Below, piece after piece: positions 1 to 64,000 of a stretch of DNA of 64,000 nucleotides. Source of the DNA: Mesotoga sp. Brook.08.105.5.1 (GTDB lineage: Bacteria; Thermotogota; Thermotogae; Petrotogales; Kosmotogaceae); the NCBI RefSeq assembly GCF_002752635.1, contig NZ_AYTW01000011.1, positions 1-64,000 of the forward strand, in the 5' to 3' direction. Below the pieces are notes generated by a model. It saw only the letters and a program-made list of their open reading frames with translations, was not told the origin of the DNA and did no database searches. Positions within the stretch are counted from its first letter, which is position 1, and each line of letters begins with the position of its first letter. Made by a program: the position numbers and the translations under genes.

Positions 1-588
1 CTTCTTGACCTGTCTCAGTGTCTCTGAATAACTGGAGATGGAAGTGATGTCAAAGGCCCAGTATTCTTTCTCAATTCTACGTCTGCCCTGCTTCTTGAAG
101 AACATCATCCTCTCTTCTTCGGAAATGGATTGGAACAGCTCACTGCTGCGCTGTGATGGTATGTCTTCTCCATAAGGATGGGCATGCAGTCTCTGCCAAT
201 GAGAAAACCGACTGAGTGAGTTATTCTCTTCGAGAATAAGATAATAGGCTATCGATAGAATCATTCTATAACGGTCGGGAAAACAGGCTTTCAAATCGGC
301 TGCAACTTCGGTGATCTTTCCAACCTGATCGAGAAGATAGCAAGCACCATAGAAATCCCTTCGGATTTTGGTTATTGGTACAGGTCCAGGCTTTCTCAAA
401 ATGCCATCCTTCTGTTCAGAATCCTTCCTGTATGACCTGGTTGGTACGATTTCTCCAGTGTCTGGATCCAGCTTGCCGATTAAGGTTCTCTTGGCTCTGG
501 ACTGTTGTTTTTCCCTGTCCCAGTAGGCTTCGTTTTTGTAGACATATGTGATTCCTGTTTTCTTGTTCTTCTGATAGACAATCCCCAT
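1..588 (-). CDS. IS4/IS1634-like transposase, 5' part
   Basis: The reading frame is open from an ATG at 588 to the window edge, giving 196 codons with no stop, so the gene continues outside. The start follows a good GAGGTGAAGAG ribosome site. The protein begins MGIVYQKNKKTGITYVYKNE and continues with a basic N-terminal region and a DPDTGEIVPTR segment, a combination I associate with IS4/IS1634-type DDE transposases. The catalytic DDE core would lie in the missing part. A TATAAT-like -10 lies at 614-609 on the same strand. The family assignment is from recall of the N-terminal pattern. Whether the element is intact cannot be judged here. Confidence 0.7.
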   Translation of the reverse strand, partial: MGIVYQKNKKTGITYVYKNEAYWDREKQQSRAKRTLIGKLDPDTGEIVPTRSYRKDSEQKDGILRKPGPVPITKIRRDFYGACYLLDQVGKITEVAADLKACFPDRYRMILSIAYYLILEENNSLSRFSHWQRLHAHPYGEDIPSQRSSELFQSISEEERMMFFKKQGRRRIEKEYWAFDITSISSYSETLRQVKK

Positions 589-1067
589 CTCTTCACCTCG
601 TTACATACATTATAATATATAACGAGGGATAAATCTATAGAAAACAACTCTAACGTAGTCTTTTCAATGCTTCACGAAGATTTTCATCGTTAGACTTTTC
701 GGGAATGAAGGTTCCAGACGAGGCAAGTGAACAACTGAAGTTATGTGGCCTCTCGCTTTGCTTTTTTTTGTTTCCTCCAAAGTGCCGTGGAGAGGTTCGC
801 ATCGATTTGATGGAGGCCAGCATTATGTGGAGCTTTCGAAAACAGGCTTATATCGAGGTCCTTAAAGTTCCTTGGCAGTCCTAGTGTTCGTCTGAGCAAA
901 TGAACACGCCAAAGGCAGCTTACGGTTTTCGAGGAAGGTTCTGAGCTCAGACTATAGGTTCATGCCGGCTGAATTACTCCGATCGAAGTCAATGGAAGCG
1001 GTGCTTTGTGACAGTGACTCTTTTCGGAGATCTTTTCATATGCTAATATTTACAGAGGAGGGAGAAA
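589..1067. other. Intergenic region beside the transposase
   Basis: About 480 bases without a convincing gene. The left 60 bases are A/T-rich and hold the transposase promoter and ribosome site on the minus strand. The right end holds the ribosome site (GAGGAGGGAG) of the TPR gene and a TAATAT-like -10 around 1043. Short reading frames here have no coding character. No tRNA or hairpin terminator was seen. Confidence 0.5.
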
Positions 1068-1700
1068 ATGAGAAGGACCTTAATTTTGATTGTCTTGCTT
1101 GCCGGAGTGTTTGTATGTGCAAGTTATTCGATTTCCGAATTGGAGAGATTTCACAAAGAAGACCCACAAAACATCGATCTTGCCATCGAGCTGGGAATTG
1201 CTTACCACGATGCCGGTCTGGAAGGTGACAAAGATTCCGTCACGAAGGCTATCAGAATCCTCGAAGATGTTCTCAAAAGAAGAGACCTGGGACTGGCCAG
1301 AGCTTATCTTGGGTCCTCATTCCTCCTCAGAGCGAGAGATGACTGGAACCCCTTTGGAAAGCTGTTGAATCTGAACCAGGGGATCGATCACCTGGATAGG
1401 GCAGTGGAAGGGAATCCTGACGATATCTTAATAAGAGTCATAAGGGCTAACGCTTACGCGAATATACCGGCTTTTTTCGGAAAGCTAGATGTAGCCATTT
1501 CTGATTTTGAGATCATAGTTCAGGTTTTAGCTGAGGAAGGCTTGAGTATAGAGATACAGCTGAACGCGAGGCTTAAGCTTGTTCAGCTTTATATGCGCAA
1601 TGGCATGAACGATAAAGCTGCAACTCATTACGAGTGGTTGAAGGAAAACGCGCCTGATTCTCAAGCAACGATTATGGCCGGTGAGGAGTTGGAAAGATGA
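1068..1700 (+). CDS. Secreted TPR-like protein
   Basis: A 210-residue protein with a signal peptide or membrane anchor (MRRTLILIVLLAGVFVCAS) followed by helix-turn-helix repeats of TPR character. Segments such as DPQNIDLAIELGIAYHDAG, IDHLDRAVEGNPDDILIRV and LVQLYMRNGMNDKAATHYEW show the W/LG-Y-A-P spacing of tetratricopeptide repeats. TPR proteins are protein-interaction scaffolds, and the partner here is unknown. The start follows GAGGAGGGAGAAA. Its stop codon overlaps the ATG of the next gene (ATGA), so the two are probably translationally coupled. An exported location is inferred from the N-terminus only. Confidence 0.75.
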   Translation: MRRTLILIVLLAGVFVCASYSISELERFHKEDPQNIDLAIELGIAYHDAGLEGDKDSVTKAIRILEDVLKRRDLGLARAYLGSSFLLRARDDWNPFGKLLNLNQGIDHLDRAVEGNPDDILIRVIRANAYANIPAFFGKLDVAISDFEIIVQVLAEEGLSIEIQLNARLKLVQLYMRNGMNDKAATHYEWLKENAPDSQATIMAGEELER

Positions 1701-2134
1701 TTAGGGAAGTAGAAATCGAGAACCTGCCTTCAAGATTTGCGGAGATCTTCTCCGAATGTCTGAGAAGACCGGAGCAGTCTGACGAAGTATTAAAGATGTA
1801 TCAGGCTCCGGAGAGAAGACTCTTTGCTATGAGGCAGGGAGAAAGCATAGTTGCTGTAGCCGGTTTGAAGCTCCATGAGCTTGAAGAGTCCGAGCTTCTG
1901 CATCTTGCTGTCAGGAAAGACAAGCGAAGGAGAGGCTTCGGCCGCACACTCATAAAGACAATTATAGATGCCTTCATGATAGATACTCTTGCGGTGTGGA
2001 CAGACGAGGATGCCGTCGGTTTTTATGAGAAGATAGGATTCAATATTGTGAATGAAATCCAGACTCTGAATGGACTGGTTCGCTACAAACTCCGATTTTC
2101 TCGTGCTAAATCCCGTGGGAGGCTAGAAACGTGA
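1697..2134 (+). CDS. GNAT-family N-acetyltransferase
   Basis: A 145-residue protein of the usual single-domain GNAT length. Around residues 70-90 it has the acetyl-CoA binding pattern LLHLAVRKDKRRRGFGRTLI, that is, the R/Q-x-x-G-x-G/A signature after a beta strand. It ends with the typical AVGFYEKIGF motif. The family transfers an acetyl group from acetyl-CoA to an amine, and the substrate cannot be predicted. It overlaps the TPR gene by four bases at the start and the dehydrogenase gene by four bases at the end, so the three form one translationally coupled unit. Confidence 0.85.
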   Translation: MIREVEIENLPSRFAEIFSECLRRPEQSDEVLKMYQAPERRLFAMRQGESIVAVAGLKLHELEESELLHLAVRKDKRRRGFGRTLIKTIIDAFMIDTLAVWTDEDAVGFYEKIGFNIVNEIQTLNGLVRYKLRFSRAKSRGRLET

Positions 2135-3108
2135 AGATCCTATTCCTAAATAGACTTGACAGATACTGGGAAGGAAAAGTTGAAGAGCTTGCAAAAGCAT
2201 TTCCCGAACATTCTTTCATCTCGTACTCCAGCAACAGTGATCCGAAATCCCATATTTCCGATGCCGAGGTAATAGTAAAAGGAAATCTTTCGCAAGCCGA
2301 CCTTGATAAGGCTAGAAATCTCAGAATGGTTGTGGTCCCTTGGACCGGCGTTGATGGTCTGCCTCTTGAGCGGTTAAGAGAACGTGGCGTCATTGTTTCA
2401 AACACCCATGAGAATGCGGAGGTCGTTGCTGAAAGAGCCGTAGCTCTGGCCTTAGCAGTTACGGGAAGAGTGGTCGAACTTCATAACGATCTTGCTCAGG
2501 GAGTGTGGTTGGGTCGGCCATCCAATAAGGAGGCGACCTGGTACTCGATCATCGGTAAGCGGTGTTCTATTCTCGGCCTAGGCAGAATTGGGCAGGCGAT
2601 AGCAAAACTGATCAGCGGCTTTGAATGCGAAATAACGGGATTCAAGAGAACGCCTGGCAGCGGGTTCCCTTACGTGAAGAGAATAACAGACGATATTTAC
2701 GATGCCGTTCGGGCCGGAGATCTTGTATTCGTTGCTCTTCCGCTGACGAAAAAGACGGCGGGGATCATCGGTTCCGATCTGCTAAGTCAGATGAAGGACA
2801 AGTACCTGGTCAATGTGAGCAGGGGAAGAGTAATTGAGGAGCGGGCTCTGTATGATGCTCTGAAAAGCGGAACTCTCGCCGGCGCGGCAATAGATGTCTG
2901 GTACGAGTATCCCTCAAGTGATCGGCCCGTAACACTTCCATCGAGATATCCAATTCATAGATTTTCCAATGTCGTCATGTCACCGCACGTCGGAAGCTGG
3001 TCGGTGGAGAGTATGCAGTCAATGGTAAATGGCGCGTTAAAGAACATCGAGAGTTTTCTTCTTAAGGGAAAGCCGGAGGAAGAGATCGATCTTGACGAAT
3101 TGTATTAG
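2131..3108 (+). CDS. D-isomer-specific 2-hydroxyacid dehydrogenase
   Basis: A 325-residue NAD(P)-dependent oxidoreductase starting with GTG inside the end of the acetyltransferase gene. The Rossmann dinucleotide-binding motif GLGRIGQAIAKL lies near residue 150. The catalytic Arg is in NVSRGRVI, and the catalytic His is in SPHVGSWS near residue 290 with an acidic partner between them. The family interconverts 2-oxo acids and D-2-hydroxy acids (glycerate, lactate, phosphoglycerate). The N-terminal catalytic half is divergent, so the substrate is not assigned. It is last in the three-gene coupled unit. Confidence 0.88.
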   Translation: MKILFLNRLDRYWEGKVEELAKAFPEHSFISYSSNSDPKSHISDAEVIVKGNLSQADLDKARNLRMVVVPWTGVDGLPLERLRERGVIVSNTHENAEVVAERAVALALAVTGRVVELHNDLAQGVWLGRPSNKEATWYSIIGKRCSILGLGRIGQAIAKLISGFECEITGFKRTPGSGFPYVKRITDDIYDAVRAGDLVFVALPLTKKTAGIIGSDLLSQMKDKYLVNVSRGRVIEERALYDALKSGTLAGAAIDVWYEYPSSDRPVTLPSRYPIHRFSNVVMSPHVGSWSVESMQSMVNGALKNIESFLLKGKPEEEIDLDELY

Positions 3109-3217
3109 CCGCTTGAAGAAGTGAAGTCGCGGTCTCTTCAAAGAGCACGTTGTGGCTGAAGAGAAATCCTGTGTTAAAATCTGGTTGAGAAAGTTTTTCG
3201 ATGAGGGGTGTCCATAA

Positions 3218-5596
3218 GTGCCTTTGATGAGAGGTCCCAGCTTTGGTCTTTCCAAAAGATTGGTTGGCTTTGCTGCTAAACTATCCCGACTTGCCGTCGT
3301 TGTTATTTCTGTCGTTCTGATTCTTCTTCTGGGTGTTCTGCTTTCATTTGCCGAGATAGCCAGGGGAAGGAGGGAGTTTTCGGACAGGCTTTTGAGACAG
3401 GCCAGATTTGTCCACAGCGGTCTCAGTTTGGACGAACTTTCGAGGCTTTCAGGAAGCATAGATGATCTGGACAGGCCTGAATACTGGAGACTCAAGAGCC
3501 AACTCGAGCAAACTAATGCCCTATTTCCTCAATACCGCTTCATCTACCTGTTGGGACAGAAGGAATCTGGAGAGCTGTTCTTTTTCATTGATTCCGAGCC
3601 GCCCGGTTCAGATGACGAATCTCTTCCGGGAGACATATACGCCGATGCTACTGAGTACGATTTTGAAGTCTTCCGGGAGAAGAAGGCCAGAGTGCTGCCA
3701 GTAATTACTGACAGCTGGGGAACATGGGTATCGGTAATGGTTCCCGTAATTGATGAAAATTCAGGCAGACTCCTTGCCGTACTCGGCATAGACGTTGAAG
3801 CCAACGACTTCCGGAAAGGGATTTTATCATATGCGATTAAGCCCGTAGTTTTCTCTCTGGTTCTGATATTGATGGCGATACTTTCGGGATTCTTCATCAT
3901 CCGCAGAGACAAGCTGCCACAAGAGAAGAAGGAAAAGAGAGTTCAGAGGTACCTTGAGGCTATCGCCTTTGCCGCATTTGGAGTCGCTGTTACCATCATG
4001 GTCTCATCTCTAGTTCATGACAGACAGGAGGCAGCGCGAAATGACGCCTTTGCAGATCTGGCCGCGACTCATGTAACTTCGCTTTCCAGAGCGATGAAGA
4101 ATATTGAAGACTTTCAGGTCGAGGCTCTTGCCAGGTTCTTTGAGTCAAGCAGCTTTGTTTACAGGCAGGAGTTCTTGAACTACGTAGGTTCACTCTCGAA
4201 AAACAACGAACTGATTTCATGGTTCTGGATTGAGAGGGTTTCGCCGGGCGAGTTAGAGTCGTTCGAAGAAAGTATCAGAAGTGAAGGCTTTCCGGACTTC
4301 TTCGTCTGGGAACCCGGCAAATCTGGCGCAAAGGAAAGAGTTCTGGATCGCGAGTCATATTACCCGATACAGTACATTGAGCCTCTAGAGAGCAACAGAA
4401 ATCTGCTGGGGTTAGACCTGGGATCTCTCGAGTCGGTCGGGGAAGCTATTGAAAAGGCAGCTGCTTTTAGACTGATGTGGGCAAGCGATCCTGTCGTCGT
4501 TCCGACGGACGAAGAGAAAGCCCTCCACTTCTTTGTCTTCAGACCGATTGTCGAGGAGAGACCGCAGGGTCAAACTGGATTCGTAGGGGCTATCTTTCAT
4601 TCACAAGCGTTTCACAGTGACGTTCCGATTCTCCCCAGTAATGGAGATCCAACAGTTATTTTTGGGCTTTATCAGATCGACTCGGACGGAAATCCAGTAC
4701 TGTTGTTTTCCTCGGCGCAGGAATCTGGTTTACATGTACATGAGTCTGCGGAGACTTCCATATGGCACTATCCGGAAAATGAACAAAACATCGCCCTTCC
4801 GGTAATGCTGTTCGGGCGGCTTTTCGTTATTGTTGCCCATCCAGGGCCGGATTTCAGCGTCGTGTACCCCATGAACTACTGGATCTTCATCCTCGCGATC
4901 GGACTGACTGTAACTCTGTCGCTTGCGGTTCTGATCGGGTCACTGGGTAATAGAAGCTTCCATCTTGAAAGAGAAGTCGGAAAACGTACCGAAGAGCTAA
5001 GAGAGAGTCTGGAGACTGTTTCAAAAACGATGGAGGCATCGGTGAACGTTCTCGCTTCGGTCGTAGATCTCAGGGACCCTTATACCTCAGGTCATCAAAG
5101 GAGAGTCGCAGAGCTTTCTGTTGCAATCGGCAAAAAGCTGGGATTCGAAGAGAACAGGCTTACGGGACTGAGGCTTTCGGCGATGATTCATGATGTGGGA
5201 AAGATACAGGTTCCCGCGGAGATACTCAACACACCAAGAAAGCTGACCAATCTCGAGTTCGATTTGATCAAACTTCACCCGACGGCGGGATGTGAGCTTT
5301 TCAAAGATATCGAATTCCCCTGGCCGGTGGCAGACGCAATCTTGCAGCATCACGAGAGACTTGACGGAAGCGGTTATCCCGAAGGAATCTCGGGGGATCA
5401 GATTATTCTCGAGGCTAGAATAATAGCCGTTGCCGATGTTGTGGAAGCGATGGCGTCTCACAGACCGTATAGGTCTTCACTCGGTCTTCAGGCGGCGCTT
5501 GATGAGATCAGAAGCGGTAAGGGAAAGCTCTATGATGCAAGAGTCGTAGATGCCTGTCTCGAGCTGTTCGATGAAGGGTTTAACTTCACTGGATGA
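3218..5596 (+). CDS. CHASE/HD-GYP cyclic-di-GMP phosphodiesterase
   Basis: A 792-residue membrane signalling protein. There is a transmembrane helix near 22-44, an extracytoplasmic sensor-like region (about 45-205), two more helices near 209-229 and 247-265, a CHASE-type extracellular domain (about 268-540, with the RQEFLNYV and ESYYPIQYIEP features), a fourth helix near 550-572, a short coiled linker, and a C-terminal HD-GYP domain (about 605-785). The HD-GYP domain carries MIHDVGKI and HHERLDGSGYP, so metal-binding HD and GYP residues are intact. It should hydrolyse cyclic di-GMP in response to an external ligand. GTG at 3218 is chosen because GAGGGGTG lies at proper spacing. An in-frame ATG is at 3227. 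Confidence 0.9.
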   Translation: MPLMRGPSFGLSKRLVGFAAKLSRLAVVVISVVLILLLGVLLSFAEIARGRREFSDRLLRQARFVHSGLSLDELSRLSGSIDDLDRPEYWRLKSQLEQTNALFPQYRFIYLLGQKESGELFFFIDSEPPGSDDESLPGDIYADATEYDFEVFREKKARVLPVITDSWGTWVSVMVPVIDENSGRLLAVLGIDVEANDFRKGILSYAIKPVVFSLVLILMAILSGFFIIRRDKLPQEKKEKRVQRYLEAIAFAAFGVAVTIMVSSLVHDRQEAARNDAFADLAATHVTSLSRAMKNIEDFQVEALARFFESSSFVYRQEFLNYVGSLSKNNELISWFWIERVSPGELESFEESIRSEGFPDFFVWEPGKSGAKERVLDRESYYPIQYIEPLESNRNLLGLDLGSLESVGEAIEKAAAFRLMWASDPVVVPTDEEKALHFFVFRPIVEERPQGQTGFVGAIFHSQAFHSDVPILPSNGDPTVIFGLYQIDSDGNPVLLFSSAQESGLHVHESAETSIWHYPENEQNIALPVMLFGRLFVIVAHPGPDFSVVYPMNYWIFILAIGLTVTLSLAVLIGSLGNRSFHLEREVGKRTEELRESLETVSKTMEASVNVLASVVDLRDPYTSGHQRRVAELSVAIGKKLGFEENRLTGLRLSAMIHDVGKIQVPAEILNTPRKLTNLEFDLIKLHPTAGCELFKDIEFPWPVADAILQHHERLDGSGYPEGISGDQIILEARIIAVADVVEAMASHRPYRSSLGLQAALDEIRSGKGKLYDARVVDACLELFDEGFNFTG

Positions 5597-5706
5597 TTTC
5601 AACTCCGCATTGTCGACTTTTCAAGCCTGTGTGTTAATATATGAGAGCTTGGCACTTATGAGATACTCGACTCTTAAATAATCACAAGCTTCTTCAGGAG
5701 AAAAAG

Positions 5707-6591
5707 ATGGTAGATCTAGCTATCGCGCTCAGAGTGATAAGAATAAGACACTGGATAAAGAACCTGTTTGTTTTTGCTCCGCTGATATTCTCTTCGAGTC
5801 TTGCTGACCCAAACTCTCTTCTGAGAGCTACGCTGATCTTCGTTGCATTTTGCCTCGTTTCAAGCAGCGTCTATATTTTCAACGACATCAAAGACCGTGA
5901 AAGCGACATGCATCATGCCAGAAAGAAGAATAGGCCGATTGCTTCCGGTGAGATCAGTGTGAGAGATGCAGCAATAGTCGCAGCAGTAATGAGTGTCGTT
6001 GCGGTCCTGATTGCTCTCTTTCTTCCATACCTTGCTCTTGTTTTCTTACTTCTCTATGTTGTTGAGAATATCTTTTATACTCTGAAGGGCAAGGAGATCG
6101 TATTGATTGACGCCTTCTGCATATCTGCGGGATTCGTGATAAGAGTAATGGCAGGGGCTTACGCTATCGATGCAACTCCTACAGGATGGATAGTGGTTAC
6201 AACCTTCTTTCTCTCGCTCTTTTTGGGTTTTGGAAAGAGGAGAAACGAGCTGCTTTCACTTAAAGAAGAAAGCAACAATCACCGAAAGGTTTTGAGCGTT
6301 TACGACGACAGATATCTAGACTACCTTATGGTTGCTACGGCCTCTGTTACTATAATCGCCTACACTCTCTACTGTCTTGATCCGGCGACGATTGTGAAAT
6401 TTAGTACTGATAAGCTTGTCTACACTGTGCCTTTCGTAACCTATGGGATGTTTAGATACCTCCTTCTCCTTTTCAAGAATGGAGAGGGCGACCCGACGGA
6501 AGTCGTAACAAGAGACAGAGGAATAGCGGTTACCGTTGTTTTGTGGTTAGTATCTGTTATGATGGCAATCTATCTGCCAATCTGGTTGTAA
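5707..6591 (+). CDS. UbiA-family prenyltransferase, DPPR-synthase-like
   Basis: A 294-residue polytopic membrane protein of about eight or nine helices. Near the N-terminus it has RHWIKNLFVFAPLIF and then the first Asp-rich motif NDIKDRESD, followed by KNRPIASGEIS. This exact arrangement is typical of the UbiA subgroup annotated as decaprenyl-phosphate phosphoribosyltransferase, which moves phosphoribose from PRPP to polyprenyl phosphate. It starts at ATG after AGGAGAAAA and is followed after 13 bases by a small flippase-like gene. The exact acceptor and donor are inferred from family resemblance, and other UbiA substrates remain possible. Confidence 0.8.
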   Translation: MVDLAIALRVIRIRHWIKNLFVFAPLIFSSSLADPNSLLRATLIFVAFCLVSSSVYIFNDIKDRESDMHHARKKNRPIASGEISVRDAAIVAAVMSVVAVLIALFLPYLALVFLLLYVVENIFYTLKGKEIVLIDAFCISAGFVIRVMAGAYAIDATPTGWIVVTTFFLSLFLGFGKRRNELLSLKEESNNHRKVLSVYDDRYLDYLMVATASVTIIAYTLYCLDPATIVKFSTDKLVYTVPFVTYGMFRYLLLLFKNGEGDPTEVVTRDRGIAVTVVLWLVSVMMAIYLPIWL

Positions 6592-6604
6592 AGAGGGACG
6601 AATT

Positions 6605-6976
6605 ATGAGTTTTACTGAGGCCATGATACTTGTCGTTGCAATAGTCTTCAACGCCGGAGCAAATGTCCTGTTGAAATACGGGATGCAAAATGCGCCTGAC
6701 ATAAACACCGTTGGACTTAAGGGGATGCTTATAAATTCAATCACAAACATCAGCGTCTGGCTGGGACTTTTCTCATTCGGAGTTGCCTTCATTTTCTACA
6801 GCGTAGTTCTGACGAAGATGAAACTGGGAGTTGCCTATCCGATAATGACGAGCGCCGGGTTCGCGATCGTTACCGTTGCGGCGGTTTTCCTGTTTGACGA
6901 AAGACTCAGCGCAATGAAGCTCATGGGAATAGCCGTCATTGCGGTAGGGATTTGGTTGGTTGCGATAGCGAAATAG
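6605..6976 (+). CDS. Small DMT/SMR-family membrane protein
   Basis: A 123-residue protein with four predicted transmembrane helices, matching the length and pattern of EamA/SMR-type small transporters, including the ArnE-like undecaprenyl-phosphate-sugar flippase subunits. Recognisable features are the GANVLLKYGM helix near the N-terminus, with a family-typical NxxxK, and LGVAYPIMTSAGFAIV in the middle. Position directly after a polyprenyl-phosphate phosphoribosyltransferase-like gene (13-base gap) supports a role in flipping a lipid-linked sugar, but a drug or metabolite exporter cannot be excluded. Confidence 0.75.
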   Translation: MSFTEAMILVVAIVFNAGANVLLKYGMQNAPDINTVGLKGMLINSITNISVWLGLFSFGVAFIFYSVVLTKMKLGVAYPIMTSAGFAIVTVAAVFLFDERLSAMKLMGIAVIAVGIWLVAIAK

Positions 6977-6988
6977 CGGAGGTAGAAG

Positions 6989-8071
6989 ATGAAAAAGACG
7001 AAAGTTGCGATTTTAAAGACTAGACCGGAGACTGTCCTGAATGACTATAGAAGGCTTGCAAAACTTGCCGGTATGAAAGAGGCTTTGGACGTAAGTGCCA
7101 CGACAATCTTGAAGGACAACATTTCCTGGCATCTTCCAATGCCGGGCGCCAATAGCACGCCGTGGCAGCTAGAAGGCGTAGTGCTCGCACTGAAGGATGA
7201 AGGCATGAACGACATCGTTTCGGTAGAGAATAAGACTGTGGTTACGAGGCCGAAGTACGGAGAGAAACAGAACAAGTATGACATCGTCTACGAAAAATAC
7301 AATATCCCCGTCCTGTACAACTTCGAACCGAAAGACATGTCATGGATTGAATATACGCCAAAAAGCAAACTGACGGTTCTGCCTAAGATCTTTCCCGAGG
7401 GAGTGAAGCTTCCTGACTACTTCTTCGGCAAAAACATAATTCAGCTTCCGACGATGAAGTGCCACATCTATACGACGACCACAGGCGCGATGAAAAACGC
7501 ATTCGGCGGTCTCTTGAACGTGAAGAGGCATTACACTCATTCATGGATACATGAAACTTTGGTTGACTTGCTGAAGATACAGAAGGAGATACACACAGGG
7601 TTGTTTGCCTTCATGGATGGAACGACTGCGGGAAACGGACCCGGTCCCAGAACACTGATCCCGGTGAAGGCAGACTACATACTCGCCAGTGAAGACCAGG
7701 TCGCTATTGACGCGGTTGCGGCGAAGATGATGGGCTTCAATCCGATGGACTTGAAATACATAAGGCTGGCCGATGAAGAGGGCCTTGGGAACGGCAGGCC
7801 TGAGAACATAGAGTTGGTCGGGGACGATGTGTCTGGAGTGAACCTGCAATTCCACGTGGGAGACAACTTTGCCAGCAGAGTCGGTGATCTGCTCTGGTTC
7901 AGCCCATTGAAGGTCTTTCAGAAACTCTTCTTCCACACGCCTCTTGTAAAAGTCTTCGTGGCCGCTTCGGATACCTATCACGATAAGCACTGGTGGAAGA
8001 AGCACGGTGTTCGGGTTTTCGAGGAGTGGAAGAAAGAGAGCCCCTGGGGCCGTCTGTGGGAGAGCTATTGA
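6989..8071 (+). CDS. DUF362 domain-containing protein
   Basis: A 360-residue soluble protein starting 12 bases after the transporter gene, behind GGAGGTAGAAG. It carries the DUF362 pattern: an N-terminal KVAILKTRPETVLNDYRRL segment, IIQLPTMKCHIYTTTTGAMKN, and DYILASEDQVAIDAVAAKMMG. Members of this family are often annotated as iron-sulfur proteins, but this copy has no obvious CxxCxxC ferredoxin motif. Biochemical function is not established. Its place between lipid-carrier and membrane-protein genes suggests work in the same envelope pathway, which is inference. Confidence 0.75.
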   Translation: MKKTKVAILKTRPETVLNDYRRLAKLAGMKEALDVSATTILKDNISWHLPMPGANSTPWQLEGVVLALKDEGMNDIVSVENKTVVTRPKYGEKQNKYDIVYEKYNIPVLYNFEPKDMSWIEYTPKSKLTVLPKIFPEGVKLPDYFFGKNIIQLPTMKCHIYTTTTGAMKNAFGGLLNVKRHYTHSWIHETLVDLLKIQKEIHTGLFAFMDGTTAGNGPGPRTLIPVKADYILASEDQVAIDAVAAKMMGFNPMDLKYIRLADEEGLGNGRPENIELVGDDVSGVNLQFHVGDNFASRVGDLLWFSPLKVFQKLFFHTPLVKVFVAASDTYHDKHWWKKHGVRVFEEWKKESPWGRLWESY

Positions 8072-8113
8072 TAGAGAATTCACTATGGGAATGAAAGCTT
8101 GAGTGGGGGAATC

Positions 8114-9430
8114 ATGGCCGATTATCACTTGAAATTCGCCCTGAGTTCGAAAGCAAGACGAGGCGCAGTGGTTTTTCTGTTTGTCTTTGTTCTGTCATAC
8201 GTTTTCACCTCTGTCAGTGTCTGGACGACAGACAGCAGATTCATAACGGTGTCGAGATTCATCAGGGTATACGGTCACGAAAATCTAATCAGGGGAACGG
8301 GTTACGCTCCGGAGCAATATCGCTTTGGTGGATTTTATCTTGTGGAATACTTCTTCAAATACATTCCTCTGAAATGGTATGACGTATATAACAGCAGTCT
8401 CTCCGATTTGCTTACGAGCGAAGAGACCTGGACAGAAGAGATGCAGAAAACCGTGGACAAATTCTTCCCCCAGGATGACAGGGAAGAGATGATTGGCGAG
8501 ATTCAGAGGGTGATTGACGAGACTCTAGAATCCTTCTTCCCGGGCAATGCTTTTGTTCAAAATCTTCTGCGGGGTATGATAGACGGTCTGCAATGGCAGA
8601 GCTATTTGACGAATGTCGAAGAGACCCTGCTCACTCTCGGAGAGATGATACCGGAAAATATCAGGAATCATTTGCTTGAGGACAGCGAAGAAACAAGACT
8701 CGTGAACGGATATTTCACGTCGAGATTCTTCCTCTTCATGATCCTTCTGACGATCATCTACTTCCTGTGCAGAGAGTTCCTGAACCCCGGCCAAGCGCTC
8801 TTTGGGGTTGTTCTCTTCACTGCTCTTACGCCGTTTGCTCTTCAGGACTTTTTGCAGGCGGAGACTCTGCTTTCACTGTTGCTGTTTACAGCGATGATTC
8901 TAATAACAAAGAGAGACGGCAGCAGGCTCATTCTAATTCTGATAACAGTATTGTGCTGTACCGCAAGAACGGATCATGCGCTGTTTGGCGCTCTAATATA
9001 CGCTTCGTTAAGAGGAATAGATTCGTTAAGAAGGAGGGAGTGGTCGAAGGCTGTCTACGCCGCTCTGCTTCTCTTCATCCCGCTTGTTGCGACAATTCTG
9101 ATTAGCGGGCTTCTCTTTCCCGAGGCAGAGTACTATGTGGATGTCTTTCAGCTTGAGTTCAATTTGACGCATGTTTGGAACCTGGTTTTTCCTCTTGTCT
9201 TTCTTTTGCTGCCTTTTGCTTTCATCTATCAGATCAAAGAGTTGACGTTCTACAGGAGAACGTGGTTCTGGATGCCACTGTTTATCGGAATGAACTTTGT
9301 TGTTGGAAAGACTGCGGAAGTGAGGCTTTTTCTTCCGGTGATAATCTACTCCATTCCTCTTATAGTTAGGGGTGCAATGCTGGCAATCGGCGTTGATTCG
9401 GTTGGCTCTTCGGATTCTAGAGAGTCTTAG
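8114..9430 (+). CDS. Polytopic membrane protein, possible GT-C glycosyltransferase
   Basis: About 438 residues with an N-terminal helix, a long extracytoplasmic region (roughly 40-200) containing APEQYRFGGFYLVEYFFK, and then about eight hydrophobic helices ending in VGKTAEVRLFLPVIIYSIP. I choose ATG at 8114 behind GTGGGGG. An upstream TTG at 8099 is also in frame. The layout of a first loop with a QYR motif followed by many helices recalls GT-C fold glycosyltransferases that use polyprenyl-phosphate sugars, but no family is recognised with certainty. It is a clear paralogue of the next gene. Confidence 0.6.
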   Translation: MADYHLKFALSSKARRGAVVFLFVFVLSYVFTSVSVWTTDSRFITVSRFIRVYGHENLIRGTGYAPEQYRFGGFYLVEYFFKYIPLKWYDVYNSSLSDLLTSEETWTEEMQKTVDKFFPQDDREEMIGEIQRVIDETLESFFPGNAFVQNLLRGMIDGLQWQSYLTNVEETLLTLGEMIPENIRNHLLEDSEETRLVNGYFTSRFFLFMILLTIIYFLCREFLNPGQALFGVVLFTALTPFALQDFLQAETLLSLLLFTAMILITKRDGSRLILILITVLCCTARTDHALFGALIYASLRGIDSLRRREWSKAVYAALLLFIPLVATILISGLLFPEAEYYVDVFQLEFNLTHVWNLVFPLVFLLLPFAFIYQIKELTFYRRTWFWMPLFIGMNFVVGKTAEVRLFLPVIIYSIPLIVRGAMLAIGVDSVGSSDSRES

Positions 9431-9580
9431 GGATCTGGACAACAACGCGCTTGATTAATGGAACTCTTGATACAGGTTTGAGCAGATAACTGAGAAGGAC
9501 AAGCAATGTTTCTTACGATCGATGACATGATCTTGACATTGGCGATCTCCTTTTGGAAACGCCGTCGGGGGGGATTAAGT

Positions 9581-10870
9581 GTGAAAGACAAGAAAACCAT
9601 ACAGCGAGGGATTTTTCTGTTAATCATCTTCTCGTTACTCTCCTACATTTTCACATCAATGACCGTCTGGACAACTGACGGGAAGTATTTGCTCGTATCC
9701 AGATACTTAAGAATTAACCAGCATGACAGAGTGGTTTCCGGAGAGAATTTCGCGCCTGATCAGTATAGATTTGGCAGCTACTACCTTGTCGAGAATTTCT
9801 TCAAATACTTTCCGATCAAGTGGCTGGATGAAAACAGCGAAGAGCTTTCGAGTATGTTGTTGTCGGCCGATTATTGGACGTCTGAAAAGAAGAGCATGGT
9901 TGATGCCTATTTTCCACTGGATGAAAGGGAGAGCCTTGTCTCTGACGCTGAAAAGGCTATTGCCGAGTTCGTTGACTCCGTTGCAGGGAACAGCATTCTC
10001 CTGAGCAATGCACTCAAAGCAATGGTTGCCGGGCTGAAGTGGCAGGAGTACATTACCGATCCTGCAACCGCGGCGCTTCTAATTGGAGAGAGACTGCCTG
10101 AAGACGTCAAAGCTGCACTAGATCCGTCTAGCGAAGCGAATCGTATTCTTAATGGGCACATCACGGCGAGATTCTTTTTCAACCTGTTAACGTTGCTGCT
10201 TCTTTATGCGTTCTGCCGAATCTTCTCTTCACCTGTAGCATCGTTACTGTCTGTGGTATCATTTCAGGCCATAATGCCGCTCACTACGATGTACTTTGGA
10301 TGGGAGACTTTTCACGGCCTTGCTCTTTTTGTAGGCGGGTTGCTCGTAATTGCCAGAAAAGGCAGATTCTTTCATTTGTGTTTGTTGATTATGCTGGGTT
10401 CTCTTTTCAGAGCTGACCATATGGTATTCCTCCCCTTGATATATCTTCTGTACAATTTCAGAGGCGACATCTCAGGCAAGATTAAATTGAGGCTTATGTT
10501 GAAAAGCTTCATTGCCGGCTCGATTCCTGTACTGCTTATGTATATATTCAGCACTGTTCTCTTTCCTGATGCCAAATACTCGGTCGATCTGATACAGCTT
10601 GGCTATAACATTGGTTACTTCTGGTCATGGATCTATCCTCTTGTATTTCTCTTCATTCCACTGCTATTCGTGAGAGAGATAAGAGATATCGATTTCTTCA
10701 AGAGAACGTGGTTCTGGGTACTCCCGTTTGTCGCTATGAATTTCGTGGTGGCAAGAACCGCTGAAGTTAGGCTATTCACACCAGTACTGGCGTTCATGAC
10801 CCCTCTTGTAGGTGTTGGGTTGCTCAGACTTCTTGCTTCTGAGACCAGAGGTTCCGTTGAAACCGAATGA
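9581..10870 (+). CDS. Polytopic membrane protein, paralogue of preceding gene
   Basis: About 429 residues, colinear with the preceding protein over its whole length. They share SYxFTSxxVWTTD, APxQYRFGxYYLVExFFK, a conserved Arg-Asp dipeptide near mid-protein (FRADHMVFLPLIY against ARTDHALFGALIY) and ARTAEVRLFTPVLAFMTP at the end. The GTG at 9581 is preferred because a G-rich ribosome site lies seven bases upstream and because the paralogue aligns from here. The frame is open upstream to 9506. It is a tandem duplication with strong sequence divergence, so both copies are probably maintained by selection. Confidence 0.6.
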   Translation: MKDKKTIQRGIFLLIIFSLLSYIFTSMTVWTTDGKYLLVSRYLRINQHDRVVSGENFAPDQYRFGSYYLVENFFKYFPIKWLDENSEELSSMLLSADYWTSEKKSMVDAYFPLDERESLVSDAEKAIAEFVDSVAGNSILLSNALKAMVAGLKWQEYITDPATAALLIGERLPEDVKAALDPSSEANRILNGHITARFFFNLLTLLLLYAFCRIFSSPVASLLSVVSFQAIMPLTTMYFGWETFHGLALFVGGLLVIARKGRFFHLCLLIMLGSLFRADHMVFLPLIYLLYNFRGDISGKIKLRLMLKSFIAGSIPVLLMYIFSTVLFPDAKYSVDLIQLGYNIGYFWSWIYPLVFLFIPLLFVREIRDIDFFKRTWFWVLPFVAMNFVVARTAEVRLFTPVLAFMTPLVGVGLLRLLASETRGSVETE

Positions 10871-11013
10871 GGTATTCAGTCTTGGCCGGGACGATCTCCG
10901 CGGGTACTTCGCTTGGCTGCCGTAAAGGCTTTGTGTTTCAATTGCTTTTCGGAGAGTGAATTCCTATTCAGTCATGGCATAATTCATATATGAACAAAAG
11001 GAGGTTTGTCTGG

Positions 11014-12402
11014 ATGAAACGACTTCTGCTTTGCCTCATGATAGTGGTTTCGGTTTTGCTTTCTGCGAATAGCGGTCTTTTCCTTGGTTTCTTTCCCTCC
11101 CTTTCTCTCAACAACTTTGCTGTGCACGACAGGGACTACAAACCTACCTTTGAAGATCTGCGGAACAACTTTTCTTATCCTCCGTTTGCCCTTGCGGGCA
11201 TTGAGTTTTCCGGTGATTCATATCGCGCGCTATTCAGGCTTGATTTCAGGCAAGATATAACCTCGTTTCTTCGCGGCAGGAGTTGGTCGAATTTCCCCAT
11301 CAGATACAATTCGAATACCCTGTATATAGATACCGATCTGCCTAGAGTTGGTTTCGCCGAGTTTCAAAACGATCTCTTGAGGTTTTCTGCCGGCAAGAGA
11401 AGCCTTCATATTGGTCCCGCTGCGTACAACTTCGTACTCTCCGATGCGGTGCCCTTTTTCGAGCACATTTGGATTGACTTCTCATCGGACGTACTGTCAG
11501 GGAAATACTTCTACAGCTTCTTCGTAATCTCTTCGGATCGTTCGATATTCGACAGTCCCCGGACTCTTATCGGCCACAGCATAGGGTATCATGGTGAGTC
11601 TACAAGAGTCGGTTTTGTCGAAACGAACCTCATCAGCAACACCTATCCAGACCTTAGGGACATGAGCCCTTTCGTCATATTCCACAACAACTATGCCAAG
11701 AACTCAAACGTTAATGCAGGGTTATTCTTCGAGAAGGGCATTGGAGATCTAGGCTTGTACGGAATGCTCTACACAGACGACATCCTTATTCCGGGAGATA
11801 GAACCAGCAATCCGACTTCTTTAGGCTGGTTTCTTGGCGGAGAGTATGGCATAACCGGTGGAGAAAACTATAAGGGACCTTTGCTATGGGACAATCAATA
11901 TGCTCTCAGAGAACAGACTCTCTTTGAAGAGTCTGGGGGTATGAAGATAAGGTATGAGCACTACCATAGCACGCCTTATTTGTACAATAGGAGCTTCGAG
12001 GAAGGAAAGCACATCAACCCAATCCGTTTCAACGCTGATGATATTGAGGGCGGGGGTTATCTTGTGATTAATGGGTTCTTCGGTTTCCCATACGGACCTG
12101 ACGTATCTCTGGACCTTATAGCTGTGACTTTCGAAACTCGCAGAGTGCTCTCAGAGCTTCGTCTTGAGTACATAAGACAAGGTTCTTACCGAATCGACGA
12201 TTATTACGGCGAACCATTTGAATTTGATTGGTATAGACTTGCCGAACCGATTACCAGAAGCGCCAAAGTAAGTCTTGACTTTCATTACAGCCCGGATGAG
12301 AATCAGGAGATATTCCTCTCTGCGTCGGCTCTAATAGGTAACAAGACTGAGTTTTGCTTCAAGATCGGCTACGGAAGAGTTTTTCGCTTCATTAGATTCT
12401 AG
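11014..12402 (+). CDS. Predicted outer-membrane or surface protein
   Basis: A 462-residue protein with a signal peptide (MKRLLLCLMIVVSVLLSANS) and thereafter a beta-rich, aromatic-rich sequence that ends with phenylalanine (FRFIRF), as many outer-membrane barrels do. The ATG at 11014 lies nine bases after AAAGGAGG. The frame is also open from an ATG at 10990, but that would place the ribosome site inside the gene. No named family is recognised. Location in the toga/outer envelope is inferred from the signal peptide and C-terminal aromatic residue. Confidence 0.6.
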   Translation: MKRLLLCLMIVVSVLLSANSGLFLGFFPSLSLNNFAVHDRDYKPTFEDLRNNFSYPPFALAGIEFSGDSYRALFRLDFRQDITSFLRGRSWSNFPIRYNSNTLYIDTDLPRVGFAEFQNDLLRFSAGKRSLHIGPAAYNFVLSDAVPFFEHIWIDFSSDVLSGKYFYSFFVISSDRSIFDSPRTLIGHSIGYHGESTRVGFVETNLISNTYPDLRDMSPFVIFHNNYAKNSNVNAGLFFEKGIGDLGLYGMLYTDDILIPGDRTSNPTSLGWFLGGEYGITGGENYKGPLLWDNQYALREQTLFEESGGMKIRYEHYHSTPYLYNRSFEEGKHINPIRFNADDIEGGGYLVINGFFGFPYGPDVSLDLIAVTFETRRVLSELRLEYIRQGSYRIDDYYGEPFEFDWYRLAEPITRSAKVSLDFHYSPDENQEIFLSASALIGNKTEFCFKIGYGRVFRFIRF

Positions 12403-12417
12403 TTAATTCGGAGAGGC

Positions 12418-13236
12418 TCATTCGCTGCAAGAAGCAACTGAGAGCTTCTCGTTGTCTTTTGCAAACCAGTGTTCTTCGAAGATCCTCAGGTCGTCACATA
12501 GAGAAGATCTGAAGGCTTCGTCACAGGAGCCAAAGAAATCGATGGGGCTTACCGAGATGAACCCTTTGTCGACATTTACAAAGTCTAGGTCTTCATCGTG
12601 AGAATCGTGGAGGATCTCCTTCCGCATCCAGAACTCCTCCTCACCCCATTCATTTACTTTTTTCTCAAACCAGCGTCTCTTTATGAGACCACCAGGTCTT
12701 GTGCAACTGATTCCCCGGATCTTGTCTCTAGGTATCGCAGGCACGTTAACGTTAAGAACGGTATGCTTCGGAAGCTTCTTCCAGTCATACTCTCTTACGA
12801 AACTTTCAGAGAAGTCCACAGCTGCCAGAAAATCTGGATTCTCCTCGCTAACCACGGAGATTGCCATGGCAGGTATCCCATGTACCCTGGCTTCCAGTGC
12901 TGCAGATAATGTTCCCGAGTACCTGATGTCAACCCCGAGGTTCTGGCCATGGTTTATGCCGCTTAGCACAAGATCAAACCTGTCAATGCCGGTGATCGTA
13001 GCAGCAGCAACCACACAGTCTGCTGGAGTTCCGCTCGTGCAGAAGGAGGAGACGTTCTCAATTGTTTCCCTCTCTCTTATCCGTACCGGCGTCAACCATG
13101 TAATTGAGTGACTTACGCCGCTCCGGTTGCTTTCGGGAGCAACTATTGTCACTTCGTGAGACCTTGAGAGTCTCTTCGCGAGTGACCTTATTCCAGTCGC
13201 CTGGATTCCATCATCGTTAGTCAAAAGTATTTTCAA
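12418..13236 (-). CDS. surE: 5'/3'-nucleotidase SurE
   Basis: A 272-residue protein opening with MKILLTNDDGIQATGI, the canonical SurE metal-binding start with adjacent aspartates. SGINHGQNLGVDIRYSGTL follows near residue 95-115 and supplies the remaining metal and phosphate ligands. SurE hydrolyses nucleoside monophosphates and short polyphosphates. The start codon is TTG. The gene converges on the predicted outer-membrane gene with only 15 bases between them and lies downstream of the purine cluster on the same strand, though separated from it by about 70 bases. Confidence 0.93.
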   Translation of the reverse strand: MKILLTNDDGIQATGIRSLAKRLSRSHEVTIVAPESNRSGVSHSITWLTPVRIRERETIENVSSFCTSGTPADCVVAAATITGIDRFDLVLSGINHGQNLGVDIRYSGTLSAALEARVHGIPAMAISVVSEENPDFLAAVDFSESFVREYDWKKLPKHTVLNVNVPAIPRDKIRGISCTRPGGLIKRRWFEKKVNEWGEEEFWMRKEILHDSHDEDLDFVNVDKGFISVSPIDFFGSCDEAFRSSLCDDLRIFEEHWFAKDNEKLSVASCSE

Positions 13237-13303
13237 AAGAATTCACCACCATCTATATTGTATCGTAAATGAAGGATTCTTTCCTGAAAGCCGCGAGTGA
13301 AGC

Positions 13304-15337
13304 TCAGTCATATTCTATTCCCTGATCACGTAGATTCGAGCTGTAAATGAGCTTCAGTGAGCTTCTGAAGAAAAGAAGGAGAGGAATAACTCCTATTACC
13401 GAGGCCGCTCCGAATAAATTCCAGGAGGTGTAGAAGCTCCTTACTTCACCCACGTAACTGTAAATCTTGAGAGAGAAAGGCATGAGTTCCTGACTGTTTA
13501 GAAGGATTAGCGGCATGGAGAAGGAATTGAATGCTGAGACTAGAGTGTATATGAGTAGTCCGCCGATTATGGGCATTGAAAGAGGAATAAGAACTCTCAA
13601 TAAGTAGCCGGTTTCCGATAATCCCTCGAGGAGAGAGACTTCCCGGAGCTCTCTCGGGACAGAGGAAAAAAAGCCGCCAAGCAGCAAAATAGTTAGCGGC
13701 ATTGCCTGAATACATACAACCATCCCAACTCCGAACAAGCTGTTCACGAGGGCCAACTTGTCGAATACAAAGTACATAGGGAGTAACGTATGCATTCCGT
13801 TGTAGAGGCTTCCGAAGAGAATCACTGAAGCGATAATCCTCACAAATATGTTTCTCTTCAAAGAGAAGAGATAGGAAAAGGGAACTCCAGCCAGAAGAAC
13901 GATCACAAAGGCCCAAAACGCGATCTTCAGAGTATTGAATATGTTGCGCGGGAGTCCGTCGGAGATCACTTTGCCGTAGTTTGCCAGTGTCAGTTCGGAG
14001 ATTGAAGGCACAATGTCCGAATCGGAAGCGAAGGAGAGAAAGAGTATGTAGATCACTATCACTGCGGTGGGAACCAGACAGACAATAAGAAGCGCTCTCT
14101 TAAGCCATCCGGGAATGGAAAAATCGAAGTGCGGAAATCTGTATCTTATAGACAGAAGGATCATAGGCACGCTTAGAAGGGTGGCCGGAATGACGCCACT
14201 GATACCATTTTGAGCAACGCTCAGAATGAATATGACGACTTCGTATATCAACAGAACTCCCACTAGCCGCCTGAACGGCTTCCTGAAGCGGGGTATTATT
14301 AGCGGGAGTATCGAATATCCGGCAACAACGGGAAAAACGAGCCAGTTCCAGCCTGCGAAAAGCCCCAGAAGAATGTGTGCGGCGCTGCTGAGATAGAGAA
14401 CCCGCCTGTGTCTCTTCGGCACTTCTCCTCGAGAAAAGAGCGCGCCCAGGATCCATATGAGTGCGAATACTCCTACGAATACAGCGTAAGCGGAGAGAAG
14501 TCCGTAATCCTTTGCCGTGTTGAATTTCCTGAAGAGAACGATTCCGAGAAATGAAGTTGAACCGGTCAAGGTATGCGGAGTGAATCCCTCAGGCAGCAAC
14601 GGACCGTTTCCGGTCATAAGAAAGACAGATGTGAACTCTTTCATCGATCTGGCAAGTTGAAACAAGAAGTACGGAATCAATAGATGTCTTATCTCTCCGA
14701 ACAGAATAGAGGCTGTTGTGAGATCTCCCGCACCGTCTATTTTAATTACATCATCCAGTTCCTTTGAAACTCTCCCTAGCATCCCGAGAATTATCATGGC
14801 CGAGAGAGGTATCGAAAGCCAGACGCTTACAAGTAGGGAAGAAAGAAATGCGTGCAGGGGGTTGAGAGTCACGTCAATACTTGTGCCAAGAAGGGTATTC
14901 AACAAAGAGTACCCTCCGTATCCCTGAACAAAGACCCTCCATCCGGACACCGTTATGAATGATGGTATAAACCAGCCTATACCCAAGAGCAGAAGAGCAG
15001 ACTTGCTGTACCTGGTAGCTTTTCTCAACCTGAGCGCGATTAAGAAGGAGATTGAGACCTCAATTGCCGATTTCAGTGTCGACCAGAGGGCCGTCAGTTT
15101 CAGCGAGAGTTTGAAACCGGAATCTCTTAGCACAATCTCGTAGTTTTTCAGACCGGAAAAGACAGGTTCCGTTTGAAAGATGCCAAATTCCGTCAATGAG
15201 ACATACAGAGCCCAAACCGTAGGAGCGATAGTCGCGATTGTGAGAATGAAGGTAATAGACAAACCCATAGACCACTTCCTTCTCACTATAAGAGGAAGCA
15301 GTCCAAGGGTAAAGAAGATCGGTATCACGACCGACAT
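13304..15337 (-). CDS. Fused two-domain ABC transporter permease (MalF-MalG-like)
   Basis: A 677-residue membrane protein that joins two binding-protein-dependent permease domains. The first half (about 1-300) has the EAA-loop-like stretch ELDDVIKIDGAGDLTTASIL. The second half (about 400-677) has ELREVSLLEGLSETGYLLRVLIPLSMP. Each is the cytoplasmic coupling loop that contacts the ATPase. Such halves are normally separate MalF- and MalG-type proteins. The gene starts five bases after the binding-protein stop with a weak ribosome site, consistent with coupling. No ATPase gene adjoins it on this strand; the nearest is the divergent gene at 29.4 kb. The substrate is unknown, with a purine or ureide inferred from the operon. 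Confidence 0.8.
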   Translation of the reverse strand: MSVVIPIFFTLGLLPLIVRRKWSMGLSITFILTIATIAPTVWALYVSLTEFGIFQTEPVFSGLKNYEIVLRDSGFKLSLKLTALWSTLKSAIEVSISFLIALRLRKATRYSKSALLLLGIGWFIPSFITVSGWRVFVQGYGGYSLLNTLLGTSIDVTLNPLHAFLSSLLVSVWLSIPLSAMIILGMLGRVSKELDDVIKIDGAGDLTTASILFGEIRHLLIPYFLFQLARSMKEFTSVFLMTGNGPLLPEGFTPHTLTGSTSFLGIVLFRKFNTAKDYGLLSAYAVFVGVFALIWILGALFSRGEVPKRHRRVLYLSSAAHILLGLFAGWNWLVFPVVAGYSILPLIIPRFRKPFRRLVGVLLIYEVVIFILSVAQNGISGVIPATLLSVPMILLSIRYRFPHFDFSIPGWLKRALLIVCLVPTAVIVIYILFLSFASDSDIVPSISELTLANYGKVISDGLPRNIFNTLKIAFWAFVIVLLAGVPFSYLFSLKRNIFVRIIASVILFGSLYNGMHTLLPMYFVFDKLALVNSLFGVGMVVCIQAMPLTILLLGGFFSSVPRELREVSLLEGLSETGYLLRVLIPLSMPIIGGLLIYTLVSAFNSFSMPLILLNSQELMPFSLKIYSYVGEVRSFYTSWNLFGAASVIGVIPLLLFFRSSLKLIYSSNLRDQGIEYD

Positions 15338-15342
15338 ACTAA

Positions 15343-16446
15343 CTACCGGACAGAGTCAATGTAGGATTGTGCACCCGTTAAGGCCCGATCGACGGTCATA
15401 GCTCCACTGAATATTGCCTGTAAAGCGGGTTCCAGAGCTTCAAACAACAGTGTCTGATATCCTGGAATATTTGGCATGAATTCTCCTTTATTGATGATTT
15501 CTCCAAGCTCCGGAAGCCAGCCTGACCCAAAAAGCGGGTACTTGTCGCACTGTATGAAGAACTCTTCGCTCTGCTCCCCAAGGAAGGCTATGAAGCTCAT
15601 GCACTGTTCATAAGTATCGCTGTTGAAGAGAGCAAAACCTTTTGAATCGATAACTCCTCTTACCTCTATCCCCTGTAGATTTGGAAAGGGAAGCATTGCG
15701 AAGCTAGGTCCCTTCTCCCTGAACTTCTCCGCCATATAGCTGCCTTGAAGCATCACGCCAATCTTTCCCTGTCTGAAAAGCCCATTCATGGCCGCCCTTT
15801 CAAGTCTAGAGATGACACCCGAATCGAAATAGCTCTTCACGATCGATACAGTCTCCTTGCTCTCGGGACTTCCGATCTTGAGTGCAGCCCTCTCCTCTCC
15901 GCTCAGAAGTGCCGAGACATAGGGAAACATTATGTAGGGTGACGTGAAATCGAATGCGATAGGATAGTCGACTATCCCTGTGAGCTTCTCCTTTATTATC
16001 TCGAACTGTACGAAATCGAAGTCGTCTTCGAGATTCAAGCCTGCTTCTTCAAAGGCATCCAGATTGATGAAGGCGACTTGACTGTCTGCATAGTAGGGAA
16101 CAGCGCTGACTTCACCGTTCCAGGTGAAGGCACTCAGATATCTCTCAGGGTAGTCTCTCAGCGCAGATTCCGGGATAGGCAGATTCCTTTTCGAGGCTGC
16201 CACGTCGCCTACATAAGTATCCTTTATCATCACAGCATCAGGTAAGTCGCCTGTCTTCAAGCTCACATTGAGTTTCTCCTCGATCTTCGGGAAGTAGACA
16301 ATCTCCACCGGAATACCCGTCTTCTCTGAAAATCTACTGGCTGCTGCCCTGTAGAAATCCTCTCCTTCCCAGCTCACCCAGAAGGTGATTCCAAATGTAA
16401 ACGAGCAGAGCAGTATCACGAATAAGAATGTTGCCGTTTTTTTCAT
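15343..16446 (-). CDS. ABC transporter solute-binding protein, family 1
   Basis: A 367-residue extracytoplasmic binding protein with a signal peptide (MKKTATFLFVILLCSFTFG) and the bilobed pattern of maltose-type (cluster 1) binding proteins: GDLPDAVMIKD, GEVSAVPYYADSQVAFINLDAFEEAG, QGKIGVMLQGSYMAEKF. The ATG follows GGAGGTGTGAA, and the stop of the preceding hydroxylase gene lies just before it. Family 1 proteins usually bind sugars, so finding one at the end of a purine-degradation cluster is unexpected. It may deliver a nucleoside, purine or ureide, which is inference from position. Confidence 0.85.
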   Translation of the reverse strand: MKKTATFLFVILLCSFTFGITFWVSWEGEDFYRAAASRFSEKTGIPVEIVYFPKIEEKLNVSLKTGDLPDAVMIKDTYVGDVAASKRNLPIPESALRDYPERYLSAFTWNGEVSAVPYYADSQVAFINLDAFEEAGLNLEDDFDFVQFEIIKEKLTGIVDYPIAFDFTSPYIMFPYVSALLSGEERAALKIGSPESKETVSIVKSYFDSGVISRLERAAMNGLFRQGKIGVMLQGSYMAEKFREKGPSFAMLPFPNLQGIEVRGVIDSKGFALFNSDTYEQCMSFIAFLGEQSEEFFIQCDKYPLFGSGWLPELGEIINKGEFMPNIPGYQTLLFEALEPALQAIFSGAMTVDRALTGAQSYIDSVR

Positions 16447-16447
16447 T

Positions 16448-18760
16448 TCACACCTCCATATTCAGTATCTCGAATAGAACTCTTTCGCTCTTGAATGGCG
16501 CGTGTCTCAGTCGGATGCCCGCAGCATCAAAGATTGCATTGGAGATTGCTGGAATCGGTGTGTCGATACCTATTTCTCCTATGCTCTTCGCTCCAAACGG
16601 GCCCGTCGGCTCGTAACTATCGACGAGACTGCATGTAAGCTTCCCGTAGTCCATTCTTGAGGGAACCTTGTAGGTGAAGAAATCATTAGTCAACATTCTT
16701 CCGTCCTTGCCGTAGATGATGTCTTCGTACAGCGCCCAGCCGATGCCTTGCATCGAACCGCCTTCAAGTTGACCCATTGCCTGTATTGGATTCAGTGCTA
16801 GACCGCAGTCGGCATATGAAACGAAGTTGACCAGTGTGATTTTTCCGGTATCTGTGTCAATCTCAACTTCAGCGAAGCTTGCGGCGAACGGTGGCGGGGA
16901 CTCTTCACCCACATAGGAGGCCGACTCGGAAATCTGCTGCTGATTGAAGGTGTACATATGCATGGTGCAGAGTTCTGACAGGGAGACTGATGAGCCGTCT
17001 CTTGAGCGGACTTCGGCCGATTCTAAAGTCAGTTCAGACCTGTCTTTTTCGAAGTACACGGCCGCCAGATCAAGAAGCCTTTCCTTTACCTTCTCGGCAG
17101 CAAGCCTAACGGCATTTCCGGAGACATAAGTTGTACTTGACGCGTAAGCGCCAACGTCAAAGGGAGTCAGATCCGTGTCTGATGAATAGACGATTATCTT
17201 CTCCAGAGGCACCGTTAGAACCTCGGCGGCAATCTGAGCTAGGATTGTGTCGCTTCCGGTTCCCAGATCGGTGGCACCCACAAGTAGATTGAATGAGCCG
17301 TCTTCATTCATCTTGATAGTGGCAGCGCCCATATCGATTTTCGGGATGCCCGAACCCTGCATTGCAAGAGCACAGCCAACCCCGCGAACCTTGTTTCCAT
17401 TTCTCTTCTTCTTTCCCCACTTACTGTCCCAGCCAATTGCCTTTCTTCCAAGATCGATGCACTCCTGAAGCTTGCAACTCCTCATTATTTGAGGGACGCC
17501 TTCCCTTCCCTCACCCATGATTTCGAATATTGGAGAGGTTTCGCCCTCTCTTATGGAGTTCATCTCTTTGAGCTTCAGCGGATCCATCTTCATCTCATAG
17601 GCAAGTTCATCGATAGCACAGTCGAGAGGAAAGAGCCCTTGAGGCGCTCCATAACCTCTATAAGCTCCTGCAGGAGGGAGGTTCGTATAAACTATATCTC
17701 CGCCGAAGTGCACAGCGTCGACCTTGTTGTACAGAGGCAACGTTTTTGATCCCGAGACCATGAAGGTTGTAAGGCAGTGTTCTCCATAGGCCCCCGTATT
17801 TGAGATTCCGTGAAGTGAAATGGCCTTGATCTTTCCATCTCCAGCTGCTCCGACGATAACATCGTAGCTCATCTCGTGGCGAATATTCGTTGCCATCGAG
17901 ACTTCCTCTCTTGTATAAGCAATTCTTGCGGGTTTACCGGTCTTGAGAGTAACGAGAGCGGCGTAAGGCTCTGCGATTACCGATTGCTTACCTCCAAATC
18001 CTCCGCCGATTCTCGGCTTTATGACTCTGATTTCTGCAATTGGCTTCTTCAGTATTCGAGAGAGAATTCTTCGGCAGTGAAAAGGCACTTGAGTGGACGA
18101 GATAACTACTAGTCTTCCGACTGGATCAAGATAAGTGAGAGCGTTGTGTGGTTCCAGTGCGGCATGGAGCTGAGTGTCCACATGATATGTTCTTCTGATA
18201 ACGAATTCGCACTCTTCGAGGGTCTTCTCAACGTCTCCGATATCCATCACGAAGTGAGCGGCGATATTTCTGGAGTTGTCGTAGACACCCGAGCAGTCGC
18301 TTTCATCATGAATTATCGGAGAGCCCTCTTTTGAGGCTTCCTTCATATCAAAAACCGCATCCAGGGTCTCGTACTCGACCTTGATCTTTCTTAGTGCCTT
18401 GAGAGCCGCTTTTTCGGTAGTCGCTGCTACGACTGCCACAGGGTCGCCAACGTACCTAACCTTTCTGTCCAAGAGATAAGTATCGTAAGGAGAGGGTTCT
18501 GGGTATCCCTGACCTGCTCTGGTATAAGGAACTCTCTCCACATCTTGGTAGGTGAAGATGCCGACTACACCCGGTATGCTCAAAGCCTGAGAGCTGTCGA
18601 TACTCCTAATAATTGCGTGGGCATGAGGAGACCTGAGAAGTTTGACAACGAGAGCATCCGGCATATCATAGTCTGGTGTATATGCCGGCTTTCCCCTCAC
18701 TATTGCGAGACCGTCTACTTTCTTCATTGGTTTTCCGATCGTCACGAAGGAATCATTCAT
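16448..18760 (-). CDS. Molybdenum hydroxylase, molybdopterin-binding subunit (xanthine dehydrogenase-like)
   Basis: A 770-residue large subunit of the xanthine dehydrogenase family. GGGFGGK lies near residues 252-258, RGYGAPQ near 368-374, QGIGWALYED near 660, and the catalytic glutamate is in GAKSIGEIG near residue 729. These place the Mo-pterin site and the active-site base. The family hydroxylates purines and other N-heterocycles with water-derived oxygen. ATG at 18760 is chosen because GAGGTG is six bases upstream. A GTG nine bases earlier is also open. It overlaps the Fe-S subunit gene. Selenium dependence as in XdhD-type enzymes cannot be read from the sequence. Confidence 0.92.
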   Translation of the reverse strand: MNDSFVTIGKPMKKVDGLAIVRGKPAYTPDYDMPDALVVKLLRSPHAHAIIRSIDSSQALSIPGVVGIFTYQDVERVPYTRAGQGYPEPSPYDTYLLDRKVRYVGDPVAVVAATTEKAALKALRKIKVEYETLDAVFDMKEASKEGSPIIHDESDCSGVYDNSRNIAAHFVMDIGDVEKTLEECEFVIRRTYHVDTQLHAALEPHNALTYLDPVGRLVVISSTQVPFHCRRILSRILKKPIAEIRVIKPRIGGGFGGKQSVIAEPYAALVTLKTGKPARIAYTREEVSMATNIRHEMSYDVIVGAAGDGKIKAISLHGISNTGAYGEHCLTTFMVSGSKTLPLYNKVDAVHFGGDIVYTNLPPAGAYRGYGAPQGLFPLDCAIDELAYEMKMDPLKLKEMNSIREGETSPIFEIMGEGREGVPQIMRSCKLQECIDLGRKAIGWDSKWGKKKRNGNKVRGVGCALAMQGSGIPKIDMGAATIKMNEDGSFNLLVGATDLGTGSDTILAQIAAEVLTVPLEKIIVYSSDTDLTPFDVGAYASSTTYVSGNAVRLAAEKVKERLLDLAAVYFEKDRSELTLESAEVRSRDGSSVSLSELCTMHMYTFNQQQISESASYVGEESPPPFAASFAEVEIDTDTGKITLVNFVSYADCGLALNPIQAMGQLEGGSMQGIGWALYEDIIYGKDGRMLTNDFFTYKVPSRMDYGKLTCSLVDSYEPTGPFGAKSIGEIGIDTPIPAISNAIFDAAGIRLRHAPFKSERVLFEILNMEV

Positions 18761-19226
18761 CGATTTCACCTCGCATCACTTGGGCCGCCTTTTTTATGGC
18801 TCGATTCTGAGGCTCATATCCCGTGCATCTACAGATGTTCCCGTTGAGCGCGAGCCTTATCTCTTCGTCGGAAGGATCCGGGTTTTCTCTTAGCAGAGCT
18901 TCTCCCGTCATTACTACCCCGGGGATACAGTATCCGCACTGAGCTCCGCCTTCTTCGAGAATGGCCTCCTGGATTGGGTGCAACTTGTCTCCATCGGCCA
19001 TGCCTTCGACGGTCTCAATGTTCTGACCATCAACAGAAACCGCAAAAGTTGAACATGAAAGTATCGGCTTTCCATTCAGGAGAACGGTACAAGTTCCGCA
19101 ACTTGCAGAATTGCAGCTTCTTCTGACGCTCTTATAGCCTATCCTCCTTAGTACTTCAAGCAGATACTCACCGGGGTCAATATCGAGTTCATGAAGTCTT
19201 CCGTTCACAGTAAAGGCAATTCTCAT
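18753..19226 (-). CDS. Molybdenum hydroxylase [2Fe-2S] subunit (first copy)
   Basis: A 157-residue small subunit with the two [2Fe-2S] domains of this family. The plant-ferredoxin-like domain uses Cys38, 43, 46 and 58 (RRSCNSASCGTC). The helical domain uses Cys97, 100, 132 and 134 (CGYC and CRCTGY). It passes electrons from the Mo site to the FAD subunit. The first motif, RRSCNSASCGTC, departs from the more common GCGEGECGAC form seen in the second copy at 21.5 kb. It overlaps both neighbours by a few bases (ATGA with the FAD subunit). Confidence 0.92.
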   Translation of the reverse strand: MRIAFTVNGRLHELDIDPGEYLLEVLRRIGYKSVRRSCNSASCGTCTVLLNGKPILSCSTFAVSVDGQNIETVEGMADGDKLHPIQEAILEEGGAQCGYCIPGVVMTGEALLRENPDPSDEEIRLALNGNICRCTGYEPQNRAIKKAAQVMRGEIDE

Positions 19227-20059
19227 AAAATCATCCCCTTCAGTTTTTCAGCAGCTCTCTGGGCCAGCACTGAAGCAAGGTGCTTTCTGTACTCGAAGGA
19301 GGCGGTCATATTCGAGCCCCCAATAAAGCTCTCATAAACGAGACTTCTTACAATTGAAGGCATCACATCGTTTATCTCTAGATCCACCATTGCCGCTTCG
19401 ACACTTTCAAACCTTGCCGGATACTGCGGTCTAGATCCGCAAACAACTCTGGCCGCTCTTATTCTCCCGTGCTCCGGTCTGATCGAAAGGCCTACATTGA
19501 CCGTCGCAATATCGAAAGTAGTCTTCGAGAACTTCTCGAAGGCCGTGAACCAGCCGTCCTTCTTAAGAATCGCGTGAGTGATCAGAGGTTTTTCACCTGC
19601 CGGTAGCGAGAAGTAATCAGAGATCAGCATTCGCTGGTAACCATCGACCCCGTAGATCATGAGACTTGAGCCGGCAGCGAGAAGACAGGTGCTTACGTCC
19701 GACCATCCAAGTTTTGGGGCGATTGAGCCGCCGATAGTCGCCATATTTCTAATCTGCCATGAGCCCACTAAAGAGAAGGCGTCGTAAAAGAAATCTCCGA
19801 ATTCCCTTCTTATCAGTGGGTCCTTTCTGAAAGACTCGACTGTCGTTGAGGCGCCGACTACTATTTCATCTTCGGTGATCGATACCGTGTCAAGCCTTAG
19901 AGATTTCAGATCGATGATCTTCTCGATTCTTGAAGACTCCATAAGAGCTACAATCGTACCTCCGGAAAGGAATATCGAATGATCTCTGTCGCGTTGCATG
20001 AGTTCAAATGCCTCCTCGACGGTTTCCGGTCTGAAGTACTCATTCACGTTAGACAGCAT
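19223..20059 (-). CDS. FAD-binding subunit, YgfM-like (molybdenum hydroxylase)
   Basis: A 278-residue FAD subunit. The PCMH-type FAD motif reads SGGTIVALMESSRIEKIIDL and the second reads RNMATIGGSIAPKLGWSD. The second departs from the usual GNxxxASPAGD and resembles the divergent YgfM-type subunit of the E. coli purine cluster. It would carry electrons between the Fe-S subunit and an electron acceptor. It ends in an ATGA overlap with the first Fe-S subunit gene, which suggests these two and the Mo subunit form one enzyme. Confidence 0.88.
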   Translation of the reverse strand: MLSNVNEYFRPETVEEAFELMQRDRDHSIFLSGGTIVALMESSRIEKIIDLKSLRLDTVSITEDEIVVGASTTVESFRKDPLIRREFGDFFYDAFSLVGSWQIRNMATIGGSIAPKLGWSDVSTCLLAAGSSLMIYGVDGYQRMLISDYFSLPAGEKPLITHAILKKDGWFTAFEKFSKTTFDIATVNVGLSIRPEHGRIRAARVVCGSRPQYPARFESVEAAMVDLEINDVMPSIVRSLVYESFIGGSNMTASFEYRKHLASVLAQRAAEKLKGMIL

Positions 20060-20897
20060 TATATCCCCTCTTTCTCCAGACTTTTAGGGTTCTGAAAACT
20101 AGATTTCTGATAACGGTAGTTCTGTACCACTGACTTGCTCGAACATCATCTATGGGAGAGACGCGCTTCATGGCCAGTTCGACGAATTTCGATTCATCGA
20201 ACGAGCTCCTTTCACTCGAATAATATTCGCACGCCTCTTTCGGAACAACTACAACGGGAGCTACCGAGCCGAATGCGAGTCTGATTTCCGATTCAGATAT
20301 CAAGGAGCCTACCGAAGCTATTGCTATGGCCATAGAACTTCGCTGACCAACTTTGTAGAACTGAGGAAAGAACCCCCCGGTTTTCTCGAAAGTTATGGAT
20401 CTTACAAACTCGCCTTTTGAAAGAGATGTCACTCCCGGACCTTTGATGAAGTCGGCTAGACTCTGAATTCTCTCCCCGTACTGGCCCACAATCTGCAAAG
20501 TCGCGTTTGAGAGCAAGAGAGCAACGATTGAATCGCCTGCAGGAGAAGCATTGACAACGTTCCCTACGAGAGTTGCTCTGTTTCGGATCTGTGGGCTGCC
20601 TACTTCTCTCAAAGCCATCTTCAATATTTTGCTATGTTTTCCAATTGTCTCGTTGCTCAAAAGCTCGGACATCGTTACTTTGCATCCGACCCTTATTGAG
20701 TCGCCGAGATCTTCTATCTTGCCGAAACTCCTCAAATGTCTCAGGCTCACGACATTTTTTGGCGCTATGCGTTTCAACCTGATTTTTACAAGTAGGTCGG
20801 TTCCGCCTGCGAGAATATTGCAGTCGCTTCTGGAGAGAATCGACATGAGTTCCTCTTCACTTGTCGGCATAAGGACACTGAATGACATCTCTTTCAC
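20049..20897 (-). CDS. FAD-binding subunit (molybdenum hydroxylase, second copy)
   Basis: A 282-residue FAD subunit with the standard motifs: LAGGTDLLVKIRLK near residue 30-43 and RNRATLVGNVVNASPAGDS near 105-123, then a C-terminal CO-dehydrogenase-flavoprotein-like domain. It is closer to the classical XdhB type than the neighbouring copy. It overlaps the MocA-like gene (ATGA) and the other FAD gene by 11 bases. With the second Fe-S subunit at 21.5 kb it makes up a second electron-transfer pair without its own Mo subunit in this window. Confidence 0.9.
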   Translation of the reverse strand: MKEMSFSVLMPTSEEELMSILSRSDCNILAGGTDLLVKIRLKRIAPKNVVSLRHLRSFGKIEDLGDSIRVGCKVTMSELLSNETIGKHSKILKMALREVGSPQIRNRATLVGNVVNASPAGDSIVALLLSNATLQIVGQYGERIQSLADFIKGPGVTSLSKGEFVRSITFEKTGGFFPQFYKVGQRSSMAIAIASVGSLISESEIRLAFGSVAPVVVVPKEACEYYSSERSSFDESKFVELAMKRVSPIDDVRASQWYRTTVIRNLVFRTLKVWRKRGYNAV

Positions 20898-21511
20898 CTC
20901 CGGAATCCTCCATTGCTATCTGTAATACCTAAACCATGGTCTGTACAATTCATACTCTCCGGAATATCAATATCGAAGACATTGTGACTTCGGCCTTCGA
21001 TCTCGCGCATCTTGGCAAGCCCGCTTTTCACCAGTTGATATGCACCTCTATCGCCGGTTATTCTGGATAGTCGGGAAAAGACCTTTCTAGAAATATATGT
21101 CGGAAAGCCTTTCTTTCCCTCAAAGACGTAGGAGACCATCTCGTCTTCAGTGGTTACCGAACCTGCCAGGCGTTCCACATCCTCTTTGGTAATCAATGGC
21201 ATGTCTGCAAGGGCCAGAACGATTCCTTCGCAGCTGTCGGGGCACTCTCTGAGTCCCCTGACGATGCTGGTTGAAATCCCATCTTTGTAGTTCTCGTTTA
21301 TCACCGTCTGGAACGATCCGATCTCAAACATCTCCGGTTCAAAATCAGGATTGACCACAAGAATCTTGCCCATTGCGTCGATGGTTCCAAAACTGTCCAG
21401 CGACCACTGCAGAATCGGCTTGCCTGCGAAGTCCGCAAGAAGCTTCTCACTGCCAAAGCGTCTCGACTCTCCTGCAGCCAGAAGTAGCAGTACTATGGAA
21501 TCACTTTTCAT
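20894..21511 (-). CDS. MocA-like molybdenum cofactor cytidylyltransferase
   Basis: A 205-residue nucleotidyltransferase with the N-terminal signature LLAAGESRRFGSEKLL, a central VLALADMPLITKEDV metal-binding stretch, and a C-terminal GDRGAYQL motif as in MocA/YgfJ proteins. These enzymes attach CMP (or a related nucleotide) to molybdopterin and help mature enzymes of the xanthine dehydrogenase family. Placement between the Fe-S and FAD subunit genes, with overlaps on both sides, supports dedicated maturation of the hydroxylase encoded here. Cytidylyl specificity is by family only. Confidence 0.88.
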   Translation of the reverse strand: MKSDSIVLLLLAAGESRRFGSEKLLADFAGKPILQWSLDSFGTIDAMGKILVVNPDFEPEMFEIGSFQTVINENYKDGISTSIVRGLRECPDSCEGIVLALADMPLITKEDVERLAGSVTTEDEMVSYVFEGKKGFPTYISRKVFSRLSRITGDRGAYQLVKSGLAKMREIEGRSHNVFDIDIPESMNCTDHGLGITDSNGGFRR

Positions 21512-21977
21512 CTGTCTTAGCGAGGCTCTCTGCCGATTTACGGATTGCTTGGATAATTTTGTAGTAACCTGTGCATCTGCAGAGATTTCCCTCTATGGCT
21601 TCCATAATGTCTTCATCACTTGGGGCTGAATTTCTGTCCAGAAGGGCTTTCGCCGACATTATCATCCCCGGCGTACAGAATCCACATTGGACCGCCCCCT
21701 CATCAATGAAAGTCTGCTGAATCGGGTCGAGTTCGCCGCTCCTGGAAAGACCTTCGATTGTAACCACTTCTGAACCGTCGATTTCGGGAACAAGAACCAG
21801 GCAGGAGTTGACTGCTTTGCCATCAATAATGACCGTGCATGCTCCACACTCTCCCTCACCGCAGCCTTCCTTTGTTCCGGTAAGCCCCATTTCATCACGC
21901 AGAAAATCGAGTAATCGCATATCTTCTCTTACTTCCTGTGTATGCTTCTCATTGTTTAGAATGAAGCTGATCTTCAT
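21501..21977 (-). CDS. Molybdenum hydroxylase [2Fe-2S] subunit (second copy)
   Basis: A 158-residue small subunit with both [2Fe-2S] centres in canonical form: Cys39, 44, 47 and 59 (KEGCGEGECGACTV) and Cys98, 101, 133 and 135 (CGFC and CRCTGYY). It overlaps the PLP-enzyme gene by four bases (ATGA) and the MocA-like gene by 11. It differs clearly from the copy at 18.8-19.2 kb, so this is not a recent duplication. It probably pairs with the classical FAD subunit at 20.0-20.9 kb. Confidence 0.92.
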   Translation of the reverse strand: MKISFILNNEKHTQEVREDMRLLDFLRDEMGLTGTKEGCGEGECGACTVIIDGKAVNSCLVLVPEIDGSEVVTIEGLSRSGELDPIQQTFIDEGAVQCGFCTPGMIMSAKALLDRNSAPSDEDIMEAIEGNLCRCTGYYKIIQAIRKSAESLAKTDEK

Positions 21978-23206
21978 TTCAGTGCCTCCTCGATTGCATC
22001 TCTATCCGGCGGCAGAATCCGTACTTCGGGAAGAACCGCAGAAACGTTCTTGAGGTCCTTAAGTCCGTTGCCGGTGACAACTATCACTACTCGGTCCTTT
22101 TCACCTACGAGTCCAAGCTTCCTAGCCTTCTTGAAGCCCGCAAATGCAGTTGCACCGGCCGGTTCGGCGAACACTCCGGTTTCCCTCGCAAGTTCTATTA
22201 TACTCTCAAGGATTTCGTTGTCCGAAACCGAGAGAAGGAGACCGTCATGCGCTTCTGTGTAGTGACAGGCCTTTATGACGTCTCTTGGTTTTCCAACACA
22301 TATGCTGTCGGCTACTGTGGTTGCTTCAAGATCGATCGGTTCGAAAGGGAAGCCCGCTTCATAGGTCTTCTTGATCGCAGCAGAGCCTTCGGCCTGGATT
22401 CCGGCTATCTTCGGAACTTTCTCGATGAGACCCAACTCCTTCATATCCTCAAAGCCCTTGTAGAAACTTGAGAGAACAGTCCCGTCGCCGGCCGAAACGA
22501 ATATGAAATCAGGGAGATCGTCCTCCATCTCGAAAGCGAGTTCCAACGCGCAGGTTTTCTTCCCTTCCAGTAGATAGGGATTGATCGCGCTGTTTCTGCA
22601 ATACCAACCCATAGACATCCCTATCTCCATAGAGAGATCGAATACTCTGTCATAACTTGCTTCTATCGCAAGAATCTTTGAACCATACACCTGCAGTTGT
22701 GTGATTTTCGCCACAGGGGCGGTTGAAGGCACGAAGATAACGCTCTTCAAGCCGGATACGGCCGAAAGTCCCGATAGAGAACTGGCTGCATTTCCCGTCG
22801 AGGCACAGAAGATGGTGTCGAACCCCTTTTCCACTGCCTTTGCTACAGCAATGGCGCTTGCCCTGTCTTTGAAAGATGCTGTCGGGTTTCTTCCGTCGTC
22901 TTTTATCAAGACTTCCCGAATTCCGTATTTCCTCGAAAGAGAACGACTCTTGTAGAGCGGTGTATTGCCAACAAGCAGCTCCGGGAAATCGATTTTCCCT
23001 TCAAACGGCAAAAGGAAGTCAAAGGCCCAGATTCCCCTCTTTTGAAGAGAAGTCAAACTGAACTCAAATTTTTTCCTCACAAGCGCAAAATCGTATACGA
23101 CTTCGAGGGTCCCCTTACGATCACCGCAATCGGGGCAGTAGTAGTCTACTTCGTCTATTGCGAATTCCTTACCACAAGTGATGCACTTCAGAAGATATTT
23201 GCTCAA
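21974..23206 (-). CDS. Threonine-synthase-like PLP enzyme with zinc ribbon
   Basis: A 410-residue fold-type II PLP enzyme. An N-terminal zinc-ribbon-like segment has Cys8/11 and Cys24/27. The PLP lysine is in ASFKDRAS (K113), the phosphate loop is STGNAASS, and a C-terminal VVIVVTGNGLKD is typical of threonine synthase. By family it converts O-phosphohomoserine to threonine. Its place in the cluster matches that of YgeX, the 2,3-diaminopropionate ammonia-lyase of known uric-acid clusters, which shares the fold type. A lyase role here is therefore a reasonable inference and unproven. Overlaps with both neighbours indicate one transcript. Confidence 0.85.
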   Translation of the reverse strand: MSKYLLKCITCGKEFAIDEVDYYCPDCGDRKGTLEVVYDFALVRKKFEFSLTSLQKRGIWAFDFLLPFEGKIDFPELLVGNTPLYKSRSLSRKYGIREVLIKDDGRNPTASFKDRASAIAVAKAVEKGFDTIFCASTGNAASSLSGLSAVSGLKSVIFVPSTAPVAKITQLQVYGSKILAIEASYDRVFDLSMEIGMSMGWYCRNSAINPYLLEGKKTCALELAFEMEDDLPDFIFVSAGDGTVLSSFYKGFEDMKELGLIEKVPKIAGIQAEGSAAIKKTYEAGFPFEPIDLEATTVADSICVGKPRDVIKACHYTEAHDGLLLSVSDNEILESIIELARETGVFAEPAGATAFAGFKKARKLGLVGEKDRVVIVVTGNGLKDLKNVSAVLPEVRILPPDRDAIEEALK

Positions 23207-24282
23207 ACCAGTACACCCCCGATGGCGCTAACGGGACAGCGAGATTCGCAAAGCCCGCAACCGAAACACTCAGACGGATCCACTTCCACTTTCTCATCCA
23301 ACCTCAGTGCAAAGTAAGGGCAAACCGCAACACACAATCCGCATCTGGTACATTTCTCGTGATCGATAAGCGGATTTCTCACCTCAAAGGACTCTTTCTG
23401 TATTTCAGCAGAGTCGATCGCATCTATTACACTATCGAACCCTCTCTTCTCGAGAGCCGACGGAAGAGTGTCTACTATCCTTTTGAAGAGGTCTTTGCCT
23501 TTTATCAGAGCTCCAGAAAGCATCTGCACCGCGGATGCGCCGCAAGAGAGAAAGTCAATTACATCATCTGCGCTTTGAATGCCACCGACACCTATAATCG
23601 GCAGAGAACAGCCCTCGCGTATTCTCCTTACGGATGAGAGGGAAAGCTTCTTGATTACGGGACCGCTTATCCAGCCAAACCCATCGCTGCTTCCCAAAAA
23701 CGAACGATTCACCCTCCTGTCCAGCGGATAGACCGGTCCAAGCGAGTTTATTGCAACGATTCCGTCGCCACCGGAGTCCTGGACGGCCTTTGCCATTTCA
23801 GCCGGATCAGGCACAGATGGGTCGAACTTCAGAAAGACCGGCTTGTCCGTGCCTTCCTTAACGGCAGAGACCAACTCCTTCATAAGCGAAGGGTCATCGG
23901 CGACGTAATGAGTAGACAGCTCGAAAGCATCTGCAAACCTTGAGAATAACGGGACCAGCTTTCGAAGATCTTCAGGTGAGTAACCTAGACTGACTATCAG
24001 AGGAAGACTTGATGATTTCTTGTATTGCGGTAGAAACTCCTCAAACCACATGTCAGGAGGGAACTCGCTCCAAAGCTCAGTATTGATTACGAAGTCCTTA
24101 TCCGCTACTATGCAAGGTCTCGGGACCTTAGCTGCTACTGTAGATATCGTCTTCGTAACCATAGCTCCGACTCCCATGGCTTCCAGTGCGAGCATCTTCC
24201 TATGATCCCCTGTAAGAGGACCGGAGGCAGGCATCAATGGATTCTTAAGGGAAATACCCGCCACTTCTGTCGAAAGATTCAC
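23203..24282 (-). CDS. PreA-like dihydropyrimidine/dihydroorotate dehydrogenase-family protein with ferredoxin domain
   Basis: A 359-residue protein. Residues 1-300 form a dihydroorotate-dehydrogenase-type FMN TIM barrel (opening SLKNPLMPASGPLTGD, later IIGVGGIQSADDVIDFL). Residues 311-359 hold two complete CxxCxxCxxxC [4Fe-4S] motifs. This is the PreA architecture, but no PreT-like NADH subunit is encoded nearby. In known purine clusters the large oxidoreductase YgfK contains a related barrel, so this smaller protein may supply the reductive step, fed by ferredoxin. The substrate is inferred from context. Confidence 0.85.
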   Translation of the reverse strand: MNLSTEVAGISLKNPLMPASGPLTGDHRKMLALEAMGVGAMVTKTISTVAAKVPRPCIVADKDFVINTELWSEFPPDMWFEEFLPQYKKSSSLPLIVSLGYSPEDLRKLVPLFSRFADAFELSTHYVADDPSLMKELVSAVKEGTDKPVFLKFDPSVPDPAEMAKAVQDSGGDGIVAINSLGPVYPLDRRVNRSFLGSSDGFGWISGPVIKKLSLSSVRRIREGCSLPIIGVGGIQSADDVIDFLSCGASAVQMLSGALIKGKDLFKRIVDTLPSALEKRGFDSVIDAIDSAEIQKESFEVRNPLIDHEKCTRCGLCVAVCPYFALRLDEKVEVDPSECFGCGLCESRCPVSAIGGVLV

Positions 24283-24293
24283 GAAAGCACCTC

Positions 24294-25592
24294 CTAGAAT
24301 CTCTTCTCAAATGCTTTGTACAACCTTCTTGCCTCTCTATAAATAATCTCTTCGTCGACTTTTGTCGGTACTCCTTGCGCTAGGACCCTCTCGCCACCGA
24401 CGAACACATCGCTTACCGAAATGTTGTCGCAGATTCCAAAGAAGAAATGATCCACGAAATTCTCTGCCGTGATTTCGGTCGGACTTCGGTAGTTGAGTAC
24501 GATCAGATCTGCGGAGCTTCCCTCGCGAATCGTTCCAATGTTTGCTCCAAACGTTCTGGTTGCAAGTTCGTAGTTTGCTCCAAAGAGAGAAGGGCTTAGA
24601 TCTCCTGAATAGCTGGCTTTCGGATCGCGCTGGATGTAGTGAGGACCGAGAATCATGAACCTTACATCGTTGCTGAGATTGAATCCGTAACCATCGTTTC
24701 CTACCAGCACTGCAGCTCCTTCTTCTCTAAAGCGTTTCCATTCAGGAAATCCAACACCATTGTTGATATTCGACTGGCAATTTACCACGATGTAGCCCTT
24801 TGTGTTCTTTATCAGGCCCCTTTCAGATGGTGTAGTGTGAATGCAGTGGGCGTAGATTGAGTTCTCTGTCATGAGCCCGGCTCTATGGAAGCGCTCCAGT
24901 ACTCTCTGGTCATATACGCCAATCGTGTGCTCCTGGTCCTCGGGGCCCTCTGCAACATGAACGTGTATGGGAAGCTTACCAGCTATCTCTTTTGAAGCCA
25001 GCGACAGTGTCTCTTTTGAGAGAGTGAGGGAAGCGTGGAAACCGAAAACCCCTTTCTTGTACTGCGTCGACTCCCTGCTGAACTCGAGATTCTCTCTTAT
25101 TCCCCTGTCACGTTTTTCCAATCCGTCTCTGTCCGAGACCTCATAAGCTCCACAGTACCTCAAACCGACATCGTTGACGGAAGCGGCGATTCTCTCCAGA
25201 GAACCATCTATCGCGTTTGGCGAAGAGTTGTGGTCGAAGAGAGATGTAACGCCTGCCTTAAGCGACTCGATTGAAGCCACATAAGCCGAGATCTCAAGAT
25301 CTTCAAGAGTAAGGGCTTTATCCAGTCTCCACCACAACTCTTCCAGCAGTTTTGTGAACGAGGATGGATTGAAGGGAGAGACCCCCAATCCGCGAGAGAA
25401 AGTTGAGTAAATATGCGTATGGGCATTTACCAGCGAAGGCATCAAGAGCTTTCCGTCTAAGTGCAGATTCTCGCCATCATAGCTGCTTTCGCCTGAAGAG
25501 ACCTTCACAATCTCCCCGTTCTCTACCCTCACGTATCCCTTTTCTATGAATTCTCCATCATTTGTGAAAATAGAAACTCCATTTATTTGCAT
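24294..25592 (-). CDS. ssnA: SsnA-like amidohydrolase/aminohydrolase
   Basis: A 432-residue amidohydrolase-superfamily protein of the ATZ/TRZ-like branch. The metal-binding HxH is in NAHTHIYSTF (residues 58 and 60), followed by HVHVAEG, AHCIHT and a late VLVGNDGYG Asp. This set is characteristic of SsnA and guanine-deaminase-like enzymes, which deaminate purines or related heterocycles. The ATG at 25592 is chosen because GGGAGGATGCTTC precedes it. The frame is open 15 bases further. It overlaps the end of the hydantoinase gene by 10 bases. The exact substrate is not determined. Confidence 0.87.
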   Translation of the reverse strand: MQINGVSIFTNDGEFIEKGYVRVENGEIVKVSSGESSYDGENLHLDGKLLMPSLVNAHTHIYSTFSRGLGVSPFNPSSFTKLLEELWWRLDKALTLEDLEISAYVASIESLKAGVTSLFDHNSSPNAIDGSLERIAASVNDVGLRYCGAYEVSDRDGLEKRDRGIRENLEFSRESTQYKKGVFGFHASLTLSKETLSLASKEIAGKLPIHVHVAEGPEDQEHTIGVYDQRVLERFHRAGLMTENSIYAHCIHTTPSERGLIKNTKGYIVVNCQSNINNGVGFPEWKRFREEGAAVLVGNDGYGFNLSNDVRFMILGPHYIQRDPKASYSGDLSPSLFGANYELATRTFGANIGTIREGSSADLIVLNYRSPTEITAENFVDHFFFGICDNISVSDVFVGGERVLAQGVPTKVDEEIIYREARRLYKAFEKRF

Positions 25593-26965
25593 GAAGCATC
25601 CTCCCAACGAATTGATTCGCGTTCGATGAAGCGTCCCGAAGCCCTGGGAAGCAGAACTTCACCGTCTTTGTAGGCGACTCTGCCTCTTTGAACTACCGCT
25701 TCCACCCTTCCCTTTAGCTTCATGCCATCGAAAAGAGAGTGGTCGGATCTTGTGAAAGGCGATCTTGAGACGGTAATCTCTGCATCCTTATCGACAACGG
25801 CGATATCTGCGATAGATCCGGGAGCCAGCAGCCCTCTCTTTGGAAACAATCCGAACGTCTTGGCCGCGTTTGTTGAAAGCAGAGAAGAGACTCTTGTGAG
25901 GTCGCCTTCAAGCAAAGTGTTTGCGGTGGAAAAGGATAGGCCTAGCGATCCAGAGCCGTTCGGCATCGACAAATAGTCATCTCGATTCTCGAGTTTCTCT
26001 TGCCTAAGGAATGGACAGTGATCCGTGCCCATCGATGAGATCTCCCCCTCTCTCAACGAAGAGACAAGAAGCAGTCTCTCCTGTGCGCTCCTTGGAGGGG
26101 GGCAGTAAGTATTAAGATAACCTTGCTCGCCGAGTAGCGGGCTATTGTCCAGCAGTAGGTACTGAGGACAGGTTTCAAGTCTTGTAGAGTCTTTCCAGTT
26201 GACATTGATCGAGCCGAGAGTCTTTGCGGTTTCGCCGCTGGAAAGATGTACGATGTACAGCTGGCCCTGTTTGTCCATAGACATCAAGGCAAGCTTGACT
26301 ACTTCGGTCATCTCGCTAATAGTCGGTCTCAAATCCGAGAGATCTTTGAAAGTAGGACTTACGAAACCGGAAACGGTCTCAGTTATTATTTCATCGTTTT
26401 CCGCATGGGCCAGCAGAACGAACCCAAGCTTTCTTGAGAGCGAAAGCAGGTTGAGGATCATTCCGTCGCTTGTTCTGCGATCGGAAGAACTATATGTCGT
26501 GAAGATTTTTATAGAAGGCATCTTCTCGGCTATTGCAGCTCTGGCTATCTCTTCGGCGGAAAATCCAGGACTTCCTGCAAGCGTTACGTGGAAAGCGTAA
26601 TCTATCCTGCTGTCTGCTGCCGTCTGCATTCGACTCTTCTTTGCTTTCTCAAAGTCTAAAAGACTGGAAACGGGATCGAGAAAATCAATCAGCGTGGTTA
26701 CTCCCCCGCTGATTGCAAGAGCAGATCCCGAATCGAAGTCGTCAACGGACGTATATCTTCCCAGATTCAACGAAAGGTGTACGTGAGGATCGATGAATCC
26801 CGGCAAGAGAAACAATCCGGAGCAGTCAAGGATCTCGCGTGACGGGAAACTGCTCCGGGTTGCAGATATCGCCGCGATTTCCTCGCCCGAAACATAGAGA
26901 TTGGCAGGAAAGACACTGTCTCCTGCGCAAATCGTACCGTTTTCCAGGGCAAGGTCAAAAGTCAC
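25583..26965 (-). CDS. Dihydropyrimidinase/hydantoinase-family amidohydrolase (HyuA-like)
   Basis: A 460-residue cyclic amidohydrolase. HxH is in FIDPHVHLSLN (residues 61 and 63). The carboxylated lysine is in SIKIFTTYSS (about K153). Further metal ligands are in LLAHAEND, YIVHLSSGE and SSMGTDHCPF. The family opens cyclic amide rings such as dihydropyrimidines, hydantoins and related ureides. In anaerobic uric-acid clusters HyuA occupies this role. It overlaps the carbamoyltransferase gene upstream (ATGA) and the SsnA-like gene downstream. Confidence 0.9.
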   Translation of the reverse strand: MTFDLALENGTICAGDSVFPANLYVSGEEIAAISATRSSFPSREILDCSGLFLLPGFIDPHVHLSLNLGRYTSVDDFDSGSALAISGGVTTLIDFLDPVSSLLDFEKAKKSRMQTAADSRIDYAFHVTLAGSPGFSAEEIARAAIAEKMPSIKIFTTYSSSDRRTSDGMILNLLSLSRKLGFVLLAHAENDEIITETVSGFVSPTFKDLSDLRPTISEMTEVVKLALMSMDKQGQLYIVHLSSGETAKTLGSINVNWKDSTRLETCPQYLLLDNSPLLGEQGYLNTYCPPPRSAQERLLLVSSLREGEISSMGTDHCPFLRQEKLENRDDYLSMPNGSGSLGLSFSTANTLLEGDLTRVSSLLSTNAAKTFGLFPKRGLLAPGSIADIAVVDKDAEITVSRSPFTRSDHSLFDGMKLKGRVEAVVQRGRVAYKDGEVLLPRASGRFIERESIRWEDASCK

Positions 26966-27951
26966 GGTCTTCCGCCCATAGTAAGCGCCATTACAGCCTT
27001 AGCTGTGTGAAGTCTGTTCTCCGCCTCGTCTATAACGATTGACTGAGGACCGTCTATTACCTCGTCGACGACCTCTCTGCCCCTATCCGCGGGAAGAGCA
27101 TGCATGTAGACCGCTCTCCTATTTGCAAGCTTCATTCTCTCGGGTGTGCAAATCCAGTCTTTATTCTTTCTCACTTCTTCCATGATCTCCTGAGGATCTT
27201 CTGAGACGTAGAAGCCACCCCATGACTTCGGAATCACAATATCTGCATCTTTGAATGCCTCATCCATGTCGTGAAGTATATCGAACTTGGCCCCGCTGTT
27301 CTCGGCGTTTTGCTTTGCCTGATCAACTATGTCGGGCATCAAATCGAAGCCCTTCGGATACGCTAACTTCACGTCCATACCGTATCTCGTGAAGAGAAGA
27401 ATCTGGGACTGTGGAACGGAAAGAGGCTTGAGATGGCTTTCGGCATAAGCCCATGTTATCGCGACCTTCAGGCCGTTGAGATTCGTTCCAAATCTCTCTC
27501 TAATCGTCATCATATCGGCCATAACCTGCATAGGATGATAGACATCATCCTGCAGATTCAGAATTGGGACATCCGCGTGTTCGGCAAGAGATCTCAGATA
27601 AGGATTTCCCGCCTTGAACTTGCAGTGCCTTACAGCGATTGCGTGGCCGTATCTCGAAAGAATCATCGCGGTATCTCTAGGAACCTCTCCGTGCGCAGTC
27701 TGCATCGTCGAAGGGTCCAGATAGTGAGCGTGTCCGCCCAGCTGTGTTATTCCCGCTTCCATCGAGTTGCGTGTTCTAGTTGATTGATCGAAGAACATCA
27801 AGAACACCGTTTGATAAGGAAGCAAAGGGGTCGGTTCGCTCGTTGCAAATCTCCGTTTCAGATCGGAAGACAGATCGAGCATCAGATCAATCTCCGTTCT
27901 GTCAAAGTCCTGTGTGGTGATGAAGTCTCTGCCTCTCAAAATGCTACTCAT
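26962..27951 (-). CDS. YgeW-type carbamoyltransferase
   Basis: A 329-residue member of the aspartate/ornithine carbamoyltransferase family. The carbamoyl-phosphate motif reads FFDQSTRTRNS (residues 53-63), and the second-substrate region reads YMHALPADRG near residue 280. The Q/N-type residue before STRTR and the long LPADRG segment fit the knotted YgeW group rather than plain ornithine carbamoyltransferase. In the purine pathway it would perform phosphorolysis or transfer of a carbamoyl group from a ureido compound. The substrate is inferred from the cluster. Some databases would name it ornithine carbamoyltransferase. Confidence 0.87.
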   Translation of the reverse strand: MSSILRGRDFITTQDFDRTEIDLMLDLSSDLKRRFATSEPTPLLPYQTVFLMFFDQSTRTRNSMEAGITQLGGHAHYLDPSTMQTAHGEVPRDTAMILSRYGHAIAVRHCKFKAGNPYLRSLAEHADVPILNLQDDVYHPMQVMADMMTIRERFGTNLNGLKVAITWAYAESHLKPLSVPQSQILLFTRYGMDVKLAYPKGFDLMPDIVDQAKQNAENSGAKFDILHDMDEAFKDADIVIPKSWGGFYVSEDPQEIMEEVRKNKDWICTPERMKLANRRAVYMHALPADRGREVVDEVIDGPQSIVIDEAENRLHTAKAVMALTMGGRP

Positions 27952-27967
27952 CCTATTACCTCCTAAT

Positions 27968-29158
27968 CTATTGTGAAAGCCTTAAAGGAAGAAGAGCGTA
28001 CATAGCCGCAGCCTTTACCAGATGGTCGATGGGGCACTGATCATCGGGACTGTGCGCGTAGATCTCGTTAGCGGGCCCGAATCCGATCGTCGGTATCGAA
28101 AAGACACCTGCTGTTGCTATTCCATTTGTCGAGAATGTCCACTTGTCAACGAAAGGCTCCTCACCGAAAACTTCTCTAAAAGTGTTTACGGTCTTCTGCA
28201 CTATTTCGCTGTCCTCTTCCATTACCCACGTTGGGAAGTACTTCTCGACGGGATACACAGTTCCGGTATATGAAGGTCTTTCGTAGAAGAGTTCTACAAT
28301 CTCCGCCTGCTCCCCGGCCATTTGAATGGCCTCTTCCAGTTCTTTTACTACCGTCTCTTTTGTCTCTCCCGCCGTCAACCTTCTGTCTAGCTGGATGGTG
28401 CATTCGTCGGCTACTGCGTTTTGGGAGGGAGATTTGAAGAATATCTGAGTAACGGCTATCGTCCCCTTCCCTAGGAAAGCGTCATCTTTTATCCTCTCAT
28501 TGAGCCTCTCTATCTCCTGTATGATACGGCCCATCTTGTAGATAGCATTGACTCCCCGTTCGGGTGCGCTCGCGTGACAGGAAAGCCCCGAGGTTTTTAT
28601 TTGAAGCTCCATTCTTCCCCTGTGCCCCCTGTAGATATTTAGATTCGTCGGTTCGGTAATGACCACGAAGTCAGGCCTAATGCCGTCTTCCTGAACTATG
28701 TACCTCCAGCAGAGGCCATCGCAATCCTCTTCCATCACAGTTCCTGTAACGTAGAGAGTGAAATCTCCCAGCAGTCCCTCTTCTTTCATTATCTTTGCCC
28801 CGTAGACCATTGCAGCCATTCCAGCTTTTTGATCGGAAGCACCTCTCCCGTAGATTATGCCATCTCTAACAACTCCTCCGAAAGGATCTACCTTCCAGAG
28901 CTTTTCATTTCCCACTTCTACGGTATCGATATGTGCGTCCATGGCAATAACTTTCTTGCCCGATCCGATTCTACCCATGATGTTTCCCAGACCATCGACT
29001 ATGACTTCGTCGAAGCCCACCTTGTCCATCTCTTCGCGAATTCTCTGGACAACCTCCCTTTCACCGGCAGAAAAGCTCTTGATGCTTACGAGATCGCTTA
29101 GAAAAGCGGCAAGTTCCTCACGGTATGATTCAGCCTTGGTAAGTAGATGTCTTGACAC
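27968..29158 (-). CDS. YgeY-family M20 metallohydrolase
   Basis: About 396 residues of the M20 deacetylase/peptidase family. Metal ligands are in MDAHIDTVE, GRGASDQKAG, the catalytic MEEDCDG and a C-terminal YAHSPDDQ. The whole sequence follows the YgeY selenium-metabolism-linked hydrolase pattern. Two GTG starts lie close together. I choose 29158 because AGGAG ends eight bases before it, whereas the GTG at 29167 overlaps that ribosome site. It is the first gene of the 14-gene minus-strand cluster and faces the divergent ABC ATPase. Confidence 0.88.
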   Translation of the reverse strand: MSRHLLTKAESYREELAAFLSDLVSIKSFSAGEREVVQRIREEMDKVGFDEVIVDGLGNIMGRIGSGKKVIAMDAHIDTVEVGNEKLWKVDPFGGVVRDGIIYGRGASDQKAGMAAMVYGAKIMKEEGLLGDFTLYVTGTVMEEDCDGLCWRYIVQEDGIRPDFVVITEPTNLNIYRGHRGRMELQIKTSGLSCHASAPERGVNAIYKMGRIIQEIERLNERIKDDAFLGKGTIAVTQIFFKSPSQNAVADECTIQLDRRLTAGETKETVVKELEEAIQMAGEQAEIVELFYERPSYTGTVYPVEKYFPTWVMEEDSEIVQKTVNTFREVFGEEPFVDKWTFSTNGIATAGVFSIPTIGFGPANEIYAHSPDDQCPIDHLVKAAAMYALLPLRLSQ

Positions 29159-29190
29159 GTTTGTCACTCCTATACACGAGTATTTTCTCT

Positions 29191-29219
29191 ATTATAACTT
29201 CTTATACATTGCAAAAAAA
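29191..29219 (-). promoter_or_regulatory. Candidate promoter of the purine cluster
   Basis: A perfect TATAAT -10 lies at 29196-29191 on the minus strand, about 33 bases before the chosen start codon of the first cluster gene. The -35 position holds only a run of T, so the promoter would be weak or activator-dependent. No other promoter-like sequence was seen between the overlapping genes of the cluster. Confidence 0.4.
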
Positions 29220-29227
29220 AGTAACAA

Positions 29228-29279
29228 GAGAACCGACAGAGGCTTTGGTAATAGTATAGCTCGACTCGTTCCGGTTCTC
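29228..29279. promoter_or_regulatory. Inverted repeat between divergent ATPase and purine cluster
   Basis: GAGAACCG at 29228-29235 and its exact reverse complement CGGTTCTC at 29272-29279 are separated by 36 bases. They lie in the 220-base region between the two divergent transcription units, upstream of both -10 elements. This arrangement fits a two-site operator that could be looped by one regulator controlling both directions. No regulator gene is encoded next to it. The repeat is seen directly and its function is inferred. Confidence 0.4.
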
Positions 29280-29357
29280 AACGGAAGGCGATCAAGTCAG
29301 TGCAAGTATTCAGCATGAGGGAGTCTCAGGATGAAGGGCTTTGTCTTGCTCTGAAGC

Positions 29358-29363
29358 TATAAT
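29358..29363 (+). promoter_or_regulatory. -10 element of divergent ABC ATPase gene
   Basis: TATAAT lies 20 bases before the ATG at 29383, which follows GGGGGTGATTGT. The frame of the ATPase is open upstream through this element to a TTG at 29341. The overlap with a promoter is one reason to prefer the ATG as start. The -35 region is poor. Confidence 0.4.
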
Positions 29364-29382
29364 TTATCTTGGGGGTGATTGT

Positions 29383-30306
29383 ATGAAGACTCTCGATGTG
29401 AAGAATCTGACAAGCAGGATCGGGAAGTTCGACCTCGGGCCTGTCGATCTATCAATTGAAAAGGGCGAAATCGTAGGTTTGATTGGACCATCAGGCTGTG
29501 GAAAGACTCTCCTGTTAAGATCTATTGCGGGGCTACACGAAACGCTCTCGGGTACTGTCGAGATCAACGGGCAGGACGTTACTTTCCTTGAGCCCCATCT
29601 CAGGGGCCTTGCTTTTGTCTTTCAGGACAATGCCTTGTTTCCCCACATGGATACCCATGACAACATTGCCTTTCCTCTCACAGTAATGAAGGACAAGGAG
29701 GCAAATGAAAAGGTAAGTAGAAGAGCCGATGAACTCGATGGCCTTTCTGGCTATCTTGACCGTTGGCCGAAAGAGTTGCCGGCCGGTATGAAGAAGTTGA
29801 CGGCGTTCGCAAGAGAGACGGTAAAGAAATTCAACATCATCATGCTTGATGAACCGTTCGAGAGACTCGACAAGAAGATCAGAACCGAGCTGAGACTGAT
29901 GATCAAGAGGCTGCTGATTGCTCTTGGAGAGTCAGTGCTCATAGTATTGAACGATCCCGAAGATGCGATGGCAGTTGCGGATAGAGTGTACGTCATGTAT
30001 GATGAAGCAATAGTTCAGCATGGCCCGCCAACAGAGATATACGAAGATCCGGCTTCGCATTTTGTGATGGAGCTCTTTTCTTCGATGGGAGTCAACAGGG
30101 TGGGTGATGCGTCCTTCAGACCCCAGGATGTTCAACTGGACGAAAAAGGGGAGGAATTCTCGCCAGAACACTGCGGTCCTTTTGATTCGAGACGCATACT
30201 CTGCAGTGGAAAGCTCAGAGGGGAGAATGTCACAGTACTGCTTCCACTGGAGTGCAAAGACCTTGATTCGGTTTTCATAAGCATCACCAGGTCTTTCAGT
30301 CTATAA
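29383..30306 (+). CDS. ABC transporter ATPase with degenerate signature and H-loop
   Basis: A 307-residue MalK/PotA-like ATPase. Walker A is intact (GPSGCGKT, residues 35-42), as are the Q-loop (FQDN, Q81) and Walker B (IIMLDE, 152-157). The signature motif, normally LSGGQ, reads LPAGM (132-136). The switch histidine is replaced by Asn190 in VLNDPEDA. A C-terminal regulatory-like domain follows (about 230-307). The gene faces the purine cluster, whose binding protein and fused permease lack an ATPase. It could serve that transporter. With these changes a homodimer would be expected to hydrolyse ATP poorly, so a partner ATPase or a regulatory role is possible. Confidence 0.85.
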   Translation: MKTLDVKNLTSRIGKFDLGPVDLSIEKGEIVGLIGPSGCGKTLLLRSIAGLHETLSGTVEINGQDVTFLEPHLRGLAFVFQDNALFPHMDTHDNIAFPLTVMKDKEANEKVSRRADELDGLSGYLDRWPKELPAGMKKLTAFARETVKKFNIIMLDEPFERLDKKIRTELRLMIKRLLIALGESVLIVLNDPEDAMAVADRVYVMYDEAIVQHGPPTEIYEDPASHFVMELFSSMGVNRVGDASFRPQDVQLDEKGEEFSPEHCGPFDSRRILCSGKLRGENVTVLLPLECKDLDSVFISITRSFSL

Positions 30307-30406
30307 TCAAGTGTGTTTTACCATCTATATTGGCTGAAATTGCGACGAAAAACCTTCTGGTTGCGGTATAATCTACTTGGTGATGTGTAAAACGTTCTTA
30401 TGAGAG

Positions 30407-30433
30407 GCCTTTCTCTAATGAGAAAGGCTTTTC
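30407..30433 (+). terminator. Rho-independent terminator after the ATPase gene
   Basis: A nine-base-pair stem GCCTTTCTC/GAGAAAGGC with a TAAT loop is followed by TTTTC. It lies 100 bases after the ATPase stop and overlaps the last codons of the convergent glycerophosphodiesterase gene. Confidence 0.65.
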
Positions 30434-31359
30434 TGTCTGCTCGAGAGAAGTTCTATTAGTCTGTCGGGATAATCCGTAATGATTCCATCTACTCCAAGGT
30501 CTATCAGTCTCTCCATCTCCGGGACCTCGTTTACGGTCCAGGGGATGATCTTCAGTCCGGATCTGTGAGCGCTCTCTATCCATCCCTCGGTCATGAGTGT
30601 GTAGTTAGGAGAGATGACACTGCAGCCGATACTGGCAAGCATCTTCCCTATGTCGAATCCGAAGTTCCTCAATCTCAGACCGGCAGTCCATATAGTTTTA
30701 TCGAGATTTGTGCTTGAAATTAGGGCGACCGTTTCAACGGATGGTTCCAACTCCCTAGAAATCTTGATAGCTTCCCAGTTGAAAGACTGTATCGTTGACA
30801 GTTCTTCGAAGCCGAATCTGGAAACAACTTCAAGAACTTTTCTAACGTGTTCTCTAAGATCGACGGTATCCTGAGGTCTCTCAGGAAAGTGCTTGATCTC
30901 TATGTTAACTCTCACTTCCTTTGCAGACTTCTCGTTGTGTTGCCGGACCAGGTCAAGAACCTCTTCGAGAGAGGGTATAGCCTGTCCATCCATTTGAAGT
31001 TGTTCGGGCCAATCTTCAGGATTGACAGTTCTTCCTATGTCGTACTTTCTAAGCTCTTTGAAAGTAAGGTCTTTTATCAATAACCGGTCCTTTATGAATT
31101 CCCCGTCCTTTCTCGTTCGCTGTGGATTCAGATACGGCTCATGGTTAATGACGACAACGCCGTCACTGGTGATTACAGTGTCAAGTTCAATAGTGTCAAC
31201 GCCCAGTTTCAGAGCGTGTGTGAAGGCGGCAATAGTATTCTCGGGCATGAGACCTCTGCAGCCGCGGTGTCCCTGTACATCGAACTCTACGGTCGCGGAA
31301 AGTGCCGTTGAAATAAGAAGAATGACGATAATGGTCATTGATTTCAAGATAAGTCTCAT
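30415..31359 (-). CDS. Glycerophosphodiester phosphodiesterase
   Basis: A 314-residue GDPD enzyme with an N-terminal signal or anchor (MRLILKSMTIIVILLISTALS). Catalytic and metal residues are in QGHRGCRGLMPENT, DTIELDTVITSDG and INHEPYLNPQ, then VNIEIKH, and the barrel ends with PWTVNE and DGIITDYPD. It splits glycerophosphodiesters to glycerol 3-phosphate and an alcohol outside the cytoplasm. ATG at 31359 is preferred because GGAGTG lies upstream. The frame extends 33 bases further. A UgpB-like binding-protein operon lies 1.5 kb away and may import the product, but that link is loose. Confidence 0.9.
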   Translation of the reverse strand: MRLILKSMTIIVILLISTALSATVEFDVQGHRGCRGLMPENTIAAFTHALKLGVDTIELDTVITSDGVVVINHEPYLNPQRTRKDGEFIKDRLLIKDLTFKELRKYDIGRTVNPEDWPEQLQMDGQAIPSLEEVLDLVRQHNEKSAKEVRVNIEIKHFPERPQDTVDLREHVRKVLEVVSRFGFEELSTIQSFNWEAIKISRELEPSVETVALISSTNLDKTIWTAGLRLRNFGFDIGKMLASIGCSVISPNYTLMTEGWIESAHRSGLKIIPWTVNEVPEMERLIDLGVDGIITDYPDRLIELLSSRQKSLSH

Positions 31360-31431
31360 AGTCACACTCCATTCAATCTTTTTGAATTGCAAGTTGTATA
31401 ATTTCCACTAGTTGCGTGGGGTGAGATTGCG

Positions 31432-32562
31432 TTGAATCTTAATATACTATTCTTTGAAGCTCTAATATATGCGAGCCTGGCGACTAAGAATCTGCTTAGT
31501 CAATATTTCGACATCTCCGGTTATTCACCAACCGAAATCGGAATACTGATGGCGGTACTGCCTGTTGCCTCGCTAGTTTCCAGCCCCCTGTGGTTTAAAA
31601 TCAGCTCTAGACTTGGTCAGAACAAAATCTATTATATCGTATCTCTTTCTTCAGCCGTATGTATCTGGCCCATTTTTGCCACCAGCGATTTCTTGACATC
31701 CTTACTCTTCATGATCCTCTTCTCTCTCTTTTTTTCGGCAGTTGTTCCGCTGGGTGATTCAATTATTATGACGATTCTTAAGACTACTGGAGGTCGTTTC
31801 GATCGTGTGAGGCTTTTTGGCACGATTGGGTTTGCAGTTACTTCTCTCTTGTTAAGCAGTCTCGTCGGGATCAGTTTCTTCTGGTTATTTGCAGCCACCT
31901 CCATTGTTCTGGCCTTCTCACCGATGTTCCTCAAGAGAAGACCCGGTGAATCGAGAACTGAAGCCCCGGAAAACCCTGCCAGTGCAGGTTCTCTTCTTCA
32001 GTTTTCTTTGATGACTGTCGGAATGTTTTTCGGAATTACTTTGAACTCCTTCCATAATTCTTTCATTGCGGTCTTCACAAGACAGAACGGTATGGATCCG
32101 TCGGTCGTGGGGGTTGTCTTTGCAATTACCGCTCTTTCAGAGATTCCTTTCTTGTTGGTTGCCGACAGGATAATCGAGAAAATCGGCAGTATGAAAATCC
32201 TGCTATTCGGCATGGCAGTAATTGGAGTCAGGATGATTCTTGTCTCCTTTGCGACAAACGTATATGCGCTCTATTTGGTGGAGTCTTTACACGGGTTGAC
32301 GTATATTCTAATGTATTACTCCCTTTTTCACTTCATCCATTACGGTCTTTCGGGTAGGCGGATGATTGCTGCTCAGAGTGTCTTCTGGATTGTGAGGTCG
32401 GGATTGACTTTCATCGTGGGGTCAATCGGAGGAGGAATAATTATCGATAAATTCTCAGTCTTCTTTGCATTCAGACTCTTCGGATTTGTCGGGCTTCTAT
32501 CTGCAATCTTAATGACGGGCGTTTACTTCGCGATTCTAAGATCGCGATCGAATTCCAGATGA
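31432..32562 (+). CDS. MFS transporter
   Basis: A 376-residue protein with about 12 transmembrane helices in two halves joined by a charged loop (about 165-185). The first half carries SPLWFKISSRLGQNK between helices 2 and 3, the usual MFS loop motif. The arrangement resembles the LacY/nucleoside-symporter-like branch (MFS_1_like). The start is TTG behind GGGGTGAG. It is divergent from the glycerophosphodiesterase gene, with a TATAAT at 31397-31402 as possible promoter. The substrate is not predictable. Confidence 0.8.
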   Translation: MNLNILFFEALIYASLATKNLLSQYFDISGYSPTEIGILMAVLPVASLVSSPLWFKISSRLGQNKIYYIVSLSSAVCIWPIFATSDFLTSLLFMILFSLFFSAVVPLGDSIIMTILKTTGGRFDRVRLFGTIGFAVTSLLLSSLVGISFFWLFAATSIVLAFSPMFLKRRPGESRTEAPENPASAGSLLQFSLMTVGMFFGITLNSFHNSFIAVFTRQNGMDPSVVGVVFAITALSEIPFLLVADRIIEKIGSMKILLFGMAVIGVRMILVSFATNVYALYLVESLHGLTYILMYYSLFHFIHYGLSGRRMIAAQSVFWIVRSGLTFIVGSIGGGIIIDKFSVFFAFRLFGFVGLLSAILMTGVYFAILRSRSNSR

Positions 32563-32842
32563 AACCCACCGGATCCAAGAACTGAGATGTATCTCTCGAA
32601 ATAATGTTTCATTGCTTGATGTCAGTCTGAAAGGACCTCCGGGATAAATTGTGGATCCGTTTTTCGGAAGGGTTTGTGAGCGGTTCTTTCTTTTCAAATA
32701 ACGAGAACGAAGCGATATGCGGGGTCTTACGTGTGATATCCAACTCTGTTGGCTTCTCAGGGAGCTTCTTTCGGGGGAACTCTTGGTGTTATAATTACTT
32801 CGGTATTCTGCCGTTTTCAATTTTCGAAAAGGGAGGGATCTT

Positions 32843-34202
32843 ATGAAAAAGCTTCTTGTACTGGTTCTTCTGAGCTTGTCAATCTTTGCTTTCGGAAAGA
32901 CTACAATCAACTTCTGGCACGCTATGAGTGGCAGCAGATTGGGTGCAGTTGATGCAATTGTAGAGGGATTCAACGCAGAAAACCCCGATATTGAGGTGGT
33001 TGCGCAGTTCACCGGTTCATACGCAGAGACCCTAACCAAGGCGATCGCTTCGTATCGAGCAGGAGATGCGCCTCATGTTGTACAGGTTTACGAGGTTGGA
33101 CTTCAAACTATGCTTGACAGCAATGCTATCAAACCGGTCTTTGAGCTTTCCGGTCCTGATTTTGATTGGGGAGACGTGATCGGCCCTATTCTCGATTATT
33201 ACACAGTGGGCGACCAGCTCTATTCAATGCCTTTCAACTCGTCAAGTGCCATCCTATACTTAATCTCTTCGCAAGCACCCTCGCCCATCGGCCTCTTTCA
33301 ACTCGTCAAGTGCCATCCTATACTACAACAAAGACATTTTCAGAGCCGCTGGCCTCGATCCGAACAAACCGCCGTCGACCTTTGATGAACTATACGAGAT
33401 GGGAAAGAAGATAGTCGAATCAGGGGCGGCACAGGGAGGAATCTCTTTTGGTTGGCCTGCATGGGTCTTCGAGCAGATGCACTCGGTACATGGCCAGTTT
33501 TATGCAAACAATGAGAACGGCAGAGCCGCCAAAGCGACGGAGGTTTTCTTCAACGGAGACTTCGGTGTCAAGGTCCTGGCGGAGTGGATAAAATGGGCTC
33601 AGGCGAAAGTTTTCCTTTACGGCGGCAGAGAGTATGACGCAAACCAGGCATTCCTTACCAAGCAGGTTGCAATGTTGATTCAGTCTACATCTTCTGTCAG
33701 CTCAATTGAGTCGAAAGCCGATTTCGAGATGGGAACAACCTTCCTGCCGGTTATACCAGGTTATCCGAAGGGAAATTCCGTCATTGGCGGTGCAACGCTA
33801 TGGGTAATGAAGGGTCATACAGACGAAGAATATGAGGCGATCTGGAAATTCTTCCAGTACCTTATGAAGACTGAAGTTACTGCCGAGTGGCATAAGTCGA
33901 CGGGTTACTTCCCAACCACCAATAGTGCAGTCAAGAAACTCATGGACGAAGGTTGGTTTGCCGAAAATCCAAATCACCTTACCGCCTTCCTTCAGATACT
34001 TTCGGGAACGAGAATTCCCGAGGCTCAGGGAGTGAGACTCGGCAATTTCGTCGCCATCAGAGATGTCGTTGATGGGGCTATTGAAAAGGCTATACAGTAC
34101 ACCGGAACGAATTTCGAAGCAGAAGCGAAGAGAATTCTCGACGATGCGGCAAAAAAGTCGAACACGATACTTGAAGAATACACATTGATCTACGGCAAGT
34201 AG
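32843..34202 (+). pseudogene. UgpB-like ABC solute-binding protein gene, disrupted by a 64-bp insertion
   Basis: The gene begins with a good signal peptide (MKKLLVLVLLSLSIFAFG) behind GGGAGGG and has the UgpB-like opening INFWHAMSG. It reads correctly to SMPFNSSSAILY, then an in-frame segment unlike the family leads to a stop at 33385. The remaining C-terminal part continues in another frame (YYNKDIFRAAGLDPNKPPST) to 34202. Removing 64 bases, one copy of a 30-base repeat plus 34 bases, gives a continuous frame of 431 codons, the usual family length. The two permease genes downstream appear intact. It may be a true pseudogene, a switchable gene or an assembly error. Confidence 0.85.
33231..33324 (+). 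repeat. 30-bp direct repeat flanking 34-bp spacer within the binding-protein gene
   Basis: The 30 bases at 33231-33260 (starting CTTTCAACTCGTCAAG) recur exactly at 33295-33324. The 34 bases between, starting TAATCTCTTCGC, have no counterpart in the expected protein. The offset of 64 bases shifts the reading frame by one. Recombination between the copies would remove exactly 64 bases and restore the gene. Confidence 0.9.
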
Positions 34203-34211
34203 TTTTTTTTG

Positions 34212-34242
34212 GATCCCCTGACAGAAATGTCAGGGGATCTTT
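34212..34242 (+). terminator. Intra-operon terminator/attenuator after the binding-protein gene
   Basis: A perfect 12-base-pair stem (GATCCCCTGACA and its complement) with a GAAA loop is followed by TTT. It lies between the binding-protein gene and the permease genes. Such hairpins commonly lower permease expression relative to binding protein or stabilise the upstream mRNA. A run of eight T precedes the stem, so the reverse strand also has an A-flanked hairpin. Confidence 0.75.
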
Positions 34243-34267
34243 AGTATTTTCCGGACGGTGATGAGGC

Positions 34268-35149
34268 ATGCATAGTCGTTTTCCAAACAAGCTCTTACCA
34301 TACTTGCTACTTCTGCCTTCATTGGTCGTGGTCATCATCTTTTTGGTTGTTCCTACTATTCAGTCGCTGTACCTGAGTTTTTTCAGGGTCTCTCCTTTTG
34401 GCGACAAACTGATATTCGTGGGATGGTACAACTTCACCAAGCTATTCAAATCTTCAGATTACATCAACAGCCTTGTTATAACGCTAATCTTTGCGGTTTT
34501 CGTCGTAGTGATCGGTCTGACTTTGGGAATGCTGCTTTCGGTACTTCTGAATCAGAAGCTGAAGGGGCTGCAAGTATATCGAACTCTTTTCATCTGGACT
34601 TATGCGATTTCACCGGCAATAGCAGGTACGATTTGGGCACTGATGTTCAGCCCTTCGAGCGGCCCGATTACATTCTTGCTGAAGGCGATCTTTGGAGCTA
34701 ATGTTAACTGGATGATGGATGGGAAAGTTGCCCTCGTTGCAGTAATCATTGCAGCTTCGTGGAAAATGCTTGGTTATAATATAATTTTCTTCTTGTCAGG
34801 ACTCCAAACGATTCCTCAAGAATTGATTGAGGCTTCTGCTATAGATGGCGCATCTAGCGTTCGGAGATTCTTTAAGATCACAATTCCGCTGTTGTCGCCG
34901 ACCACTTTCTTCCTGCTGATAATGAACATGCTGTACGCCTTCTTTCAGGTCTTCGGACTGATCGACATAATGACAAAGGGCGGGCCGGGAGATGCCACGC
35001 AAGTCCTTGTATACAAACTTTACAGAGACGGATTCATAAACCTTGATACGGGCTTTGCATCCGCTCAATCAATAGTGCTTTTCGTTTTTGTAGCCATCTT
35101 GACTGTTCTTCAGTTCAGATTTGCCGAGCAAAAGGTCTTCTATGGATGA
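34268..35149 (+). CDS. Sugar ABC transporter permease, UgpA/MalF-like
   Basis: A 293-residue membrane protein with six helices and the coupling-loop motif ELIEASAIDGASSVRRFFKITIPLL. The N-terminal LLPYLLLLPSLVVVIIFLVVPT is typical of MalF-type carbohydrate permeases of cluster 1. It follows the disrupted binding-protein gene and the hairpin and forms a pair with the next gene. No ATPase gene adjoins, so a shared ATPase encoded elsewhere is likely. Confidence 0.9.
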   Translation: MHSRFPNKLLPYLLLLPSLVVVIIFLVVPTIQSLYLSFFRVSPFGDKLIFVGWYNFTKLFKSSDYINSLVITLIFAVFVVVIGLTLGMLLSVLLNQKLKGLQVYRTLFIWTYAISPAIAGTIWALMFSPSSGPITFLLKAIFGANVNWMMDGKVALVAVIIAASWKMLGYNIIFFLSGLQTIPQELIEASAIDGASSVRRFFKITIPLLSPTTFFLLIMNMLYAFFQVFGLIDIMTKGGPGDATQVLVYKLYRDGFINLDTGFASAQSIVLFVFVAILTVLQFRFAEQKVFYG

Positions 35150-35165
35150 TCGTGGGGTGAACTAG

Positions 35166-35996
35166 ATGAAGCAGAGAAAATCATCGATCTTTCTGAGCTA
35201 TCTTTTTCTGACAATCGCGCTCATAGCAATAATGTTTCCGATTTACTATGCCTTCACTATGAGCACATTCAACGAGAAGGAAGCCTACTCATTCCCTCCT
35301 AAGTTCATCCCAAGCATTCACGCATTCGATAACTATTCGACGGCCTGGAAGACCGTCAACATGGGAAGATTGATCTTCAACAGCGCATTCATTTCGATTA
35401 CCGTGGCATTTGCAAAGATATTTCTTTCGATGCTCGCTGCCTTTGCTTTCACCTATTTCGGGAACTTCAAAGGAAAGTATTTCTTCTTTGCGATAATTCT
35501 GATTACCCACATGCTTCCGCTACCGATAAGAATTGTACCGACTTATGAGCTGATGAGAACTTTTGGCTGGATTAATTCATATAGAGCTCTCACGATACCG
35601 TTTTTTGCCAGCGCGACTGGAACTCTGCTTTTCAGACAGCTATTCATGACTGTTCCACCTTCGCTTTCCGACGCTGCTAGGATCGATGGAGCCGGACCCA
35701 TGAGATTTCTGTTCAATGTGTTGATCCCGCTTTCAAAGACTAATGTCGGGGCGTTGTTTCTGATTGAATTCACATATATGTGGAACGAGTACTTGTGGCC
35801 TATGATAGTTACCAACAGCAATAACATGCGTGTTGTACAGATAGGAATAAAGATGCTTCTTGCAAGTGAAGCTCAAGCGGCCGAATGGAATATCATTATG
35901 GCCGGAGCCATAATCGCCATGATTCCTCCGTTGATCATGCTGCTGCTTTTCCAGAGAACTATCATGGAAGGGTTCAGTCTGAAAGAAGAGAAGTAG
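35166..35996 (+). CDS. Sugar ABC transporter permease, UgpE/MalG-like
   Basis: A 276-residue six-helix permease of the MalG type. Its EAA loop reads SLSDAARIDGAGPMRFLFNVLIPLSK, and the C-terminus ends with LLLFQRTIMEGFSLKEEK, close to the usual G(A/S)xK ending. It starts 16 bases after the partner permease behind GGGGTGAACTAG. The substrate would be set by the binding protein, which is interrupted in this copy. Glycerol 3-phosphate or a sugar is a family-level guess. Confidence 0.9.
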   Translation: MKQRKSSIFLSYLFLTIALIAIMFPIYYAFTMSTFNEKEAYSFPPKFIPSIHAFDNYSTAWKTVNMGRLIFNSAFISITVAFAKIFLSMLAAFAFTYFGNFKGKYFFFAIILITHMLPLPIRIVPTYELMRTFGWINSYRALTIPFFASATGTLLFRQLFMTVPPSLSDAARIDGAGPMRFLFNVLIPLSKTNVGALFLIEFTYMWNEYLWPMIVTNSNNMRVVQIGIKMLLASEAQAAEWNIIMAGAIIAMIPPLIMLLLFQRTIMEGFSLKEEK

Positions 35997-36021
35997 ACCG
36001 TCAGATAAGTCTTCTATCTGT

Positions 36022-36420
36022 TTATGTTGTGGCATTCTCTATGGCTTTCAAAATAACCTTGCTGCTGTAAGTGGCGCCCGAGATTACAATGACCTCGACA
36101 GATTGGTTCTCAATTAAGGAGGCGATGATTGCCTCTGCCGATTTTCCTCTGCCGTGATTGTGTCTCACTATTTCAATCGATTTGATTTCGTGTCCGGAGA
36201 CCATGACGATTACTGTCACCCCTACTATCTCTGCCGCGAAATTTCCTTCATAGTCTCCATCGGTTAATTGAGATAGATTTAGCGGTGCGAACTCAAGTGT
36301 GTCGAGCTCCTTCAGTCCCTCTTCAAGCCTCGGAAAGATAAGCGCCATGACGATTACGTTCAGTGCTGCAACTGCAATCCCTATCGATATGGGTACTCTG
36401 GTAAGGTACATCAGTTTCAT
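36022..36420 (-). CDS. Membrane-anchored FMN-binding domain protein
   Basis: A 132-residue protein with one N-terminal transmembrane helix and an FMN-binding domain. It ends with VISGATYSSKVILKAIENA, matching the SGAT-type site in which a threonine carries covalent FMN in RnfG/NqrC-like domains. A flavinylated extracytoplasmic electron carrier is therefore expected. It lies just after a flavodoxin-like gene on the same strand (63-base gap). The flavin transferase ApbE is not in this window. Confidence 0.82.
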   Translation of the reverse strand: MKLMYLTRVPISIGIAVAALNVIVMALIFPRLEEGLKELDTLEFAPLNLSQLTDGDYEGNFAAEIVGVTVIVMVSGHEIKSIEIVRHNHGRGKSAEAIIASLIENQSVEVIVISGATYSSKVILKAIENATT

Positions 36421-36483
36421 CGTCTTTGCTCCGGAAGATGAATTTCAGTAACTTATTGTTCGGCTGTATTATAGCAAAGCTGG

Positions 36484-36957
36484 CTAAGCCTCAAAGTCCT
36501 TGACAAACTTATCGATGTTGCTTGAAACAATGTGGGGCTGAGGCTTACCTTTCGAAGCTGCCTTCAGCATCATTCTTGAAAGAAAACCCAGTCTTTCTAG
36601 ATTGAACTCGCCACCAAAAAACCCTTTTGTCTTGCATTTGTCAAGAAACTCCTTAGGGAAGTTCTGAGAGAGGTACTCTTCAAAGTTCTCTTCTCCTGAA
36701 CCCATGCAGAGAAATACTCCAAGCCTCTTCGACTTAAGGTCTTCAAGGTTCCTTCTCACAAATTCCGTTATCTCCTTGTTTGCCTTGCCGATTCTGATCG
36801 ATGCCCCAACGATCACGGCATCGAATTCTTTGAGTTTCGGAGATGGGTCTTTCTTGATGTTGATTATCTCTGGTTCCTCAGAGAGTTTCTTTGAGATTTC
36901 GCTTGCACACTTTTCCACAGTTCCGCTCCAAGTCGAGTAGATTATCGCGGTCTTCAT
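36484..36957 (-). CDS. Flavodoxin-domain protein
   Basis: A 157-residue protein with a flavodoxin fold: the N-terminal phosphate loop reads IIYSTWSGTVEKCA, followed by AVIVGASIRIGKANKE and GVFLCMGSGEENFEEYL. The pattern fits the flavodoxin_5/HemG-like group of flavoproteins. It starts at ATG behind TAGGAGG. No haem-biosynthesis gene is nearby. A general role in electron transfer, possibly with the neighbouring FMN-binding protein, is inferred. Confidence 0.83.
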   Translation of the reverse strand: MKTAIIYSTWSGTVEKCASEISKKLSEEPEIINIKKDPSPKLKEFDAVIVGASIRIGKANKEITEFVRRNLEDLKSKRLGVFLCMGSGEENFEEYLSQNFPKEFLDKCKTKGFFGGEFNLERLGFLSRMMLKAASKGKPQPHIVSSNIDKFVKDFEA

Positions 36958-37106
36958 AAGAGACGCCTCCTAAAGGTGAGGATTGGTACTTCATTGTTTA
37001 ACAAATACAGTTTACATGATAAGAGACTGCGAAGCCTTAGCAGATGAATAGTTTGAGTTATCTCCGTTGCCTGTAGCGTATTTAGTGTACAAGTCATCGA
37101 TCGGAC

Positions 37107-37134
37107 TTGAAGAATTCGGGCATTGTGTTATAAT
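37107..37134 (+). promoter_or_regulatory. Promoter of the rpsF-ssb-rpsR operon
   Basis: TTGAAG at 37107-37112 and TATAAT at 37129-37134 are spaced by 16 bases, a good sigma-70 promoter. Transcription should begin near 37141 and give a leader of about 59 bases before rpsF. Confidence 0.6.
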
Positions 37135-37152
37135 TCTATGCGTTGAATTCCC

Positions 37153-37174
37153 GCTTTGCCGCAGAAGGCAAGGC
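37153..37174 (+). promoter_or_regulatory. rpsF leader hairpin, candidate S6:S18 autoregulation site
   Basis: GCTTTGCC and GGCAAGGC form an eight-base-pair stem (one G-T pair) with a six-base loop GCAGAA, inside the predicted 59-base leader and just ahead of the GGGAGGAGG ribosome site. Many bacteria regulate rpsF operons by binding of the S6:S18 complex to a leader hairpin. The position fits, but I could not confirm the conserved bulge of that motif. Confidence 0.4.
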
Positions 37175-37199
37175 CACAGACCAAGGGAGGAGGAAGTTA

Positions 37200-37673
37200 A
37201 TGAGCAGGATCTACGAAACTATGTTCATAGTCTCGCCGAAGCTAGATGAAGAGAATCGGAATGCGATGGCTGAAAAGGTTAGAGACTATATTGTTGAACG
37301 AGTCGGAGGAACAATCGAGAAGTTCGACAGATGGGGTGTCAGGAAACTAGCTTACAGGGTTACAAAAGGCTTCAGCGAAGGCGACTACACGGTTATTCAG
37401 TTCAAGGCTGACCCCGAATCGGTTGATATCCTCGAGAGATTCTTTGGTATCACCCCTGAAGTTTTCAGATGGCAGACATTCAGGAGAGAAGATCTTGAAA
37501 AGGCGGAGAAAAAAGCTTTGCTGAAAAAAGACGAAGCGGCAGAACAGCCGGTGGTTGAAGAAAGCGTTCAGAATGCTGAGTCAGAAGAAACACCGGTTGA
37601 AGATACAGCAACTGAAGAAGCGGTCGCCGTTGAAGTAGAAACTACTGAAGAAGAAAAGCAGACGGAGGAGTAA
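37200..37673 (+). CDS. rpsF: 30S ribosomal protein S6
   Basis: 157 residues. The first 95 match S6 (MSRIYETMFIVSPKLDEE, WGVRKLAYRVTKGFSEGDY, ERFFGITPEVFRWQTFR). The rest is a long acidic tail rich in Glu, Val and Thr. S6 binds S18 on the 30S platform. The start at 37200 follows GGGAGGAGG. The frame is open upstream to 37143, within the leader. The tail of about 60 acidic residues is longer than in most bacteria. Confidence 0.97.
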   Translation: MSRIYETMFIVSPKLDEENRNAMAEKVRDYIVERVGGTIEKFDRWGVRKLAYRVTKGFSEGDYTVIQFKADPESVDILERFFGITPEVFRWQTFRREDLEKAEKKALLKKDEAAEQPVVEESVQNAESEETPVEDTATEEAVAVEVETTEEEKQTEE

Positions 37674-37676
37674 GAA

Positions 37677-38138
37677 ATGTCGATTAGCTACAATCATGTT
37701 GTCTTGATAGGTAGACTAACTCGCGATCCGGAGATCAAGTTCGCTGCCAGTGGCACTCAAATTGCAACGTTCACTCTTGCAGTTGACAGAAATGTCGCGT
37801 CATCCAATAACGACAGTACCGACTTCATAAGGATTGTGACCTTTGGAAAAACAGCGGAGTTCGTTGGCAACTATTTAACGAAAGGCAGACTTATACTTGT
37901 AGAGGGCTCTCTCAGAATTAACAAGTGGAAGACGCAGGACGGTGAATCGAGGTCAATGGCCGAGGTTGCCGCCTCCAACATACGATTCATGGAGACAAAG
38001 GCACAGGCTCAACAGAGTTCTGGAGGTTTTGAGAGATCGACTCAGGATAATGATTTGGTTGAGAGCACTGGAAACGATGACATTACTTTCTTTGGAAGCG
38101 ACACGGGTGACTCCGGAAGCGACGATATCCCATTTTGA
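37677..38138 (+). CDS. ssb: Single-stranded DNA-binding protein
   Basis: A 153-residue SSB with an N-terminal OB fold (HVVLIGRLTRDPEIKFAASG, FIRIVTFGKTAEFVGNYLTKG, VEGSLRINKWK), a flexible middle and the conserved acidic C-terminus ending DDIPF, which binds partner proteins. It lies three bases after rpsF, between rpsF and rpsR, the common bacterial order. Confidence 0.97.
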   Translation: MSISYNHVVLIGRLTRDPEIKFAASGTQIATFTLAVDRNVASSNNDSTDFIRIVTFGKTAEFVGNYLTKGRLILVEGSLRINKWKTQDGESRSMAEVAASNIRFMETKAQAQQSSGGFERSTQDNDLVESTGNDDITFFGSDTGDSGSDDIPF

Positions 38139-38153
38139 GGCAGGTGGAAGATT

Positions 38154-38387
38154 ATGGTAAAAGATAATAGGCGAAGAGGAAGAAGCAGAAGAAAGTGCAG
38201 ACTCTGCGGTACAAAGACAAAGTACATTGACTATAAGAACACTTCTTTGTTGCGCGACTATGTTACCGAAAAGGGCAAGATTATCCCAAAGAGGATTACA
38301 GGTAACTGCGCGAAACACCAGAGGATGGTGAAGGAAGCGATTCAGAGGGCGAGATTCATGGCGCTGCTTCCTTACACAAAAGAGTGA
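38154..38387 (+). CDS. rpsR: 30S ribosomal protein S18
   Basis: 77 residues with the S18 core: [26 protein letters not shown] followed by [23 protein letters not shown]. The N-terminal [19 protein letters not shown] keeps a CxxC pair, and with Cys and His in NCAKH it forms the zinc-binding (C+) version. It follows ssb behind GGCAGGTGGAAG-type spacing and ends just before a terminator hairpin. Confidence 0.97.
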
Positions 38388-38399
38388 TAGAGTCAGTCA

Positions 38400-38424
38400 G
38401 GGAGGCGAATAGCCTCCCTTTTTT
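38400..38424 (+). terminator. Terminator/attenuator abutting the rplI ribosome site
   Basis: GGGAGGC-GAATA-GCCTCCC followed by TTTTTT forms a clear intrinsic terminator. It is immediately followed by AAAAGGAGG, the rplI ribosome site. Read-through rather than a new promoter seems to supply rplI, since no promoter fits between. Confidence 0.8.
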
Positions 38425-38439
38425 AAAAGGAGGTTTCTT

Positions 38440-38895
38440 ATGAAGGTGATTCTTCTGAAAGACGTAAACAACGTTGGAAAAGCCGGTGAAGTGAAGAACG
38501 TATCTGATGGTTACGGTAGAAACTTCCTTATTCCAAAGGGGTTTGCAGTTGAAGCCAATCAGAAAGAGATGGCAAAGCTCAAGCACATTCAGAAACAGCA
38601 GGAAGAAAAGGAAGAAAGAATAAAGAAGGCCAGTGAAGATCTGTTGCACGAGCTCCAGAAACACCACTTCGTGATAAAGGCTAAGTCCGGATCTAGCGGC
38701 AAGCTATTTGGAGCAGTCACCTCCGGAGATATTTCCAGCCACATCAAGAGTTTGCTTGGTCTTGTGGTCGATAAGAAGAACATAGAGCTAGAGGAACATA
38801 TCAAACAGACTGGTGAATACAAGATAGATGTTAAGCTTCCGGGAAATGTTAAAGGAAAGATTGCATTGAAAGTGGAAGGGCTGGAGGAAGACTGA
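38440..38895 (+). CDS. rplI: 50S ribosomal protein L9
   Basis: A 151-residue two-domain L9. The N-terminal rRNA-binding domain is [20 protein letters not shown] with [10 protein letters not shown] long connecting helix follows (about 40-75, rich in Lys/Glu), then a C-terminal domain with [12 protein letters not shown]. The gene lies behind a terminator hairpin that touches its ribosome site, in the usual rpsF-ssb-rpsR-rplI order. Confidence 0.97.
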
Positions 38896-38896
38896 T

Positions 38897-39748
38897 TTGG
38901 AGTTTCAGATTTTCTCGAAGGCTCTCTACTCAACATGGATTCTATATCGACCCGAAAGGATACTCTTCGATGTGGGAGAGGGTATATCCACTGTTCTTGG
39001 CAACAGCGTCTATGCGATAAAAGATATCTTCCTTACCCACGGTCATGTCGATCACATTTCCGGACTCTGGGGCCTGATAAATACCCGAAACACGGCAATG
39101 GGCGACCGGAACAAGCCTTTGAGAATTAGTTTCCCCTCGGGCAATCGAGCTATCGAAGCTTACCTCGATTTTATCATTGGAATGAATCCTCGATTAAGAT
39201 ATAACATGATAGTCAACCCGATAAACGTCGGAGATGAAGTGTATCTTAGAACTGCAGGCAGCTTCAGGAGACATGTTACTCCCTTCAGAGTGAAACATAC
39301 AATCGGCGAGATCAGCTACGGTTACCATATCTATGAAGAGAGAAAGAAGCTAAAAGAGGAATACGCCGGTCTCTCATCAAAGGAGATTGCCGGTGTAGTC
39401 AGTGAGAAAGGTAGAGAAGAGATTACTGACACTTATCTTAAGAAGATCGTGACCATCAGTGGAGACACATTCGCACTTCCTCCCGAGGTTATTGCCGATT
39501 CGGAGACGTTGCTCCATGAGTGCACTTTTCTGGTCGGGAAGGATAGAAGGAATCAGAATCATTCCAGCATTGAGGAAGTAATCGACAGTGTGAGAAATAG
39601 CAAGGGTATAAAGAGATTGATATTGTATCATATATCGGGACGGTACACATCCAAGATGAAAAAATGGCATAATATAATTAAGAAGGAACTTGACGGTTCC
39701 GAACTTGAGGTGTTTCTTGTTCACCCGGAACATGTTTTTGAACTGTAA
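38897..39748 (+). CDS. rnz: Ribonuclease Z-like metallo-beta-lactamase-fold protein
   Basis: A 283-residue MBL-fold protein with the zinc motif THGHVDHISGL (HxHxDH), then a later ETLLHECTFL and a C-terminal LYHISGRYT supplying further ligands. The short version of the substrate-binding arm and overall length match the unusual Thermotoga-type tRNase Z, which trims tRNA 3' ends. The start is TTG, one base after the rplI stop, behind CTGGAGGAAG at the end of rplI, so the genes are coupled. Confidence 0.82.
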   Translation: MEFQIFSKALYSTWILYRPERILFDVGEGISTVLGNSVYAIKDIFLTHGHVDHISGLWGLINTRNTAMGDRNKPLRISFPSGNRAIEAYLDFIIGMNPRLRYNMIVNPINVGDEVYLRTAGSFRRHVTPFRVKHTIGEISYGYHIYEERKKLKEEYAGLSSKEIAGVVSEKGREEITDTYLKKIVTISGDTFALPPEVIADSETLLHECTFLVGKDRRNQNHSSIEEVIDSVRNSKGIKRLILYHISGRYTSKMKKWHNIIKKELDGSELEVFLVHPEHVFEL

Positions 39749-39781
39749 GGTTGTTCTGAGTACTCCGGGAGGAGGTAAAGA

Positions 39782-40225
39782 ATGGGCTACATAGGCTGGA
39801 TGATTTTCGGCGTTGTCTTACTCGTGGCAGAGATAATTACTCCTACGTTCTTCTTTCTGTGGTTTTCTATTGGTTCCTTTCTCGCAGGTCTGGCATCAAT
39901 GTTTTCTTTCGGTTTCGGCTGGCAGGTACTTGTCTTTGCAGTAAGCAGCTCTTTGTTGGTGCTTCTAACAAGACCGATTGCCAGAAGGCTTTCAAAAGGT
40001 GATTCGCCGAGGAAGATGTACATAGACGGAATGGTGGGCTCTTTGGGACGTGTGATGGTCGAGATTAACCCGGTGCTGGAAAAAGGCAGGGTCAGGATAG
40101 AAGGAGAAGACTGGAGAGCCAACTCGATTAACGGTGAAGTAATACCGGTGGATACCGTGGTGAAAGTGGTGAGACTGGAAGGTACTCTGGTCTATGTCGA
40201 GAGAGTAAACGATAACACTCAGTGA
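39782..40225 (+). CDS. NfeD-family membrane protein
   Basis: A 147-residue protein with three N-terminal transmembrane helices (about 5-65) and a C-terminal OB-fold domain (about 80-145, with DGMVGSLGRVMVEINP, GRVRIEGEDWRANS and VPVDTVVKVVRLEGTLVYVE-like segments). This is the short NfeD type that partners SPFH proteins in membrane microdomain or membrane-quality complexes. The SPFH gene follows after 22 bases. The start lies behind GGGAGGAGG. Confidence 0.9.
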   Translation: MGYIGWMIFGVVLLVAEIITPTFFFLWFSIGSFLAGLASMFSFGFGWQVLVFAVSSSLLVLLTRPIARRLSKGDSPRKMYIDGMVGSLGRVMVEINPVLEKGRVRIEGEDWRANSINGEVIPVDTVVKVVRLEGTLVYVERVNDNTQ

Positions 40226-40247
40226 ATGATAGAAAGGGGGATCAGAA

Positions 40248-41180
40248 ATGGTTTTTTGGTTGATACTTGCAGCAGTAATATTCATCATTGCAGCTTCAGG
40301 AATAAAGATTATCCGTCCGTTCGAGAAGGGACTGGTAGAGAGACTCGGAAAGTACAGAAGAGATGCAGAACCGGGTCTTCAGTTCATAATTCCGTTTATT
40401 GAAAGGATGGTAAAGGTCGATCTCAGAGAGACAGTTATCGACGTGCCACCTCAAGAGGTCATAACAAAGGATAACGTTGTCGTCACCGTTGACGCTATCA
40501 TATACTTCCAGATAACCGATGCATTCAGGGTCGTATACAACGTCGCTAATTTCGAGATCGCAGCCATAAAGCTGGCTCAGACAAACCTAAGGAACGTTAT
40601 CGGTGAGATGGAGCTGGACCAGACACTTACCTCAAGAGAGCGAATAAACGTTACTCTGAGAGAGGTACTTGACGAAGCCACGGACAAGTGGGGAGTCAAG
40701 GTCACTAGAGTTGAGATCAAGAAGATCGATCCACCTCAGGACATAATGGATGCCATGTCCAAGCAGATGAAGGCTGAGAGAACCAAGAGAGCCGTCATTC
40801 TGGAGGCCGAAGGTTATAAGCAGTCGGAGATAACGAAAGCCGAAGGCGATAAGATGTCCGCGATACTTCAGGCCGAAGGTCAGAGCGAATCAATAAAGAG
40901 AGTCGCAGAAGCCAACAAGTTCAAGCTGATAGCAGAGGCCGAGGGTCAGGCTAACGCTATAGTTAACGTCTTCAAGGCCATTCATGAGGGTGATCCGACG
41001 AAAGACGTTATTGCTATCAGATACCTGGAGTCCCTTAAGCAGATTGCAGATGGTAAGGCAAACAAGGTCTTCTTGCCTTATGAGAGCAGTGCAATGCTTA
41101 GCTCGATAGGTGCAATGGCGGAGATCTTCAGAGAAGGGAAAGACAGTTCAGACGGCAATGAGAAGGTAAGCAAGAAGTGA
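40248..41180 (+). CDS. SPFH/stomatin-like protein (QmcA-type)
   Basis: A 310-residue protein with one N-terminal membrane helix, an SPFH domain (about 25-185, opening [21 protein letters not shown]), and a long Ala/Glu/Lys-rich coiled coil with repeated [12 protein letters not shown] and AEGQ units. Such proteins oligomerise into membrane rings. Together with the preceding NfeD-type gene it forms the widely conserved YbbK/QmcA-NfeD pair. Confidence 0.93.
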
Positions 41181-41185
41181 TCTGA

Positions 41186-41737
41186 TTGTTAGTCAGTGAT
41201 ATTGTTCACATTTTTCTGAGTTTCTTAATTATTACTGTGTTGGCCACCGTCCTTTCGGTGGCCTCAGTTTTTGCCTTTCAGCGTCAAATAAGAAAACCGA
41301 CTTTCTTTCTTCTGTTTATGAACATTGCCTTTGCAAATGGATTCATCTTTCTAAGTACTATGCTATTCACGGATAATTACAGACTTCACAATCTAGTCCT
41401 CTTCCTGATCGCCTATCTCTATGTATATGGATCGTTAGGCAGACACATGTCGAGATACGATGACACATTTCGTATGTTGTTTCTTTCCATGGGGTATACG
41501 CGTCAGGAGTTCTTCAAGAAATACCTCATCGTACAGGGAAAATGGAAGTTGGCCGACTGCATCCTTACCTTTTCTGCGATCGCAACTGTCATAAGGTTCT
41601 TATCTGACCACCTAAAGTATTTCTATCCCGACGAATGGCTGCAGATAATGCTTCTATTCACAGTCATCTGCCTGACCGTTGGCGTAAGCAGATGGTTTGG
41701 CGACAGTTCTGTAAACAAGCTGTCAAAGGAAGAGTAA
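41186..41737 (+). CDS. Four-helix membrane protein of unknown function
   Basis: About 183 residues with four hydrophobic helices (near 8-30, 40-60, 65-85 and 145-162). The loop LFLSMGYTRQEFFKKYLIVQG resembles the cytoplasmic coupling loops of ABC or FtsX-like permeases, but no family is recognised. The TTG start at 41186 lies five bases after the SPFH stop and lacks a clear ribosome site, so the start is uncertain. Coupling to the SPFH gene is likely. Confidence 0.5.
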   Translation: MLVSDIVHIFLSFLIITVLATVLSVASVFAFQRQIRKPTFFLLFMNIAFANGFIFLSTMLFTDNYRLHNLVLFLIAYLYVYGSLGRHMSRYDDTFRMLFLSMGYTRQEFFKKYLIVQGKWKLADCILTFSAIATVIRFLSDHLKYFYPDEWLQIMLLFTVICLTVGVSRWFGDSSVNKLSKEE

Positions 41738-41751
41738 CATACAGATGATAT

Positions 41752-41776
41752 CATACCCCTATAGGGTATGCATAAT
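41752..41776 (+). promoter_or_regulatory. CsoR/CstR-like operator overlapping the PDO-trxB promoter
   Basis: CATACCC-CTATA-GGGTATG at 41752-41770 is a perfect seven-base inverted repeat directly followed by a CATAAT -10 element (41771-41776). C/G tracts flanked by ATA/TAT are the hallmark of operators for the CsoR family (copper, persulfide or aldehyde sensors). The site lies where -10/-35 spacer and operator would overlap. The palindrome is seen directly. The regulator class is inferred, and no csoR gene is in this window. Confidence 0.6.
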
Positions 41777-41800
41777 ACGGAATTCCAAGGAGGTATAGTT

Positions 41801-42445
41801 ATGGCAAAGTTATTTCCGGACAATACAATAAAACAGGTTAAAGAGGTCTTTGGCAGCATGGAAGGTCCTGTAAAGGCACTTCTCTTCAAGAGTGACAAGA
41901 ACTGCGATTACTGTTCCACTGCCGAACAGATGTTGAAAGAACTCTCGGAAATTGAAGGAAAGATAACCTTCGAAGTTCATAATCTTGAATCGGAAATGGC
42001 CGATAAGTATCGCATTGATCTAGCTCCTAGTATAGTTCTGCTCAATCCGGACGGAGATGACAAGGGAGTAAGGTTCCTCGGCATACCGGCCGGTCATGAG
42101 TTCGGCACGCTTTTGCAGGACATTGTCTCTTTTTCTAAGGGAGCACTTCCAGAGCTTTCTGAGGACTCGATCAAGAAGATTGAAGCGATAAGTTCGCCTG
42201 TAGACATAAAGGTCTTTGTGACCACTACTTGCCCGTACTGTCCCAGGGCCGTTATCACGGCTCACAATATTGCTATGGCAAACAAGAATATTACTGCATA
42301 CATGGTTGAAGCGAATGAGTTCACGGAACTGTCAAAGAAGTACGGTGTCTCTTCTGTACCACAGATTGTGATTAACGACAAGGTGACTTTCGTTGGAGCT
42401 TATCCGGAAGGTCAGTACGTAGATCAGGTATTGAAGGCCGTATAA
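41801..42445 (+). CDS. Protein disulfide oxidoreductase, glutaredoxin-like, two-domain
   Basis: A 214-residue protein with two thioredoxin folds and two active sites, CDYC (35-38) and CPYC (144-147). This is the PDO architecture found in Thermotoga and hyperthermophilic archaea, used for cytoplasmic disulfide exchange and as electron acceptor of thioredoxin reductase. ATG at 41801 follows AAGGAGGTATAGTT. The frame also opens upstream in the operator, which argues against that start. The thioredoxin reductase gene follows after 11 bases. Confidence 0.92.
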   Translation: MAKLFPDNTIKQVKEVFGSMEGPVKALLFKSDKNCDYCSTAEQMLKELSEIEGKITFEVHNLESEMADKYRIDLAPSIVLLNPDGDDKGVRFLGIPAGHEFGTLLQDIVSFSKGALPELSEDSIKKIEAISSPVDIKVFVTTTCPYCPRAVITAHNIAMANKNITAYMVEANEFTELSKKYGVSSVPQIVINDKVTFVGAYPEGQYVDQVLKAV

Positions 42446-42456
42446 GGAGGAGCAGA

Positions 42457-43416
42457 ATGTCATTCTTCGAACTTGGCAGCGCAAAGAAATCCGTTTTGAG
42501 AGACTCTTATGATGTAGTTATTATTGGAGGAGGTCCTAGCGGAATCACTGCGGGAATTTATGCCGTTCAGGCAGGACTGAGTCCTTTGATCATCGAGAAG
42601 GCGCTGGATGGCGGGCAGATGAACAATACCCGGGCAGTTGAGAACTGGACGGGTTTCACCAGTATCAGCGGAATGGAACTGAGTGAGAAGATGGCTGAAC
42701 ACGCGAGAGCTTTTGACGTGCCTTTCACATATAGTGAGGTTGTCGATCTAGAAATTGATGAAGAGGAGAAAGCGGTTGTCCTTGACAATGGAAAGAAGAT
42801 AATGTCGAAGGTCATTATACTCGCCACAGGATCGAATCCGAGAAAGCTCGGCGTGAAAGGCGAAGAAGAATTCAAGGGAAGAGGAATAAGCTATTGCGCA
42901 ACTTGTGACGGACACTTCTTTTCCGATAAACACATCGCTGTAATTGGCGGAGGGAACAGTGCTCTCGATGAATCGCTTTATCTGAGCAAAATGGTTAGCA
43001 AGATAACAGTGATTCAGAATCTCCCGAAGCTAACTGCCGACAAACTTCTGCAGAAAAAGCTGAACGACACAGGTAAGGTTGAGTATGTTTTCAGTTCAGT
43101 AGTAGATTCAGTTGAAGGCGATTCTCAGCTGAGAAGGTTGAACATCAGGAGTGTCGACACTGGCGAAATAACTCCGCTTGAGGTGGATGGAGTATTTGTT
43201 TTCATTGGGCTAATTCCGAACTCTCAGTTCTTGAAAGGAAAGGTGGAGCTCAACGAGTTCGGTTATGTCAAGACAAACGATTTCATGGAGACAAACAAGA
43301 AGGCCGTCTACGCAATTGGTGATGTAAGAGAAAAAGAGGTTAGACAGATAGTTACGGCAGCGGCCGATGGATCAATAGCGATTTACCACGCGGCAAGAAA
43401 CTATTTCTACGATTGA
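42457..43416 (+). CDS. trxB: Thioredoxin reductase
   Basis: A 319-residue flavoprotein with the FAD site IIGGGPSGITAG (near 23-32), the redox-active CATCDGH (147-153), the pyridine-nucleotide motif VIGGGNSALDE (near 162-172) and a C-terminal VYAIGDVREK FAD stretch. It reduces the CxxC sites of its partner, most likely the PDO protein encoded just upstream, since no thioredoxin gene is present. The start follows AAGGAGGAGCAGA. Confidence 0.95.
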   Translation: MSFFELGSAKKSVLRDSYDVVIIGGGPSGITAGIYAVQAGLSPLIIEKALDGGQMNNTRAVENWTGFTSISGMELSEKMAEHARAFDVPFTYSEVVDLEIDEEEKAVVLDNGKKIMSKVIILATGSNPRKLGVKGEEEFKGRGISYCATCDGHFFSDKHIAVIGGGNSALDESLYLSKMVSKITVIQNLPKLTADKLLQKKLNDTGKVEYVFSSVVDSVEGDSQLRRLNIRSVDTGEITPLEVDGVFVFIGLIPNSQFLKGKVELNEFGYVKTNDFMETNKKAVYAIGDVREKEVRQIVTAAADGSIAIYHAARNYFYD

Positions 43417-43430
43417 CTAGACTCCATAGT

Positions 43431-43463
43431 ATAGAAAAAGAGCGCAGGACGCTCTTTTTCTAT
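43431..43463. terminator. Bidirectional terminator between trxB and LD-carboxypeptidase
   Basis: ATAGAAAAAGAGCG and its complement form a 14-base-pair stem with loop CAGGA. Both strands end the stem with a T-rich arm, so it can stop transcription from both convergent genes. It touches the stop codon of the minus-strand gene. Confidence 0.85.
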
Positions 43464-44404
43464 TTTATTCTTGCCTCGGGAACTGGAAGAATCTCGATTG
43501 TCCCCTTCTCCATGTCTATTTCCACCCACTGACCTACGGGAAGTACAACCTTTGGGAAGTCCCCGTGGTAACTTGGCAAACCGATCCAGACAGGAATCTC
43601 TTTGTCCAGAAAATAGTCGTGTATCACCCTCTTTATGTCGTCTAGATCGCCGTTCTTGATCTCCGTGAATCCCGCAAAAACAACACCTCTGAGTGACGAA
43701 AAGTCATCTAGATGTGCAATATTCCAAATCATTCTCTCAAGTGATTCTTTTGTCTCGCTTACATCCTCAAGCACCAGGATAGCGTCCTTCAGCGAGCCCA
43801 GATATTCAGTCCCCTGAAGGGTCTGAAACAAAGAAAGATTTGCCGGTATAAGCCTTCCGGCCATCTTGCCTTCAATTACTGGAATGGACTGGTAATTGAA
43901 ACGAATAGTCCTCTCTCCGTTGAATATCGCTGCGATGTTTTGGACTGACTGGGTGTCCGATCCAAGCTCGACCGCAACCATAGGTCCGTGGAACGTCGTT
44001 AGACCTGTCTTGAAATAGATCGAAAGAAGCAGTGCGGTGATATCGCTGTAGCCAACCAGGGGCTTCGGGTTTGAAGCGATCAAGCCCCAATCGAGCCAGT
44101 CCAGAAGGTTATACGAGCCATAACCTCCTCTGGCAGTGATAATCGCATCATATTCTGGATTTGCGAAGGCTTCGTTCAGCTCATTAGCCTTTTCTCTAGA
44201 CGAAAGCGATACCTGGCAGCTTCTTCCAACTACAACACGGTATCCAACACTTCTCAAAGCGTTAACGCCGCTCTCAAGCTTTGCTCTTTCGGGAAAGCTT
44301 GCAGGAGCGGTGACGAAAATCGTTTTGATCTCTCTCGAAATCAATACAGGCGAAGTCAAAAGAATACCAGTACATACCATGATTGTCAACCATACCCTTC
44401 TCAT
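43460..44404 (-). CDS. LD-carboxypeptidase, family S66
   Basis: A 314-residue protein with an N-terminal hydrophobic segment (MRRVWLTIMVCTGILL), so it may be exported or anchored. The S66 nucleophile Ser lies in TARGGYGSYNLL-(IITARGGYG) context with LVGYSDITALLL and TFHGPMV. A Glu is in LILEDVSETKES, and the C-terminal GVVFAGFTE and VWIGLPSYHG precede the catalytic His. The family trims the terminal D-alanine from tetrapeptides of murein. ATG at 44404 follows GGAGGATTTC. The frame extends 39 bases further. Confidence 0.88.
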   Translation of the reverse strand: MRRVWLTIMVCTGILLTSPVLISREIKTIFVTAPASFPERAKLESGVNALRSVGYRVVVGRSCQVSLSSREKANELNEAFANPEYDAIITARGGYGSYNLLDWLDWGLIASNPKPLVGYSDITALLLSIYFKTGLTTFHGPMVAVELGSDTQSVQNIAAIFNGERTIRFNYQSIPVIEGKMAGRLIPANLSLFQTLQGTEYLGSLKDAILVLEDVSETKESLERMIWNIAHLDDFSSLRGVVFAGFTEIKNGDLDDIKRVIHDYFLDKEIPVWIGLPSYHGDFPKVVLPVGQWVEIDMEKGTIEILPVPEARIK

Positions 44405-44536
44405 GAAATCCTCCAGCTTGATGTGTCTACTATAGTTTGCCATTCATGAGCTCCAAAATCAACATGCAAGAGGCAACTCCCGAAAAAAAAACATGCCGTT
44501 GACGAATGAGATCGAGATAAGACGAGAAAGTGCGTT
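44405..44536. other. Flank of hairpin array A
   Basis: The first 30 bases hold the leader of the carboxypeptidase gene. From about 44485 the sequence matches words found beside the other hairpin arrays (GAGATCGAGATAAGACGAGAA against GATCGAGACAAGACGAGAA near 55060). No gene. Confidence 0.55.
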
Positions 44537-44770
44537 GTCGCAATGCCCGGAAGAGCATCCGGAGACGCATTGCTGCCTTCGGCAGGAAGTGATGCGCCGA
44601 AAAGCATCGGCGGAAGTGATGCCCGGAGGAACATCCGGGGAAGTGATGCTGGAATGAAACATCCGACGCAAGGCTGGGCAAGAACGGCCCAGGTCGCAAT
44701 GCCGGCGAAGATCATGCCGGGACGCAAGGCTGGCGAGGATCATGCCAGGTCGCAATGCCCGCTTCGCGGG
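44537..44770 (+). repeat. Hairpin array A (constant linker plus variable stems)
   Basis: Nine units, each a 9-base linker (GTCGCAATG, GACGCAAGG or GAAGTGATG) and a short hairpin. Stems in order include CCGGA/TCCGG, CTGCC/GGCAG, CGCCGA/TCGGCG, CCCGGA/TCCGGG, a degenerate one, CTGGGC/GCCCAG, CCGGC/GCCGG, CTGGC/GCCAG and CCCGC/GCGGG. Loops recur (AAAGCA, GGAACA, GAAGATCAT, TTC). Unit lengths vary and are not multiples of three. Reading frames through it lack stops only because of composition. Confidence 0.8.
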
Positions 44771-44837
44771 GAAGATCTTCGCCTAAGAATGCGCATCGAG
44801 AAAGAGCATTGTCGAGATGTTCGCTTCGCTCACGAAA

Positions 44838-45188
44838 AGACGAGGATGGAATGCATTGCTTGCATTAGAAGAGAAGTGGGGTGACAAATACCACTTGTCA
44901 ATAAAAAGCTGGAAGGAAAACTGGGAATCTCTCTCAACCTTCTTTCAATATCCAGAGGAACTGAGAAGATTGGTTTATACAACTAATCCCATTGAATCAG
45001 TTAATAGACAACTGAGGAAGGTAACGAAGAACAAAGGAGTCTTTCCTACGGATACTTCTCTCTTAAAGATGGCTTATCTAGCAATAATAAATATAACAAA
45101 GAAATGGACAGTAAGAACCCTTGAATGGTCAAAGATCCTAACTCAACTTGTGATAAAGTATGAAAGATTAGCTAAGTACATAAGCTGA
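44838..45188 (+). pseudogene. IS256-family transposase, C-terminal fragment
   Basis: About 115 residues matching the end of mutator/IS256 transposases: GWNALLALEEKWGDKY, then SLSTFFQYPEELRRLVYTTNPIESVNRQLRKVTKNKG and a C-terminal LAIINITKKWT. The catalytic DDE core is absent apart from the final region. The left side is replaced by the flank of hairpin array A. After the stop, GGGGTTTACACAAAA near 45212 resembles the right end of IS256 elements, so this is the 3' remnant of an insertion sequence. Confidence 0.85.
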
Positions 45189-45486
45189 TTCTTAAACCCA
45201 TTACAAAAAAGGGGTTTACACAAAAGAAGAGACAGAACCTGAAGAGGTTTTCAGATTCATTAAGGTATCGGTGAAGACATGGAGCAACTCAGATGGTCAT
45301 GCAGTGGCATGTTCTCCTGAAGGGCTCCTGACGTCTGTACTGTTTTTCGCGTCCTCTCGCCCTCTCTTTCTCTCTCTCTTCCTCCTCTTCCTCTCTCCTC
45401 TTCCCGCTCTTCCAACCTCTTCCCTCTGGCCTCTTACGTCTTTTTTTGCGAGAGATCACGGAAGAAACCCTCATTGCAGGAAAGTG
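45189..45486. other. IS256 right end and polypyrimidine tract
   Basis: After the IS remnant the region holds a pyrimidine-rich run of about 100 bases (45340-45445) of CTCTT-type words ending CCTCTTACGTCTTTTTTT. A related run occurs near 56400. No gene. The translated frames are low-complexity Ser/Leu/Pro or Arg/Glu and are not credible. Confidence 0.5.
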
Positions 45487-46233
45487 CTATACAATTGCCG
45501 AAAGGTCTGTCAAGAACTCGGTTACATCGTCTGATTTCGACTCGAAGAATTCTTTCGGACAAGAATCGGCAGTTATCTCGCCGTCCTTCAAAAAGATTAC
45601 GCGATTTGCTATATGCTTTGCAAATTCGGTCTCATGGGTGACGATTATCATCGTCCTCCCTTCTGAGGAGAGCCTTCTGATTACTCTCATTACTTCGCCT
45701 ACAAGAGACGGGTCTAGGGCCGATGTGGGTTCATCTAGGAGAACAATGTCGGGATTCATGACGAGCGCTCTGGCTATCCCCACTCGCTGTTGCTGTCCAC
45801 CGGAAAGCTGAGAAGGGTAACTTGTAAGTTTTTCGCCAAGATTCACCTGCCTGAGTTGAATTTCGGCGGCCTTTCTTGCATCTGCCCACTTCATACCGTT
45901 GACCTTCACGAGAGGCAGAGCAACGTTATCGACAATCCTCAAATGACTAATCAGATTGAACCTCTGAAATACGAATCCAACCTTTGATCTGAAAGATCTA
46001 ATTGATTGTCTCGTTCTCTCTACCTGTCTCCCCTTAAAGAAGACCTCGCCTTCATCGGGGGTTATTAGGTTGTTAATGCATCGGAGTAGGGTCGTCTTTC
46101 CCGCACCAGAAGAACCCAGGACAGCTATCACATCGCCTTCTTTGACGTCGAACGAGACGTTTTTCAAGACAGACAGCCCATCGAATGATTTTGAGAGGTT
46201 CGAGAGCTTCAAAATTACGTTTCTTTCTGTCAT
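45487..46233 (-). CDS. Polar amino acid ABC transporter ATPase (GlnQ-like)
   Basis: A 248-residue ATPase with an intact Walker A (GSSGAGKTT), Q-loop (FQRFNLI), signature LSGGQQQR, Walker B (VLLDEPTS) and switch His (VTHETEFA). The pattern is that of GlnQ/HisP family importers. It overlaps the permease gene by four bases and completes an operon of binding protein, permease and ATPase read right to left. The motifs contrast with the degenerate ATPase at 29.4 kb. Confidence 0.95.
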   Translation of the reverse strand: MTERNVILKLSNLSKSFDGLSVLKNVSFDVKEGDVIAVLGSSGAGKTTLLRCINNLITPDEGEVFFKGRQVERTRQSIRSFRSKVGFVFQRFNLISHLRIVDNVALPLVKVNGMKWADARKAAEIQLRQVNLGEKLTSYPSQLSGGQQQRVGIARALVMNPDIVLLDEPTSALDPSLVGEVMRVIRRLSSEGRTMIIVTHETEFAKHIANRVIFLKDGEITADSCPKEFFESKSDDVTEFLTDLSAIV

Positions 46234-46964
46234 GGAATGGCAAGCCTCCTTTCAAGTATCCTTCCTACCAGAGAGATCAGCGATGTCATAAACAGGTAAC
46301 AGGCGGCAAGTAAGATATACGCTTCAAACACTGCCAAAGTCTGTGTTCCCACCTGTCTGGCGCGCATCGTGAGATCGCCAAGGGCTATGACCGACACCAA
46401 CGAGCTGTCCTTGATGAGCGTTACGAGTTGTCCGATTAGAGGGGGAATTGAGATTCTAAAGGCTTGTGGAAAGACTATAGAGAACATTATCTGACTTCTG
46501 TAGAGTCCCATGGCCTCTCCGGCTTCCTTCTCTCCAGAAGGAACTGCGGCTATCCCCGCTCTAAAGATCTCGCCTACGTATGCTCCCTCAAATAAAGAAA
46601 GAGAGACAACTCCCGCCCAGAATCTATCGATGTTAACTGCAGAACCGAAGCCGTAGTAGACTAGAAGAATGACCACCAGTAACGGCATGTTTCTAAAGAA
46701 CCAAACATAGAGAGTCCCCGCGTCACGCAGCAGATTGACTTTTGAATCTCGTGCAAGTGCTACCACAATTCCCACGATTACTGCAAGAGCAAGAGCGATG
46801 ACGCTTAGCTGGAGAGTAGTGACGATCCCTTCGATGAAGAGTTTGTAATACCTGGCAAGCGATCTCCAGTTAAAAGGATACACAGCTGAGACTGATGAAT
46901 AGGAGAACCAGAGCATTCCTGCGACTATTACTCCCAGAATGATTTTCGACATCGCTCTTGTCAT
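46230..46964 (-). CDS. Polar amino acid ABC transporter permease
   Basis: About 244 residues with five or six helices. YYKLFIEGIVTTLQLSVIALALA is the His/Glu/Gln/Arg permease opening, and the EAA loop is EKEAGEAMGLYRSQIMFSIVFPQAFR. ATG at 46964 is chosen because AAGGAAAG precedes it. The frame extends 51 bases into the binding-protein gene. It is translationally coupled to the ATPase gene. Confidence 0.92.
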   Translation of the reverse strand: MTRAMSKIILGVIVAGMLWFSYSSVSAVYPFNWRSLARYYKLFIEGIVTTLQLSVIALALAVIVGIVVALARDSKVNLLRDAGTLYVWFFRNMPLLVVILLVYYGFGSAVNIDRFWAGVVSLSLFEGAYVGEIFRAGIAAVPSGEKEAGEAMGLYRSQIMFSIVFPQAFRISIPPLIGQLVTLIKDSSLVSVIALGDLTMRARQVGTQTLAVFEAYILLAACYLFMTSLISLVGRILERRLAIP

Positions 46965-46974
46965 AATTCTTTCC

Positions 46975-47742
46975 TTAGAACTCCGGCTGGTATTCCACGA
47001 ACCAGTAGTTTTCAAGCTCTTCCAGTGTTCCAGTTGTCTTTACCCACTGAATAAAGGTGTTCAACCACTGAAGTGTTTCAAAGTCTCCGTTTGCAATTGC
47101 TACGCCAAAGTCCTCTCTTGTCAGTAGTTCTTCCGTCACATCGAGCTGATCGTATTTCTTTGCCATAAATCTTGCATAAATGGAGTCAAAGATCATTGCG
47201 TCGGCCCTTCCGGAAGCGACCTGGAAGGCAGCTTCGTCGATCGTCTCAAACATGAAGATCTGGGCATTGGAGAGGAGTCTGGTTGCTGCTTCTGCGCCCG
47301 TCGAACCAAGTTGTACAGCGATCTTGACATCGGGATTGTCCAGGTCTTCCTCGGTGGGTGGAACCGTGTACCTGTTTGTGTTGTAGAGAATTATCTGACC
47401 CACTGTCAGATAGGGATCAGAGAAGTTCACTCTCAGAGCCCTTTCCGGAGTTATAGTCATTGCAGACCAGATTATGTCGAATTTGTTTGACATCAGAGCA
47501 GGGATTATTCCATCCCAGTTCACAACTACGAATTCCAGTTTCACGCCAAGGATTTCGGCCATCCTCTCGAGGATCTCCACTTCCAAACCGATTCGTTCGC
47601 CATCGGGATTGGTTCCATAAAGGGGCATATAACCTGCGTCCTGCCCAACTCTCAGAACACCTCTTTGCCTAACGTCGTCGATCAGACTTCCAAATGCCAT
47701 TGTCATACAGATCAAAACCGCAAGTACCAGGAACTTCTTCAT
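46975..47742 (-). CDS. Polar amino acid ABC transporter binding protein
   Basis: A 255-residue family-3 binding protein: signal peptide MKKFLVLAVLICMTMAFGS, then VLRVGQDAGYMPLYGTNPDGERIGLEVEILE, WDGIIPALMSNKFDIIWSAMTITPERA and the ligand-site VAVQLGSTGAEAAT-like stretch. It binds a polar amino acid such as Glu, Gln or Arg; the exact ligand is not predicted. ATG at 47742 follows GGAGGTGTGGA. The gene is preceded by an intrinsic terminator and a structured leader. Confidence 0.93.
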   Translation of the reverse strand: MKKFLVLAVLICMTMAFGSLIDDVRQRGVLRVGQDAGYMPLYGTNPDGERIGLEVEILERMAEILGVKLEFVVVNWDGIIPALMSNKFDIIWSAMTITPERALRVNFSDPYLTVGQIILYNTNRYTVPPTEEDLDNPDVKIAVQLGSTGAEAATRLLSNAQIFMFETIDEAAFQVASGRADAMIFDSIYARFMAKKYDQLDVTEELLTREDFGVAIANGDFETLQWLNTFIQWVKTTGTLEELENYWFVEYQPEF

Positions 47743-47924
47743 TCCACACCTCCAATAAAAAAAGACCGGGCCATAAGCCCGGTCTGTTGATTTCCTTAAG
47801 AGAGCACGACTAGAAGGTGCCGCCTCCCTCAACCGGGCGCCACAGTCTGTGATGATGAAGCTTGTTTGTCATAAAGAATGAATTCGAACTAACTCTCACA
47901 CAGATCACCTTCGTAGTGTTTTGA
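47743..47924 (-). promoter_or_regulatory. Candidate riboswitch/attenuator leader
   Basis: The predicted 180-base leader can form a 5' stem (TCTGTGTGA with TCA-T-CACAGA), a second hairpin (GTGGCGCC with GGCGGCAC), then the terminator. GCCCGGT at 47838-47832 is identical to the 3' arm of the terminator and can pair with the terminator's 5' arm (ACCGGGC), giving an antiterminator. This is the logic of a riboswitch or attenuator. I do not recognise a T-box, lysine, SAM or glycine motif. Confidence 0.5.
47757..47785 (-). terminator. Leader terminator of the amino-acid ABC operon
   Basis: On the minus strand AGACCGGGC-TTATG-GCCCGGTCT is followed by a run of T. It sits only 15 bases before the binding-protein start codon, inside the operon leader, so it acts on this operon rather than on an upstream gene. 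Confidence 0.8.
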
Positions 47925-47930
47925 TAATTG

Positions 47931-47960
47931 ATAGTATCAACATCTTGTACAGAATGTCAA
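47931..47960 (-). promoter_or_regulatory. Promoter with overlapping palindrome, amino-acid ABC operon
   Basis: On the minus strand TTGACA (47960-47955) and TACTAT (47936-47931) are 18 bases apart. TG precedes the -10 in the extended -10 position. The -10 is inside the palindrome TTGATA-C-TATCAA (47928-47940), which could be an operator. Confidence 0.6.
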
Positions 47961-48001
47961 GTTACGATTTCTGCAAATCTGTTAAGGAATGAACAGCGCC
48001 T

Positions 48002-48607
48002 CTACAGGATTCTCTTTATTTCGCCTATGATTCTCTCTGTCTTCTCTGGATTAATGACGATATCAACAGATCTGGCATCTATCTTGTAGACCGGAGAAAG
48101 GTCGTATTCTTCAATCCATTGCGAGTACAACCTGTCGAGCTGCTCCCAGTAAGCTATTGGAACTGCAGTCTCCATCTGTCTTCCTCTCCGCCTTATCCTG
48201 GCAAGAATCGTATCGACGTCCGCATCGATATAGACCAGCAAGTCAGGCTTCTTCAAGTACTTTATCATTGAATCGAACATTGTCACATAAGCTGCGAATT
48301 CCCTTTGAGACATCTTCCCGGTCTCAAAAAGGTTGCGAGCAAAAATCTCTCTGTCTTCATATATCGAACGATCGAAGACGGTGTTGTCTTTCTCTTCAGC
48401 CTGTTTCAGAGAACAGTACCTGTGAAATAGAAAGTATGTTTGGAGATGATATGACCATCTCTTTTGATCGTAATAGAAATCCTCGAGGAAGGGATTGTCG
48501 GAAACGGATTCGTAGTGAATACTGAATCCAAGACCTTCTGCAATAGCGCTCGCTATAGTAGACTTACCCGCGCCAACATTCCCGGCCAAAACAATAATCT
48601 TGCCCAA
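48002..48607 (-). CDS. Deoxynucleoside kinase
   Basis: A 201-residue kinase of the deoxyadenosine/deoxyguanosine kinase family. The P-loop is GNVGAGKST at the N-terminus. The substrate-site ERS/DRS motif appears as FDRSIYEDREIFARN. The LID arginines are in ILARIRRRGRQME, and YIDADVDTILARI precedes it. It phosphorylates deoxynucleosides for salvage. TTG at 48607 is chosen because GGAGGAG lies seven bases upstream. The frame extends 51 bases further without a ribosome site. Confidence 0.9.
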   Translation of the reverse strand: MGKIIVLAGNVGAGKSTIASAIAEGLGFSIHYESVSDNPFLEDFYYDQKRWSYHLQTYFLFHRYCSLKQAEEKDNTVFDRSIYEDREIFARNLFETGKMSQREFAAYVTMFDSMIKYLKKPDLLVYIDADVDTILARIRRRGRQMETAVPIAYWEQLDRLYSQWIEEYDLSPVYKIDARSVDIVINPEKTERIIGEIKRIL

Positions 48608-48825
48608 GACAACACTCCTCCGCGATGAATGAATATGTCTAAGAAATTCTATCATCAATACACTTGATCGGCTACAAATTGAGATCCATTAGACCTTTCT
48701 TTTGCTTTAGTCCTCAGAGCTATTATATTTCTATACAGTGGTCCTAATGCTGATAACGGTCGGGTAATGTTGTATAATTGGTATGTACTTAGGTCGAGTT
48801 CGCGCGTTGCAAAGGAGGGATAGAA

Positions 48826-49284
48826 GTGAAGAAACTGTTGTTATTAGCTGTTGTTCTTGGTCTGGCTATCGCCGTTTTTTCCGAACCACTAATCGTTTGG
48901 CCCGATAAGGCTCATGGTAAGCCACTGGTAGCGGGTCTGCACTTTCCCGTCTATGGAGAGGCAAAGCTAGACGTTTTTGGAAACATAACGGGATGGACGG
49001 GTCCTAACCTGGGCTTGGGCTGGACATGGAAGACCTATTTTAGTCCACTCGAGCTTCAGAAGATTAATCTCTACTATGAATTTGGAACGAATGTTGTTAT
49101 CTTCCCATACGTTGGAGTCGGCTTTGATTACGCACTGGTGCTTCAGAACAACCAGACACTTCTGGTCGGAGCAGGTGTTTCTGCTTCACCATTAACCGTT
49201 CTGGGCTTTTTCTTCGAGTCACCTTCAGCGATTCTATCGTCTGTCTTGAGTTCGGTGAGACTGAATGTCGCGGTAGTTTTTTGA
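48826..49284 (+). CDS. Small exported protein of unknown family
   Basis: A 152-residue protein with a signal peptide (KKLLLLAVVLGLAIAVFS) and a Gly/Tyr/Phe-rich, beta-like mature part. The words FGNITGWTGPNLGLGW and FSPLELQKINLYYEFG have counterparts in the protein at 49.9 kb (AGNITGYEGMDFYLF and MTPNELNAYTFDG). The two are distant paralogues, probably envelope or small barrel proteins. The start is GTG behind AAAGGAGGGATAGAA. A TATAAT lies at 48773-48778. Confidence 0.65.
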   Translation: MKKLLLLAVVLGLAIAVFSEPLIVWPDKAHGKPLVAGLHFPVYGEAKLDVFGNITGWTGPNLGLGWTWKTYFSPLELQKINLYYEFGTNVVIFPYVGVGFDYALVLQNNQTLLVGAGVSASPLTVLGFFFESPSAILSSVLSSVRLNVAVVF

Positions 49285-49303
49285 TTGACAGATATGTATA
49301 ATT

Positions 49304-49328
49304 GACCCCGAAAGGGGTCTATTTTTTT
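49304..49328 (+). terminator. Terminator after the first small exported protein gene
   Basis: GACCCC-GAAA-GGGGTC followed by TATTTTTTT. It begins 19 bases after the stop codon. Its T run contains the TTG start of the next gene, and its AAGGGG arm would serve as that gene's ribosome site. Confidence 0.8.
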
Positions 49329-49764
49329 GAGCGAACATGAGAAGAACGAAGAATCTGAAGAGCTTCAAGTAGAGAATCAACAAGACAGCGAGATCAAAGC
49401 CGTGTTGCAGAAATACACGATAGTCGCTGTGATAGTCCTGGCAGTGGTTATTATGCTGCTCTCTTCAAGAGGCCTGGTCGAAGAATTCGACCCCGAGATG
49501 GTTTATCCCGCTATAGAAGAGACCGCTATTTTGTTCGTCAACCAACACGTGCTTTCAGGAGAGGTGAAAGTTGACCACTTGGAGTTAGTAGCCGTTGAAT
49601 ACGCGGAAGTTGATTGGGGAGAGTACTCTTACGAGGCACAGATTGAGTTTTCCAGTTCCGGTTCAACTGAAAGTATTTTCACGTCATGGTATTACAGGAT
49701 CAGGGATGACAATATCGACCTCGCCCGGTACTCATTCGATGGACTGGAGTGGTTTGAACCCTAA
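49327..49764 (+). CDS. Single-pass membrane protein of unknown function
   Basis: A 145-residue protein: an acidic cytoplasmic N-terminus (about 1-28), one transmembrane helix (IVAVIVLAVVIMLLSS, about 32-47) and an extracytoplasmic domain of about 95 residues with alternating beta-like segments and several Trp/Tyr. No family is recognised. The TTG start lies in the T tract of a terminator, and the ribosome site AAGGGG is in the terminator stem, so expression may be limited. A later GTG near residue 26 lacks a ribosome site. Confidence 0.5.
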   Translation: MSEHEKNEESEELQVENQQDSEIKAVLQKYTIVAVIVLAVVIMLLSSRGLVEEFDPEMVYPAIEETAILFVNQHVLSGEVKVDHLELVAVEYAEVDWGEYSYEAQIEFSSSGSTESIFTSWYYRIRDDNIDLARYSFDGLEWFEP

Positions 49765-49817
49765 CTGTTATCATCCTTGCTGTATGCTAAAAATTGCTTC
49801 TGGAGAATGAACATACG

Positions 49818-49847
49818 TTGACTTAATGAGGCCATTAAGTGTAAAAT
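49818..49847 (+). promoter_or_regulatory. Promoter with palindromic spacer
   Basis: TTGACT (49818-49823) and TAAAAT (49842-49847) are 18 bases apart. The spacer region contains the perfect inverted repeat ACTTAATG-AGGC-CATTAAGT (49821-49840). Placement between the -35 and -10 suggests a repressor site for the next small exported protein. Confidence 0.5.
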
Positions 49848-49892
49848 CAGTAAGTAGGATAGGTTCGATATCACTTAAAAGGGGGTAATTTG

Positions 49893-50261
49893 ATGAAAAA
49901 AGTCCTTATTCTTGTGGCAGTTCTTCTGGTTGCATCTGTTTTTGTGGCCGCTCCGAAGAACTTCATTCTCGGCCAGGGCCTGTATGGAGATGTAGTGTAT
50001 GATCTAGCAGGAAACATCACCGGCTACGAGGGAATGGATTTCTATCTATTCCAGTCAAGCACTTACTACGAAAAGCCGATGACACCAAATGAGCTAAACG
50101 CTTATACTTTCGATGGGAAGTTCCTATTCTTCATCCCTGTGTTCGGCAGAGGATGGGAATTCATTCTGAGGCCGGTTGATAATATAATTCTCAGTGCAGG
50201 ACTTAGTTTGCTATACAACTTCCTCCCCGGGCCATATCTATACTTGACCATACTTCTCTGA
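49893..50261 (+). CDS. Small exported protein, paralogue of the 48.8-kb gene
   Basis: A 122-residue protein with a signal peptide (MKKVLILVAVLLVASVFVAA) and a short aromatic-rich mature region with a C-terminal hydrophobic stretch (PGPYLYLTILL). It shares the GNITG word and the overall plan with the protein at 48.8 kb. ATG at 49893 follows AAAAGGGGG. An in-frame TTG directly precedes it. The function is unknown. It has its own promoter and terminator. Confidence 0.65.
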   Translation: MKKVLILVAVLLVASVFVAAPKNFILGQGLYGDVVYDLAGNITGYEGMDFYLFQSSTYYEKPMTPNELNAYTFDGKFLFFIPVFGRGWEFILRPVDNIILSAGLSLLYNFLPGPYLYLTILL

Positions 50262-50276
50262 GCCTTTCAGAGATGA

Positions 50277-50306
50277 GAAAAGACGGTGTGTATGCACCGT
50301 CTTTTT
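50277..50306 (+). terminator. Intrinsic terminator
   Basis: AAAAGACGGTG and CACCGTCTTTTT form a strong stem with a six-base loop and T run, 16 bases after the stop of the small exported protein. Confidence 0.8.
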
Positions 50307-50552
50307 CTTTGATTTGTGCTTATATGTGCTGCAGACTATTCTCATTGTAGGCCGGCTGGTTTCCTGGAAAAAGTCTCCATCAAGCAACCAGTTTAGGTTC
50401 TAATCTATTTACTGCAACTGCTTAATACAAGTCAGAGGAGCGCAAGAATACCTGTTCATAACGATGAATTTTCTTAACTAGTATAGAATTGAATCAGACT
50501 AGCATTTCCACTATGGACAGATTCTTTTTCGGTGCTATTGAGGAGGATTGTT

Positions 50553-51794
50553 TTGAGAGAACTTAGAGAAGATGTGAAGTACATAATCGAGAAATCGATC
50601 GAAGCCGTTCAACCTGAGAGCTCGGTAAAAAAGGCGATCGAAAAGGCGGGGCTAACCGGTCCGGTATTTCTTCTTGCGATTGGAAAGGCAGCATGGAGAA
50701 TGGCCAAGGCAGCAAAGGAGAAGCTCGGCGATGAAATCGAACGCGGTGTAGTCATTACTAGATATGGCTACAGTCAAGGAGAAATCGAAGGCATAGAGAT
50801 ATTTGAAGCGGGGCACCCGATTCTAGATAGGAAGACAGTCGAAGCTACCGATCATGCGCTGAAGTTAATTGAATCCGGCAAGCCCGATAAAATCCTCTTT
50901 CTTATATCGGGGGGAGGATCGGCACTGTTCGAAAAGCCTGCCGATGGCGTTGCTTTCGAAGATCTTGTGGAGGTTAACAACAAGCTTTTCCGCTCCGGTG
51001 CCAGTATCGTCGAGATCAACACAGTAAGAAAACGACTTTCTTCAGTGAAGGGCGGCCGTTTTGCAAGGCTCGTCGCTCCGTCACAGATATATACACTTGT
51101 TCTTTCAGACGTTCTTGGCGATCGCTTGGATTCGATAGCGTCCGGGCCGACCTATCCTGACAGCAGTACAAGCGAAGAAGCACTTGCCGTGATCGAGAAG
51201 TATGCGCTCAATCTCAGGCCCGAAGTTGTTGAAGCACTGAAGAAGGAGACCCCTGATAGACTTCACAACGTTCAGACCGAGATAATCGGAAGCATCACAA
51301 GAGCCTGCGAATCGGCAGCGACATTTGCTAGAGAGCTGGGCTACAACTCTTCAATAGTCACCACCTCACTAGATTGCGAAGCGAGAGATGCCGGAGTCTT
51401 CTTGGCCGCAATCGCAAGAGAAGAGCGCTTCAACAGACCTACAAAGAGACCTGCGGCGTTGATACTAGGTGGCGAAACGGTAGTGCATGTTCGGGGAGAA
51501 GGTCTCGGAGGCCGTTGTCAGGAGATGACTCTCGCCTTTGCAATCGCAGCAGATGGAATGCAGAACGTAACACTCGCATGTGTAGGTACAGACGGCATTG
51601 ATGGTCCTACCGATGCGGCTGGAGCAATTGTCGATGGAAACTCTATGAGCAGAATGATCGATGCCGGAATAGATCCGCAACTGTTCCTTCTCGATAACGA
51701 CTCCTACCACGCTCTGGACAAATCAGGGGATCTATTCAAGACGGGCCCGACGGGCACGAATGTCAACGACCTAATAGTGCTGCTGTGCGAATAG
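50553..51794 (+). CDS. Glycerate 2-kinase (MOFRL-type)
   Basis: A 413-residue protein with the two-domain class II glycerate kinase layout. The N-terminal domain includes LLAIGKAAWRMAKAA, FEAGHPILD and FLISGGGSALFEKP, then NTVRKRLSSVKGGRFA. The C-terminal MOFRL domain includes LILGGETVVHVRG and GGRCQEMTLAFA, then CVGTDGIDGPTDAAGA. It phosphorylates glycerate to 2-phosphoglycerate. TTG at 50553 is chosen because GAGGAGG lies upstream. The frame is open 21 bases further. It stands alone between terminators. Confidence 0.92.
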   Translation: MRELREDVKYIIEKSIEAVQPESSVKKAIEKAGLTGPVFLLAIGKAAWRMAKAAKEKLGDEIERGVVITRYGYSQGEIEGIEIFEAGHPILDRKTVEATDHALKLIESGKPDKILFLISGGGSALFEKPADGVAFEDLVEVNNKLFRSGASIVEINTVRKRLSSVKGGRFARLVAPSQIYTLVLSDVLGDRLDSIASGPTYPDSSTSEEALAVIEKYALNLRPEVVEALKKETPDRLHNVQTEIIGSITRACESAATFARELGYNSSIVTTSLDCEARDAGVFLAAIAREERFNRPTKRPAALILGGETVVHVRGEGLGGRCQEMTLAFAIAADGMQNVTLACVGTDGIDGPTDAAGAIVDGNSMSRMIDAGIDPQLFLLDNDSYHALDKSGDLFKTGPTGTNVNDLIVLLCE

Positions 51795-51818
51795 TGTCGA
51801 TAGATGTAATAATACAAA

Positions 51819-51848
51819 GAGGGAATTGACCGTTCATCCAATTCCCTC
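51819..51848. terminator. Bidirectional terminator between glycerate kinase and sugar ABC operon
   Basis: GAGGGAATTG and CAATTCCCTC form a perfect 10-base-pair stem with a ten-base loop, between convergent genes 67 bases apart. The flanks are only moderately T-rich. Confidence 0.6.
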
Positions 51849-51861
51849 ATTTCATAGTATT

Positions 51862-52695
51862 CTATTTGATTGTCCATCCTACCATTCCCCTTACATAATA
51901 TCTCTGCAAGAGGACGTAAATGAGAACGGGAACTGTCATGACGAGCAAAGACGCGGCCGAAAGCAGTCCCCAGTCAACATGGTAAACACCTCGCATCAGC
52001 GGGATTCGTTGAGTCGCGAGCAGCTTTTCCGGTGAGTAGATAAGGATGAGCGCAAGAAAGAAATCACTCCACACCCAGGTGAACTGCAGAGCAGATGCAG
52101 AAGCAATAGCGGGGAATGCGTTAGGGAGAACCACGCGGAAAAATATGCCGAAGTCGCCGGCTCCATCGATTCTTGCGGCCTCTTCCATGTCTGCAGGAAG
52201 AGTCTTGAAGTAGTTGCGCATGAAAAAAGTTATCCACGGAATTCCCCACGCAGTATGAAGCAATATGAGTCCAAAGAAGGTGTCCACCAACCCAAGGTTG
52301 CTCATGATTCTGAAAATGGGTATGGCTATCATCTGCTGAGGAAGAGCAAGCGTTAGCACCACTGTCAATATGAAGGTCTTTCTCAATGGGAATCCGTACC
52401 TCGAGATTCCGTAGCCGGCCAGTGTCGCAAGAAGCAGAGGAGCAATAGTAGCTGGAATCGCTATCATTAGCGAATTTATCATTCCCTTGTATAGAGCCGC
52501 TGTCCGGTGATTCAACGCTCCGGAGAAGTTCGAGAGAGTCGCATTGAAGGGCTCGAGCTTCCACCATCCATCGATTACCTCGCTGAAAGGCCTCAAGGCC
52601 GTCATAACAACACCCATAAGAGGCAGTATCCAGATTAGAGCAACTATCCAGGCTACAACAGTCTTCACAAGAGTCTCTCGTCTCGTTCTCTTCAT
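51862..52695 (-). CDS. Sugar ABC transporter permease, MalG-like
   Basis: A 277-residue six-helix permease. The coupling loop is DMEEAARIDGAGDFGIFFRVVLPNAFP and the C-terminus is YYVRGMVGWTIK, close to the MalG-type ending. It overlaps the partner permease gene by four bases (ATGA). The operon order on the minus strand is binding protein, hairpin, MalF-like, MalG-like, without an ATPase gene. Confidence 0.92.
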   Translation of the reverse strand: MKRTRRETLVKTVVAWIVALIWILPLMGVVMTALRPFSEVIDGWWKLEPFNATLSNFSGALNHRTAALYKGMINSLMIAIPATIAPLLLATLAGYGISRYGFPLRKTFILTVVLTLALPQQMIAIPIFRIMSNLGLVDTFFGLILLHTAWGIPWITFFMRNYFKTLPADMEEAARIDGAGDFGIFFRVVLPNAFPAIASASALQFTWVWSDFFLALILIYSPEKLLATQRIPLMRGVYHVDWGLLSAASLLVMTVPVLIYVLLQRYYVRGMVGWTIK

Positions 52696-53576
52696 TCTGC
52701 CTCATCCCCCGCCGACTTCATCATTGGTATCGCCGCTAGAAGAGTCGAACCTGCGATTAGCACTGCAACAACAGCTGACTTTCCAAAATCCCACTCTCTG
52801 AAGCCGTAGAGATACATCTGGAGCGCCAAGACGTTAGATGAGCCGCCTGGCCCACCCATCGTTGCAATGTAGACAATATCGAAGACCTTCAGCTCCCATA
52901 GAAGCGTCATTGTAAGTACTACAACAGTTATAGGTTTCAGCAGGGGGATAGTGATCTTGAAAAGCATCTTCGCCTTCGAAGCTCCATCTATCTGTGCTGC
53001 CTCATAGTATGTGCTTGGGATTGTCTCGAGTCCTGCAGAATAGAGAATCATGGAGAAACCTGTCCATAGCCACACCGAACCGAAGATCAGTGCAAACAAG
53101 GCCGTCTCTGGATATGCTGTCCAGGTTTTCGTTTCTAATCCAAGTATCTGAAGAACAAGGTTCACAACGCCCACGTTCTCTTCGAACATGAATCTTATCA
53201 TTATTCCCCCAACGATCATAGGCATTACCATTCCGAGGAAGATCACGGACTTGACAATCCCTCCACCCTTCACACCTCTCAGAAGAACGGCAAGAAAAAG
53301 ACCGACGATGGTCGTCAGCGGTAAATGAATGGCTATCCAGAGGATATTGTGGATCAACGAACCATAGGGAAAGCCTCTACTGAATCCTCGCGTATCCAGA
53401 ATGTCCCTGCTGGAGAAAACCTCAATGTAGTTCGAAAGTGAGATCTTTCCGTCATCGTCCACGAAACTTAGAAAAACCGTATTCAGAGTTGGATACAGAA
53501 CGAAAACAACCAGGAGGAACAAGGCAGGTAGAATGAAGTACAAGAAGTGTTTTAGCTTAGCCTTTCTTACAGCCAA
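52692..53576 (-). CDS. Sugar ABC transporter permease, MalF-like
   Basis: A 294-residue permease with six helices and the EAA loop STYYEAAQIDGASKAKMLFKITIPLLKP. The start is TTG behind GGAGGTGAG. An intrinsic hairpin separates it from the binding-protein gene. It pairs with the MalG-like permease. The substrate is a carbohydrate by family, not specified further. Confidence 0.92.
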   Translation of the reverse strand: MAVRKAKLKHFLYFILPALFLLVVFVLYPTLNTVFLSFVDDDGKISLSNYIEVFSSRDILDTRGFSRGFPYGSLIHNILWIAIHLPLTTIVGLFLAVLLRGVKGGGIVKSVIFLGMVMPMIVGGIMIRFMFEENVGVVNLVLQILGLETKTWTAYPETALFALIFGSVWLWTGFSMILYSAGLETIPSTYYEAAQIDGASKAKMLFKITIPLLKPITVVVLTMTLLWELKVFDIVYIATMGGPGGSSNVLALQMYLYGFREWDFGKSAVVAVLIAGSTLLAAIPMMKSAGDEAE

Positions 53577-53590
53577 CTATCTCACCTCCG

Positions 53591-53625
53591 AAAAAAAAGT
53601 AGTGGGACCCTCAGGGCCCCACTAC
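53591..53625 (-). terminator. Intra-operon terminator/attenuator
   Basis: On the minus strand GTAGTGGG and CCCACTAC enclose an inner CCC/GGG pairing and are followed by eight T, then the permease ribosome site. The binding-protein gene ends 11 bases upstream of the hairpin. Same layout as in the operon at 34.2 kb. Confidence 0.85.
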
Positions 53626-53635
53626 AGTTCACGAA

Positions 53636-54799
53636 TTAATTAGGCATCTTCTCGTCAAGATCCATTAGAGCGTCATTGAGTCTTTCTGGGCGGACCCAGA
53701 TGAGCTTCAGTTGATCCCAGAATGCGGTTTGCCATAGACCACCAATAGAGTCATCAAGATCGTTGAGAGTTTGAACTCCCTCAGTGAGTTTCGCGATTTC
53801 CATGTCGACGGCCGGGTAGTTATCCATAGCTACTTCGACCGTTGCTATATGGCCACCCTGTGCGACCTGAATGCTCTGCCCTTTTTCACCGGCAAGGAAT
53901 TTCACGAGCTCGAGAGCTTCCGCCTTGTTTGTGGCGAATTCTGGAACGAAAGCGTAGTCGATACTGAAAACCATTCCTCGATTCCCCGGGAGGCTGAAAA
54001 CAGCGAGATCATCGGCATCTTCTACCATTCCGGTTATCCATTGCCCCATGAAGTATAGGCCGTAATCTCCTTTCCACCACTGTTCCAGTATCGTTGTCCA
54101 CTCAGTTGGTACACTGAAGAATCCTCTCTCGATCAGATAGACTAGCTTGCCCATGGCATTTCGAACGGCATGGCTTCTCCATGATGTATTCCCTTCGATA
54201 AGATCCTTCTGAAGTTCCGGCCCACCAAACGTTATCAAGAAGTGCTCTGTGACATCAGAAAGAGGCCATCCTACACCATTACCACTTGCAATGGCATTTT
54301 TCACTCCAGGCAACGAGTCGATTTTCTCAAGAAGTGCAACAAACTCCTCCCAGGAAGAAGGGACTTCCAAGTCGTGAGCCTCAAAGAAGGATTTTCTGTA
54401 CCAGAAACCTGGTTTTACCTTTGCCGTGTAAGCTATTCCATAGACCTTTCCGTCTGCGGTTGTTACGTTGTCAAGTGCGCCCGGAATATAAGCATCTCTG
54501 TCAATTACATCGGTAAGCTCCGCTATGTTCTTCGTGTTGTTTGTTATGAAACTAGACCACATGAATATCACATCAGCGGGAGCCTTCCTTGCGGCAAACT
54601 GAGCAGGTAAGACATTTGCCAGATCCTCTGCCCTGTAAGTCTGATAAGTGTAATCAATTCCCGTTTCTGCCTTGAATGCCTCCAGGACCGGAATGAAAGC
54701 ATCCATTTCGGAGCCGGACCAAGGTCCGATTACCGAGACGGTACCTGCAAATAGCGCAGTGGTAAGTACAACAAGAACTGCTACCAAAAGCTTCTTCAT
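53636..54799 (-). CDS. Sugar ABC transporter binding protein, family 1
   Basis: A 387-residue binding protein with a signal peptide (MKKLLVAVLVVLTTALFAG) and a cluster 1 carbohydrate-binding pattern: VIGPWSGSEMDAFIPVLEAFKAETG, KAPADVIFMWSSF, WYRKSFFEAHDLEVPSSWEEF and WWKGDYGLYFMGQWITG. It delivers an unknown sugar to the two permeases downstream. ATG at 54799 follows GGGGGTA. A hairpin after its stop probably makes it the most abundant product of the operon. Confidence 0.92.
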   Translation of the reverse strand: MKKLLVAVLVVLTTALFAGTVSVIGPWSGSEMDAFIPVLEAFKAETGIDYTYQTYRAEDLANVLPAQFAARKAPADVIFMWSSFITNNTKNIAELTDVIDRDAYIPGALDNVTTADGKVYGIAYTAKVKPGFWYRKSFFEAHDLEVPSSWEEFVALLEKIDSLPGVKNAIASGNGVGWPLSDVTEHFLITFGGPELQKDLIEGNTSWRSHAVRNAMGKLVYLIERGFFSVPTEWTTILEQWWKGDYGLYFMGQWITGMVEDADDLAVFSLPGNRGMVFSIDYAFVPEFATNKAEALELVKFLAGEKGQSIQVAQGGHIATVEVAMDNYPAVDMEIAKLTEGVQTLNDLDDSIGGLWQTAFWDQLKLIWVRPERLNDALMDLDEKMPN

Positions 54800-54958
54800 C
54801 AAAAATACCCCCTTTTTCAATGATCGATGTGCTTTTTAGTCAGCAATTCCCTCAAGACCGCATCCACAAAGAAAACCGGGCGCGAGCTTACATCTAAACC
54901 AGAAGGGCATACAACTCTTCGACTGTCCTTAAGAGAAGATTGTTCAACACCTATCAAT

Positions 54959-54983
54959 ATTATAGTAAGTTATACGTCTTACT
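54959..54983 (-). promoter_or_regulatory. Promoter and palindrome upstream of the sugar-binding protein gene
   Basis: A TATAAT -10 lies at 54964-54959 on the minus strand. Directly upstream of it is the inverted repeat AGTAAG-N8-CTTACT (54964-54983), in the position of a repressor site between -10 and -35. The leader to the start codon would be about 150 bases. Confidence 0.4.
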
Positions 54984-55144
54984 GTACGTAACAGTCTTTC
55001 CAAGTTCGCCAGATATTCTTGCTACGAGGAAAGAAGCGGAATCGTATTCAATAAGATCGATCGAGACAAGACGAGAAGAATCATTTTGAGACGTTCGCTG
55101 CGCTCACGAGCAGACGAGGGAAAAGTTAGTCACTGCTGAAGTAA
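54984..55144 (+). other. Conserved flank (leader) of hairpin array B
   Basis: From about 55050 it contains GAGACAAGACGAGAAGAATC, TTCGCTGCGCTCACGAG and AGTTAGTCACTGCTGAA directly before the first array unit. The same words, in the same order, flank arrays C1, C2 and D (inverted) at 60.1-60.7 kb. No gene. Confidence 0.65.
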
Positions 55145-55437
55145 GACGCAATGCCGCCTTCGGCGGGACGCAAGGCGCCGAAGAGCATCGGCGGACGCAA
55201 GGCTGGCTTCGCCAGGTCGCAATGCCCGGAGAAGCATCCGGGGACGCAAGGCTGGCTTCGCCAGGAAGTGAGGCTCGCTGGCGCGAGGAAGTGATGCCCG
55301 GAGGAACGTCCGGGGAAGTGATGCGCCGAAAGATCACCGGCGGACGCAAGGCTGGCTTCGCCAGGAAGTGAGGCTCGCTGGCGCGAGGAAGTGATGCTGG
55401 AAAAATCATCCCAGGAAGTGATGCCGCTTTCAGCGGG
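55145..55437 (+). repeat. Hairpin array B
   Basis: Twelve units of a 9-base linker plus hairpin. Stems in order: CCGCC/GGCGG, CGCCGA/TCGGCG, CTGGC/GCCAG, CCCGGA/TCCGGG, CTGGC/GCCAG, CTCGC/GCGAG, CCCGGA/TCCGGG, CGCCG/CGGCG, CTGGC/GCCAG, CTCGC/GCGAG, CTGG/CCAG, CCGCT/AGCGG. Linkers are GACGCAATG, GACGCAAGG, GTCGCAATG, GAAGTGAGG or GAAGTGATG. The CTGGC-CTCGC pair occurs twice, as if units were copied together. It is the largest array in the window. Confidence 0.85.
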
Positions 55438-56931
55438 AGGATTCAGAAGCCAGTCTTTGCTTTGCAGAGGTAAGTTCCGCTTCGTGGGCTAAGAGCCGCT
55501 GAACGCTGGAGAGAACCGCTAGACGCCAGAAGTTCGCTGTACGCTTAAGAACAAGGCCCAGCTGAACGCTCTAAAACATGGTTCGCCGTTGACCGTCCAA
55601 GAGCGAGGATCCGTTCACCGATAAGACCAATCGAGAAGGAGCATTGTCGAGAGGTTCGCTGCGCTCACGAGAAGACGAGAACTCTCTCCTCTGTCTCTTT
55701 CTCTCTCTTCAACTCGTACCTTCCCGCTCTTACTAACCAAGAACAAAGCTACTAGCTCCGGAACGAGGAACTTGGGCGCAACGCGCCGGAACCGATCTTC
55801 CGATACTATCGGAGAACGGCGAACCGATAACGGATAACCGTTCCTGCGACTTGCATCTTGGAACTTGCAACAGTTTCAAAGATCGAGATCCTGGCCTGAA
55901 CATTGTCAGGATGACGTGAAGTAAGAAAAGACAGTCATCCCGTGATGCCTTTGCACGGGATCTCGCCCTGAAGATCCGCTATACGCTTAAGAAGAAGGCC
56001 CCGCTGAGCGCTGCTCAAAACAACGTTGTCCGTCAACGGTCCACCGTCCACCGGGAAGAGCGTTTCAAGAGACTTATAGAGTTTCTTGGCTTTTGCTCTA
56101 CAACACGCAACTTGTCACTTGTAACTGTTTCAAAGATCGAGAATGACGACTGGCTACTCCCTCTACCCTCATTCTATACTCTCTCTACTTTCTCTCTTAT
56201 GACAATACACGAGGATGACGTGAGAGGCTGTCATTCGAGAGCCTACACTTACGAGCCTGCGCTGGAATCCACTCACTTTCTCATCCCGTAGTGGTTCTGT
56301 ACTGGATCTAATCTCGACTGTCTTGAGCTGCGTACGATGCGGCGTCGTACGATGTAAGAGGTTTGAGGCTTGAGGTCAGAAAGGCAAGATCTAATTGCAC
56401 TTCTTACCTCTTACCTCTTGCCTCTTACGTCTTTTTCTTTTTTGCAATCTCGATCTTGCGAATTAGTGCACACCCTCCGCCACTACGTGGCCCTCCTTTC
56501 TCAAGGGAGGATTTAAGATATAGATTTTCAAGAGGCTAACACAGCACGTATTGTCAAGGGAGAAGAAGCATCACATGATTTCTCATAAACGCCGCGACTT
56601 ATCGGTATGATGAATGTAGCAAGGGAGGACTTAGGATCAGGATATCAGCTTACAAACACAGCATTCGTGCAAGAGAGAAGAACCTGCATGTGAGTGACGC
56701 TAAAGAGCTGATTAAAATCTACTGATTAGTTTCCTCGGGCGGAAACCTGAGATCAAGATCATCGGGAGTTACATACAGAATTTGCGAAAACATAAGAGCT
56801 ATCATATGATTGCCGATCTGCTCTCCTGCACATGAACAATGATAAGTAGCATGTAGAGAAGTCAAGTGTGGCCAAAGGTAGTTTCCTTCAACTCACCATG
56901 TCGAAGTATAACTTGTATGTGGTAGTCCGAC
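55438..56931. other. Long non-coding stretch of mixed short repeats
   Basis: About 1.5 kb without a credible gene. It holds degenerate CCGCTgaACGCTg words (55480-55600), a copy of the array flank with TTCGCTGCGCTCACGAG (near 55650), a pyrimidine tract (55680-55730), hairpins such as ATCCCGTG...CACGGGAT (near 55945), words like ACTTGCATCTTGGAACTTGCAAC (near 55850), a second pyrimidine tract (56395-56440), and CCCTCCTTTCTCAAGGGAGG (near 56500). From 56530 on the sequence is plain. Possibly decayed coding DNA, but no frame is supported. Confidence 0.5.
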
Positions 56932-57135
56932 TTACCTGCTCAATCTATCTTCAACACTGCCATCAGGCAGCACAAAATCGGTTGAATAACTAAAGATCTC
57001 ATCTAGCTGAAACCGCGCACACTCTCTCCAGTTTCTCTCGCAATACATTCTTATCCATTCCCCGTCAATCTTTCCTTCCTCATAAGCTCTAACAACGGGG
57101 CACTCGTAATAGTTGCTACAACTTTCTCCTTCCAC
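56932..57135 (-). CDS. Small four-cysteine protein
   Basis: A 67-residue protein with cysteines at 6, 12, 32 and 39 in the pattern C-x5-C-x19-C-x6-C, within SCSNYYECPVVRAYEEGKI and MYCERNWRECARFQ. Conserved-looking spacing suggests metal or Fe-S binding. GTG start with GGAAGGTGG seven bases upstream, and a possible TTGCAA-N16-TAACAT promoter on the same strand. Divergent from the lipoprotein gene. Not assigned to a family. It is credible as a gene because of the ribosome site and cysteine spacing. Confidence 0.6.
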   Translation of the reverse strand: MEGESCSNYYECPVVRAYEEGKIDGEWIRMYCERNWRECARFQLDEIFSYSTDFVLPDGSVEDRLSR

Positions 57136-57283
57136 GAAAGCACCACCTTCCTTTGATCGATAAATATGTTACCACAATTGGGGAATATTGCAATGGCTAT
57201 TGGTTGCACTTGACGGCTTTTATAATATTCTGTGCATCCGTTATACAATACTTAATGTAAGAAGTAATTTCGGGGGTGATCTA

Positions 57284-58852
57284 ATGAAGAAGAAGTGGAT
57301 TTTGGTGCTTGTTATGTCTCTAATCATAGTCTTCACTCTCTCCGGGTGTATCTTTCGCCGCTACTCGGTGGTCGTGAGCTGCACACCTTTGATTGAGAGG
57401 ATTGAAGTCGGAAACAGAGAGAGAGAACTTCCTCATAGTTTTTCGGCCAGAAATGGACAAGTTGTCTCTGTTAAGGCTCCACTAGTTCCGGGCTACGATT
57501 TTGAGGGCTGGCTTGTCAACAATGAATTGATGGAAGCAGCACAGATCGAGATCAGTATCGAAGGCAATACGATAATCAAGGCGATCTACAGTCCGAGGCT
57601 TGTTCACGAGATTACTTATGGCGGAACCGGAGTGGAACAGGGAATGGGACTCGTTGTAGAGAGTTCGACAGAGATTGTGATTGGCGTTACTTCAAGTTCA
57701 ACCCAGAGTAATCTGATACTTGGAAACAACGGAAAGAGCGATTTCTGGGTTCCTTCTCTAGAGTATCTGTCTAGCTCTTACGTCATAGAGCCTCAACTCT
57801 GTTATGGAGGAAGCGACGAGGAATTCCTTTCAGATGCAGTTAGAATTACGGGCGGTTACGTGGCTGTAGGCTGGACGGAATCAGATGATATTGAATACAC
57901 TGGAAGCGGCTATCCGTATCATGGCGGTATAGACGGTTACGTAGTAATGATGAAAAACGACGGTTCGTTGAGGTGGCAGACTTACATTGGCGGTAGTGAA
58001 GACGATACAATTCATTCCGTGAACACCACTATAGGTGAGAAACTGTTTTTGACGGGTATGACCACTTCCTCTGACTCCAATTTTTCAGGAAGTGGATATC
58101 ATGGAGGCAAGGATGGCTGGGTCGCGGTTATGAGCTCTTCCGGCGCGCTGATTGCCGATCTGATCAAAGCCTTTGGTGGCACTCAGGATGACGAGCTGCT
58201 TTATGGAATGCAGACCAAAGATGGCGGTTACATCGTGTGCGGATACTCGAAATCCTCTGACGGTGATCTTAAGACATTAAGCAGATCTACCGGAGAAGAT
58301 CTGTGGATCATTAAGCTGGATCCGCAGCTGAATATCATCTGGCAGAAGCTTCTTGGGGGTCAGAACGATGAACGTGCAAACTCAGTGAAAGAGGTAAGCG
58401 ACGGCTATGTTGTTGCCGGTTTCACCGAATCTTCCGGCGGAGTCATCAGAGACCAAAAAGGCGGCAGAGATCTATGGGTACTGAAGTTCTCGTTCGATGG
58501 TGAGCTTGAATGGAGCAGAACTTACGGAGGCAGCGATGATGATGAAGGATTCGACATTATTCAGACTGCCGATGGCGGATACGCTGTCTGCGGCTATACA
58601 GATTCTTCCGACGGAGACATAATGCATGAGAATAGAGGAATGCGTGATGTTTGGATCGTGAAGCTCGGAACCGACGGCTACCTAGAGTGGGAAGCCACTT
58701 TTGGGGGATCAAAGAACGACACCGCAGCAAAGATAAGAGAAACGGAGAAGCGCGAGCTGATTGTTATTGGAACGACTTCCTCTTCCGATCGAGATATCAA
58801 GCGCCAGATCCAGGGTCCTTCAGATGCCTGGCTATTGAGACTCGGTAGATAA
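57284..58852 (+). CDS. Lipoprotein with beta-propeller-type GGSxDD repeats
   Basis: A 522-residue protein with a lipoprotein signal ending LSGC (Cys22). After a short InlB-like segment (GYDFEGWLVNN) there are about seven repeats of roughly 50 residues with the pattern GGSxxDE...GGYVVxGxTxSSDGD...DxWVVKLxxDGxLxW. Such repeats form beta-propeller-like folds in surface proteins. The function is unknown. ATG at 57284 follows GGGGGTGATCTA. The frame extends 96 bases upstream without a signal peptide at that start. It is followed after 21 bases by a Cys-motif protein gene. Confidence 0.85.
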   Translation: MKKKWILVLVMSLIIVFTLSGCIFRRYSVVVSCTPLIERIEVGNRERELPHSFSARNGQVVSVKAPLVPGYDFEGWLVNNELMEAAQIEISIEGNTIIKAIYSPRLVHEITYGGTGVEQGMGLVVESSTEIVIGVTSSSTQSNLILGNNGKSDFWVPSLEYLSSSYVIEPQLCYGGSDEEFLSDAVRITGGYVAVGWTESDDIEYTGSGYPYHGGIDGYVVMMKNDGSLRWQTYIGGSEDDTIHSVNTTIGEKLFLTGMTTSSDSNFSGSGYHGGKDGWVAVMSSSGALIADLIKAFGGTQDDELLYGMQTKDGGYIVCGYSKSSDGDLKTLSRSTGEDLWIIKLDPQLNIIWQKLLGGQNDERANSVKEVSDGYVVAGFTESSGGVIRDQKGGRDLWVLKFSFDGELEWSRTYGGSDDDEGFDIIQTADGGYAVCGYTDSSDGDIMHENRGMRDVWIVKLGTDGYLEWEATFGGSKNDTAAKIRETEKRELIVIGTTSSSDRDIKRQIQGPSDAWLLRLGR

Positions 58853-58873
58853 GAAGAATCGTCAGGTGATGGC

Positions 58874-59545
58874 TTGAGGGCTGACAACGTACTTGAAAGC
58901 GAGGTAGTCACTCTTCTTGAGCAAGGTGACAACTGTCCTGTATGTCGCTCCATGGAGAAGTCGGTAGACGGGTGGGTGATAGGGGCCTTTTCGAATCTTC
59001 TTCATAATGAAAGCGCTCGAAAACAATTAAGAGAGAACGGGTTATGTAGAGAACACCTAAAAAGAATAGTTGAACTGGCAAGAGAGAAATCCGATGTCGG
59101 CTCTCTTGCCGTTTCGATTATCTTTCGGGAGCTTCTTGTTGAGCAGCTCCTGTGGCTGGAGGACAGCAAGGGATCGATTTTGAAGAAAAGAAGAAAACCT
59201 GTGGATGGAAGCTGCGTACTATGTTCTGTTGCCGCCCAGAGTGAAAAGATATACCTTTCCGCTTTCTGCAAGTTTCTTGACAGAGATGAAGTTCGTAGGT
59301 CGTACGAAGAGTCGTCAGCGGTTTTCTGTCTTGGCCACTCTAAGCATCTTGTGGAGAAGGTCTCGCGACAGACGAGAGAATGGCTGATTACTGTTCAGAA
59401 AAACAAGTATGGCGAGGTTGCGAAAGAGATAGACGACTTCGTTTCGAAGCACGACTATAGAAATGAATCACCCATTGGACCGGAACGTAATGCATGGGTA
59501 AAAGCCTCTAGAATAATAGGAGAGAAGCACTCTACTGAACAATGA
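58874..59545 (+). CDS. DUF6062-like protein with paired CxxC/CxxH motifs
   Basis: A 223-residue soluble protein with two similar halves, each holding a CxxC and a CxxH: CPVC (near residue 21) with CREHL (near 58), and CVLC (near 116) with CLGHSKHL (near 151). This duplicated C-C-C-H arrangement suggests two metal sites, zinc or iron. I associate it with the uncharacterised family DUF6062, but only by pattern. TTG start behind CAGGTGATGGC, closely spaced after the lipoprotein gene. Confidence 0.65.
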   Translation: MRADNVLESEVVTLLEQGDNCPVCRSMEKSVDGWVIGAFSNLLHNESARKQLRENGLCREHLKRIVELAREKSDVGSLAVSIIFRELLVEQLLWLEDSKGSILKKRRKPVDGSCVLCSVAAQSEKIYLSAFCKFLDRDEVRRSYEESSAVFCLGHSKHLVEKVSRQTREWLITVQKNKYGEVAKEIDDFVSKHDYRNESPIGPERNAWVKASRIIGEKHSTEQ

Positions 59546-59840
59546 ATCAAACCACTTTGGCAGTCAACGGTTCACAGGCCTAGGAGAAGGACCGAGAAGA
59601 CCCTTTGAGTTTGAGATGAAGCTTGGCGCTAAGAGCCGTTATTGGTGATACGTGGTTGGTAGTTGGCCAAGAACAAAGAGCTAAAGTTCCTATCAAGTAA
59701 AGAATAGCAAAATCCGGTTTGTCAAAACCAACTCAGTTTGTCGGCCTGACAATTTCCTGGTAACGGTATGCCATGCTCTGGCAATATGACCTTGACCAAG
59801 AACGAAGAACAGATCCTCGCTCCCAAGAACAGATCTTTCC
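59546..59840. other. Non-coding flank of the tandem repeat
   Basis: No credible gene. It contains words shared with the 55.7-kb region, such as CCAAGAACAAAG (59671 and 55738) and the related CCAAGAACGAAG (59797). From 59841 the tandem 354-base repeat begins. Confidence 0.45.
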
Positions 59841-59941
59841 TCTTGGACGGTCAACGGATTACGGCTCTACCCTGCGTACAGCCTTCAGCGGTTTTTGTGA
59901 CCAGCAAAAACTGAGATCGACTCCTGCTCTTTCGCTTCATC

Positions 59942-60095
59942 CTGGGGCGCAAGCGCCAGCATCGCTTCCGCCGGTGATCTTTCGGCGCATCACTTCCCCG
60001 GACGTTCCTACGGGCATCACTTCCTCGCGCCAGCGAGCATCACTTCCTGGCGAAGCCAGCCTTGCGTCCGCCGATGCTCTTCGGCGCCTTGCGTC
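59942..60095 (-). repeat. Hairpin array C1
   Basis: Read on the minus strand: GACGCAAGG plus CGCCGA/TCGGCG, GACGCAAGG plus CTGGC/GCCAG, GAAGTGATG plus CTCGC/GCGAG, GAAGTGATG plus CCCGTA/TCCGGG (one mismatch), GAAGTGATG plus CGCCG/CGGCG, then GAAGCGATG plus a CTGG/CCAG-type end unit. The flank AGTCACTGCTGAAATTA precedes the first unit. Confidence 0.85.
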
Positions 60096-60295
60096 TAATT
60101 TCAGCAGTGACTGACTTTTCACTCGCCTTTTCGTGAGCGAAGCGAACCTCTCGACAAAGCTCCTTCTCGATTGGTCTTATCGGTGAACGGATCCTCTTGG
60201 ACAGCCAACGGATTACGGCTCTACCCTGCGTACAGCCTTCAGCGGATCTTTGTGACCAGCAAAAACTGAGATCGACTCCTGCTCTTTCGCTTCAT

Positions 60296-60449
60296 GCTGG
60301 GGCGCAAGCGCCAGCATCGCTTCCGCCGGTGATCTTTCGGCGCATCACTTCCCCGGACGTTCCTACGGGCATCACTTCCTCGCGCCAGCGAGCGTCACTT
60401 CCTGGCGAAGCCAGCCTTGCGTCCGCCGATGTTCTTTCGACGCCTTGCG
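60296..60449 (-). repeat. Hairpin array C2
   Basis: Second copy of array C within the 354-base tandem repeat. Same unit order as C1, including the same stem mismatch, with a few substitutions in loops (GAACATCGGCG in place of GAGCATCGGCG in the first unit). Confidence 0.85.
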
Positions 60450-60591
60450 TCTAATTTCAGCAGTGACTAACTTTTCACTCGCCTTCTCGTGAGCGCAGCG
60501 ACCGTCTCTATCAGCTCTTTATCGATGCTTCTTATTGGTCTCGCAAGGCAGAAACTGGTCTGTGCGAACAGACAGGCTTCAAAATCGCCTC

Positions 60592-60712
60592 CTGCCGAAG
60601 GCAGCCTTGCGTCCCCGGATGCTCCTCCGGGCATCACTTCCTCGCGCCAGCGAGCATCACTTCCTGGCGAAGCCAGCCTTGCGTCCGCCGATGCTCTTCG
60701 GCGCCTTGCGTC
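60592..60712 (-). repeat. Hairpin array D
   Basis: Five units on the minus strand: CGCCGA/TCGGCG, CTGGC/GCCAG, CTCGC/GCGAG, CCCGGA/TCCGGG, CTGCC/GGCAG. The first three units and the preceding CACTGCTGAAATTA flank are the same as in C1 and C2, while the later units differ. Confidence 0.85.
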
Positions 60713-60767
60713 TAATTTCAGCAGTGTCTTTTGAGAGGTTCTTCATGGAGCTTTGTAATCGTGGTAT

Positions 60768-60781
60768 GTAACATATGTTAC
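60768..60781. promoter_or_regulatory. Crp/Fnr-type (HcpR-like) palindrome upstream of DUF438 gene
   Basis: GTAACATATGTTAC is a perfect 14-base palindrome. Half sites GTAAC/GTTAC are typical of Crp/Fnr-family sites, including HcpR-type nitrosative-stress regulators in anaerobes. A TACGAT -10 at 60804-60809 would put transcription start near 60816, which places the palindrome centre at -41.5, the class II activator position. Regulator identity is inferred. Confidence 0.6.
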
Positions 60782-60836
60782 TGATGAAATCCGTTTCAGA
60801 GGATACGATGTATTTATAAGACATGGAGGTGAAGAA

Positions 60837-62024
60837 GTGAGCGAGCTCTTTAACAAAGAAGAATTCCTGAAAGGATTGATAAAGAGACTGCACGAAAATC
60901 CGGATAACATCGAGAGCATAAGGGGAGATTTCATGAAAGTTGTGAGGGAATTAACCCCCTTCGAAATCGCACAGGTAGAGCAGAAGCTCGTAGAAGAGGG
61001 GATGCCGCCCGAAAGTATACAGCTTATGTGCAACGTTCATCTCGACGTATTTAAGGAGGCGTTGGACGAAGACGATATCAATGTTGAGCCCTGGCATCCT
61101 CTCCACATTCTGATAGAAGAGCATAGAGACATCCTTAACAAGTCTAAGGCGCTGCGGGATGTCGCGTCCAAGATCGGCAGAGGGAAGTATGGAGAAGAAG
61201 AGGTCAAGCGACTATCTTCGCTGATTGATTATTTTGAACTTGTTGAATCGTATTTCTCTAAAGAAGAGAATGTCCTTTTCCCGTATCTTGAAAGACACGG
61301 CCTCGTTCAACCACCTGCGATAATGTGGAAGGAACACGATGAAGTGAGAGAACTGAGGAGGAAATTAGGAAATGCAATCAGGAATCTGAAGGATGTGCAA
61401 AGCAATACAAACGAATTGGCAATAGGTATTGCAGAGATCTTTTCAAACCATATCTATAAGGAACACAAGATACTCTTCCCCTCTTCGCTCAAACTGCTTT
61501 CCGAGAAAGAGTGGGAGGAAGTCAGAACTCAGTTCGACGAGATTGGATACTTCGCTTTCGAGCCAATGCCTTTTACTCCATCGGCGGTCGAACCTGAAGA
61601 GCAGAGTGTCGAAGGCCTTGTGAACCTGGGAAGCGGTTTCTTGAAAGTCGACCAGCTCAGGATACTTCTTAACAACCTTCCATTCGACATTACTTACGTT
61701 GACGAAGACGATGTAGTTCGATATTTCAGCGAAGGAAAGGAAAGAATATTCACAAGGACGAGAGCGATAATCGGCAGAAAGGTTCAGAACTGCCATCCTC
61801 AGAAGAGTGCCCATATTGTTGAGAAGATTCTTTCTGACTTCAAGAGTGGAACAAGAGACGTTGCTCAATTCTGGCTTAACCTCGAACCTAAAATGGTTCA
61901 TATAAGATACTTTGCGTTGAGAGACAACGACGGGAAGTACGCGGGTACGCTCGAGGTCACTCAGGAGATATCTGAAATCAGGGCACTTGAAGGCGAGAAG
62001 AGGATCTACGATCCTCTGGACTAG
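60837..62024 (+). CDS. DUF438/hemerythrin/PAS protein
   Basis: A 395-residue protein: a DUF438 domain (about 1-75), a hemerythrin HHE-type four-helix domain (about 85-225, with HILIEEHRDIL, YFSKEENVLFPYLERHG, MWKEHDEVREL and YKEHKILFPSS supplying His/Glu ligands for a di-iron site), and a C-terminal PAS-like domain (about 270-385). Such proteins are linked to sensing or repair under nitrosative or oxidative stress. GTG start behind GGAGGTGAAGAA. The Crp/Fnr-type palindrome upstream supports stress-responsive control. Confidence 0.9.
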   Translation: MSELFNKEEFLKGLIKRLHENPDNIESIRGDFMKVVRELTPFEIAQVEQKLVEEGMPPESIQLMCNVHLDVFKEALDEDDINVEPWHPLHILIEEHRDILNKSKALRDVASKIGRGKYGEEEVKRLSSLIDYFELVESYFSKEENVLFPYLERHGLVQPPAIMWKEHDEVRELRRKLGNAIRNLKDVQSNTNELAIGIAEIFSNHIYKEHKILFPSSLKLLSEKEWEEVRTQFDEIGYFAFEPMPFTPSAVEPEEQSVEGLVNLGSGFLKVDQLRILLNNLPFDITYVDEDDVVRYFSEGKERIFTRTRAIIGRKVQNCHPQKSAHIVEKILSDFKSGTRDVAQFWLNLEPKMVHIRYFALRDNDGKYAGTLEVTQEISEIRALEGEKRIYDPLD

Positions 62025-62111
62025 CAAAGGCGAAATTCGAAAACCAGGCGCAGATATTGTAGAATAGAGTGTACCTACAGTAATCTTCAATTTTCTTTCG
62101 GAGGTAACGCG

Positions 62112-63239
62112 ATGATTCGCAGAGAGATTGGAAATACGGGAGAGAAAGTATCTGCCCTGGGATTCGGTTGTATGAGACTCCCAACGCTCGACGAGCAGTC
62201 TATAGATGTTGAGGAAGCTACGAGAATGCTTAGGTTCGCTGTCGACAATGGTGTTGATTATGTCGACACCGCCTGGGGATATCATAATGGCCAGAGCGAA
62301 CCCTTTGTCGGACAAGCTCTTCAAAATGGCTACAGAGAGAAGGTTAATCTTGCAACCAAACTTCCGAGTTGGTTGATCAAGAGCAGGGAAGACATGGACT
62401 ACTATCTCAATGAACAGTTGAAGCGTTTGAGAACTGACGTGATCGACTTCTACCTAATACATTCCCTAAACAAGAGATTCTGGAAGAATCTCACCGAACA
62501 CGATATCTTCGATTTCATGGATTCCTCCCTTTCCAGCGGAAGAATCAAACATATCGGGTTCTCTTTTCACGACACTATAGATGTTTTCAAGGAGATCATC
62601 GATTCCTACGATTGGGAGTTTTGTCAGATTCAGTACAACTTCCTGGATACAGAGCATCAGGCGGGCTTTGAAGGCCTGAAATATGCGGCCGGTAAGGGGA
62701 TAGGAATCGTTGTTATGGAACCTCTTCGTGGAGGGAAGCTCGCATCAAATGTACGGGAGGATATCCTTTCAATTTGGCGGTCTACAGGGATTGAGAGATC
62801 GCCTGCCGCCTGGGCGCTTAGATGGGTCTGGAATGATCCTGCCGTTGGTGTTGTGCTCAGCGGGATGTCGAACATGGATCAGGTTAAGGAGAATATCGCA
62901 ACGGCCAGAGAGGCTCTTCCCGATTCCTTGTCTGCTTCAGAACTTGCTATCGTCGAAAGGGTCAGCGAAGAATACAAAAAGAGTATAAGAGTGAACTGTA
63001 CCGGCTGCAATTATTGCATGCCATGCCCTAACGGTGTGGCGATTCCAAGTTGTCTGGAGTTCTTCAATGATGCATACATGTTTGACAGCATCGAGGACCA
63101 CAAGAATGCCTATTTGAGATTAATCAAGGAAGAGAGTAGAGCCTCGAACTGCATCGAGTGTGGACGTTGCGAAGAGCTCTGTCCTCAGGGAATTCCGATA
63201 ATCGAGAGTCTCAAGGAAGTTGCTGCGCTCTTCGAATAG
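62112..63239 (+). CDS. Aldo/keto reductase with C-terminal [4Fe-4S] motifs
   Basis: A 375-residue protein. Residues 1-280 are an aldo/keto reductase barrel with Asp/Tyr in VDTAWGYHNG, Lys in ATKLPSW and His in YLIHSLN, the catalytic tetrad. The tail carries CTGCNYCMPCP and CIECGRCEELCP, the ferredoxin-like ending of the YgjR/TM1183-like Fe-S AKR group, although spacing is not the strict CxxCxxCxxxCP form in the first motif. The substrate is unknown. ATG follows GGAGGTAACGCG. The DUF438 gene ends 87 bases before it. Confidence 0.9.
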   Translation: MIRREIGNTGEKVSALGFGCMRLPTLDEQSIDVEEATRMLRFAVDNGVDYVDTAWGYHNGQSEPFVGQALQNGYREKVNLATKLPSWLIKSREDMDYYLNEQLKRLRTDVIDFYLIHSLNKRFWKNLTEHDIFDFMDSSLSSGRIKHIGFSFHDTIDVFKEIIDSYDWEFCQIQYNFLDTEHQAGFEGLKYAAGKGIGIVVMEPLRGGKLASNVREDILSIWRSTGIERSPAAWALRWVWNDPAVGVVLSGMSNMDQVKENIATAREALPDSLSASELAIVERVSEEYKKSIRVNCTGCNYCMPCPNGVAIPSCLEFFNDAYMFDSIEDHKNAYLRLIKEESRASNCIECGRCEELCPQGIPIIESLKEVAALFE

Positions 63240-63299
63240 AGTTTCCGTTAGAAAAGCCATCTGTTTCTTATAGAGCTGCTATTTTCCTTACGGGTGCTA

Positions 63300-63305
63300 T
63301 ATAAT
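63300..63305 (+). promoter_or_regulatory. -10 element upstream of glmU
   Basis: TATAAT, 51 bases before the glmU start. The -35 is not distinct. The leader carries GGGGAGGTAG as ribosome site. Confidence 0.4.
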
Positions 63306-63355
63306 TGTGCCGTATTCATACATCCAATAGAGACCTCTCGGGGAGGTAGTTGTTT

Positions 63356-64000
63356 ATGACTGGAATAATACTTGCTGCTGGTCAGGGAAAGAGAATGAAG
63401 TCAAGACTTCCAAAAGTTATTCACAGGATCATCGATAGACCTATGATCAATTGGGTTGCCGCTTCCCTGAGAAGGGCAGGCGTAGACAGGATAGTTGTCG
63501 TAACGGGTTTTGAAGCGGATAGAGTAGAAGCTGTCCTCGATGAAGATGTTCTCTCTGTCAGGCAGATCCCTCAGCTCGGCACCGGGCATGCGGTTATGAC
63601 GGCGGCCGAATACCTCGATGACGAAGAGGTCGTCGTTTTAGCTGGAGACGAACCTTTGGTGAGAGTTTCCACTCTGGAAAAGCTAATTTTGACTAGAAGA
63701 AATGGTGATTATGATGTTGTCTTTCTCACTATGAAACCTGCAGATCCCACCGGCTATGGAAGAGTCGTGAAAACCGGAGACAAGATCAGAATAGTTGAAC
63801 ACAGGGACGCCGATCAAGAGACGAGAAAGATAGATGAAGTGAACACGGCAATTTACGCGTTTAAGGGAAGCTTTCTCAGAGATGCAGTTAAAAGATTGTC
63901 TAATGACAATGATCAGAAGGAGTACTATCTTACCGATACGGTGGCGATGGCTGAAAGGGCAGATACTATCGTTGTAGAAGATACGGATGAAGTTCTTGGC
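63356..64000 (+). CDS. glmU: Bifunctional GlmU, N-terminal uridylyltransferase part
   Basis: The frame runs 215 codons to the window end without a stop. It opens MTGIILAAGQGKRMKSRLPKV, the pyrophosphorylase signature, with QLGTGHAVM and VVVLAGDEPLV, and later GYGRVVK and EVNTAIYAF. This is the GlmU uridylyltransferase domain, which makes UDP-GlcNAc from GlcNAc-1-phosphate. The C-terminal acetyltransferase left-handed helix would lie beyond the edge, so bifunctionality is assumed from the family. Confidence 0.9.
   Translation, partial: MTGIILAAGQGKRMKSRLPKVIHRIIDRPMINWVAASLRRAGVDRIVVVTGFEADRVEAVLDEDVLSVRQIPQLGTGHAVMTAAEYLDDEEVVVLAGDEPLVRVSTLEKLILTRRNGDYDVVFLTMKPADPTGYGRVVKTGDKIRIVEHRDADQETRKIDEVNTAIYAFKGSFLRDAVKRLSNDNDQKEYYLTDTVAMAERADTIVVEDTDEVLG

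Follow-up and report, generated by a model that had tools for sequence, protein, structure and literature searches.

Modular arrays of covarying hairpins in Mesotoga genomes: candidate mobile palindromic DNA repeats

The window, a 64,000-nt stretch of a Mesotoga genome (contig NZ_AYTW01000011.1, positions 1 to 64,000), contains five arrays in which a short linker alternates with hairpins. The initial annotation, made from the letters alone, had placed these arrays correctly and described the rule that they obey; the only boundary to change was the end of the fourth array, which lies at 60451, and all nine of the stems that it listed are present. The features are as follows.

44537–44770, + strand: array 1, with 9 linkers in linker-hairpin units, adjoining a Mutator-family transposase fragment
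54862–56932, no strand: expanded intergenic region of 2.07 kb that holds array 2
55145–55437, + strand: array 2, with 12 units in which GACGCAAKG and GAAGTGAKG linkers are mixed
55450–55490, + strand: degenerate stretch of a second hairpin grammar of the same design, its linker being GCCAGT
59525–60768, no strand: intergenic region of 1.24 kb that holds arrays 3 to 5
59838–60508, no strand: tandem duplication, with copies at about 59838–60152 and 60192–60508, each comprising an array together with its flanks
59942–60095, − strand (the linker strand): array 3, with 6 units
60296–60451, − strand: array 4, with 6 units, a near copy of array 3 through tandem duplication with 355-bp spacing
60592–60712, − strand: array 5, with 5 units

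The transposase fragment directly beside array 1 is a Mutator-family C terminus at 44817–45188.

Each unit consists of a 9-nt linker and a hairpin, in most cases of 13, 14, 18, or 19 nt, and units are mostly 22, 23, 27, or 28 nt long. The linker had been described as constant; it is indeed a constant 9-nt element, but it exists in two linked forms rather than one, type A (GACGCAAKG or GTCGCAAKG) and type B (GAAGTGAKG). The stems had been called variable, and their arms do change jointly, but they are drawn from a recurrent vocabulary of approximately 17 perfect arms and do not vary freely. In the 18-nt class, C-NNN-GA-(6 nt)-TC-N'N'N'-G, and the 13-nt class, C-NNN-C-TNC-G-N'N'N'-G, compensatory change sits in the three N pairs of the stem, while the closing C-G pair is invariant in the aligned sets and the linker and inner loop are nearly constant. 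Of the 294 parsed units, 225 have stems with 5 or more Watson-Crick pairs. We also considered an alternative stem, formed by GATGC in the linker and GCATC in the loop, and rejected it because it is present only in part of the units. The arrays had been judged neither coding nor CRISPR, and both judgments held; where a CRISPR array would have unique spacers between identical repeats, the variable part here is a recurrent, self-complementary vocabulary. A search of Rfam gave no match in the window at the gathering threshold.

Covariation in favor of structure, the central claim made from the letters, was borne out. In gap-free alignments, the covariation score was 0.557 for 27-nt units (0.145 when shuffled) and 0.541 for 22-nt units (0.161 when shuffled), with 0/500 shuffles as high in either case, and controls in which the pairing partner was slid along the unit reached at most 0.14. 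Among 42 distinct 27-nt units, pairs 11/26, 12/25, and 13/24 take up to four Watson-Crick forms (C-G, G-C, T-A, and A-T), and 94% of the cells pair. The two arms are fully complementary in 16 of 65 distinct arm pairs, compared with 1.4 after permutation of the arms.

All units of an array face one way, head to tail. Units recur, far more often than chance would give, in the whole genome from which the window was taken (G000; 2.99 Mb in 61 contigs). The linker GAAGTGATGC has 79 sites in the whole genome and its reversed pattern has 1; for GWCGCAAKGC, the numbers are 162 and 5. At least 240 units were found genome-wide, compared with 6 by the reversed-pattern controls. When hairpins were chained de novo with the linker ignored, 58 chains of at least three perfect hairpins were obtained in 268 kb and the same linkers were recovered; no chain of this length was found in shuffled sequence of the first 20 loci (104 kb). 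Neighboring units seldom share a stem: 6 of 251 adjacent pairs are identical, where 13.4 are expected from shuffling within arrays (0.4% of these shuffles are as low) and 28.2 from global shuffling. Such avoidance of identical neighbors fits the loss of identical modules by recombination.

The piece at 55450–55490 belongs to a second kind of repeat, in which GCCAGT is followed by a hairpin of 11 to 17 nt. It occurs in the array-bearing genomes, with 35 two-linker matches in G000 and 70 in G029; G026 and two genomes from a different genus of this family match it weakly. With up to one mismatch allowed, these hairpins comprise 67 distinct sequences; 31 have no mismatch and show about a dozen different arms, and the loop is TNC in 53/67. 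GCCAGT pieces are found in the window, at C8:40867-41227 of G000, and at many other loci, often directly after 9-nt-linker arrays. Because an unrelated linker carries the same design, the design is not tied to one linker.

Whether the arrays are RNA or DNA features was addressed through mismatches, loops, folding, and gene orientation, and all four tests speak against an RNA gene. Stem mismatches show no excess of G-T over A-C: the counts are 18 and 19 in a first set of stems, 11 and 17 when the set is enlarged and only the five outermost pairs are counted, and 8 and 8 in the GCCAGT grammar, although the mismatches are few and would be compatible with an RNA role with a weak G-U preference. 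In linker-anchored hairpins, overlapping loci included, loops of 3 nt read TNC in 163/172 and loops of 4 nt read TNNC in 52/53, with the inverse never seen; among distinct 13-mers, TNC loops make up 17/21. On the complementary strand, these are GNA and GNNA loops closed by a C-G pair, which have been reported for DNA mini-hairpins that are extraordinarily stable and resist nucleases (PMC4686876). Linker-anchored tetraloops on this strand are all GNYA in G000 and in the G025 sample, and with a pyrimidine as their third base they do not belong to the RNA GNRA class. Among perfect triloop hairpins, 159 of 451 are C(GNA)G in G000, compared with 18 of 510 in the array-free genome G023. The commonest hairpins, of 18 and 19 nt, have loops of 6 to 9 nt that fall outside the GNA/GNNA rule, and this is the chief weakness of the case for DNA mini-hairpins. 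In predicted folds of array 2, the complementary strand as DNA gave a z score of −1.92 and the linker strand as RNA gave −0.05, a fold no better than that of shuffled sequence; whole-array scores of this size are modest.

The setting of the arrays was also considered. The flanking gene and the linker share a strand in 39/79 and 43/79 cases, and the median distances to these genes are 300 and 596 bp, so that the bias toward neighboring genes or a strand for which a check had been proposed did not appear as co-orientation. Along the G025 chromosome, arrays do show a strand bias (P = 8e-5 per array), which falls to P = 0.10 after clusters are collapsed and is suggestive only of a link to replication strand. 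Csr-type regulator sites, considered because a GGA stands at each stem end, were set aside, there being no orientation or transcription evidence for them.

The RNA reading that the initial annotation implied fared poorly against these data. Tandem RNA hairpins, transcribed and acting as a sponge, terminator, mRNA stabilizer, or protein scaffold, would have their stems kept by selection on RNA, and the compensatory changes and the conserved linker and loop are what such a function would produce; moreover, the RepRanger study counts many M. prima REP candidates and argues that REPs are often transcribed (PMC12306157). We nevertheless regard an RNA function as unlikely, given the lack of a G-U excess, the linker-strand RNA z score near zero, the lack of an Rfam match, an orientation that is random with respect to genes at the distances given above, and complementary-strand tetraloops that in G000 are GNYA and not GNRA.

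Among the genomes scanned, the arrays are confined to part of one genus. A pattern with two linkers matches 7 of 10 Mesotoga genomes and 0 of 93 other Thermotogota, and the control pattern matches zero; the three Mesotoga genomes with no arrays, G023, G026, and G027, are 91 to 99% complete. In a gene tree of eight genomes, carriers and noncarriers are split across a branch with support of 100/99. No arrays with other linkers were found by a hairpin-chain search of 400 kb of the array-free G023, and a covariance model gave matches only at chance level in that genome. Contigs scanned outside Mesotoga yielded only Mesotoga-like metagenome-assembled genomes, two apparently misbinned contigs, and coding repeats or chance matches, and the viral contigs scanned yielded no array-like match. 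Of these two, L151 (JALHHH010000130.1), labelled Bacteroidales, is 94 to 96% identical to G025 over its best stretches, and L155 (JAKQCT010000020.1), labelled Acidobacteriota, is 98.6% identical to G025 over 3.66 kb; both are close to M. prima-like sequence and are probably misbinned.

Among related carriers, the same places can be filled or empty. The region at 54862–56932, which spans 2.07 kb between two conserved genes in the window, measures 0.41 to 0.47 kb and is array-free in G024, G025, G029, and G031, and the region at 59525–60768 (1.24 kb) measures about 0.66 to 0.78 kb and is array-free in the same four genomes. Other islands for which both flanks were found in the sampled G025 sequence include several that are array-free there and several with the opposite array orientation. 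Differences in the presence of arrays between species at orthologous places are, like the structure, polarity, and distribution of the arrays, directly observed. They could have arisen through loss, though four relatives agree; transposition itself was not observed. At a larger scale, the array pattern of G025 C1 at about 1.822 to 1.839 Mb recurs at 1.898 to 1.916 Mb at an exact offset of 76,303 bp, as would be expected from a large segmental duplication or from a repeat in the assembly.

The best-defined boundaries lie outside the window: in two species, an element of approximately 280 to 290 bp that starts with a string of five hairpins sits inside CRISPR repeats.

G000 C59:13500-19000 (L044): CRISPR-inserted element, 4 copies
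G025 C1:1730001-1745000 (L214): CRISPR-inserted element, 6 to 8 copies

The insertion point is fixed. The element always follows ...AACCATAGTGGTATG, and this 15-mer recurs at the other end of the element; a tandem pair in G025 stands head to tail with one 15-mer between its members. These direct repeats of approximately 15 bp look like a target duplication, and among the arrays examined they are known only at the CRISPR insertions, an observation that bears on a comparison with MITEs, which are recognized by terminal inverted repeats together with a target-site duplication. There may, however, have been a single insertion that was multiplied as repeats were copied in the course of CRISPR adaptation.

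These insertions bear on two further explanations. The arrays might be passive tandem repeats, whose units multiply through nothing more than slippage, recombination, and template switching that corrects palindromes (PMC8794818), with no enzyme that recognizes them. In favor of this view, an array and its flanks were tandemly duplicated, mismatched intermediates are few, and template switching has been put forward as a way in which perfect stems arise and are kept. Simple slippage, by contrast, should produce identical neighbors, the opposite of what is seen; the arrays are spread over dozens of intergenic sites, loop type and polarity are kept across two unrelated linkers, and direct repeats flank the CRISPR insertions. 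A purely passive origin is thus, in our estimation, improbable, to about the same degree as an RNA function. The arrays might instead be folded recombination sites akin to integron attC sites, with the genes between them as cassettes, an idea to which the retention of structure over sequence, the direct repeats, and the head-to-tail double insertion in CRISPR repeats lend some appeal, as do three tandem 23S-rRNA-IVP genes split by arrays. We find this explanation the least credible, as no integron integrase scored above the curated cutoff in the 10 genomes and most arrays do not lie between cassette-like single genes. The tandem genes, which encode four-helix bundle proteins, are at C8:36476-38456 of G000 (L052:1976-4004); there, the stop codon context, AAGAAGTGA, is also where a linker starts. 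Genes of the 23S-rRNA-IVP family, which has 20 matches in G000, were rejected as partners of the arrays because their presence does not match the array distribution. Neither these genes nor those for Y1/RAYT transposases or integron integrases explain where arrays are found.

We favor, with some confidence, the reading that the arrays are clade-specific, nonautonomous, modular palindromic DNA repeats that are mobile, look fast-moving, and reshuffle at the DNA level, and not an RNA gene. This reading draws on covariation around a fixed linker, loop, and closing pair with no G-T excess; on GNA/GNNA loops on the complement, whose DNA fold exceeds the RNA fold of the linker strand; on the lack of co-orientation with genes; on array-free orthologous gaps and CRISPR insertions with direct repeats; and on carriers that fall on one side of a well-supported branch, the few identical neighbors, and the second linker.

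The in vivo folding, enzyme, and copying route that we infer would be as follows. When single-stranded, as the lagging-strand template or in an extruded cruciform, the complementary strand would fold as a string of independent, very stable DNA mini-hairpins, each carrying a CGTC/CTTC-type tag at its 5' foot. A putative enzyme of the host or the element would read the tag and the shape of the hairpin but not the stem sequence and would copy or move the string. If only shape matters, stems may change provided that both arms change jointly, and such concerted change could come from template switching between the arms, a process for which a role in forming and keeping perfect stems has been proposed in RNA genes (PMC8794818), or from the swapping of whole modules. 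The linkers, being identical, would allow recombination or slippage that shortens and reshuffles arrays and removes identical neighbors, with no transcript needed.

Stem changes that compensate one another are commonly read as proving that an RNA is functional; in the arrays, they are accompanied by features of the opposite kind: no preference for G·U, DNA-type loops on the other strand, and no orientation with respect to genes. This combination makes Mesotoga a natural test case for the upkeep of perfect palindromes at the DNA level and for movement of REP-like repeats without a RAYT. Because some Mesotoga genomes carry dozens of intergenic arrays with hundreds of units and others carry none, their comparison could reveal the enzyme responsible for movement.

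The arrays had been thought to match no described repeat class. This holds to the extent that we found none with exactly this design in the searchable literature, but CGTC-tagged REPs and the BOX and BIME mosaics are close kinds. Among these, the CGTC-tagged REPs include CGTC-3 of M. prima and K. olearia, have no dedicated transposase, and show a preference for unlike partners that their authors note as unexplained (Di Nocera et al. 2013, PMC3733652). Like the arrays, they are short extragenic palindromes of Thermotogae with variable stems, and they carry an unpaired 4-nt tag at the foot (CGTC, also TGTC or CCTC). The arrays share the position of this tag and the lack of a dedicated transposase, but the letters there vary: on the folding strand, the 4 nt on the 5' side of the hairpin are CTTC in 165, CGTC in 123, CGAC in 30, and CCTC in 14 of approximately 340 units. 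They differ in having stems of 8 to 9 bp that start with A-T, loops of 4 to 5 nt, a CCA-type tail, and mostly head-to-head (HH) dimers, the head-to-tail (HT) arrangement being negligible, whereas the arrays have stems of 4 to 6 bp that start with C-G (mostly 5 to 6 bp, one of 7; the aligned sets have C-G as their first pair without exception), loops of 3 to 9 nt, and head-to-tail order at a constant 9-nt spacing. Classical-looking CGTC-3-like REPs (TGTCATCC..GGAT) with covarying stems coexist separately with the arrays, at about 90 to 100 per 400 kb in both G025 and the array-free G023, and were seen at L100, L101, L116, L118, and other loci; their abundance in G023 implies that they predate the arrays or spread separately. 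RepRanger counts 1,814 REP candidates in M. prima and, in the part of the article that we could consult, describes no arrays (PMC12306157).

GTAG REPs, BIMEs, and REPINs resemble the arrays in their many extragenic palindromes per genome, their mosaic clusters, and the tag on the 5' side of the hairpin. The arrays, in contrast, have no GTAG/GTGG tag, do not alternate in orientation, and do not track with Y1/RAYT genes: Y1 genes are absent from the array-rich G024 and G025 and present in the array-free G023 and G026. Intact Y1 genes are not flanked by units, and the sole Y1 near an array is a broken frame with 4 stops (G000 C16:133711-134073, L067), approximately 340 bp from an 8-unit array. 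Palindromic form, extragenic position, high copy number, and the CTTC, CGTC, CGAC, and CCTC tags would all suit a member of the REP/BIME/REPIN group moved by a RAYT, or of the CGTC-tagged superfamily, which does without a dedicated transposase. The differences in dimer order, stem length, and first base pair, the mismatch with Y1 genes, and the separate presence of classical REPs make such membership, in our judgment, decidedly improbable.

BOX elements of Streptococcus are likewise modular intergenic repeats with a variable number of hairpin modules and were mobile in the past (PMC3049150), but they have defined boxA and boxC ends and a single boxB sequence; array modules differ among themselves, and the arrays show several recurrent left and right flanks with no single pair of ends. 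Mini-hairpins of the d(GCGAAGC) type follow the same GNA/GNNA loop rule with a C-G closing pair (PMC4686876) and are known as in vitro structures; no genomic arrays of them were found in the searchable literature. More speculatively, the arrays may represent a separate class of mobile DNA in which shape is the signal, namely, strings of GNA/GNNA mini-hairpins in which polarity and spacing are fixed and 3-bp stem barcodes are interchangeable. Such strings would be read by a putative single-stranded DNA enzyme and could insert into CRISPR repeats, and the GCCAGT grammar would be a sister family. For the present, judging from their design, we would file the arrays as a kind of palindromic repeat beside REP and BOX elements and outside any named family.

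Follow-up and report, generated by a model that had tools for sequence, protein, structure and literature searches.

The conserved array flank in Mesotoga as one end module among several of a probable mosaic palindromic repeat

Mitochondrial double-hairpin elements, or GC clusters, are mobile GC-rich hairpins of intergenic DNA in which stems change and loops are conserved, and in the neisserial intergenic mosaic regions (NIMEs), the repeats are bounded by inverted repeats of the dRS3 type. In CRISPR arrays, the leader side is the variable side. The BOX elements of streptococci are built of boxA and boxC ends around a variable number of tandem boxB units and are described, in the part of PMC3049150 at hand, as intergenic, dispersed and probably parasitic. 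A survey of REPs reports CGTC-3 REPs for Mesotoga prima and Kosmotoga olearia and gives the CGTC REPs stems of 8-9 bp beginning with AT, loops of 4-5 nt, CCA tails and head-to-head dimers, clusters being rare; in its accessible parts, no transposase is known for them (PMC3733652). M. prima is also listed in a table of REP counts by RepRanger (PMC12306157, in part). The accessible parts of these two papers (PMC3733652, PMC12306157) do not describe arrays of the kind reported here, nor did we find a description of them in the open-access literature.

Arrays of the window and their flanks

The window, a 64-kb stretch from Mesotoga sp. Brook.08.105.5.1 analysed at its full length, holds five arrays, all of them intergenic, A and B on the plus strand and C1, C2 and D on the minus strand. 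Their linker word pattern matches 38 times in the window, 37 times inside the five arrays, and since shuffled sequence leads one to expect 1.8 matches per strand, chance is excluded. Units are designated by class letters, f standing for the CGCCGA stem, a for CTGGC, d for CTCGC and e for CCCGGA. Array A (44537..44771, +) has nine units, e-b-f-e-q-l-i-j-k, is without the TCACTGCTGAA flank and lies right before the C-terminal piece of a Mutator-family transposase (44817-45188). Array B (55145..55437, +) has twelve units, p-f-a-e-a-d-e-f-a-d-m-s, and follows a 5' module of 78 nt (55064..55144, +) that matches the C1 module at 81%. The remaining arrays share one intergenic block bounded on the left by a DUF6062 gene (58874..59545, +) and on the right by a DUF438-hemerythrin-PAS gene (60837..62024, +). 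C1 (59942..60095, -) and C2 (60297..60451, -) both consist of the six units f-a-d-e-f-r, with 5' modules of about 117 nt (60096..60212, -), at 80-90% to other arrays with the same flank type, and of 89 nt (60452..60540, -), respectively; D (60592..60712, -) has five units, f-a-d-e-b, a tail of type b+GGAGGCGATTTTGAAGCC and, before its first unit, a 17-nt remnant of the 5' module (60713..60729, -). In all four other species having both flanks of this block (G009, G005, G001 and G002), it is free of arrays, the counterpart in G002 holding a single isolated linker-like word; these orthologous sites have diverged strongly from the window locus. Elsewhere in the window, at 8302-10776, repeats spaced 1446 bp apart and about 71-73% alike in matched stretches probably represent a tandem gene duplication. 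A tRNA search of the window gave no match.

The initial annotation had reported a flank word common to B, C1, C2 and D, and this was borne out. Read on the array strand, TCACTGCTGAAATTA stands exactly and directly before the first unit of C1 (from 60095, -) and of C2 (from 60451, -); B (from 55145, +) has the GTAA-ended word TCACTGCTGAAGTAA, with which its 5' module ends, and D (from 60712, -) has ACACTGCTGAAATTA, which lacks the leading T, its likeness to the C1 flank covering 17 nt only. Exact matches to TCACTGCTGAARTTA lie at four places in the whole genome, among them C1 and C2 and neither B nor D. The word belongs to a 5' module of 57-123 nt (80-90%) common to B, C1, C2 and eight other arrays of the genome. 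The start shared by C1, C2 and D, given earlier as three units, is real and extends to four classes (f-a-d-e). It has to be read with the tandem duplication of 59838..60539 in mind (59838-60184 and 60192-60539, no strand assigned; 93.1% over 349 bp, with a 188 nt stretch at 98%): as C1 and C2 are the halves of this one duplication, C1, C2 and D give two independent starts rather than three, and C2 was left out as a duplicate of C1 from the end-agreement and first-unit counts given below. In B, the unit classes likewise agree with the annotation in placing f and a as units two and three and the a-d pair twice, the second pair stemming from a tandem duplication of ~100 bp at 89% (55238-55424).

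Unit order, array ends and differences between species

Searches with array D and a 20-unit array as queries yielded 49 stretches of the source genome (G000), which were parsed together with the window into 72 arrays and 401 units. In the parts retrieved from two relatives, 20 loci each, we parsed 27 arrays with 120 units (G001) and 36 arrays with 181 units (G009); a further 100 kb and 170 kb served for orientation, synteny and strain counts. Each unit of 22-28 nt combines a 10-nt linker (GACGCAAGGC, GAAGTGATGC, GTCGCAATGC, GAAGTGAGGC and a few variants) with a 12-18-nt hairpin; the G closing the hairpin word pairs with the final linker C. Linkers vary, and the hairpins recur across arrays and species as a vocabulary of about 21 classes, of which class q (e.g., CCTTATAGAACATTG) is non-palindromic. 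A GNRA-type hairpin inside the linker was considered and rejected, linker positions 3 and 8 showing no consistent pairing among the listed linkers. Further words were met outside the arrays. Seven isolated GAAGTGATGC words lie on one strand over 2.7 kb of G001 (C1:1736969-1739677) without the usual array spacing, other recurring mosaic words such as GGTTGGGGGTCGG runs surround arrays in the intergenic DNA of G000, G001 and G009, and the GTCATCCTGAAG...GTTCAGGATCT words that recur around arrays may be the CGTC-3 REP of the genus.

The order of units is strongly directional. Transitions between adjacent units run in the majority direction 272 times versus 21 in G000, and 68 versus 3 and 107 versus 5 in the relatives, and the mutual information of adjacent units exceeds that of all 500 shuffles in each of the three genomes. 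Arranging the classes in a single linear order accounts for 73%, 91% and 85% of pairwise precedences, versus 62-65%, 67-76% and 66-70% in shuffles; unit order is thus a grammar rather than one fixed ancestral series. The 20-unit array contains an internal block duplication, adeghi-adeghi.

Close to the flank, unit order is non-random, as had been proposed: with the TCACTGCTGAA-type flank, f comes first, after an optional p, in 11/11 arrays versus 13/60 of the others (p = 1e-6). What is not supported is the picture of one anchored and one variable end. At least five types of 5' end occur, most with preferred first units, the GTCATTGGTGAAATGA flank being followed by i in 5/8 arrays and the CAGTTGCAAGATGCA flank by b-d-e-r in 5/6, and the last units are tied to the 3' tail no less firmly. 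In 28/28 comparisons, arrays sharing the GGAGGCAAAAACCAAA tail have the same unit at each of the last three positions, and for the GGTTCAACG tail agreement is 21/21 at the last unit and 9/28 at the next; background agreement is 0.12 and 0.10 at the first two units, 0.21 and 0.18 at the last two. Tail types are defined by the sequence just after the last hairpin, and as this overlaps the hairpin in one type, agreement at the very last unit is partly circular there, which does not apply to penultimate units. Both array ends are thus anchored. The flank represents one end module among several in a mosaic repeat, not a CRISPR-like leader.

Where non-repeat DNA of G001 and G009 aligns, it is mostly 87-97% identical, and orthologous arrays can be compared unit by unit. 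Some are the same in both species. In one pair (b-d-e-r versus b-d-g-h-j-e-k), flank and first units match and the remainder has been replaced; in another (d-e-c-r versus i-h-?-d-e-c-r), three units are inserted before the shared d-e-c-r; a further locus has one array in G001 and two in G000. These comparisons and the duplications described above show blocks duplicated in tandem, units inserted or lost, and, between close species, exchange at unit boundaries; the shuffling and copying of units that had been suggested from the window is supported. Among 34 G001 arrays tested against G009, 12 had a partner, nine on the upstream side only (one locus counted twice), one on the downstream side only and two on both. 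In a wider count from G001, 13 were upstream-only, two downstream-only and four spanning (11 versus 2 without duplicated loci), in that from G009 five, four and three, and G000 comparisons gave 2 versus 2 and 3 versus 2 for upstream- versus downstream-only. Arrays of fewer than three units were left out of strain and orientation counts, and the upstream and downstream tallies also omit arrays with less than 500 bp of flank. The comparison of strains for gain or loss of units, which the annotation had called for, hence shows the upstream side more often kept when seen from G001 and not when seen from G009 or in the G000 comparisons, and a bias toward conservation of the 5' side is unproven.

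These data bear directly on the proposal of a leader-like flank beside which units would be gained or copied in one direction. The fixation of the first unit by the flank speaks for it, as does the upstream side being kept in 11 versus 2 loci seen from G001, but the asymmetry is missing from the G009 and G000 counts, there are several flank types, and the 3' tails are equally anchored. Moreover, the growth that can be seen consists of block tandem duplications, as in B and C1/C2, and of swaps at unit boundaries, not of addition beside the flank. The analogy with CRISPR also has the wrong polarity, for the leader side is variable in CRISPR and the conserved units of these arrays are the flank-proximal ones. 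We therefore regard a leader-plus-array organisation as very unlikely.

Arrays also coincide with changes of gene order. In a 100-kb stretch, 9/32 ends of synteny blocks fall within 30 bp of an array, versus an array coverage of 3.3% (p = 7e-7), a statistic whose ends are not fully independent and in which repeats can shorten BLAST blocks. G001 has a segment of 1.8 kb, carrying a gene for an IS110-type transposase, that G009 lacks and that ends on one side at a unit boundary; as linkers are shared between units, any breakpoint appears to sit at a linker, and such evidence for breakage at unit boundaries is weak. In G001, near-identical loci at about 1.91 and 1.835 Mb, separated by ~76 kb, indicate a large segmental duplication. 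One might think of integron-like junctions, arrays between gene cassettes serving a site-specific integrase as recombination sites. The synteny breaks would fit, and so would the shared orientation of all 24 arrays of G009 C8 and of 17 consecutive arrays in G001 (C1:1214898-1269501), in both of which neighbouring genes point in both directions; against this, arrays do not follow each gene, and no integron integrase (TIGR02249) scored above the cut-off in the 10 genomes of the genus, which makes cassette junctions highly improbable. Regarding a replication-strand bias, GC skew tracked gene strand, and neither origin nor terminus could be placed.

Hairpins, distribution and the search for a spreading factor

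Stem pairs are Watson-Crick in 86-100% of units in the 12-, 13- and 17-nt classes (123-125/129, 58-61/61 and 181-202/211, respectively), with several pair types in the 12-nt class and up to four per position in the 17-nt class; the 18-nt class pairs less well (58-90/102, with the innermost pair at 58/102). Stems measure 5-6 bp, and the first pair is C-G (linker C and next G) in most units. The short loops read T-N-C in 120/129 and T-N-N-C in 60/61 cases, 180/190 together, that is GNA or GNNA on the other strand, closed by C-G in 125/129 three-base and 59/61 four-base loops, with C-G, G-C or A-T as the next pair; the other loops have 6-7 nt. To our knowledge, the GNA/GNNA loop motif is otherwise known from DNA chemistry. 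DNA mini-hairpins with a GNA or GNNA loop on two or more G-C pairs are extraordinarily stable, GCGAAGC melting at 78 C, as stated in the accessible part of PMC4686876, and in sequence the short array hairpins match this class in loop and closing pair. Among distinct hairpins, loop ends changed at 8/90 positions and loop middles at 18/57 (p = 7e-4), although units are related by descent and loop conservation is not an independent sample. Outside arrays, in an array-rich region, such loops are somewhat commoner than in shuffled sequence (37/151 versus 10/92 three-base-loop hairpins). As single-stranded DNA, the complement of D is predicted to fold into its five unit hairpins and that of B is not, and no fold prediction of an array reached a z-score beyond -2.

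After landing, the hairpins appear to decay. In 22 orthologous units of G001 and G009, we counted eight stem substitutions in 250 sites (3.2%), all eight of which break a pair, beside 5/198 changes in linkers (2.5%) and 3/121 in loops (2.5%), so that resident copies look unconstrained, small as this sample of 22 units is. Hairpins that are intact in the shared vocabulary and decay once in place fit a requirement in the copying step better than a function for the host at every site. This also weighs on the reading of the arrays as a structured RNA, or a 3'-UTR or terminator element with an effect on adjacent genes. Such an element would be favoured by the strong local pairing, in which one position can show several pair types, but the stem changes at orthologous arrays are uncompensated, and only 2/60 four-base loops would be GNRA, which renders an RNA tetraloop constraint less likely. 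Furthermore, the predicted RNA fold of D pairs its units with each other, Rfam covariance models gave no match in the window at the gathering threshold, and array orientation relative to neighbouring genes is mixed, yet constant along extended stretches whose genes lie on both strands. An RNA-level function thus seems quite unlikely to us.

The linker-pair pattern occurs in 7/103 genomes of the phylum, all of one genus (7/10 of its genomes), and a reversed control pattern in none. BLAST of 41 genomes returned the same seven carriers plus one array at a contig end of G010, of the same family. Such arrays also turned up in a Kosmotogaceae bin and on two contigs, one from a bin labelled Acidobacteriota (JAKQCT010000020.1) and one from a bin labelled Bacteroidales (JALHHH010000130.1); both contigs carry arrays of this genus and are therefore suspected to be misbinned. 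Among the genomes searched, the arrays are nearly confined to this one genus of the Kosmotogaceae, probably Mesotoga. A viral or plasmid vehicle was rejected, the plasmids and phages searched giving no match and the viral contigs 27 single matches, none with a palindromic spacer.

The search for a trans-acting spreading factor found none. The occurrence of arrays does not go along with that of Y1 transposases, integron integrase, IS110 or IVP genes. High copy number, palindromic units and intergenic position are what one would expect of a REP/RAYT-type element, whose hairpins are mobilised by a Y1 tyrosine transposase as in GTAG REPs, and the source genome has three Y1_Tnp (PF01797) matches. 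PF01797 was, however, not found in 4/7 carriers, G001 and G002 (both 99% complete) among them, and it occurs in two of the three non-carriers, the array-free G006 and G007; only 1/10 Y1 loci examined has an array nearby, and the common linkers show no GTAG tag. Without correlation with array carriage, a Y1/RAYT transposase was rejected as mobiliser, and we deem an element of this type unlikely. IS110 was rejected as well, being absent from the carriers G002, G005, G008 and G009. IS110 elements are reported to target REPs (PMC1525189, in part). In G001, six of seven copies of two IS110-type groups (423 and 457 aa) have an array at a distance of no more than about 2 kb, versus 3/40 background pieces, though at no fixed place, and none of the four copies of a third group (415 aa) is near one. 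Finally, an array precedes a 23S_rRNA_IVP gene (PF05635), one such gene occurring in G001/G009, and at C8:34500-38499 of G000 an array stands before each of three tandem 23S rRNA-IVP/four-helix-bundle genes. A cassette of array and IVP gene was rejected, an array being found at 2/30 IVP loci and the carriers G002 and G005 having no PF05635 match.

Taken together, we think it likely, with some reserve, that the arrays are a dispersed, non-coding, modular palindromic repeat whose blocks are duplicated and exchanged, with slippage or template switching at the units. Each array would be built of a 5' end module, an ordered run of units and a 3' end module. On the strand opposite to the one on which the arrays are read, the short hairpins would form C(GNA)G or C(GNNA)G mini-hairpins, and the near-identical linkers and hairpins, folded as single-stranded DNA, would stall or misalign replication or repair. 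A polymerase could then slip or switch template between units and between arrays, and whole blocks with their end modules would thereby be copied to other intergenic sites, the conserved flank being a 5' end module that would travel with the first units. Most of the copies now in place seem to have no function for which their hairpins are required. It is tempting to go further and to see in the arrays a mosaic mobile repeat with DNA structure as its heritable form. Its stable C(GNA)G/C(GNNA)G mini-hairpins, on one defined strand, would be recognised by a putative factor that acts on single strands and belongs to one Mesotoga clade, or else by the replication machinery itself, and the recognising agent would copy and re-splice units and make arrays sites of gene-order change; this stronger version is speculative and, in our opinion, rather improbable.

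Comparison with known repeat systems

The arrays offer a usable system for the question, left open by the CGTC REP survey (PMC3733652, in part), of how short palindromic repeats spread without an obvious transposase. They may also serve to ask whether hairpin arrays seed genome rearrangement. The roughly 700 units parsed in three genomes constitute a large natural collection of hairpins, in which duplication, loss and exchange of units are visible between sister species.

With CRISPR, the arrays have in common a flank and an array of short units, but CRISPR repeats are near-identical and their spacers unique, whereas the sequences between the linkers here form a shared palindromic vocabulary. 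Mitochondrial double-hairpin elements and GC clusters differ in being organellar and in having two hairpins per element. We know of no hairpin array of the present build in NIMEs. The neisserial regions (NIMEs, dRS3) resemble the arrays as large intergenic mosaics of small repeats, to judge by the accessible parts of PMC3049150 and PMC3733652. The REP and BIME families (GTAG and CGTC) are alike in being short extragenic palindromes found in clusters. From the CGTC REPs, the arrays depart in their stems of 5-6 bp with a first pair that is mostly C-G, their head-to-tail units and their loops of TNC/TNNC or 6-7 nt; from the GTAG REPs, in that none of the 25 linker words most frequent in each of the three genomes has a GTAG foot and that a cognate Y1 transposase does not go with array carriage, PF01797 being present in 3/7 carriers and 2/3 non-carriers. 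In design, the arrays resemble BOX elements, which are equally modular, intergenic and dispersed, with end modules around a variable number of internal units. In BOX, boxB is one repeated unit, whereas the arrays draw on about 21 hairpin classes in a preferred order, with several alternative end modules on the 5' and on the 3' side. By analogy, the Mesotoga arrays may be read as working like BOX/BIME mosaic repeats.
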